Origin: a virus
Virus record (IMG/VR): IMGVR_UViG_3300030102_008656
Coordinates: 1-25,461 of that record
DNA: 25,461 bases
Strand: one strand, 5' to 3'
The notes beneath the pieces were generated by a model. The model had not been told where the DNA came from. It saw only the letters and a program-made list of their open reading frames with translations, and did not search any database. Of this stretch, positions 1-25,461 are shown piece after piece. Positions within the stretch are counted from its first letter, which is position 1, and each line of letters opens with the position of its first letter. A program made the position numbers and the translations under genes.

Positions 1-82
1 CCATTTGACCTTTTACGGGCATACTATATGCAATAGGATTCCTTTCTGGCGTTGTACTATAAGGAAATTCGTTTGAAGGCAT
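1..82 (-). CDS. Truncated unknown gene, N-terminus only
   Basis: The leftward frame opens with ATG at 82 and stays open for 27 codons to the window edge. The protein begins MPSNEFPYSTTPERNP and is rich in Pro, Ser, Thr and Asn. I do not recognise it. A CATAAATA element lies five bases upstream of the ATG (88-95), one mismatch from the T4 late promoter, so it is probably a late, perhaps structural, gene. It diverges from the gene at 115, with only 32 bases between the two start codons. The call rests on the open frame and the promoter alone. Confidence 0.55.
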   Translation of the reverse strand, partial: MPSNEFPYSTTPERNPIAYSMPVKGQM

Positions 83-87
83 ATAAT

Positions 88-95
88 TATTTATG
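88..95 (-). promoter_or_regulatory. T4-type late promoter candidate (CATAAATA)
   Basis: On the minus strand CATAAATA matches the T4 late consensus TATAAATA at 7 of 8 positions. It ends five bases before the ATG at 82, the same spacing as at other genes in this window. Confidence 0.5.
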
Positions 96-101
96 CTAGA
101 G

Positions 102-109
102 ACTAAATA
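102..109 (+). promoter_or_regulatory. Weak late promoter candidate (ACTAAATA)
   Basis: ACTAAATA matches TATAAATA at 6 of 8 positions and ends five bases before the ATG at 115. The position fits the other rightward genes, but the sequence match is weak on its own. Confidence 0.35.
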
Positions 110-114
110 ATTTT

Positions 115-552
115 ATGACCAAATTCGAAAGACGTTTTTTTAGTAAATTACATGAACAAGTAGATGATGAAAGGGAAGCATTTGAATCACAATTAGATGA
201 TAATACTAACCCTGAAGATTTTGATGTTGATGTAGAAGTAGATGATACGGTTGTAGATGAGGATCCTAATGTAAAAGCAGCTCAAGCAGTAAATGATAGA
301 AATGAAGCTATGAAAGAAGAGCTTAGAGGTTGGATAGGAAAGATGGAAGAATTTTTAGATTACTTAAATGGTGAAGAAGCTAATTCTATTCAACAGAAAC
401 TAGCTAATGCTGAACCTGATACGATTTTTGATAGAATGAAAGCTTCGGAACAACGGAAGTTAGCTCGTGTAGCTACTGAACTTGCAGGAGTTACAGAATC
501 ATTTAAAGGTTATTTAGCTCAAACAAGTAATCCTTCTTTTAAACACGTCTAA
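115..552 (+). CDS. Acidic coiled, probably virion-associated protein, unknown function
   Basis: The 145-residue protein has a short basic, aromatic N-terminus (MTKFERRFFSKLHEQ) followed by a strongly acidic stretch at about residues 18-52 and a predicted helical remainder. I do not recognise a named family. The N-terminus contains L-H-E at residues 12-14, the form of a T4 prohead-protease (gp21) site, and the KFE..F...L pattern recurs in the protein encoded at 23879. This suggests an internal head protein or late virion component, by inference. It lies convergent to the primase gene with a four-base CTAA overlap of the stop codons, and its transcript probably ends at the hairpin at 594-625. 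Confidence 0.75.
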   Translation: MTKFERRFFSKLHEQVDDEREAFESQLDDNTNPEDFDVDVEVDDTVVDEDPNVKAAQAVNDRNEAMKEELRGWIGKMEEFLDYLNGEEANSIQQKLANAEPDTIFDRMKASEQRKLARVATELAGVTESFKGYLAQTSNPSFKHV

Positions 553-1604
553 GCAGTTAAATTACGAAATTTTTTAATTTCAGATAACTTTACAATACCT
601 TCGAGACCCTCGAAGGTATTTTTTTCTATAAACTCCCATCTTATTTCATCTATTTCAGCTGCTATAGCTATATCGTTAAAGTCTTTAAAGCGCTTACCAA
701 ACTTCTCAGGCCATATGAATACTTTTTCGTTTTGCTTTAATAATACTTCAGATTTTATTAAAGAAGCTTGATCTACCCATTGAGAGTCTAATATCCATAC
801 TTTATCAAACCACTTGAGAGTAGAATTTAATTGCTGTTCTTGTCTACCAGTAAACGATCTACCTCTTTCAGTAATACCTGCTACTGCTATAGAGTTTTTA
901 GTAAAGAAAGCATTTATAGGACCTTCAAATATGTAAACTTTATCATGGTCATTAGTTACTTTATCTATATTAAATAGTGTTTTTTCAGCTTGTACCTTAC
1001 CCAAATACTTAGGTTTAGTTTTATTATCTTTATTTAAAATTGTACGAGTTTGATAAAACTCGATCTCTTTATTTTCATTTATAAATGGTATAATAAGCCT
1101 ATTTTTATGAACTCTATCAACTAAAGATATATATAAATTATCAGGCTTATTAACTGCAGTATCTAATCTACGTTCTTTAATAAGATATCTAGCAGCTGTA
1201 ACAACAGAGTTGTTATTATAATAGTCAAGCTGAAACTTATCAGACAAATTAATACTGTCTTTAGGTAAGGTTTCAACTTGAATAGTTTCTCTAACTTCGT
1301 TTCTATTATTTGATAAATCTTTTGCATCAGGGACATATTGCTTTAGTTCATTTATGACATCTTCATCAGAGCTATTAGATACTTCTTTAATCCATCTTAA
1401 AGGTTTGCCTGACCATCCACAGTTATGACAGAAAATATTTTCATTTTTAGGAATATAATAACATCTTCTTTTTCTACCTAATGACTTACCTTCTCTGCAT
1501 ATAGGACAACTACATTGATATACATTATTAAATTTATTATACTTAGGATAAAAACCTAATTCATAAAACTTAAGTATAACAAAGTCTTCAGGAAGCGATA
1601 TCAT
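549..1604 (-). CDS. 61: DNA primase, T4 gp61-like (DnaG type)
   Basis: This 351-residue protein is close to the length of T4 gp61 (342) and makes RNA primers with the gp41 helicase. The N-terminus has a zinc ribbon (CPIC at 33-36 and CHNC at 59-62). A TOPRIM catalytic domain follows, with the FEGPINA motif (Glu227) and a later acidic strand WILDSQ (Asp273). The start ATG at 1604 overlaps the end of the upstream 5' nuclease gene by 17 bases, indicating translational coupling. Its last codons overlap the stop of the opposing gene at 552 and also encode the terminator hairpin of that gene. The family assignment is firm; the pairing with gp41 is inferred from T4. Confidence 0.93.
   Translation of the reverse strand: MISLPEDFVILKFYELGFYPKYNKFNNVYQCSCPICREGKSLGRKRRCYYIPKNENIFCHNCGWSGKPLRWIKEVSNSSDEDVINELKQYVPDAKDLSNNRNEVRETIQVETLPKDSINLSDKFQLDYYNNNSVVTAARYLIKERRLDTAVNKPDNLYISLVDRVHKNRLIIPFINENKEIEFYQTRTILNKDNKTKPKYLGKVQAEKTLFNIDKVTNDHDKVYIFEGPINAFFTKNSIAVAGITERGRSFTGRQEQQLNSTLKWFDKVWILDSQWVDQASLIKSEVLLKQNEKVFIWPEKFGKRFKDFNDIAIAAEIDEIRWEFIEKNTFEGLEGIVKLSEIKKFRNLTA
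594..625 (+). terminator. Intrinsic terminator inside the primase coding end
   Basis: A perfect 11-bp stem (AATACCTTCGA with TCGAAGGTATT) and a 5-base loop (GACCC) are followed by a T-run at 619-625. The T-run is only on the plus-strand side, so it ends the rightward transcript of the gene at 115-552. The hairpin lies wholly inside the antisense primase coding sequence, near its C-terminus. Confidence 0.85.
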
Positions 1605-2469
1605 TTAATTTATTATATAGACTTTTCATAAAAAACAAATTATGCCAAGTTTCTCTATTATCTAAAATTCGCTTAAAAGAATACTCTTCACAGTAATTTA
1701 AAAAAGCTTTATAATCGGGCTTTACCTCAACCTTTAGTTGCTCACAATAATACTCTTTTTCTTTTTTATAGTCTTCGTATAAGTCTAATCTAAATAAATC
1801 CCTATTAGTAAAATATTTTTCTTCTTGCTCAGTAGTTAGTTTTATTTCTCCTTCAAGAAATTTCTTAACTTTAGCTTTTCCAAAGCCAGGTATACCTGAT
1901 ATATTGTCAGACTTATCTCCAGTTAAACATTTTGCAGTAAACCAATCATATACATCTTTATAACCTGTTAAATCTTCAAAACTATCTTTATCAAAAAAAG
2001 TTTTACGAACAGGGTCGTATAACATTACTTCAGAATTTACTAACTGCAAGAAATCTCTATCTACTGACAAAATTACTTTAGAACCCTTATGTTCATTACA
2101 AATATATGATACTATATCATCAGCTTCTAACTCTCTAGGAAAGATAGAATTTATACCCATTGAAAGTAATATCGATTTTATTATTTCATTATTAGCATGA
2201 GGAGAAGGATCTTTAGATCTATTACCTTTATATTCTTTAAGGATGCTCTTTCGTATATTAGGTTTATAGTCTTTCTTTTCATCCCATACAAATACTGTAG
2301 TATCGGGTAAAAACTGCTTCACGTAGGAGCTAACAGCGTTAAGCGTAAAGTAAATATGAAAGTTACTTACTTGATAATCATTATGATTCTTCGACTTCTT
2401 TGACTGAATCTTTGCTGTATGAAATGTTCGGTGTATTAAATTGTTGCCGTCTATTATTAGAGTTTTCAT
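1588..2469 (-). CDS. rnh: 5'-3' exonuclease / flap endonuclease (RNase H role)
   Basis: The product is a FEN-family 5' nuclease, expected to remove RNA primers and 5' flaps from lagging-strand fragments. Metal-binding motifs are visible: IIDGNN (Asp7), LEADD (Glu115, Asp117, Asp118), VDRDF (Asp137, Asp139) and TGDKSDN (Asp185, Asp188), followed by an H3TH segment IPGFGKAKVKKFL. The sequence looks nearer to the canonical Pol I/T5-type nuclease than to T4 RNase H. I chose the ATG at 2469 rather than an upstream TTG at 2490 because MKTLIIDGNN places the first motif at the usual distance from the N-terminus. Its start lies 89 bases inside the upstream gene. Confidence 0.92.
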   Translation of the reverse strand: MKTLIIDGNNLIHRTFHTAKIQSKKSKNHNDYQVSNFHIYFTLNAVSSYVKQFLPDTTVFVWDEKKDYKPNIRKSILKEYKGNRSKDPSPHANNEIIKSILLSMGINSIFPRELEADDIVSYICNEHKGSKVILSVDRDFLQLVNSEVMLYDPVRKTFFDKDSFEDLTGYKDVYDWFTAKCLTGDKSDNISGIPGFGKAKVKKFLEGEIKLTTEQEEKYFTNRDLFRLDLYEDYKKEKEYYCEQLKVEVKPDYKAFLNYCEEYSFKRILDNRETWHNLFFMKSLYNKLNDIAS

Positions 2470-2704
2470 TATTTTTATATTGAGCTTCAACTACAGAATA
2501 TACACTCTTCGGTAGCTTCTCCACGTACTTTATTATATCCTGGTTCCTTCCGTTATCAAACGATTCTACCGGAACTTCAATATTTTCCATTTTAGGAATA
2601 GATAAACATCCAACAAATTTTTTAGTAGGTTTAACTATAGCAAACATCTGACCAACATAGTCACCTGTTTGAACTGCATATAAATCTCTTTTACAATATT
2701 TCAT
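2381..2704 (-). CDS. Conserved-looking hypothetical protein
   Basis: The 107-residue product has a compact N-terminal portion (MKYCKRDLYAVQTGDYVGQM, then several beta-like stretches up to about residue 80) and a polar, low-complexity tail rich in Asn, Ser and Glu. I recognise no domain. It overlaps the gene before it by 14 bases and the 5' nuclease gene after it by 89 bases, which is unusually long even here; the disordered tail is the part that overlaps. The position inside a replication operon suggests a role linked to DNA metabolism, but that is only context. Confidence 0.75.
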   Translation of the reverse strand: MKYCKRDLYAVQTGDYVGQMFAIVKPTKKFVGCLSIPKMENIEVPVESFDNGRNQDIIKYVEKLPKSVYSVVEAQYKNNENSNNRRQQFNTPNISYSKDSVKEVEES

Positions 2705-3020
2705 CTGGACCTTGATTTAATCCTTTCATTGATTGAGTTTCTTGAGCAAAATATTTTAATAAAAATGAGTTTAAAGCTTCTACTTGCTGAGGAGTTGATG
2801 CGGATTTTATATCTAAATGTCTACCTTGAAAATCAAAACCCAATAATATATATGAATCTAAATATTCAGCTATAATATTTGATATTCTATGAGCTAAATC
2901 TCTTCTTCGCTTAAAAGTCTTTTTATCCTTTATACTCTGCCTAAGAGCTTTTTCAACCATTTCTCTCAACTCTTCATCTTCTTCTTGAAAGTTATGATTA
3001 TCTATATCTTCATCAGACAT
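2691..3020 (-). CDS. Small hypothetical protein, helical
   Basis: The 109-residue product begins with an acidic segment (MSDEDIDNHNFQEEDEEL), continues with a charged helix and a basic KTFKRRRDLAHR stretch, then an alternating hydrophobic part (IIAEYLDSYILLGFDFQG). No known family is recognised. An AATAAATA element lies five bases upstream of its ATG, so it may head a transcription unit, although the preceding gene ends only five bases away. It sits in the small-gene cluster between the clamp and the 5' nuclease. Confidence 0.72.
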   Translation of the reverse strand: MSDEDIDNHNFQEEDEELREMVEKALRQSIKDKKTFKRRRDLAHRISNIIAEYLDSYILLGFDFQGRHLDIKSASTPQQVEALNSFLLKYFAQETQSMKGLNQGPDEIL

Positions 3021-3024
3021 ATAA

Positions 3025-3363
3025 TTATTTATTCAAAAACTTATCATCCTTTTTTTGACGAGCTCCTGACTCTAAGAGCTTTCTAACTACTACTTCAATA
3101 GAATGTGTTTTTAAACTAAAACTACTTTTAAAATTTTGATTACCGTCATTAAAATTAAACAGATATTCACCTTTGAAAGGAGTATTTTCGAAGCAAGTAA
3201 TATAAACAGAAGCTCCAGATGGGTCTACTAAAACAGTCCATTTACGTGGATCGGATTCACTATACTTATCAAAAATACGTAAAGTTACAAAATCATTATC
3301 TTTTAAGCGTTTAATAAAATAACTAGGAGTTTTTAATTTATTTTTAGTTTGATTTTTTGTCAT
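3025..3363 (-). CDS. Small hypothetical protein (TPSYFIKRLKDN)
   Basis: The 112-residue product has a basic N-terminus, then the segment TPSYFIKRLKDNDFVTLRIF and a probable beta-rich core (WTVLVDPSGASVYITCFEN, then YLFNFNDGNQNF). The C-terminal helix IEVVVRKLLESGA is basic. I recall similar proteins in T4-like marine phages but cannot assign a function from sequence alone. The ATG overlaps the stop of the clamp gene in an ATGA arrangement, so translation is probably coupled to that of the clamp. Confidence 0.72.
   Translation of the reverse strand: MTKNQTKNKLKTPSYFIKRLKDNDFVTLRIFDKYSESDPRKWTVLVDPSGASVYITCFENTPFKGEYLFNFNDGNQNFKSSFSLKTHSIEVVVRKLLESGARQKKDDKFLNK
3026..3033 (-). promoter_or_regulatory. 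Late-type promoter candidate (AATAAATA)
   Basis: On the minus strand AATAAATA matches TATAAATA at 7 of 8 positions and ends five bases before the ATG at 3020. It straddles the stop of the previous gene (3025). The same octamer with the same spacing precedes the gene at 25177. Confidence 0.4.
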
Positions 3364-4082
3364 TGAGTTAAAGCGGATATTATATACTTCAATTTAATAC
3401 CATTATCCTGAATATCAAATATAACTACCCCATACTCAGTATTAATTTTAACATTAAATTTATCATTAATAATAGATAGTAATCTAACATTATCTAAACT
3501 AATAGGTACAGGATTCAAATTAAAATCAGCAGCACCTAAACTAATAGTAAAATTATCAGTATTATGCCTAGATCTATCAGTTAACTCAGCCTTTAATAAA
3601 CCATCTTCAGTATAAAAATATAATTTATTAGTTTCAGAAGCAAAAGTACTACCTTTAAATATTTTACCTAATAAATTTTTATCTAATTCAAATTCAACAT
3701 CATACTTAAACCCATTTATTTTTTCTAAATTAATATTAGGTCTATTAATAAAACCTTCTTCATAAAGATGATATTTAAACTTTACGTCACAACCACTATA
3801 TTGAAGATTATTAGAGTTAATAGTTAACTCTACATTATTACTTTCAATAGTATCTAACACATGTCTTAATTTTTTAACGTCAGGTACGTTAATTTTATCT
3901 TCAAAAGATAACTTAGTATTATATTCGGAACAAAGTATTAAAGTACTATCTAAACTAGATACTAAACTAGACACCTTTTCATTTTCAATATCAAGAATTA
4001 CTCCTTGATCGTTTATTTTTGAAATAGCGTCTAAAAACTTTAAAAATTCACTTTTGTCGCTTAGTCTTAGTTGATTTGCCAT
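3360..4082 (-). CDS. 45: Sliding clamp, T4 gp45-like
   Basis: This 240-residue protein is close in length to T4 gp45 (228) and has the alternating beta-strand and helix composition of a trimeric clamp. Visible gp45-like stretches include the N-terminal helix SEFLKFLDAISKIN followed by a short strand, a mid-protein FELDKNLLGKIFKGS, and FTISLGAADFNLNPVPISLDN, which resembles the T4 region YTLTLGDYDG...FNFIINMANMKM. The clamp tethers gp43 to DNA and in T4 also activates late transcription through gp55 and gp33. Clamps diverge strongly, so the call relies on pattern and context. The gene overlaps the previous one by 35 bases. The clamp-loader genes 44 and 62, which follow gene 45 in T4, are not here. 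Confidence 0.78.
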   Translation of the reverse strand: MANQLRLSDKSEFLKFLDAISKINDQGVILDIENEKVSSLVSSLDSTLILCSEYNTKLSFEDKINVPDVKKLRHVLDTIESNNVELTINSNNLQYSGCDVKFKYHLYEEGFINRPNINLEKINGFKYDVEFELDKNLLGKIFKGSTFASETNKLYFYTEDGLLKAELTDRSRHNTDNFTISLGAADFNLNPVPISLDNVRLLSIINDKFNVKINTEYGVVIFDIQDNGIKLKYIISALTQ

Positions 4083-4512
4083 TACCTAATTTTACGCTAA
4101 TATCTTTTAAAATCAAAGTTTGTTCTTTAATTAACTCAATTAATTGATCAATTTTAGGAGGTTCAGAAAAATCAAACTCACCTTGATCATCTACTGGATT
4201 ATCAGTATGGTATACTCCAGCAATTTCTTGAGCTGCTTCTTCGGGAGTAACAGTTTTAATTTCTTGAACTGGAGGCGGAGCAGGAGCAGGAGCAGGAGGT
4301 GCTTGAGGTGAAGGACTTTGATTAACCATATTAGGATTTACTACAGGCATTCTTGCAGTTTGCTCAAAAATATTTTTCATCTCTTGAGACTTAGGTCCTA
4401 AATTAGCAGTTTGACCTACAATATTTTGATCTTGCTTATGCATAGCTCCGTACGTCTGGCCCATAAACTGCATGACCATGGCCTTTTGCTCTGGTGTCAT
4501 TGCTTGATCCAT
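4048..4512 (-). CDS. Proline-rich linker protein between gp32 and gp45, unknown
   Basis: The 154-residue product has three parts: a Met- and Gln-rich N-terminus (MDQAMTPEQKAMVMQF), a central Pro/Ala tract at about residues 68-83 encoded by short GGAGCA-like repeats near 4274-4300, and a C-terminal helix (IDQLIELIKEQTLILKDI) ending in a basic tail KSTKTKRQK. I recognise no family. It starts one base after the gp32 gene and overlaps the clamp gene by 35 bases, so it is very likely co-expressed with both. A flexible tether between two short interaction segments would fit a replisome accessory protein, as inference only. Confidence 0.75.
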   Translation of the reverse strand: MDQAMTPEQKAMVMQFMGQTYGAMHKQDQNIVGQTANLGPKSQEMKNIFEQTARMPVVNPNMVNQSPSPQAPPAPAPAPPPVQEIKTVTPEEAAQEIAGVYHTDNPVDDQGEFDFSEPPKIDQLIELIKEQTLILKDISVKLGNGKSTKTKRQK

Positions 4513-4513
4513 A

Positions 4514-5350
4514 TTAAAGATCTTTTAGTAGTTCATCAATATCTTCTTCAACAGTCTCAGTTGAGACAACTGCGGGCTCAGGCTCAGCAGGTACTTCAGT
4601 AACAGTAGGAACAGGAGCTGAAGTATCTTGAGGTTCATCTCCAGTCTTGCAATAATAATGCTCATTAAACATCTCTTTAAGATCATCATAAGACTTAAGA
4701 GTAAACACTTCAGTTAAATCAAAAGCACTGTCATAGATATCTTTTTGCTCATCTTCAGATAGATCAATCTTTCCAGCCGAAGTAAATCTAGAAGAAACAT
4801 AAGTAGGAAAGTCACCTTGCTGCTCTACTTTAATTTTAAAGTTAACCCCTTCACTACCTAAATCAAAGATAAGAGGACCAAACTCTTCAGCGTCTTCTCC
4901 TTCAATAGCTTCAGTAATAATTTTTTGAAGCTGCTTACCATATCGAAGAATTTTTACCTTACCATTATTATCCGGATTAGTAGGATCATCAACTACATAT
5001 ACGTTAACCAACCACTTTTCTAAACGACGAACAGCGCTCATCTTTTCTTTTTCTTCTTCACTACCAGTACGAAGAACCTTAAAGCGCTCTTCAGCAATAG
5101 GATCACGCTCACCAAACGTTTGAGGACTAAGCGTCTGAACATATTGACCAGTAGCATAAGAATTCCATCCATGATTATAGTAATGAAAGAAAGTCTTACT
5201 AGGATCTTTAGCAAAAGGCAAAAGTCTTACCGTATAAGTATTACCTACTTTAGTAGGCATAATCTCGTTAAACGTAGCAGAACCCTTACTATCAGAGCTA
5301 GCTAGCGCATCTTTAATTGATTGAAACATTGAACTATTAAAAGTACTCAT
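4514..5350 (-). CDS. 32: Single-stranded DNA-binding protein, T4 gp32-like, lacking the zinc cysteines
   Basis: This 278-residue protein coats ssDNA during replication and recombination. It follows gp32 architecture: an N-terminal cooperativity segment, an OB-fold core with WLVNVYVVDDPTNPDNNGKV (compare T4 [20 protein letters not shown]), then EGVNFKIKV and a flexible linker. The acidic C-terminal tail, ending DIDELLKDL, matches T4 DTDLDDLLNDL and is the part that contacts partner proteins. In T4 the core carries a His-Cys3 zinc site; here the corresponding stretch (TLSPQTFGERDPIAEE) has no cysteine, and the only Cys is near residue 234. A TATAAT lies six bases before the ATG. The next gene downstream starts one base after its stop. 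Confidence 0.95.
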   Translation of the reverse strand: MSTFNSSMFQSIKDALASSDSKGSATFNEIMPTKVGNTYTVRLLPFAKDPSKTFFHYYNHGWNSYATGQYVQTLSPQTFGERDPIAEERFKVLRTGSEEEKEKMSAVRRLEKWLVNVYVVDDPTNPDNNGKVKILRYGKQLQKIITEAIEGEDAEEFGPLIFDLGSEGVNFKIKVEQQGDFPTYVSSRFTSAGKIDLSEDEQKDIYDSAFDLTEVFTLKSYDDLKEMFNEHYYCKTGDEPQDTSAPVPTVTEVPAEPEPAVVSTETVEEDIDELLKDL

Positions 5351-5356
5351 ATCACT

Positions 5357-5362
5357 ATTATA
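5357..5362 (-). promoter_or_regulatory. TATAAT promoter for gp32
   Basis: On the minus strand TATAAT lies six bases upstream of the gp32 ATG. A start point about seven bases after a -10 element would fall on or next to the A of the ATG. No clear -35 or Shine-Dalgarno sequence is seen. Confidence 0.5.
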
Positions 5363-5366
5363 ATGA

Positions 5367-6020
5367 CTAGGAGCTAAACTTCAAGAGCTTTTGCTCTATT
5401 ATTTTTATTCCTTTTTTAGCTTTTTCCTTTAGGAGTTTAGAACTAATAAACTTTACTCGCGTCTTATTGTATAAATCAAAAAAATCACTTATTACCCAAG
5501 TTAATACATCATCTTGTCTTTTTACTACGGGATCCATATCTAAAGAATGTAGAGTATAAAAATTGATTTTGTGATTTTTTAAGTGGGTAAATATTAAAGG
5601 TAACGCTCCTCCTTCTTCAATAAAATTTTTATATGTAGATAAAGTAATTTTTTGATCAATACAGAAGTTAAAAATAAACTTTAGACATTCTCTTAACGTT
5701 TCTACTGACTCTTCACTATCAGGATCTTGTATTTGCTTATCTTTACAATAAAGAGTATAGCATTTTATAGCTTTTCTTGTATTAAAAAACGTTAAATCAA
5801 AATAATTATCAGCTCCATATACTTTATACGGGGCTATAAAAAAATCACTATAATTTATATGAGTGTATTTTGATAATAACTGACTTAGCTTTTTAAGAGC
5901 TACTTCATGTTCGCTTTGTAAGTTTTCAAAATTTTGTCTTAAACGAACTGGCTTGTTTTTAGCCTTACGAGAAGCGTATAAAAAACTATTATATATATGC
6001 TTCTCTTTTTCAGTAATCAT
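5367..6020 (-). CDS. 59: Helicase loader, T4 gp59-like
   Basis: At 217 residues this equals the length of T4 gp59, which loads the gp41 helicase onto gp32-coated forked DNA. The mostly helical sequence aligns in pattern with gp59: YFDLTFFNTRKAIKCYTLY against the T4 ...ALIFISNLVANQDAW region, then IFNFCIDQKITLSTYKNF against YYFSKKVEVSAFKEIF, and INFYTLHSLD against ISFETFILLD. The location just before gp32 repeats the T4 order 33-59-32. Its ATG overlaps the stop of the small gene before it (ATGA). No catalytic residues are expected. Confidence 0.88.
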   Translation of the reverse strand: MITEKEKHIYNSFLYASRKAKNKPVRLRQNFENLQSEHEVALKKLSQLLSKYTHINYSDFFIAPYKVYGADNYFDLTFFNTRKAIKCYTLYCKDKQIQDPDSEESVETLRECLKFIFNFCIDQKITLSTYKNFIEEGGALPLIFTHLKNHKINFYTLHSLDMDPVVKRQDDVLTWVISDFFDLYNKTRVKFISSKLLKEKAKKGIKIIEQKLLKFSS

Positions 6021-6313
6021 AACTTAATATTTGAATTGGAATTAAGGAACTTTGTAATATATTTCGATTTAGTTATAGAGGGTTCAAAGTCTATAAATAG
6101 TTTAACTACATCAAAATTAGTTTCAATGGTTAAAAGTTCCTTAAGTATATTTCTTATTTTTTCTTCTTGTAAAACTAGTATAAAAATATTTTGTAAAGAT
6201 AATTTTTTGCCTTTTAGCTGCGAGCAAAATGTACAAAAACACAACAACAAGTGTTCTGTTTCGTCTTTTATTAACGTACTTGAGGGTGCTTTGGGAGTAT
6301 TAGTTGTTAACAT
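6017..6313 (-). CDS. Small unknown gene at the gp33 position
   Basis: The 98-residue product has a short polar N-terminus, a cysteine-containing hydrophobic helix (HLLLCFCTFCSQL) and helical remainder rich in Ile, Leu and Lys. In T4 the gene at this place before 59 encodes gp33, the late-transcription co-activator (112 residues). I see no convincing gp33 similarity: the T4 C-terminal clamp-binding motif LDFLL is missing, the end here being NSNSNIKL. The gene overlaps the DHH gene by 14 bases and gp59 by 4. It may be a very diverged gp33 or an unrelated small protein. Confidence 0.7.
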   Translation of the reverse strand: MLTTNTPKAPSSTLIKDETEHLLLCFCTFCSQLKGKKLSLQNIFILVLQEEKIRNILKELLTIETNFDVVKLFIDFEPSITKSKYITKFLNSNSNIKL

Positions 6314-7178
6314 GAGTAAATTGTTTTGTTAAAGTTGCAAATCGATTTGTAAGCTTACCTCCTGCAGATGCTGTATGGCCTCCTCCATCACATAATTTTT
6401 TAGCTAACAAACTTACATCAACATCGCAATCCTTTCTTCTTCTAAATGAAACAGTTTTGGTTTTAGTATTAACTATAATACTAATATCAGCATTATACTT
6501 GTTTAATAAAAAGTGAGCTAATTCTCCTACTGCATAATTACCAAATGAAGCAACTACTTCATAATCTTTTATCTTACCTTTAAAAATTTCATTACCATTT
6601 AGTTGCTCTTTAAATTTTTTAAAGAATAATTTTATAGAATTTTTTTCTTGAATACTAAATTCTGTAAACCCTTTTTCAAAACAAGATATAAAATTTTCAG
6701 TTTTAGGAGAATTTAAATTATAATAAACTGCATTAAGCTTTAAGGAATCGCTATTGTTAGTTTTATACCAATCATACTTTTTGATTATATCAAGTAAAGC
6801 TAATTGATTAGCGTTAAGAGATAAGTGTTTTTCAAACTTATTACTAATTAAATCTATACAAGAATAAAAACTTTCATCTATTAAAACTTTAGCCTGCTTA
6901 TACAGCCCTTTATGGTTAGAGTGATTTTTATGTGTATCAATAATTACTACATTTTTTCTATCCGCTAACTTTGCTTGATCTTCATTTAAATCCAAATCTA
7001 CTATGAAAATTCTATCATAATGATCTAACGTATTCAATGCACCTTTAAACTTACCCGAAAATGTAGATTCAGTAACATCGTTTATATTAAACACATTACT
7101 TTTACTATATAACCACTTCAATACTAATGTAGCGCCAGCTCCATGTAAATCTGTATCCGTCCATATTTGGATATTCAC
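6300..7178 (-). CDS. DHH/DHHA1 phosphoesterase, probable nanoRNase or exonuclease
   Basis: This 292-residue protein belongs to the DHH superfamily of manganese-dependent phosphoesterases. Motif I reads TDTDLHGAG (Asp8, Asp10), motif II is IVDLDL (Asp61), motif III is IDTHKNH (residues 80-86, DTH in place of the name-giving DHH), and the C-terminal DHHA1 domain ends with GGGHTASAGG (265-274), which binds substrate. Lengths fit NrnA/NrnB-like nanoRNases, which degrade short oligonucleotides or pAp, rather than longer RecJ. The start is GTG at 7178, with AGTAAATA six bases upstream. The location between gp41 and gp59 is not one found in T4. A role in recycling short RNA or DNA fragments during host DNA breakdown is inference. 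Confidence 0.88.
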   Translation of the reverse strand: MNIQIWTDTDLHGAGATLVLKWLYSKSNVFNINDVTESTFSGKFKGALNTLDHYDRIFIVDLDLNEDQAKLADRKNVVIIDTHKNHSNHKGLYKQAKVLIDESFYSCIDLISNKFEKHLSLNANQLALLDIIKKYDWYKTNNSDSLKLNAVYYNLNSPKTENFISCFEKGFTEFSIQEKNSIKLFFKKFKEQLNGNEIFKGKIKDYEVVASFGNYAVGELAHFLLNKYNADISIIVNTKTKTVSFRRRKDCDVDVSLLAKKLCDGGGHTASAGGKLTNRFATLTKQFTHVNN

Positions 7179-7184
7179 TATGCG

Positions 7185-7192
7185 TATTTACT
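7185..7192 (-). promoter_or_regulatory. Weak late-type promoter candidate (AGTAAATA)
   Basis: On the minus strand AGTAAATA (6 of 8 to TATAAATA) ends six bases before the GTG at 7178. The longer string TTTAGTAAATA is repeated exactly before the gene starting at 14886. Confidence 0.35.
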
Positions 7193-7201
7193 AAAAGTTC
7201 C

Positions 7202-8509
7202 TTATGATGCAAGGCCAGCTAAAGCATTTAGAGTTTCATTACCATCATCTTCAAACTCAATATCATCAGCTTCTTCAATTGTAAGAGTAGAATAATTAAT
7301 TCTCATAGCTTGAGTATTACCACGAGGCCCATAACGATTTTTCATCATACCTAATCTAATAATACCTAACTCTCTATCTTCTTCATTTTGAAAAATAGAA
7401 CATATAACATCAGCAGTAGCAGCTAATCCTATAGATTCAGAGATAGTAGCAAGATCAGGGTTATCAGTATCAAACCCAGCTCTATTTAACTGAGTAGCTG
7501 ATATAATAGGACATTCGAATACATAACTCATAGCTCTAACTTGCTCAGTTACATGCTTAATACGTTCATAAGAATTATTACCCATAGTAGAATGCATTAA
7601 ATTTAGATAGTCAAGAACTATAGCATCAAGTTTAATACCTTTATCTTGAAACTTATTAATAAATCCTTTTAGCTGAGTAGGAGTTATAGTCGAAGGAGGA
7701 AACTCTTTAATAAAAATTTTACCCTTCTCGTCTTTAATAGCATGCTTAATAGCAGGAGCATTACCTACCATTTCTTTCATAGGTATTTTAGTAACGTTAG
7801 TACATATTCTTCTAGCATAAAGCAACTCAGACATCTCTAACGTTACTAATAGTACGTTTTTACCTTCTTTAGCTATATTATGAGCTATATTACCTAAGAA
7901 AATAGACTTACCAATATTAGTTTCACCAGCAAATACGTACAAAGACTTACCAGCTTCTAAAAAACCACCTCCTAAGTTTTCGTCTAACCATTCCCATTTA
8001 CTCGGTATATGTCTTTCAACAGAATTTATATCAGCTATCAGCTCATCAATATTATCATATAGATCCAATCCTAAATCAGTTACTAAACTAATATTACAAG
8101 ACGATTCAAACTTATTAAGTACTTCAGAAGTATCAACTTTACCTTTAGATACATCTTCAGCTACACTAAGCATAGTATGATAAACTGCTTTCTCTTTCAA
8201 AAATTGCTCAGTATTATCATATAGCTCTTCTTTATCAAGATTTTTATCTATATCATTGAATGATTGTACTAATTCTTTAAACGAACTCTTTTGATCATCA
8301 GTTACTAAGTAAGATTTAATTTCAGTTACAGTAGGTAACTTATTACGCTTTTCAGAAAAATCTTTTACTATAGCAAAAATACTTGCTATAGCTTTATTCT
8401 TGAAATAATCAGGCTTAATAAAGTCAGCAATAGACGCTAAATATGTACCATCCGTTAACGACTTGTAAATAAGGACGTTTTCAAAATAATCTAAGTCCAG
8501 TTTACTCAC
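7202..8509 (-). CDS. 41: Replicative DNA helicase, T4 gp41-like (DnaB family)
   Basis: The 435-residue protein is slightly shorter than T4 gp41 (475) and is the ring helicase moving 5'-3' on the lagging strand. An N-terminal helical domain (about 1-150) precedes the RecA-like motor with Walker A GETNIGKS (195-202), the EMS segment VTLEMSELLYARR, Walker B IVLDYLNLM and ISATQLNR, a typical DnaB motif H3. The acidic C-terminus (EEADDIEFEDDGNE) may contact partners. The start codon is GTG at 8509. Upstream is a 14-bp AT palindrome containing TATAAT and TATTAT. With gp61, gp59 and gp32 in the same block this forms a full primosome set. Confidence 0.94.
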   Translation of the reverse strand: MSKLDLDYFENVLIYKSLTDGTYLASIADFIKPDYFKNKAIASIFAIVKDFSEKRNKLPTVTEIKSYLVTDDQKSSFKELVQSFNDIDKNLDKEELYDNTEQFLKEKAVYHTMLSVAEDVSKGKVDTSEVLNKFESSCNISLVTDLGLDLYDNIDELIADINSVERHIPSKWEWLDENLGGGFLEAGKSLYVFAGETNIGKSIFLGNIAHNIAKEGKNVLLVTLEMSELLYARRICTNVTKIPMKEMVGNAPAIKHAIKDEKGKIFIKEFPPSTITPTQLKGFINKFQDKGIKLDAIVLDYLNLMHSTMGNNSYERIKHVTEQVRAMSYVFECPIISATQLNRAGFDTDNPDLATISESIGLAATADVICSIFQNEEDRELGIIRLGMMKNRYGPRGNTQAMRINYSTLTIEEADDIEFEDDGNETLNALAGLAS

Positions 8510-8513
8510 AATG

Positions 8514-8527
8514 ATATAATATTATAT
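8514..8527. promoter_or_regulatory. AT palindrome with possible promoter for gp41
   Basis: The 14 bases ATATAATATTATAT are a perfect palindrome. On the minus strand they give TATAAT eleven bases and TATTAT six bases before the gp41 GTG. The gap of 19 bases to the upstream gene leaves room for little else. In AT-rich DNA a palindrome this short can occur by chance. Confidence 0.35.
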
Positions 8528-8528
8528 T

Positions 8529-9182
8529 TTACTTCGTTTTCCACTTATCTAAAAACCAGTCTTGACCTTGATGAAATTCATCAGTAAATTCTTTAAGTCC
8601 AGGAGAATTATGCGTTATTAAAATATCACCTACCCCTACCTTAAATCCTGCTTTATGACATTGCATCGAATAATCTAAATCATAAAAATGCCACTTCGAA
8701 GGACACGATTCATCAAATTTTATTTTTTGAAATACTTTCCTTTTTATAGCCATAAAAACTCCATCTATTAATATTACTCTCTTAGGGTAACTTCCAAATG
8801 GAGTCATATGTTTGTTGTCAACGTCTCCGTGAGCTACTGCACCATACAGATTTTTTGAACCTAGCCCTCCACCCATAATATGCCATAGAGCAGGTTTAAC
8901 TAAGCTAACTTTATCAGTTCCTGCACAACCTACTACATCATATTTTTCAAATAACTTCTTTAATTTATCATCAGTAAAATTTTCTAATATAACATCGTCA
9001 TGAACTAAAACAAGATTTTGAATATTTTCTTGCATAGCAAAATCTATTGCTTTATTATAAGCTTTTTGAAGTGAGTCTTTATTATTTTGTTTAAAAATAA
9101 CAGAAGAATTTTCACTAGTTTTCCAGAGTAAAGTATCAGTATCTTTACCTGCAGTAGCTGAGAATATCATTGTATCAATCAT
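8529..9182 (-). CDS. Family 2-like glycosyltransferase (GT-A fold)
   Basis: The 217-residue protein has the layout of small GT-A glycosyltransferases of the Glyco_tranf_2_5 type: NLVLVHDDVIL (a DxD-like metal/nucleotide-sugar site, about residues 56-66), YDVVGCAG, then LIDGVFMAIKRKVF and WHFYDLDYSMQCHKAGFKVG near the acceptor side, with a final ITHNSPG. The donor sugar and acceptor cannot be told from sequence. No signal peptide or membrane segment is seen, so it acts in the cytoplasm. The ATG overlaps the stop of the amidotransferase gene (ATGA), so the two are translated together. Modification of phage DNA, of a virion protein or of a host surface polymer are all possible. Confidence 0.82.
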   Translation of the reverse strand: MIDTMIFSATAGKDTDTLLWKTSENSSVIFKQNNKDSLQKAYNKAIDFAMQENIQNLVLVHDDVILENFTDDKLKKLFEKYDVVGCAGTDKVSLVKPALWHIMGGGLGSKNLYGAVAHGDVDNKHMTPFGSYPKRVILIDGVFMAIKRKVFQKIKFDESCPSKWHFYDLDYSMQCHKAGFKVGVGDILITHNSPGLKEFTDEFHQGQDWFLDKWKTK

Positions 9183-9850
9183 ATAAACGAAAAAGGCGAA
9201 TCATGTTTAAACTTACAAAGTTTATTCCACCTATGAGTTTTTTTATTAAGTTTCATAATAACCCCTTCAGGTAGTTCTTTTAAACCTTCACCTGCTAAAG
9301 TAGAATAATCACCATTATTATTATAATGTAATAATGAACCAGATCTTGCTATAAAAACTTCATTTGTATCGCAATGAACAATACTTAGAGCAAAAGTACC
9401 TGATAAACACTCTAAGGTATCTTTTACTATTTTTTTAGTATTAACTAATACCTTACCTTTTTTATGTTCAGCATGAGTAAAAAACTCTAAAAGATTAACT
9501 ATAGTATCAGTATCTACACTACCAACTAATCCATAAATTTTATTAAGTTTTTTATGATTAGTTAAAACTCCGTTATGACTTACTAACCACGAGAGAGATT
9601 CAAATGGATGAGACGTCTCATATTTCCAATTTCTTATAACTGAAGTAGGTGCTTGAACATGACCTAAATAGTAATGAGTTTTAGGCTGATGAGTATATTT
9701 ATCAAAGTCTATATCTCCGCTTTTCTTTTTTATAAACTGATCATCGTCAGATAAACTTACTATACTACTAGCGAAGTTACCTCTTTCTTTATTAGCTTCA
9801 TACAAAACTTCAAACATAGAAGTATTAAAAGAACCAAAGATAGCACACAT
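9179..9850 (-). CDS. Stand-alone class II glutamine amidotransferase
   Basis: The protein is an N-terminal-nucleophile glutaminase domain. I chose ATG at 9850, not the longer frame to 9892, because this start gives MCAIFGSF with the catalytic Cys at position 2, as the family requires after Met removal. Other family motifs are ERGNFAS (22-28), LGHVQAPT (62-69), SHNG (91-94, oxyanion hole) and DTDT (113-116). At 223 residues only the glutaminase is present: no synthetase, isomerase or phosphoribosyl domain follows. It must therefore give ammonia to a separate enzyme. The ATP-dependent QueC homologue at 11570-12319 is a candidate partner (inference). The gene is coupled to the glycosyltransferase gene after it. 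Confidence 0.9.
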   Translation of the reverse strand: MCAIFGSFNTSMFEVLYEANKERGNFASSIVSLSDDDQFIKKKSGDIDFDKYTHQPKTHYYLGHVQAPTSVIRNWKYETSHPFESLSWLVSHNGVLTNHKKLNKIYGLVGSVDTDTIVNLLEFFTHAEHKKGKVLVNTKKIVKDTLECLSGTFALSIVHCDTNEVFIARSGSLLHYNNNGDYSTLAGEGLKELPEGVIMKLNKKTHRWNKLCKFKHDSPFSFI

Positions 9851-9879
9851 ACAGTATTTTAATATAGTATAGATATATA

Positions 9880-10332
9880 TCAATCTTCCCAATCAAACTT
9901 AAATCCTTCTTCCCACATATAAGAATTATCTACATACTTACTCATAGTACCTTCAGGCCCTTCTCTTCTTATACGCTCACTAATACGTCTCATTCTTAAA
10001 ACCCAAGGAGATGGTTCACTTATACTTTCTCTTTTATCTTTATCTATACGCCAAAAGAAATCTATAGTTCCATATTTTTTATCTTTAGCTAAACAAGTAT
10101 CAGGATAATCAATACCATCTATAGTATACCATTTTTTCTTCTTCTTTTTATCTTTAACTATACCTAATTTTTTAAGAGTTTTTGCTCCTAATCCTTTTAC
10201 TTTGAATAAATCATTATTATTTCTAAAAGGTCTAAAACCTACTATTCGAGCTACAGTAGTTCTACCAACTCCAGGTAGTTTTCGGAGTTGTTTATCAGAC
10301 ATTTTATTAAAATCCTTATAATTAAGCTTCAT
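9880..10332 (-). CDS. Helix-hairpin-helix DNA-binding protein
   Basis: The 150-residue protein carries two consecutive HhH motifs of the ComEA/UvrC type at about residues 16-57: LRKLPGVGRTTVARIVGF and DLFKVKGLGAKTLKKLGI. These bind the DNA backbone without sequence specificity. A lysine run (about 60-67) follows, then a charged C-terminal part with several Trp and Arg (WVLRMRRISERIRREGPEG). No nuclease motif is seen, so it is probably a DNA-binding or structure-recognising accessory protein. It starts only 17 bases from the opposing gene at 10350, and shares a divergent promoter region with it. Confidence 0.8.
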   Translation of the reverse strand: MKLNYKDFNKMSDKQLRKLPGVGRTTVARIVGFRPFRNNNDLFKVKGLGAKTLKKLGIVKDKKKKKKWYTIDGIDYPDTCLAKDKKYGTIDFFWRIDKDKRESISEPSPWVLRMRRISERIRREGPEGTMSKYVDNSYMWEEGFKFDWED

Positions 10333-10335
10333 AGG

Positions 10336-10343
10336 TATAAATA
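10336..10343 (+). promoter_or_regulatory. T4-type late promoter (perfect TATAAATA)
   Basis: TATAAATA is an exact match to the T4 late consensus and ends six bases before the ATG at 10350. A start about six bases downstream would give an mRNA beginning at or beside the ATG. Confidence 0.75.
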
Positions 10344-10344
10344 T

Positions 10345-10350
10345 ATTATA
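10345..10350 (-). promoter_or_regulatory. TATAAT promoter candidate for the HhH gene
   Basis: On the minus strand TATAAT lies twelve bases before the ATG at 10332. It overlaps the first base of the opposing start codon at 10350, so the two divergent promoters are interleaved in 17 bases. Confidence 0.35.
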
Positions 10351-11573
10351 TGAGTTCCTTCGAAATCACAGATAATTTTAGTCACTTTAATGATTTATTC
10401 AACAGGTCGGAGTTTCTAACTGAAGCTAAAAGATCTCCATATGCTAAATATCATTCTTCTTTTGGTGGTGTTACTAAAGATTTAAAATCTGCAGGATTTA
10501 GTTCAGCTCCTTTAGATACTATTAATTTTATTAGAACTACACTCTATAATTTAGAGTTAATTAGCGATGATGAACTTGCTGCAGCTAAAAAAGGGTCAGG
10601 TTTTGCTGCTAAAAAAAATAATTTATTAGCTCTTTTAGATGCAAAAGAAGATGTAATAGAAAAAAATAAAGATAAAATAGCTAAAGCAGTAGAAAGTGAT
10701 CTAGCTACTTATATTAAACGTTCAGCTGTAAATAGAGGTAAAGAAGACAAATATGCTGCACAAAAAGCAGAAAATGAAACTAGAGAAGCTGCTAGAAAAT
10801 TAGCTAAAGATATTAAAGCAGGGGTAGATGTAAGTGATGCTGTTGAAGATACTGTTGATGATATTGGTCAAGCTGAAAGAGAAGCTTTAGATAGTATTAA
10901 AATGGCTAAACAAGATCCAACTACTATGGTTGAGATAAGAGTAGCAGATAGTGATAAAGTAGATGAAGTTAAATCATTAGTAGTAAAATATGCTAATGAA
11001 GATGGAGTAGATGTTTCAGGTAATACTGTTCAATTTTCAACTGATCCGGATTCTCCTCTAGCTAAAGCTGTAAAAGCTCATGGAGAAGAAAAAGTTGAAG
11101 CTGCAATTCGTAGAGATGTAGGAAAGTTTACTGATAATGCAGTAGCTGTTATGAAGCCCGAAGAAGATTATGAAGAGGGACCGGAGCCTATGGAACCAGA
11201 AGGCCCTGCTAATGAGTACGAAGAAGGTATTGACGAAGTAGAAGATGAAGATAACGAATTTGATGACTTTGATATCGGGCAACAATCAGATGAAAACGTG
11301 CCCGATGATTACGAGGAAGTTTTAGCTGCTTTAGTTGATGATGATAAGAAAAAGCACGCAATGAAGCAACTTAACGGTGAAGATGAAGAAGAAGCTATAG
11401 TAATGAAACCTATGCTCGAATCACATAAGACAGATACATCAGCATATCTTACTGAGCAATCTGCTTCTGATGAACGTAATAAAAAGACTGAAGTTAAGAA
11501 TCAGTCATTTAAAGAAAAATATAAGCCTAAAACACATTGGCAGTTAGAAGAACTTAGACGTTACGGTCTCTAA
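10350..11573 (+). CDS. Large acidic, probably virion or prohead-core protein
   Basis: The 407-residue protein is highly charged. It has an N-terminal aromatic segment to about residue 45, a helical Ala/Lys/Glu-rich middle (about 85-190), a small alpha/beta-like part (TTMVEIRVADSDKVDEVKSL), an acidic stretch (about 270-325) and the basic C-terminus SFKEKYKPKTHWQLEELRRY. I recall related C-termini in marine T4-like phage proteins but know no function. L-T-E triplets at 23-25 and 367-369 have the form of gp21 prohead-protease sites, so both ends could be trimmed in assembly. A perfect late promoter precedes it. Its stop overlaps that of queC by four bases (CTAA). Structural role is inference. 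Confidence 0.82.
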   Translation: MSSFEITDNFSHFNDLFNRSEFLTEAKRSPYAKYHSSFGGVTKDLKSAGFSSAPLDTINFIRTTLYNLELISDDELAAAKKGSGFAAKKNNLLALLDAKEDVIEKNKDKIAKAVESDLATYIKRSAVNRGKEDKYAAQKAENETREAARKLAKDIKAGVDVSDAVEDTVDDIGQAEREALDSIKMAKQDPTTMVEIRVADSDKVDEVKSLVVKYANEDGVDVSGNTVQFSTDPDSPLAKAVKAHGEEKVEAAIRRDVGKFTDNAVAVMKPEEDYEEGPEPMEPEGPANEYEEGIDEVEDEDNEFDDFDIGQQSDENVPDDYEEVLAALVDDDKKKHAMKQLNGEDEEEAIVMKPMLESHKTDTSAYLTEQSASDERNKKTEVKNQSFKEKYKPKTHWQLEELRRYGL

Positions 11574-12319
11574 GCACATATCTCACAATTATTTTCATTA
11601 TACAGCTTATTTATTTTACCTTGCTGTAAATATATTATAGGATCTTCATACCCCGCATCAATAAAGCCTTTAATTCTCATACTACTTGAAGGCGTTGTAG
11701 CATCTGCAACTCCATCTTCTCTATCTGAATAGCACGTCCAGGTATCTTTAAAAATTACTCCTAATTTAATACCTTCTAAAATAATTTCAGCTTTAGACAT
11801 AACAAGTAAAGGAGCTTCAATTTTAACTCTATTCTCTCTATTAAGTTCAGTTACTTTATTTACCGTATCTACAAACTCTTCACTACCATCCCAGTAGCCT
11901 GCTAACGAATCAACTTGAGCAGCACCATACCATACTGTATCTGCATCTACACTTTCAGCATAAGCAGAACAAATAGATAAAAACATTAAGTTTCTAAACG
12001 GTACATAAGATACAGGCTGAGCATCTCCTGCTATTTTACTAATATCAGGATTATCAATATCAGTATTAGTTAAAGAAGATGTAGGAGCTATATCTTTAAT
12101 ATAGTTTACATCTAAAACTTTATTAGTTACTTCAATATTCTTATATTTTTCTCTAAAGTTAGTAATCTGCTTGTCAACACATTTAAGTTCACGTCTATGT
12201 CTTTGACCGTAATCAAAGGTTAATGTATGTATTTCATCATACCCCCTATCTTGTGCCATATATAACAGCACAGAAGAGTCCATTCCACCGCTAAGAGTTA
12301 GTACTAGTTTCTTTTTCAT
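11570..12319 (-). CDS. queC: QueC homologue (7-cyano-7-deazaguanine synthase family) lacking zinc cysteines
   Basis: QueC turns 7-carboxy-7-deazaguanine into preQ0 using ATP and ammonia. The PP-loop ATP site SGGMDSS (10-16) is intact, as are FDYGQRH (35-41), VPFRNL (106-111), WYGAAQVD (130-137) and the end of the core TWTCYS (193-198) and MRIKGFIDAGYEDP. The zinc site is not: after Cys196 the usual C-G-x-C-x-x-C reads ADATTPSSSMR (205-215), with none of the three cysteines. A C-terminal CEIC (245-248) might replace part of it. In phages preQ0 and its derivatives are used to modify DNA guanines. The gene overlaps the uvsX end by 29 bases. Substrate may have changed. Confidence 0.88.
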   Translation of the reverse strand: MKKKLVLTLSGGMDSSVLLYMAQDRGYDEIHTLTFDYGQRHRRELKCVDKQITNFREKYKNIEVTNKVLDVNYIKDIAPTSSLTNTDIDNPDISKIAGDAQPVSYVPFRNLMFLSICSAYAESVDADTVWYGAAQVDSLAGYWDGSEEFVDTVNKVTELNRENRVKIEAPLLVMSKAEIILEGIKLGVIFKDTWTCYSDREDGVADATTPSSSMRIKGFIDAGYEDPIIYLQQGKINKLYNENNCEICA

Positions 12320-13421
12320 TAATTAAATTATCTAATTCACCTAATTCATCAGGTATTTCTTCTTCTTTGTTACTATAAGACCATTCTTGACTTATGCGAT
12401 CTTCTACTTTAGGTAAAATAGTTTCTTCCCAAAGCTTAGTATCCTTTCTCCAATTCTTATAATAACCTAACTTAGTACCATCTTCAAGCTGATAAGTAGC
12501 ACCAGTTTGAACTACTGCTCCTACACCTACAGCTAAGTCTACTAGACCGTAATATCTATCTAAACCTGAAGAAAAAGAAAGATACATTTCACCTTCTAAG
12601 TACTGCTTAATAAATCTATTTTTACGAGTAAGAGCTCTAATAATAATACCAGAATATTTCTTCTGACCTACCGCTAACTCACCATCTACAGTCTTACCTC
12701 CATCATCTTTCATAGGCTTACGAGCTAATTGCACAGTTACGGAAGGTAAATAGATGCAAGACTTACCTCCGGGCATATTCTTTTCGATAGAAGGAAAAAG
12801 AGCAGCAGGGTCATCATAAACATGATTAGTACATAAGATAGTAGTTTGAGTTACAGAGCCTAAATTAGTACAAGTCTGCATTAACGTCTTCATAGCTCGA
12901 GCTTTAGTACCCATATCTGATGAAGTACTATCTTTACTCATACGAGTTAGCTCTAACTCAGACTGTAAGTTAGCTAATGAGTCAATAGCTACGATAAACT
13001 TACCTTCAAGCCCTTTTTCTTTAACAGAAGTAAGGAACTTATATAAAGAGTTCCTAGCTTGCTCAATACTAGTACAAGGAACGTATTTTACTTTACTGAT
13101 ATCAAGACCAAGTCTTTCTGCCCCTTCGGGATCAATAGCATTTTCAGTATCAAAGATAACTGGAATAAGTCCTTCTTCTTGAGCCTTAGCTAAAATCTTT
13201 TGAACAAACAAAGACTTACCAGTCATAGACTCACCAGCAAGCATAGTTACCCTTCCTTTAGGAATACCACCATTAATAGAACCAGAAATGATAGCATTCA
13301 GTACATATGACCCAGTATCAATCCACTCACCAACATGACTTAAAGTATTGTTATCAAGGTAAGTAGCGAAAGGGTTAACTTTATCGATAGCGTCTAAAGC
13401 ACTAGTAATATCTTTATCCAT
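12291..13421 (-). CDS. uvsX: RecA-like recombinase, T4 UvsX
   Basis: This 376-residue protein forms filaments on ssDNA and carries out strand exchange in recombination-dependent replication. The RecA-type core has GGIPKGRVTMLAGES running into Walker A GESMTGKS (63-70), IFDTENAID, Walker B FIVAIDSL and the L2-like TTILCTNHVYDDPAALFPSI region followed by PGGKS. The acidic C-terminus (EEEIPDELGELDN) is as in T4 UvsX (391 residues). The ATG at 13421 has TATAAT seven bases upstream and lies just beyond the terminator at 13454-13485, so it begins a new leftward unit with queC second. The mediator UvsY is encoded at 23459-23854. Confidence 0.95.
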   Translation of the reverse strand: MDKDITSALDAIDKVNPFATYLDNNTLSHVGEWIDTGSYVLNAIISGSINGGIPKGRVTMLAGESMTGKSLFVQKILAKAQEEGLIPVIFDTENAIDPEGAERLGLDISKVKYVPCTSIEQARNSLYKFLTSVKEKGLEGKFIVAIDSLANLQSELELTRMSKDSTSSDMGTKARAMKTLMQTCTNLGSVTQTTILCTNHVYDDPAALFPSIEKNMPGGKSCIYLPSVTVQLARKPMKDDGGKTVDGELAVGQKKYSGIIIRALTRKNRFIKQYLEGEMYLSFSSGLDRYYGLVDLAVGVGAVVQTGATYQLEDGTKLGYYKNWRKDTKLWEETILPKVEDRISQEWSYSNKEEEIPDELGELDNLINEKETSTNS

Positions 13422-13428
13422 ATATAAG

Positions 13429-13434
13429 ATTATA
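13429..13434 (-). promoter_or_regulatory. TATAAT promoter for uvsX
   Basis: On the minus strand TATAAT lies seven bases before the uvsX ATG, the same distance as at the gp43 and gp55 genes. A terminator just upstream (13454-13485) supports an independent start here. Confidence 0.55.
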
Positions 13435-13453
13435 ATATACTACTAAAATTTAT

Positions 13454-13485
13454 CAATAAAAAAAGCCCCTATATATAGGGGCTTT
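13454..13485 (-). terminator. Intrinsic terminator with perfect stem
   Basis: Bases 13462-13485 form a perfect 24-base palindrome with GCCCC/GGGGC arms and a TATATATA centre. Reading leftward it is followed by an uninterrupted T-run, so it ends leftward transcripts that cover Hsp20 and the GC-rich segment before uvsX begins. Read rightward there are only three T residues after the stem, so it is mainly a minus-strand terminator. Confidence 0.88.
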
Positions 13486-13690
13486 AAAGGTGGGTGAGAG
13501 GATTGGCTGGTAACCTCCAACTTTCAGTGAGCAAGATGCAGTTTCATCTTTTTACCTACTTGTGCCCCGCTTCTTTACACTTAATAGTCAGTTGACCCTC
13601 CATGTACGTTACGGTCCCTTTAACACTCTTGCTTAAAATGTTTATTCAGGCACACCCGGGTTGGGCTAGCTAGGCCCGTATAACAATAAC
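13486..13690 (-). ncRNA. GC-rich, probably structured non-coding RNA of unknown class
   Basis: About 205 bases between Hsp20 and the terminator contain no convincing gene and reach roughly 45-50% GC, far above the surroundings. Inverted repeats are visible: AAGATG/CATCTT with a 6-base loop (13533-13550), TTGG..GG-TAA-CC..CCAA (13504-13521), GGGC/GCCC (13662-13676). A TTATAC box lies at 13679-13684 on the minus strand, directly before GGGCC, and the unit ends in the terminator at 13454-13485; both support leftward transcription. It is not a recognisable tRNA, tmRNA or known riboswitch. A tiny leftward frame (13556-13603) begins ATG and gives MEGQLTIKCKEAGHK; it could be a micropeptide. The RNA class is unknown. 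Confidence 0.45.
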
Positions 13691-13696
13691 TGGACT

Positions 13697-14107
13697 CTAA
13701 ACTGTATAAGTTTTAATATATTCTTCTTTCTTTCTACGAGGTACATCAACCTCAAGAACTCCATTAATATAAGAGAATTTAATTTTATTTAAATCAAACT
13801 CTCTTCCTACTGAGAACGACCTATTATAGGTTTGTTCTTTTTCTCCGTCGTGGGCTTTAACTTTACGCTTAGCTTTGATATAAACTTCGCGTTGATCAGT
13901 GTCTGTAGAAAGATCTAAATCATCTTTCGAGACTCCAGGTAGATCAATTTGCACGCTTAGTGCATCTTCATCCGATGAGAATCGGACTTGATCTCCTGTT
14001 TTGTATACTTCTTCCAACTGGTGAAAGACTGGCGTTAAATTAAAAAAACCGTCGAAGGCTCTTTCAATTTCTGCGATTGGATTATGTGTGTATTTAGTTA
14101 GTTTCAT
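13697..14107 (-). CDS. hsp20: Small heat-shock protein Hsp20 (alpha-crystallin)
   Basis: The 136-residue protein is a chaperone that holds unfolding proteins. An N-terminal arm (1-45) leads into the alpha-crystallin domain: VQIDLPGVSKDDLDLS, REVYIKAKRK, YNRSFSVGREFDLNKIKFSYINGVLEVDVPR (the GVL motif is typical), ending IKTYTV. Hsp20 genes are a known hallmark of marine T4-like phages. A perfect TATAAATA lies eight bases upstream of the ATG, so it is expected late and may help virion assembly. This is the only gene in the leftward replication blocks with an exact late consensus. Confidence 0.95.
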   Translation of the reverse strand: MKLTKYTHNPIAEIERAFDGFFNLTPVFHQLEEVYKTGDQVRFSSDEDALSVQIDLPGVSKDDLDLSTDTDQREVYIKAKRKVKAHDGEKEQTYNRSFSVGREFDLNKIKFSYINGVLEVDVPRRKKEEYIKTYTV

Positions 14108-14115
14108 AGTAAAAA

Positions 14116-14123
14116 TATTTATA
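14116..14123 (-). promoter_or_regulatory. T4-type late promoter for Hsp20 (perfect TATAAATA)
   Basis: On the minus strand an exact TATAAATA ends eight bases before the Hsp20 ATG at 14107. Confidence 0.75.
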
Positions 14124-14141
14124 CATAAACCTTGCTATATG

Positions 14142-14534
14142 TTAAACTGTAGCTGGTTCTTTTTCTTCTTCTTTTTTCTCTTCGTCATCAAAGAGTTGAA
14201 TTACTTCAGGTTCGCTAGCCTCTTGCTGAATAGGAGGATTTGGATTATTAATATTGTCGTACTGAGTAGTAATACGTTCATCTAGTTCAACGTTTGATAC
14301 GCTAATTGCACTCTTATCAAAAACCCAATCGTTCTTTTCTTTGTCTTTTAAAAATTCCATAAAGATATAAGGAAATGATTGAACTTGAAGTTGCCCTGTA
14401 CTTTGATCAGGTTGTACATGAATAATAACTGGGTTAGTTAAAGTAAGAGTTTTAGCATCTTCAGCTTTAATAACACCAATTACAGTTCTACCAATATGAT
14501 CAATGATAGTTTTAATTGATTTTTTATCTGCCAT
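14142..14534 (-). CDS. Hypothetical protein with possible Sm-like fold
   Basis: The 130-residue product has a beta-rich N-terminal half: IGRTVIGVIKAEDAKTLTL, NPVIIHVQ and SFPYIFMEFL, in a spacing that recalls an LSm/Hfq-like barrel, then a linker and a strongly acidic C-terminus (FDDEEKKEEEKEP). The Sm resemblance is an impression from pattern and not secure. I recall similar proteins in T4-like marine phages without a function. It lies between Hsp20 and another small gene, with 34 bases to Hsp20. The stretch 14535-14574 before it holds only T-runs. Confidence 0.72.
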   Translation of the reverse strand: MADKKSIKTIIDHIGRTVIGVIKAEDAKTLTLTNPVIIHVQPDQSTGQLQVQSFPYIFMEFLKDKEKNDWVFDKSAISVSNVELDERITTQYDNINNPNPPIQQEASEPEVIQLFDDEEKKEEEKEPATV

Positions 14535-14574
14535 AATATTATTTTAATTAATTTTTTTTATAATCCACTTTTTT

Positions 14575-14886
14575 TTATTGAAATCTTAAAGTATTTGCTA
14601 CTTTTTGAGCCTCGGCTAAAGCTTCTTTAGCTTGTTTTGATAGATAAGTAGATTTATCTGAAGCATGTTCTAATGCATCTTTTAAAAGAAAAACTGCTCT
14701 TCTAATTTTTTCTATTTCTTCTGAATTAATAGTTCCGGAACCATCATCAGTTCCTACTATAATGTTCCTAATAATTGCTAAAGTTTCTAAAATACCTTTA
14801 GCTTTACCTCTATTGAAAGCAGGGTGAGCTTTATAGGTATTATCATCTTCTGGCTTGTCAAGATATCCACCTGGTTGTACTGGCAT
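14575..14886 (-). CDS. Small helical hypothetical protein
   Basis: The product is 103 residues if the ATG at 14886 is used; a longer frame to 14931 would overlap the end of the polymerase gene by 38 bases. I prefer 14886 because it begins MPVQPGGYLDKPEDD and has AGTAAATA eight bases upstream. The protein is mainly helical (KAKGILETLAIIRNIIVG, then EEIEKIRRAVFLLKDALEHAS), ending in an Ala/Lys/Gln-rich helix. No family is recognised. It could be a small virion or regulatory protein. Confidence 0.7.
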   Translation of the reverse strand: MPVQPGGYLDKPEDDNTYKAHPAFNRGKAKGILETLAIIRNIIVGTDDGSGTINSEEIEKIRRAVFLLKDALEHASDKSTYLSKQAKEALAEAQKVANTLRFQ

Positions 14887-14893
14887 AGTGATG

Positions 14894-17470
14894 TTATTTA
14901 CTAAACAAGTCAAATAGTTCAACTTGTACATTTTCAGCAGGTTTACGAATCTTCCAACCTACACAATCATAAAAACGTTCAATTCCTTGAAAGAGAATCT
15001 TTTCAAACATTTTATCATAATTAATTTTAAAGATATCTTTAAACTCTTTAGGATACTCATATTTAAAACCTATACTATCAAGACCGTATTTATTAGGCTT
15101 TTCAACATACATATAACGTACCTTATCACCAGAACTTAAATCTTCATACCTATTACCAGTATTAAGCTTATCTAATAGTAGATTATAAAAATAAGCAGAC
15201 TTTACATGTATCGGCATACTCTTTACAGTATTAAACTCATTACAAGCTACAGCATACTTCTCATACCCTTTAACCCCCATAACAAAAGCTAGTTCTTCAG
15301 GAGTAAGCTCTTTAAAAATATCATAAGTTTTATTCAATACTTTATTAGTTTCCGATAAAGATTGAGTACTTAACATAGTTTCAATAATTTTCTTAGCATA
15401 AGGTTTAATAGCATTAGGCATAGTAGTACGAACAACTTCTACACCAGTATACTTAAATTTATTTTCCTTAATACCTTCATCATCTAAGATATGCATAACA
15501 TATCGTTTCTTCTGCAAGAATACCCCTACATCAGCAATACATTCTCGTTTAAAAACAAATCGACTATCTTTAGATAATAAAGCTTTCTTAGCCCATTCCT
15601 GAACACCGTTATTAAGATAGTCTTCAATTTCTTGAATCTTATCATGAGTATCTTGATGAACATCATCTCCATCTAAAAACTTTAATCCTTTATTAACAAG
15701 AGGGGTAATCGAAACATAAGATGAATCAGTATCGTTATATACAATACAACCTTCTAACTCTCTATCAGATATATCAGGTATTTCATTTTTAATAAACTCT
15801 TTAATAAGTTCATTCGAATACTTAATAACAGCTTGACCAGTTAACGTTACAGACGATGCAATATCGTCATCACCAATAGGAGCATTTTTATTACCCATAT
15901 ACCCATAACAAGAGTTAATAAGAATCTTAATAACCATCTGCGAAGTATTCAGTCTTTCTACTTCATATTTAGCTTCAATATATTCAGGAGTATCTTTTTT
16001 AAGTTTCTTTAGTTTAGTTTTAGCTTTAAAAAGTTCTTTCTTAATAACTACTCGTTGATTATAATAGTACTCCAAAAACTCAGGTATAATACCTTTCTTT
16101 TTCTGCGTAAATAAGAAACCAGCCTTAGATAAAGCGCATTGCTCATCTTTTAGAAACTTAGCAAATGCAGGTCTATCAAGTTCAAATAATTTACCGCTTA
16201 CATGCTGTATAACTACTTTTTTATCAGTAGTATTTTCTACTTTACCTATTTTAGTTTCAGGAGAAGTATTAAGCGATATCATCACATTAGGATATAGAGA
16301 GTTAGCATCAAACGATACTACATGATTCTTAAATCCATTCTTAGGCTCAGCAACATATGCACCTGGATTCTTACCAGTATCAGCATTACGTAAAAACGTA
16401 GCAATAACTTCACCACGTTTTCTAGCTTTAATACATAGCGCGCCATTAATTACTTGAATCGTACCCATCGCACCCTCTAACGTAGTTAGTCCAACATAAG
16501 ATAACTTTCGTAGTAGAGGTACATATTGTAATTTTTCTTCTAGTCGAACTAACAAGTTAACGTCTTGAATATTATAGTCAATAAAAGTATTCCAATCTTC
16601 ATCAGATAGAGTAGCTAGATTAGTATCACCGTAATCAATCTTACGTTGACCTAATTCTACTTCACCAATAGCATCTAACTTATAAGATTCTCTAAGTTTT
16701 AAACAAAAGCGTTTATAAACATCTAGATAATCTAAACAAGCTATACCGTCAATATGATAACGTTTTTGCTCTCTACCGAACTGACCTTTAATAGTTCTAA
16801 AATGAACTCTTCCTAAAGGGGAAAGTCGATTTACATAATCTTGACCAAGTATACGCTCAATACGATTAATAATATAAGGTATATCAAAAAATTCAGAGTT
16901 CCAACCACTCAAAATATCCGGATAATCACTTTCGAGGTATTCAATAAATCTAATAAACATCTCGCGCTCATCTCTACAATGAACATAATTAAGATTATCT
17001 ACACCGTCACCCGTATACGGCTTAATACCAAACGTATGAAACTTTTTACTAAAATTATCATAACAAGTTATTACATTTACTACATGAGTAGGATTTTCAG
17101 GATCAGGAAACGTATCAGGAGAATAAGTCTCAATATCTAATAAACACGTTTTCAAAGGATGAGTACTAAATTTATCTTCTTCATTCTGCTCCCAGTATAG
17201 ATCTAATAAAAACTGCTGCGCAGGAGGCATATTTTCAAAAACTCGTTTAACATTAGATTCTCTTACAAAACGAGATCTATCATAACTAGTATTAAACTTA
17301 CGCTTTCTTAATTTAGTACCATAGATAGAAGTTTTTTCACCGCTAGTATTTTCAAGATAAAGATAAGGTTCAAAAGAGCATTCATGCATAACTCTTTTAC
17401 CGTCAGTATCCCACGTAAATAAATTTACGCAACGATTACGGCCATCATAAACTACATTACGATAAGACAT
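14894..17470 (-). CDS. 43: Replicative DNA polymerase, T4 gp43-like (family B)
   Basis: The 858-residue enzyme copies the phage genome and proofreads. Exonuclease motifs are intact: LLDIET (Asp112, Glu114, the same numbers as in T4), NSEFFD (Asp196) and YNIQD (Asp303). Polymerase motifs are DANSLYP (Asp388), KILINSCYG (515-523) and YNDTDSS (Asp580, Asp582), with KKRYVMHI further on. The C-terminus VELFDLFSK matches the clamp-binding tail of T4 gp43 (FDMFDF). It is shorter than T4 (898). The ATG directly abuts a perfect 22-bp palindrome containing TATAAT, suggesting promoter and perhaps translational control. Confidence 0.97.
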   Translation of the reverse strand: MSYRNVVYDGRNRCVNLFTWDTDGKRVMHECSFEPYLYLENTSGEKTSIYGTKLRKRKFNTSYDRSRFVRESNVKRVFENMPPAQQFLLDLYWEQNEEDKFSTHPLKTCLLDIETYSPDTFPDPENPTHVVNVITCYDNFSKKFHTFGIKPYTGDGVDNLNYVHCRDEREMFIRFIEYLESDYPDILSGWNSEFFDIPYIINRIERILGQDYVNRLSPLGRVHFRTIKGQFGREQKRYHIDGIACLDYLDVYKRFCLKLRESYKLDAIGEVELGQRKIDYGDTNLATLSDEDWNTFIDYNIQDVNLLVRLEEKLQYVPLLRKLSYVGLTTLEGAMGTIQVINGALCIKARKRGEVIATFLRNADTGKNPGAYVAEPKNGFKNHVVSFDANSLYPNVMISLNTSPETKIGKVENTTDKKVVIQHVSGKLFELDRPAFAKFLKDEQCALSKAGFLFTQKKKGIIPEFLEYYYNQRVVIKKELFKAKTKLKKLKKDTPEYIEAKYEVERLNTSQMVIKILINSCYGYMGNKNAPIGDDDIASSVTLTGQAVIKYSNELIKEFIKNEIPDISDRELEGCIVYNDTDSSYVSITPLVNKGLKFLDGDDVHQDTHDKIQEIEDYLNNGVQEWAKKALLSKDSRFVFKRECIADVGVFLQKKRYVMHILDDEGIKENKFKYTGVEVVRTTMPNAIKPYAKKIIETMLSTQSLSETNKVLNKTYDIFKELTPEELAFVMGVKGYEKYAVACNEFNTVKSMPIHVKSAYFYNLLLDKLNTGNRYEDLSSGDKVRYMYVEKPNKYGLDSIGFKYEYPKEFKDIFKINYDKMFEKILFQGIERFYDCVGWKIRKPAENVQVELFDLFSK
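14895..14902 (-). promoter_or_regulatory. Weak late-type promoter candidate (AGTAAATA)
   Basis: On the minus strand AGTAAATA (6 of 8 to TATAAATA) ends eight bases before the ATG at 14886 and overlaps the stop of the polymerase gene. The wider TTTAGTAAATA also precedes the DHH gene. Confidence 0.35.
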
Positions 17471-17492
17471 CTATCTTATTATAATAAGATAG
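17471..17492. promoter_or_regulatory. Perfect 22-bp palindrome at the gp43 start, with TATAAT
   Basis: The 11-bp arm CTATCTTATTA is followed directly by its exact reverse complement. The palindrome ends at the base next to the polymerase ATG. On the minus strand it includes TATAAT (17478-17483), seven bases before the ATG. In T4, gp43 represses its own translation by binding an RNA hairpin next to its start, so an operator role is plausible; a DNA operator is equally possible. Confidence 0.6.
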
Positions 17493-17495
17493 TTC

Positions 17496-18725
17496 CTAAT
17501 TCCACTGTTTTAAGAAGTTTCTCTCATCACTGCCCCAAGGAGTATTTAAAGCTTCAAGATGTGATCCTATATTCGGCTCTCTTTCTAATATTCTAGCTTC
17601 TCCTATAGCTCTTAATTTTTTAATATTAGAAAAATAATTATTTCTATTTTTAAAGTTTAAAATATTTCTTATTTTATGATCAAACTCATCTACTGTAGAA
17701 AATCTCAAACTGTTAGGTGCAGTATAGTACGTTTCCATATCTTGACATAAACACGGTATACCTAAAATACATGCTTCGATAAATTTAATATCTGATTTAG
17801 CTTTATTAAAATCATTTACCTGTAAGGGAGCTACCATGAGCTGGGCATTTATACCAGCAATAAAATTAGGATATTTAAGTAATGATTGCCAAGGGTAAAA
17901 TTCAACCTTTCGTTGTTGTACTAAATCAACTAGAGTAGGCGGAAATGCCCCTACAAAAATCCATTGAAACTCATCTACAGTTTTTCTAATGTAATCTCTA
18001 ACCTGAGTTAAATCATCGTTACCCCCGGTTTTATTATCTACATCGTAATGAGCTCCAGAACCAGTATATAAAATTCTAGGTTTTTTCTTATTTTTATTAT
18101 AAGCTTTTCTTACATTATGCTCATTGAATTGATAACCCATCCAACCATAAGGAATAAAATTCGGTATAACTGAAATTTTTTCTTGGCCAGTTTTTTCTTG
18201 ATAGAGTCTTTTCATAAAATCACATGTCACTGTAACTTCATCTACCATATTAATAATATCAATACAATTCTGTCTTATTTCATCATTATCAAATGCAAAT
18301 TTAAACTTATTGTAATCAGGAATACATTCTCTAAATACTACATCATCAACTTCATATATAATTTTGAATCCAAATTCTAGTTGTATTTGTTTGAGAAATT
18401 TTACAAACTCTTTTTGAGCTGTAGAAGCCTGTCTTTGAAGTTTAACTGCCTTTACTCCAGTATACCATGCTGGATTAGTTACCATAGCAGTAGTGGATTG
18501 TGACATACCTATACCTTCACCATTTATTACATTTTCAGGCCATAATATTCTCCAATGCCCACAGCCTGAATAATCTGCTAAGTAGTTTATATACCTAGGT
18601 AAGGTTGCTTCTTTAGGTAATAAAGGCTCATGTGTTGTAGCTATTGCCTTAGCTGCCGGTTGAATAGTTGGTACACCTGGTATAGGCGGAGCATAAGGTT
18701 GCGGGTAAGGAGAAGGTCCTATCAT
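17496..18725 (-). CDS. Glycosyltransferase, GT-B fold (GT4-like)
   Basis: The 409-residue protein has a Pro-rich N-terminal tail (MIGPSPYPQPYAPP), an N-terminal Rossmann-like half (YINYLADYSGCGHWRI, IIYEVDDVVF) and a C-terminal donor-binding half (RILYTGSGAHYDV, WIFVGAFPP, then KAKSDIKFIEACILGIPCLC, the usual GT-B E-x7-E type region). The ATG at 18725 is preferred over an upstream TTG at 18749, which would overlap gene 46. Its sugar donor and target are unknown. It is placed between recombination and polymerase genes, a location that could suit DNA modification but does not prove it. No signal peptide or transmembrane segment is seen. Confidence 0.85.
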   Translation of the reverse strand: MIGPSPYPQPYAPPIPGVPTIQPAAKAIATTHEPLLPKEATLPRYINYLADYSGCGHWRILWPENVINGEGIGMSQSTTAMVTNPAWYTGVKAVKLQRQASTAQKEFVKFLKQIQLEFGFKIIYEVDDVVFRECIPDYNKFKFAFDNDEIRQNCIDIINMVDEVTVTCDFMKRLYQEKTGQEKISVIPNFIPYGWMGYQFNEHNVRKAYNKNKKKPRILYTGSGAHYDVDNKTGGNDDLTQVRDYIRKTVDEFQWIFVGAFPPTLVDLVQQRKVEFYPWQSLLKYPNFIAGINAQLMVAPLQVNDFNKAKSDIKFIEACILGIPCLCQDMETYYTAPNSLRFSTVDEFDHKIRNILNFKNRNNYFSNIKKLRAIGEARILEREPNIGSHLEALNTPWGSDERNFLKQWN

Positions 18726-18738
18726 CACTATATATATG

Positions 18739-20544
18739 TTACATTTCAATATAATCTACACGCGTAGTTATACCGTTTTCTTTTTGAAGATATATTACAT
18801 CACCAGTAACTGCTTTAATTGATTCCTTTCTATGAGAAATAACTATAGAGCATTCATCAAGCTCTTCTACTCTGTCTTGAAGTATAGATGTAATCAACTC
18901 GATACCTTTTTCGTCAAACGAAGAATCAAAAAGTTCATCATATATAGCAATATTATAACGCACACCACCTTGAAGTCTTCTTATATCTGAAAAGGTAAAT
19001 AAGCATGCTAAATCGATCGATTTACGCTCTGCTCCAGAAAAGTTAAAATATGAACATACTTTATTTTTTTCATTAAGTATTTCTTCTTCGAAATATTCAT
19101 TAAAGATACATATCGAATTAGAATCAAGTCTCTTAAGATAATGTAAAAGTTTTCCATTCAAAAGTTCTAATAGCTTATTTACTATATATGATTTTACACC
19201 TTCTTCTGATACTACATACTTAACAATATCTAATTTACTTAACTCGCTCTTAAACTTCTTTACAGTTTTTTGTAACTTGTTTACTCGTTTTTTAGTTTCT
19301 TCTATAATAGAGTCGAAGTCTGTATCTGTTGACTCTATAGCTTCAAGATCACCTTCAAGTTCAACTTGCCACTTATCTAATTGCTCTAGTCTCTGCTCAA
19401 TATTAACTTTATTTTGTTCTTGTAGTTTTCCTTCTGATATTCTATTACGACATTCACCAATTGCTTTTAAAAATCTATTTTTTCTAACTCTTAATTCTTT
19501 AAGCCCGTCGGAGTAATATTTAATATCCTCAATTGCTTCATGAATTGCTGCTTTAAGTTTTTCTTTTTCTTTAGCTATTAATTCAGCATCATGTTCTTCC
19601 ATAGGTCGAAGACATACAGGGCATTTTTCTTCTTCTGTACCCATTTTCTTATATCTTTCTTTCCTCTCAGCAGCTAAAGCTTTATTACGAGCAACCGCTT
19701 CTAGATTACTTTCAATTTTTATATCTTGATCTAAAACTGCTTCTTCTAATGCAGATATTTGACTTTCAACCTTATTAGTATCTATATCTTCTATTTTATC
19801 TAACTGCTCTTCTAACTTTTCTTTTTCAAGATTATTATCTTTTTTGCGACCTAAATATTTTTCTTTTTTATCTTTTCTAGTCTGTAAGATTTTTTCTTTT
19901 TGATCGTTATAATTTTTATAAGCTTTATCTATCTCCTCTAATTTAGTTAATTGAGTATCATGCTCTCTAGATATCTCATTATATTCATTTCTTAAAGTAG
20001 CAAGCATTGTACTAAATACCTCCATACCAAAAATATCCTCAATAAACTTTCGTTTTTCAATTTTATTTTTAGCCATAAACGGAACTGCATTATTTACAGT
20101 CATAATAACACAGTTTTGAAAAATAGAAGGTGAAGCGCTTAATACACTATTAATATAAGCAGTTGTATTTTTGATACTATCTCTAGTCCTATCTACTCCG
20201 TCTTTAAAAATTAATACTTTAGAAGGTGATAAGGTACGAATAATTTTATAGTTGTTTTTACCTTTAGGGGAATCTAACTCAAAATCTAATTCAATATGAG
20301 TCTTACCATTAGTTAAATTATTAGGTATAAGATCCTTTTTTAATTCCCTTAACGTCTCGCCAAAAATAGCAAAATATAAAGCATCTGCTATTGTACTTTT
20401 ACCAATAGCATTTCTACGATCAGGCTTATCTTTATTTTTACCAGTTATAACATGAAGACCTTTTCTGAATTCTACAGTTACGGGATCTTCACCTACTGAT
20501 AAAAAATTTACAATACTAAGCTTCTTAAAGTTTACTTTTTTCAT
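18739..20544 (-). CDS. 46: SbcC/Rad50-like recombination nuclease subunit, T4 gp46
   Basis: The 601-residue ATPase acts with gp47 to resect DNA ends and degrade host DNA. The Walker A runs GKN...NAIGKST (about 35-51), with the extended P-loop of gp46 proteins. Two long coiled-coil arms (about 180-310 and 325-450) flank a zinc-hook CPVC near residue 315. The ABC signature is FSGAERKSIDLA and Walker B is IAIYDELFDSSFDEKG, followed by SIVISHRKE. T4 gp46 has 560 residues. The ATG overlaps the gp47 gene by 20 bases, as a coupled pair. It is downstream of gp55 and gp47 in the T4 order 55-47-46. Confidence 0.96.
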   Translation of the reverse strand: MKKVNFKKLSIVNFLSVGEDPVTVEFRKGLHVITGKNKDKPDRRNAIGKSTIADALYFAIFGETLRELKKDLIPNNLTNGKTHIELDFELDSPKGKNNYKIIRTLSPSKVLIFKDGVDRTRDSIKNTTAYINSVLSASPSIFQNCVIMTVNNAVPFMAKNKIEKRKFIEDIFGMEVFSTMLATLRNEYNEISREHDTQLTKLEEIDKAYKNYNDQKEKILQTRKDKKEKYLGRKKDNNLEKEKLEEQLDKIEDIDTNKVESQISALEEAVLDQDIKIESNLEAVARNKALAAERKERYKKMGTEEEKCPVCLRPMEEHDAELIAKEKEKLKAAIHEAIEDIKYYSDGLKELRVRKNRFLKAIGECRNRISEGKLQEQNKVNIEQRLEQLDKWQVELEGDLEAIESTDTDFDSIIEETKKRVNKLQKTVKKFKSELSKLDIVKYVVSEEGVKSYIVNKLLELLNGKLLHYLKRLDSNSICIFNEYFEEEILNEKNKVCSYFNFSGAERKSIDLACLFTFSDIRRLQGGVRYNIAIYDELFDSSFDEKGIELITSILQDRVEELDECSIVISHRKESIKAVTGDVIYLQKENGITTRVDYIEM

Positions 20545-21574
20545 ATAAACTAAGAGTATAATTTATTATCTCCTTTTTATTCTTTATTTCAAGCAAATTT
20601 ACAAATTCTTCTATAGCTTGAGGAATATCAATACCAGATAAATCTTCTTTACTATTACTATCATCTATTAGTCGATTAAAATTAATATCATAATCAACAG
20701 TTAAAGCTTCAGGTCTTAATAAGGAAAGCTTTTTTAGTAATAAATCCATATCAGGTTGTGATATATTTTTATCAACCTTAAGTCTTACTATGTTACCAGC
20801 CAGTATATTAATTATATTAGAGGTAATATTTCCTTCTCGTACTAATTCACTTAATGATACTTTATTATAAGAAGGAGAAATATTATTTGGAGTAAAATTA
20901 TACTCTAAAGTATCTAAATCTAATATGTAGTACCCCTTTTCATTTCCTGCATCTCCAAAATCCATTTGAAAAGGATTACCCACATACAGTATTGTACCCT
21001 TACCATACTTTTTTTCATGTCTAGTATGAAAATGACCAGATATAATTAATGAACTCTTTTTCAATAAATCTTTAACCTTAAGTCCTTCTTCACAAACTTT
21101 ATAAGAATTCATCTTAAAAGTTTCAATCTCAAAATGACCAAAAATTATATCACTTTCAGGTACTTCTTTTATATTTGTATTCCAAGGACAGAAGGTAATA
21201 GTTCGATCAAATGCTTCAATAGTATCAAATCGATCTAAAATAGTTACATTTTTACGCTTCTTAAAGATAGATAATGAGTTAACATCAGTTCTATGCTTAT
21301 AGTAAATATCATGATTACCTGTTATAGCAATAATATTAAAATCACATAATATATCTAAAATATCTGCAGATATCTGCAAAGTATTCACTGATATTTCACT
21401 TCTATTATGATGCCAATCACCACAAAAGATTATATCTTTAATATTTTTTCGTTTACACTCTTCTTTAAACCAATGAGTCCATTCTATTGCATAATTATGC
21501 CAGTTTGAACTATTAGAATGTACACCAAGATGTAAATCTGAAAAAATAGCTACTCTTGGTTTATTAATCTTCAA
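20525..21574 (-). CDS. 47: SbcD/Mre11-like nuclease subunit, T4 gp47
   Basis: The 349-residue metallophosphoesterase is the nuclease partner of gp46. Metal motifs are FSDLHLGVH (Asp12, His14), FCGDWHHN, ITGNHD and SGHFHTRH. The start is a TTG at 21574: no ATG or GTG lies before the first motif and the TTG gives the usual short N-terminus. It overlaps the gp55 stop by 11 bases, so coupling to gp55 translation may compensate for the weak start. Length agrees with T4 gp47 (339). Confidence 0.95.
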   Translation of the reverse strand: MKINKPRVAIFSDLHLGVHSNSSNWHNYAIEWTHWFKEECKRKNIKDIIFCGDWHHNRSEISVNTLQISADILDILCDFNIIAITGNHDIYYKHRTDVNSLSIFKKRKNVTILDRFDTIEAFDRTITFCPWNTNIKEVPESDIIFGHFEIETFKMNSYKVCEEGLKVKDLLKKSSLIISGHFHTRHEKKYGKGTILYVGNPFQMDFGDAGNEKGYYILDLDTLEYNFTPNNISPSYNKVSLSELVREGNITSNIINILAGNIVRLKVDKNISQPDMDLLLKKLSLLRPEALTVDYDINFNRLIDDSNSKEDLSGIDIPQAIEEFVNLLEIKNKKEIINYTLSLYEKSKL

Positions 21575-22001
21575 AGGAATTTTCTTCGTCAGTTGGTTTT
21601 ACATATACATGCCCGTGTGTATTTTCTGGATTAGACATAAAATCTTCATAAACTCGCTCTTTATACTTCGTAACTGCTTCATGATGCTTCTTTTCTTTCT
21701 TTATGCGATTTATAAAAGCATGATAAGCTATAGTAGTAAAATATGAAAAAGGATTAGTAGCTTTATCAAAATTAAACTTCTTATGCTTTAGAGCAGAATA
21801 CATTTTAATCAAAGCATCTCCTATCATATCATCTTTATAAGTATAATTGATAAAAGAAGCATTATAACTTAGACCATAAGCAATTTTTTTAATATTTTCT
21901 GCTAGATCGTCTGTTAGATTATCAGTATCGTAGTATTTACGTAAAGACTCTTTAAAGACTTTAGGTTCTATATAGTATGGTTTTTTCTCTTTTGCGGCCA
22001 T
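21564..22001 (-). CDS. 55: Late-transcription sigma factor, T4 gp55-like
   Basis: gp55 directs host RNA polymerase to TATAAATA late promoters. The 145-residue protein matches T4 gp55 (185) in its core: DDLAENIKKIAYGLSYNASF, NYTYKDDMIGDALIKMYSAL, then FDKATNPFSYFTTIAYHAF and NRIKKEKKH, which correspond to T4 [21 protein letters not shown] and [22 protein letters not shown]. It ends TDEENSFED, shorter than T4 and without an obvious clamp-binding motif (T4 SLDFLYE). TATAAT lies seven bases before the ATG, so gp55 itself is made before late genes. Confidence 0.93.
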   Translation of the reverse strand: MAAKEKKPYYIEPKVFKESLRKYYDTDNLTDDLAENIKKIAYGLSYNASFINYTYKDDMIGDALIKMYSALKHKKFNFDKATNPFSYFTTIAYHAFINRIKKEKKHHEAVTKYKERVYEDFMSNPENTHGHVYVKPTDEENSFED

Positions 22002-22008
22002 TTTATAA

Positions 22009-22014
22009 ATTATA
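22009..22014 (-). promoter_or_regulatory. TATAAT promoter for gp55
   Basis: On the minus strand TATAAT lies seven bases before the gp55 ATG, in the 21 bases between gp55 and uvsW. No Shine-Dalgarno fits in the remaining space. Confidence 0.5.
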
Positions 22015-22022
22015 ATATATGT

Positions 22023-23459
22023 TTAACATTTTTCAAGAATTTTACTTTCTGTATACTTGATCTTTTCAGTTTCGTAAATATCCTTTCTCTTTTCACAGTG
22101 ACGTAAGCCATATCTTAAATTATCGCATATATCAAATATAACTAACTTATTTTTTGAAGCATGTTTACGTAATCCTCTTCCTACTGACTGAACAGTTCGG
22201 ATAAATGACTTTCCTCCTGCTGCAAATATAATATTATGCAAATTTTTAATATTTACACCAGTAGAAAAGATTGAGCTCATAGCTATACATATAACATTGC
22301 TATCTTTCTCCATTATTTTCTTAATTTTATCACGTTCTTCTACTTCTACCTCACCTCTAATAAAATAAACTTGCTTATCCTCACTATTTTTTAAATATTC
22401 TTCTAGTTCTAAACCGTGTTTTATATGATTTACTAAAATTAACGTATTATTCTCTAATTTATTACATAATTTTGATAAAAAAGTATTTCGAAAAGGACTT
22501 TCGTAAATATAATCTAATTCTTCTCTATATTTGTTATCGGAAAGATACCGAGGAGGTATTCTATACTCCAGATTTAATACTTTAACATTAACATTAGCAA
22601 GATAATCTTCTAATCTTAACTCATAACTACTTTTTTCATATATAACAGGGCCTAACTTACCAACAATTGACCATTTATCTAAATTATTTTCAGGTAACGT
22701 ACCTGTAAATCCATATTTGTTATGAGTTCTTATTTTCGAAACTATTTTACTAACTTTATTTGATGCTTTTATTTTATGACACTCATCTACTATTAGAAGA
22801 TCAACATACTTCATCCAGTCGTTATTATCAAATTGACTCTGTACAATACCTATATTACAAATAATAACATTAGCAGTTAAATCTGGCTTAGTTTTACCAG
22901 TCCATTTAGTTAATTTAAAGGTAGTACCACAATCCATAAATTCTTCATACGTTTGCGATACAAGACCAAGATCTGGTACTAACATTATACACTTAAAAGT
23001 ATCTTTATCTCCACTACTTCTAAAATAATTTTCAATTAAAGCTGCAGTAGTAAACGTTTTACCCGCACCGGTACCTAATACACAAGTACCTCTACCAAGT
23101 TTTAATGCTTTTTTAACTACTTCTTTTTGATATTTTCTTAAATTAAATGTAAAATTATCATATAAATCAATATTCCTTCCGACTTTAACTATTTTATCTA
23201 ACTTTTCTGTAACTTCGATATCTACTTTTATTTGTTCTTTAATTAGATATTGTCTAATTTCCCAATATAAACCTACTTCACATGCACCTGTACCAGTTAT
23301 TGCATATTTTCTTCTAGCTGCAAATCGTCCTCTATATCTAGCGAATCTAGCTCCTTCATTCTCAACACTAAAATGCTCTCTTATCTTATCAAAAAGAGAT
23401 TTATCTTCAGTTCGTATCTGAACTTTACGAGTACTAGTATTATAATCAAAAATTAACAT
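22023..23459 (-). CDS. uvsW: Recombination helicase, T4 UvsW-like (superfamily 2)
   Basis: UvsW unwinds branched DNA and R-loops and switches replication from origins to recombination. This 478-residue protein (T4: 503) has Q-like FNLRKYQ, Walker A GTGAGKT (129-135), DECH (225-228), GFTGT (motif III), TLILVNHIKHG (IV), SSIFSTGVNIKNL (V) and QSVGRGLRKH (VI). An N-terminal part of about 100 residues precedes the helicase core, as in T4 UvsW. The ATG overlaps the stop of uvsY by one base, so the two are coupled. Confidence 0.95.
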   Translation of the reverse strand: MLIFDYNTSTRKVQIRTEDKSLFDKIREHFSVENEGARFARYRGRFAARRKYAITGTGACEVGLYWEIRQYLIKEQIKVDIEVTEKLDKIVKVGRNIDLYDNFTFNLRKYQKEVVKKALKLGRGTCVLGTGAGKTFTTAALIENYFRSSGDKDTFKCIMLVPDLGLVSQTYEEFMDCGTTFKLTKWTGKTKPDLTANVIICNIGIVQSQFDNNDWMKYVDLLIVDECHKIKASNKVSKIVSKIRTHNKYGFTGTLPENNLDKWSIVGKLGPVIYEKSSYELRLEDYLANVNVKVLNLEYRIPPRYLSDNKYREELDYIYESPFRNTFLSKLCNKLENNTLILVNHIKHGLELEEYLKNSEDKQVYFIRGEVEVEERDKIKKIMEKDSNVICIAMSSIFSTGVNIKNLHNIIFAAGGKSFIRTVQSVGRGLRKHASKNKLVIFDICDNLRYGLRHCEKRKDIYETEKIKYTESKILEKC

Positions 23460-23854
23460 TATAACTGCTCCATTTTATTAATATCAACAATATTTTTTAT
23501 CTCCCAATGCATATTGCTAAATATTTTTTCTACTTTTTCAAGATATTCAATAACACAATCAAGTTCAGTTATTTTATCATTAATAACTACTAAAGATTCA
23601 TGCTTTTCAGCAGCTGTTTCAGCAGCAGATTGAGTTATTCTAACAGGTGAGTCAGCTATAACTTTTACTACTACTTCTTTTTTAAGTTTTTTCTTTTTAC
23701 TAATTAAAATATTACGATTTCTTTTTGCATCCATAAGTCTAGCTACCCAAAAATGCTTCCTAGCCGGTAGTCTCATTTGTGCTTCTTTCAAATTAAAATC
23801 ATCTAAAACTAAATCTTGACCTATTTCATCAATATATTTTTTTAGCAAATCCAT
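23459..23854 (-). CDS. uvsY: Recombination mediator, T4 UvsY-like
   Basis: UvsY loads UvsX onto gp32-covered ssDNA. The 131-residue protein has the UvsY plan (T4: 137): an N-terminal helix LLKKYIDEIGQDLVLD (T4 LQEELKKDVFID), a central basic helix KRNRNILISKKKKLKKEV for DNA binding, and C-terminal IKNIVDINKMEQL matching T4 IKHIQDMRAFEAG. ATG at 23854 is preferred to the TTG one codon upstream. TATAAT lies six bases before the ATG and overlaps the opposing late promoter. It is adjacent to uvsW, as in T4. Confidence 0.9.
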   Translation of the reverse strand: MDLLKKYIDEIGQDLVLDDFNLKEAQMRLPARKHFWVARLMDAKRNRNILISKKKKLKKEVVVKVIADSPVRITQSAAETAAEKHESLVVINDKITELDCVIEYLEKVEKIFSNMHWEIKNIVDINKMEQL

Positions 23855-23860
23855 CAATAT

Positions 23861-23866
23861 ATTATA
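23861..23866 (-). promoter_or_regulatory. TATAAT promoter for uvsY
   Basis: On the minus strand TATAAT lies six bases before the uvsY ATG. Four of its bases (23863-23866) are shared with the plus-strand TATAAATA, so the two promoters probably exclude each other. Confidence 0.5.
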
Positions 23867-23870
23867 AATA
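23863..23870 (+). promoter_or_regulatory. T4-type late promoter (perfect TATAAATA)
   Basis: An exact TATAAATA ends eight bases before the ATG at 23879. A second, partly overlapping TATAAAT follows at 23869-23875. Confidence 0.72.
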
Positions 23871-23878
23871 TAAATGTA

Positions 23879-24418
23879 ATGGAATCAACCAGTAAATTTG
23901 AAAAGCTATTTCTAAAAGCTTTACAAGAGGATATGACAGCAGGAGCGGGAGGTGCTCTAGGTACTCCAGCAAAGCCTGTTTATAGCCCAGAGAGTCCAAC
24001 CTCAGGAGATACTTATGCGCCTGGAGATGCAAGAAGACCTAAAGTATTAGGCAGCGTACAAACGAGAAAAGGTTCAGTTAGAAAAAAGAAGAAGAATAAG
24101 AAAGGTATTAACTTCGCTACTGGGGAAGAAGATAATGAAGTAAAGCAAAAGTTTTCAAAAAAATATGCTGATGAAGTTAAAAAAGAGTTTGCAAAGCATG
24201 TCAGGTTAAGAAGTCCAGATGGAAAGTTAGGGGTAAAGTTACCTCCTGGTAATAAAAAGGAGATTGAAGATTATAAAAAGAAGGGGTATAAAGAGGAAGA
24301 AGCAGAGGATAGATGTAAGAGGAAAGCTGATTCAGTATATGGTAAAAAAACTTCTGCATATAAGTCTGGCGCTATAGTTAGGTGTAGGAGAGGTAAAATC
24401 TGGAAGAAGAAAAAATGA
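23879..24418 (+). CDS. Lysine-rich, probably virion-associated protein with C-terminal Cys module
   Basis: The 179-residue protein starts with an amphipathic segment (SKFEKLFLKALQEDMTAG) containing L-Q-E at 15-17, a gp21-type site. A Gly/Pro/Ser stretch (GTPAKPVYSPESPTSGD, then YAPGDARRPKVLG) is followed by a basic run RKKKKNKK and a charged helical part. The C-terminal module CKRKADSVYGKKTSAYKSG, AIVRCRRGKIW recalls the PSAYASGAIVRCRR type motif of T4-like marine phage proteins. A role as an internal head or DNA-condensing protein is inferred. The next gene begins within its stop (ATGA). Confidence 0.82.
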   Translation: MESTSKFEKLFLKALQEDMTAGAGGALGTPAKPVYSPESPTSGDTYAPGDARRPKVLGSVQTRKGSVRKKKKNKKGINFATGEEDNEVKQKFSKKYADEVKKEFAKHVRLRSPDGKLGVKLPPGNKKEIEDYKKKGYKEEEAEDRCKRKADSVYGKKTSAYKSGAIVRCRRGKIWKKKK

Positions 24419-25164
24419 ATCAAAAAGAAATACTTGAAGCAAGTGATTCTCTTCGTCAATGGTTTAAAAGAGGAGGAACTGATCCTAAAACTGGTAAAAA
24501 GTTTAAGGGGTGGATAAACTGTAAGACGGGTGGACCTTGCGGACGTAAATCTAAAAAGTCAGGAGGTAGTTACCCTGCATGCAGACCTACTAAAGCTCAA
24601 TGTAAAAGCATAAAGGGTAAGATGTATAAAAAGAAAAGCTCAAAAAGAGTAAACTGGAAAAAACGTAAAAGTGAAAATGCTGAAGAACCTAAAAAAGGAA
24701 CTGGTAAAAAACCAAAAGGTTCAAGTAGAAGGCTTTATACTGATGAAAATCCTAAAGATACTGTAAGTGTAAAGTTTAGTTCTGTATCAGATATAAGAGA
24801 TACTCTAAATAAATCTTCTTTCAAGAGTAAGTCACATGCAAGACAGTCGCAAATTATTAACTTAATACATCAAAGAGTAAGAGCAGCTAAAGGTAGAGTA
24901 AAGGACCCTAAAAAGAAAAAGAGTCTTACTGCAGCTTTTAAATATATTACTAACAAGAAAGAAGCAAGTAAGCGTAAAACTAAGCGGATGAGAGAAGAAG
25001 ATGCTGAAAAGAAAAATATTCATAAGCCCGTTAAGCCTGGTATACTTAAAAGACGTCTAGGTAATCTTTCGTGTAGTAAAGTTAGAGGTGCAAAAAGTAA
25101 ACTTAAAAATAAAGGGACTCATTATGCTAAAGCACTACAACGCTATTTAAATTACCATTGTTAA
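24415..25164 (+). CDS. Highly basic multi-domain protein with DUF5872-like Cys region
   Basis: The 249-residue protein begins MNQKEILEASDSL with I-L-E at 6-8 (possible gp21 site). A Cys-containing region follows: GWINCKTGGPCGRKSKK, then YPACRPTKAQCKSIKGK (about 38-70), which resembles the family I know as DUF5872. A second segment VSDIRDTLNKSSFKSKSHAR to about 170 is helical; the C-terminal part (KPVKPGILKRRLGN...HYAKALQRYLNYHC) carries two more Cys. The whole is strongly positive and probably binds nucleic acid. It is coupled to the gene before it by an ATGA overlap. Function is unknown; I have not verified the family by search. Confidence 0.8.
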   Translation: MNQKEILEASDSLRQWFKRGGTDPKTGKKFKGWINCKTGGPCGRKSKKSGGSYPACRPTKAQCKSIKGKMYKKKSSKRVNWKKRKSENAEEPKKGTGKKPKGSSRRLYTDENPKDTVSVKFSSVSDIRDTLNKSSFKSKSHARQSQIINLIHQRVRAAKGRVKDPKKKKSLTAAFKYITNKKEASKRKTKRMREEDAEKKNIHKPVKPGILKRRLGNLSCSKVRGAKSKLKNKGTHYAKALQRYLNYHC

Positions 25165-25171
25165 ATAAATA
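25164..25171 (+). promoter_or_regulatory. Late promoter candidate (AATAAATA)
   Basis: AATAAATA (7 of 8 to TATAAATA) begins at the last base of the preceding stop and ends five bases before the ATG at 25177. Confidence 0.45.
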
Positions 25172-25176
25172 TTATT

Positions 25177-25461
25177 ATGAAGTTTACTGATTTAACTGCA
25201 AGATTAAATTTATACTCTAAGCCAGTATATGATAATCAACCTATAAATGAAAGTGTAGTTGATGAAGATGCTGAAAAGAAAAAATCTGATAAAGTAAAGG
25301 TCTATAGAGGTAAAGATTATAAAGTAAAAGTAGAGAAAGGTAAAAAATTTACTAAGAATGGTATTTATATGAAAGTATATTATCAAAATCCTAGCTTATC
25401 TAAAGAAAGACATAAACAAATAGCTAATCAAATACATAGAGCTATATCTGATGAAGAACAA
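25177..25461 (+). CDS. Truncated basic protein, unknown, runs off the window
   Basis: The open frame is 95 codons to the window end without a stop. It begins MKFTDLTARLNLYSKPVYD, with I-N-E at 23-25 as a possible prohead-protease site, then VDEDAEKKKSDKVKV, a Lys-rich beta-like part (YRGKDYKVKVEKGKKF) and a helical part. The motif EDAEKK also occurs in the preceding protein. I recognise no family. It is expected to be late from the AATAAATA element before it. Confidence 0.7.
   Translation, partial: MKFTDLTARLNLYSKPVYDNQPINESVVDEDAEKKKSDKVKVYRGKDYKVKVEKGKKFTKNGIYMKVYYQNPSLSKERHKQIANQIHRAISDEEQ

Follow-up and report, generated by a model that had tools for sequence, protein, structure and literature searches.

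A divergent manA-class RNA between hsp20 and uvsX in a lineage of T4-like phages

The window, a stretch of 25,461 nucleotides of viral DNA (IMG/VR record IMGVR_UViG_3300030102_008656), contains a structured RNA in the gap between its hsp20 and uvsX genes. This RNA is read leftward. It does not form a family of its own but a divergent branch of manA, which is already described; the variant form and its genomic context are what is new here. We give about an even chance to the reading that this manA-class RNA, as the predicted 3' end of the late hsp20 mRNA, most likely acts in trans and is not a 5'-UTR switch for uvsX.

The manA RNA, named after the metabolic genes that it supposedly controlled, became a riboswitch candidate in 2010 and has remained an orphan. 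Weinberg et al. 2010 (PMC2864571) placed it in potential 5' UTRs and classed it as cis-regulatory, a candidate riboswitch, and later papers repeat this reading (PMC9964418, PMC7657543, PMC12197685). The family is also part of the Rfam 14 update (PMC7779021). The features of the locus in the window are listed in Table 1.

Table 1. Features of the hsp20-uvsX locus, in the order of the predicted leftward transcription.
Feature	Position	Strand	Basis
T4-type late promoter TATAAATA, before hsp20	14116-14123	-	read in sequence
hsp20, small heat-shock protein gene, upstream gene of the predicted transcript	13697-14107	-	Pfam PF00011, E 9.6e-14
manA-related structured RNA, full length	13487-13677	-	cmscan RF01745
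RNA 5' hairpin GGGC..GCCC	13663-13677	-	alignment of copies and consensus fold
Closing helix, 5' arm GGGUG	13653-13657	-	covariation with 3' arm across classes
3' hairpin GGAGG-loop-CCUCU	13497-13518	-	covariation across classes
Closing helix, 3' arm CACCC	13492-13496	-	consensus fold and covariation
Intrinsic terminator, 10-bp stem 13485-13462 then T tract	13455-13485	-	sequence feature
Sigma-70 promoter of uvsX, TTGATA-16-TATAAT, past the terminator	13429-13456	-	11/12 matches
uvsX/RecA-like recombinase gene, downstream, predicted to lie outside the RNA's transcript	12291-13421	-	Pfam RecA, E 8.6e-19

Relationship to manA

In cmscan (E-value mode) the minus strand from 13677 to 13487 aligns with the whole of the RF01745 (manA) model, positions 1-192, at 36.8 bits (E 4.6e-8; E 6.6e-10 when scored within the record). 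This score falls below the curated gathering cut-off of 55.2 bits, so that routine annotation overlooks the RNA, and at Rfam gathering thresholds the window has no matches. The RNA is therefore named a divergent relative of manA rather than a curated member. It shares with manA the full-length alignment, the 5' hairpin, the closing helix, the GAAUAA-helix-UAA core, the CUG-loop hairpin, the 3' hairpin with its conserved loop, and presence in a T4-like phage. Unlike manA it lacks the inner multi-hairpin junction that carries the GUGGUG and ACCA loops: cmscan skips the corresponding model positions in all variants shown, and in the consensus fold one long stem takes the place of the junction. 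The lineage has lost this three-hairpin part of manA. By eye, the CUG loop and the loop of the 3' hairpin are complementary in the window RNA (CUG:CAG), which is not kept in L166, and the canonical copies have CUGU:ACAG, AUGU:ACAU and CUUU:GAAG at these loops. A pseudoknot between the two loops could correspond to the 'pseudoknot?' in Weinberg et al.

A tRNA and tmRNA search found none, and DNA similarity to cultured phages is limited to the terminator region. The wcaG and glutamine (glnA) cis-regulatory RNAs occur beside manA in T4-like cyanophages (PMC9964418); these are Rfam families separate from manA, and neither matches the window at Rfam gathering thresholds.

Conservation and compensatory changes

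Twenty distinct copies of the RNA were collected, and those of the main type were compared in 171 pairs. Mean identity is 93.8% for the RNA, 86.9% for hsp20 DNA, 68.7% for the third positions of hsp20 and 63.1% for its fourfold sites, and the RNA exceeds the fourfold sites in 170 of the 171 pairs. This points to purifying selection on the RNA. A short peptide within it (ATG GAG GGT CAA ...) was considered and rejected, being broken among the relatives by indels and non-synonymous changes.

The copies align well, with a consensus fold of 5' hairpin, closing helix and inner stems. The closing helix is GGGAG/CUCCC in canonical manA, GGGUG/CACCC in the window type, GUGAG/CUCAC in L166 and AUAUA/UGUAU or UAUAU in the third class described below. 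Across classes, canonical manA included, 99.2% of the cells in the arms of the closing helix and the 3' hairpin are paired, with 13 distinct arm combinations and double changes at 8 of the 10 pairs. Arm-shuffled controls, which like the other shuffles used here keep composition and not phylogeny, reach 73.4 +/- 3.7%, with 0 of 1000 attaining 99.2%. For the canonical rows, whose arms were found by looking for segments that pair, the test leans towards pairing; sequence motifs served to place the rows of the variants and of the third class.

The folding energy is unexceptional (z -0.65 on the minus strand and -0.68 on the plus strand), and stability alone is therefore no proof of structure. The several hairpins reported in an earlier note on this DNA are significant by homology and covariation, not by folding energy. 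That note had proposed a covariance search with homologous regions of related phages and a check of conservation, and both came out in favour of the RNA: the search gives the RF01745 match, with stems that keep their pairing through compensatory double changes, and the RNA is far better conserved than the fourfold sites of its neighbour. The sub-threshold score and the folding z-scores would fit an unrelated local structure or decayed remnant that resembles manA by chance. This is very improbable, being contradicted by the purifying selection and the covariation, by the E-value within the record and by the 20 further relatives that score 39-49 bits.

Position in the predicted transcript

The gap between hsp20 and uvsX is about 275 bases long and has no ORF of at least 50 amino acids, and the GC content of the RNA is 47% against roughly 30% across the window. 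The earlier note was thus right to mark nearly these coordinates as a feature with no standard gene, raised GC and a strong leftward terminator, the last confirmed as a sequence feature. Of its 'candidate new phage ncRNA', the phage ncRNA, read leftward and ended by a terminator, stands; the novelty does not, the RNA being a divergent manA. Its two suggestions as to how the RNA is made also fared differently. Separate synthesis from a TTATAC box does not hold up, as the box is unconserved in relatives and matches a promoter at 8/12, like shuffled sequence; the window-lineage variants as a whole have promoter scores before the RNA like those of shuffles, mostly 8/12. The alternative, in which the late hsp20 mRNA carries the RNA as its 3' part, is apparently correct, with a late promoter before hsp20, none conserved before the RNA and the terminator behind it.

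The ATAAATA-type box of the late promoter is about 10 nt 5' of the hsp20 ATG and is kept in nearly all of the hsp20 relatives listed. In each of the 20 distinct copies 7-24 nt separate the hsp20 stop codon from the start of the RNA, and a terminator lies within about 12 nt behind the RNA; the stem sequence of the terminator varies from copy to copy. Of 40 distinct relatives, 36 have an exact TATAAT 5-7 nt before the uvsX ATG, where shuffles give 1.7. The late promoter before hsp20, the order of RNA and terminator, and the separate promoter of uvsX together indicate that the RNA is the 3' end of the hsp20 mRNA and is outside the uvsX leader. At 13456-13421 in the window the uvsX TATAAT is only 7 nt 5' of the ATG, and it is kept across the clade (36/40); this implies that the uvsX mRNA has no leader or almost none.

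The 5'-UTR location on which the cis-regulatory class of manA is based is not what is found here, since the RNA is in the 3' UTR in 20/20 distinct copies. An attenuator or riboswitch, in which a ligand bound to the manA-like fold sets terminator read-through into uvsX or an extra gene, would agree with the published class (Rfam; Weinberg et al. 2010, PMC2864571) and with the terminator adjoining the RNA. It is nevertheless improbable. The promoter of uvsX lies past the terminator in 36 of the 40 relatives, the downstream gene varies, and the terminator is also present in relatives without the RNA. No conserved antiterminator pairing that would couple an expression platform to the aptamer was found by inspection of the 20 distinct copies; the sole candidate pairing seen, GGGGC with GCCCC, is missing in L065, L086 and L158. 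Attenuation of uvsX itself is unlikely.

Occurrence in related phages

The RNA is found in about 40 related viral contigs. Among the window and the relatives that share its uvsX, it scores below threshold in 21 of 47 records (36-49 bits, none over the cut-off). A pattern scan for the window type matched 35 contigs, 2 of these by chance, as the remainder of the RNA is missing there; a second, L166-like type was found in 4 contigs by pattern scan. A third class occurs in the same neighbourhood in 5 contigs of more distant phages, whose uvsX is about 65% identical to that of the window clade, and scores 35-41 bits in the 3 contigs scored. Where the upstream side is available (3 contigs), the gene preceding the third-class RNA is a homologue of the window gene at 14142-14534, with no hsp20 between; gene context here and elsewhere is based on a simple longest-ORF rule.

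Many close relatives have hsp20 and its terminator but no RNA, and the manA-like match is absent throughout one 171-kb related record. The RNA is therefore dispensable, a module that is gained and lost. In bacterial genomes a strict core pattern gave, among the matches listed and read out, only cores without the rest of the RNA. The UvsX and DNA polymerase of the lineage are about 30-33% identical to those of the nearest cultured phages, which are mostly cyanophages.

Regulation of hsp20 through its 3' UTR, as by an element that responds to temperature or stress, would account for hsp20 adjoining all 20 distinct window-type and L166-type copies. The third-class relatives, however, have the RNA at the locus without hsp20, other relatives carry hsp20 without the RNA, and canonical copies follow gp23, pstS, pebS, regA or ferredoxin. 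Such a role is decidedly improbable.

Canonical manA in cyanophages

Canonical copies were collected with the exact 14-base core, which biases the sample to the core family, and the figures that follow are among the matches listed. Of the records with this core, 42/50 exceed the RF01745 cut-off, at up to 195 bits. In the flanks from cultured cyanophages, TTGACA-N16/17-TATAAT stands directly before manA. Among 95 distinct metagenomic flanks, 91 have a sigma-70 score of at least 10/12 before manA (2.3 in shuffles) and 86 a score of at least 11/12 (0.1 in shuffles). A terminator-like hairpin is found within 110 nt behind manA in 23/82 cases (1.7 in shuffles), and a tRNA follows at 6 loci. A literature search yielded no usable transcription-start data on cyanophage manA.

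The gene upstream differs between phages. It is gp23 or a capsid gene in P-HM1, P-RSM4, S-SSM5 and MED4-213, a capsid/vertex gene in metaG-MbCM1, pstS in P-SSM4, P-SSM3 and P-RSM3, regA in P-SSM2, ferredoxin in P-SSM7 and a putative NAD synthetase in P-TIM68. In P-HM2 manA lies between the phycoerythrobilin gene pebS and gp32, and in P-RSM6 it precedes the transaldolase gene. Many cyanophage copies are directly before a start codon (gp32, talC). Because canonical manA has its own promoter, an early reading of it, too, as a 3' UTR (of gp23 or pstS) was abandoned.

Several further arrangements were seen at these loci. At 35 of the 95 the -35 box is inside or beside the intrinsic terminator hairpin of the upstream gene (e.g. 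L016, L041 and L061), giving a fused terminator-promoter, GAGGGTTGACACCCTC-TTTTTTT-ATGCTATAAT. At L028, L097, L007, L042, L061 and L103 a tRNA (Gly-TCC or Asn-GTT) starts about 20 nt or less after manA, in two cases almost immediately. In L020 (about 3490-3530) and 16 further canonical loci manA is followed, at about 7-30 nt, by a conserved hairpin, AGACCTAAGATGCAACTC-loop-GAGTCGGGCAGATGGTCT, which in many cases has a run of T; this hairpin has no matches in Rfam and may be a second RNA or a terminator of a special kind.

Proposed function

In the window a single late monocistronic transcript would run from the late promoter through hsp20 and the RNA to the terminator, and the RNA could then be cut from the hsp20 mRNA by processing. 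It would most likely work as a molecule in its own right, in trans, and not by switching the downstream gene from a 5' UTR; that the RNA is transcribed, processed and active in trans is predicted from sequence. The window RNA has no promoter of its own and precedes a terminator in a 3' UTR, whereas canonical manA is at the 5' end of its transcript. Given this free position, first in cyanophages and a 3' tail here, the RNA most simply acts itself, and the two uses seem to fit a self-acting molecule better than the published 5'-UTR riboswitch idea. Extended to the family, the proposal is that manA is a phage-encoded, stand-alone trans-acting RNA, with its own sigma-70 promoter in cyanophages or as a processed late-mRNA tail in the window lineage; this is held tentatively, with a little less than even confidence.

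Counted for action in trans are the family match, the conservation and covariation, the positions of hsp20, terminator and uvsX promoter, the persistence of the RNA without hsp20, the promoter-proximal cyanophage copies and the varied neighbours. Counted against it are the dispensability of the RNA and the cyanophage copies before the start codons of gp32 and talC, an arrangement that a 5'-UTR role would account for as well.

The main rival is a stability element of the 3' UTR, in which the fold and the terminator block 3' decay, giving more Hsp20, and act in cis on any preceding gene. In the window lineage the RNA is always right behind a co-oriented gene and right before a terminator, and the upstream gene may change while the RNA stays, as such an element would allow. 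Close relatives, however, end hsp20 with the terminator alone, a barrier would not require a fold of 190 nt with conserved loops, and canonical manA is the first and not the last part of its transcript. A stability role is therefore considered unlikely. In its location at the 3' side of a gene the window RNA resembles CfrI of cyanophage S-PM2 (reviewed in PMC12197685); CfrI is antisense to psbA.

With a lineage in which the RNA is walled off by a terminator, and with the 5' promoter in cyanophages, cultured cyanophages offer a direct test of whether manA is a cis switch or an independent RNA. A further consequence is that the Rfam cut-off misses whole branches of manA.

Other elements

Directly downstream of uvsX, at 11570-12319, the window has a QueC-like (7-cyano-7-deazaguanine synthase) gene, named from its translation by eye, which is a hint of deazaguanine DNA modification. 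A manA-like match of 19.9 bits is present on the minus strand of L048, a 195-kb phage record, near tRNA genes. Its core, GGGTGTGACTGAATAA, has a motif resembling the 3' hairpin a short distance behind it, and the interior looks largely absent. Another conserved element occurs 3' of hsp20 in the distant relatives L417, L419-L426, L428 and L429, where an ATAAATA-like box is followed by GGTCGGAGCATAACTA..AACAGGGGATGGATGGTGGGCA; this has four G tracts and could form a two-tier G-quadruplex.
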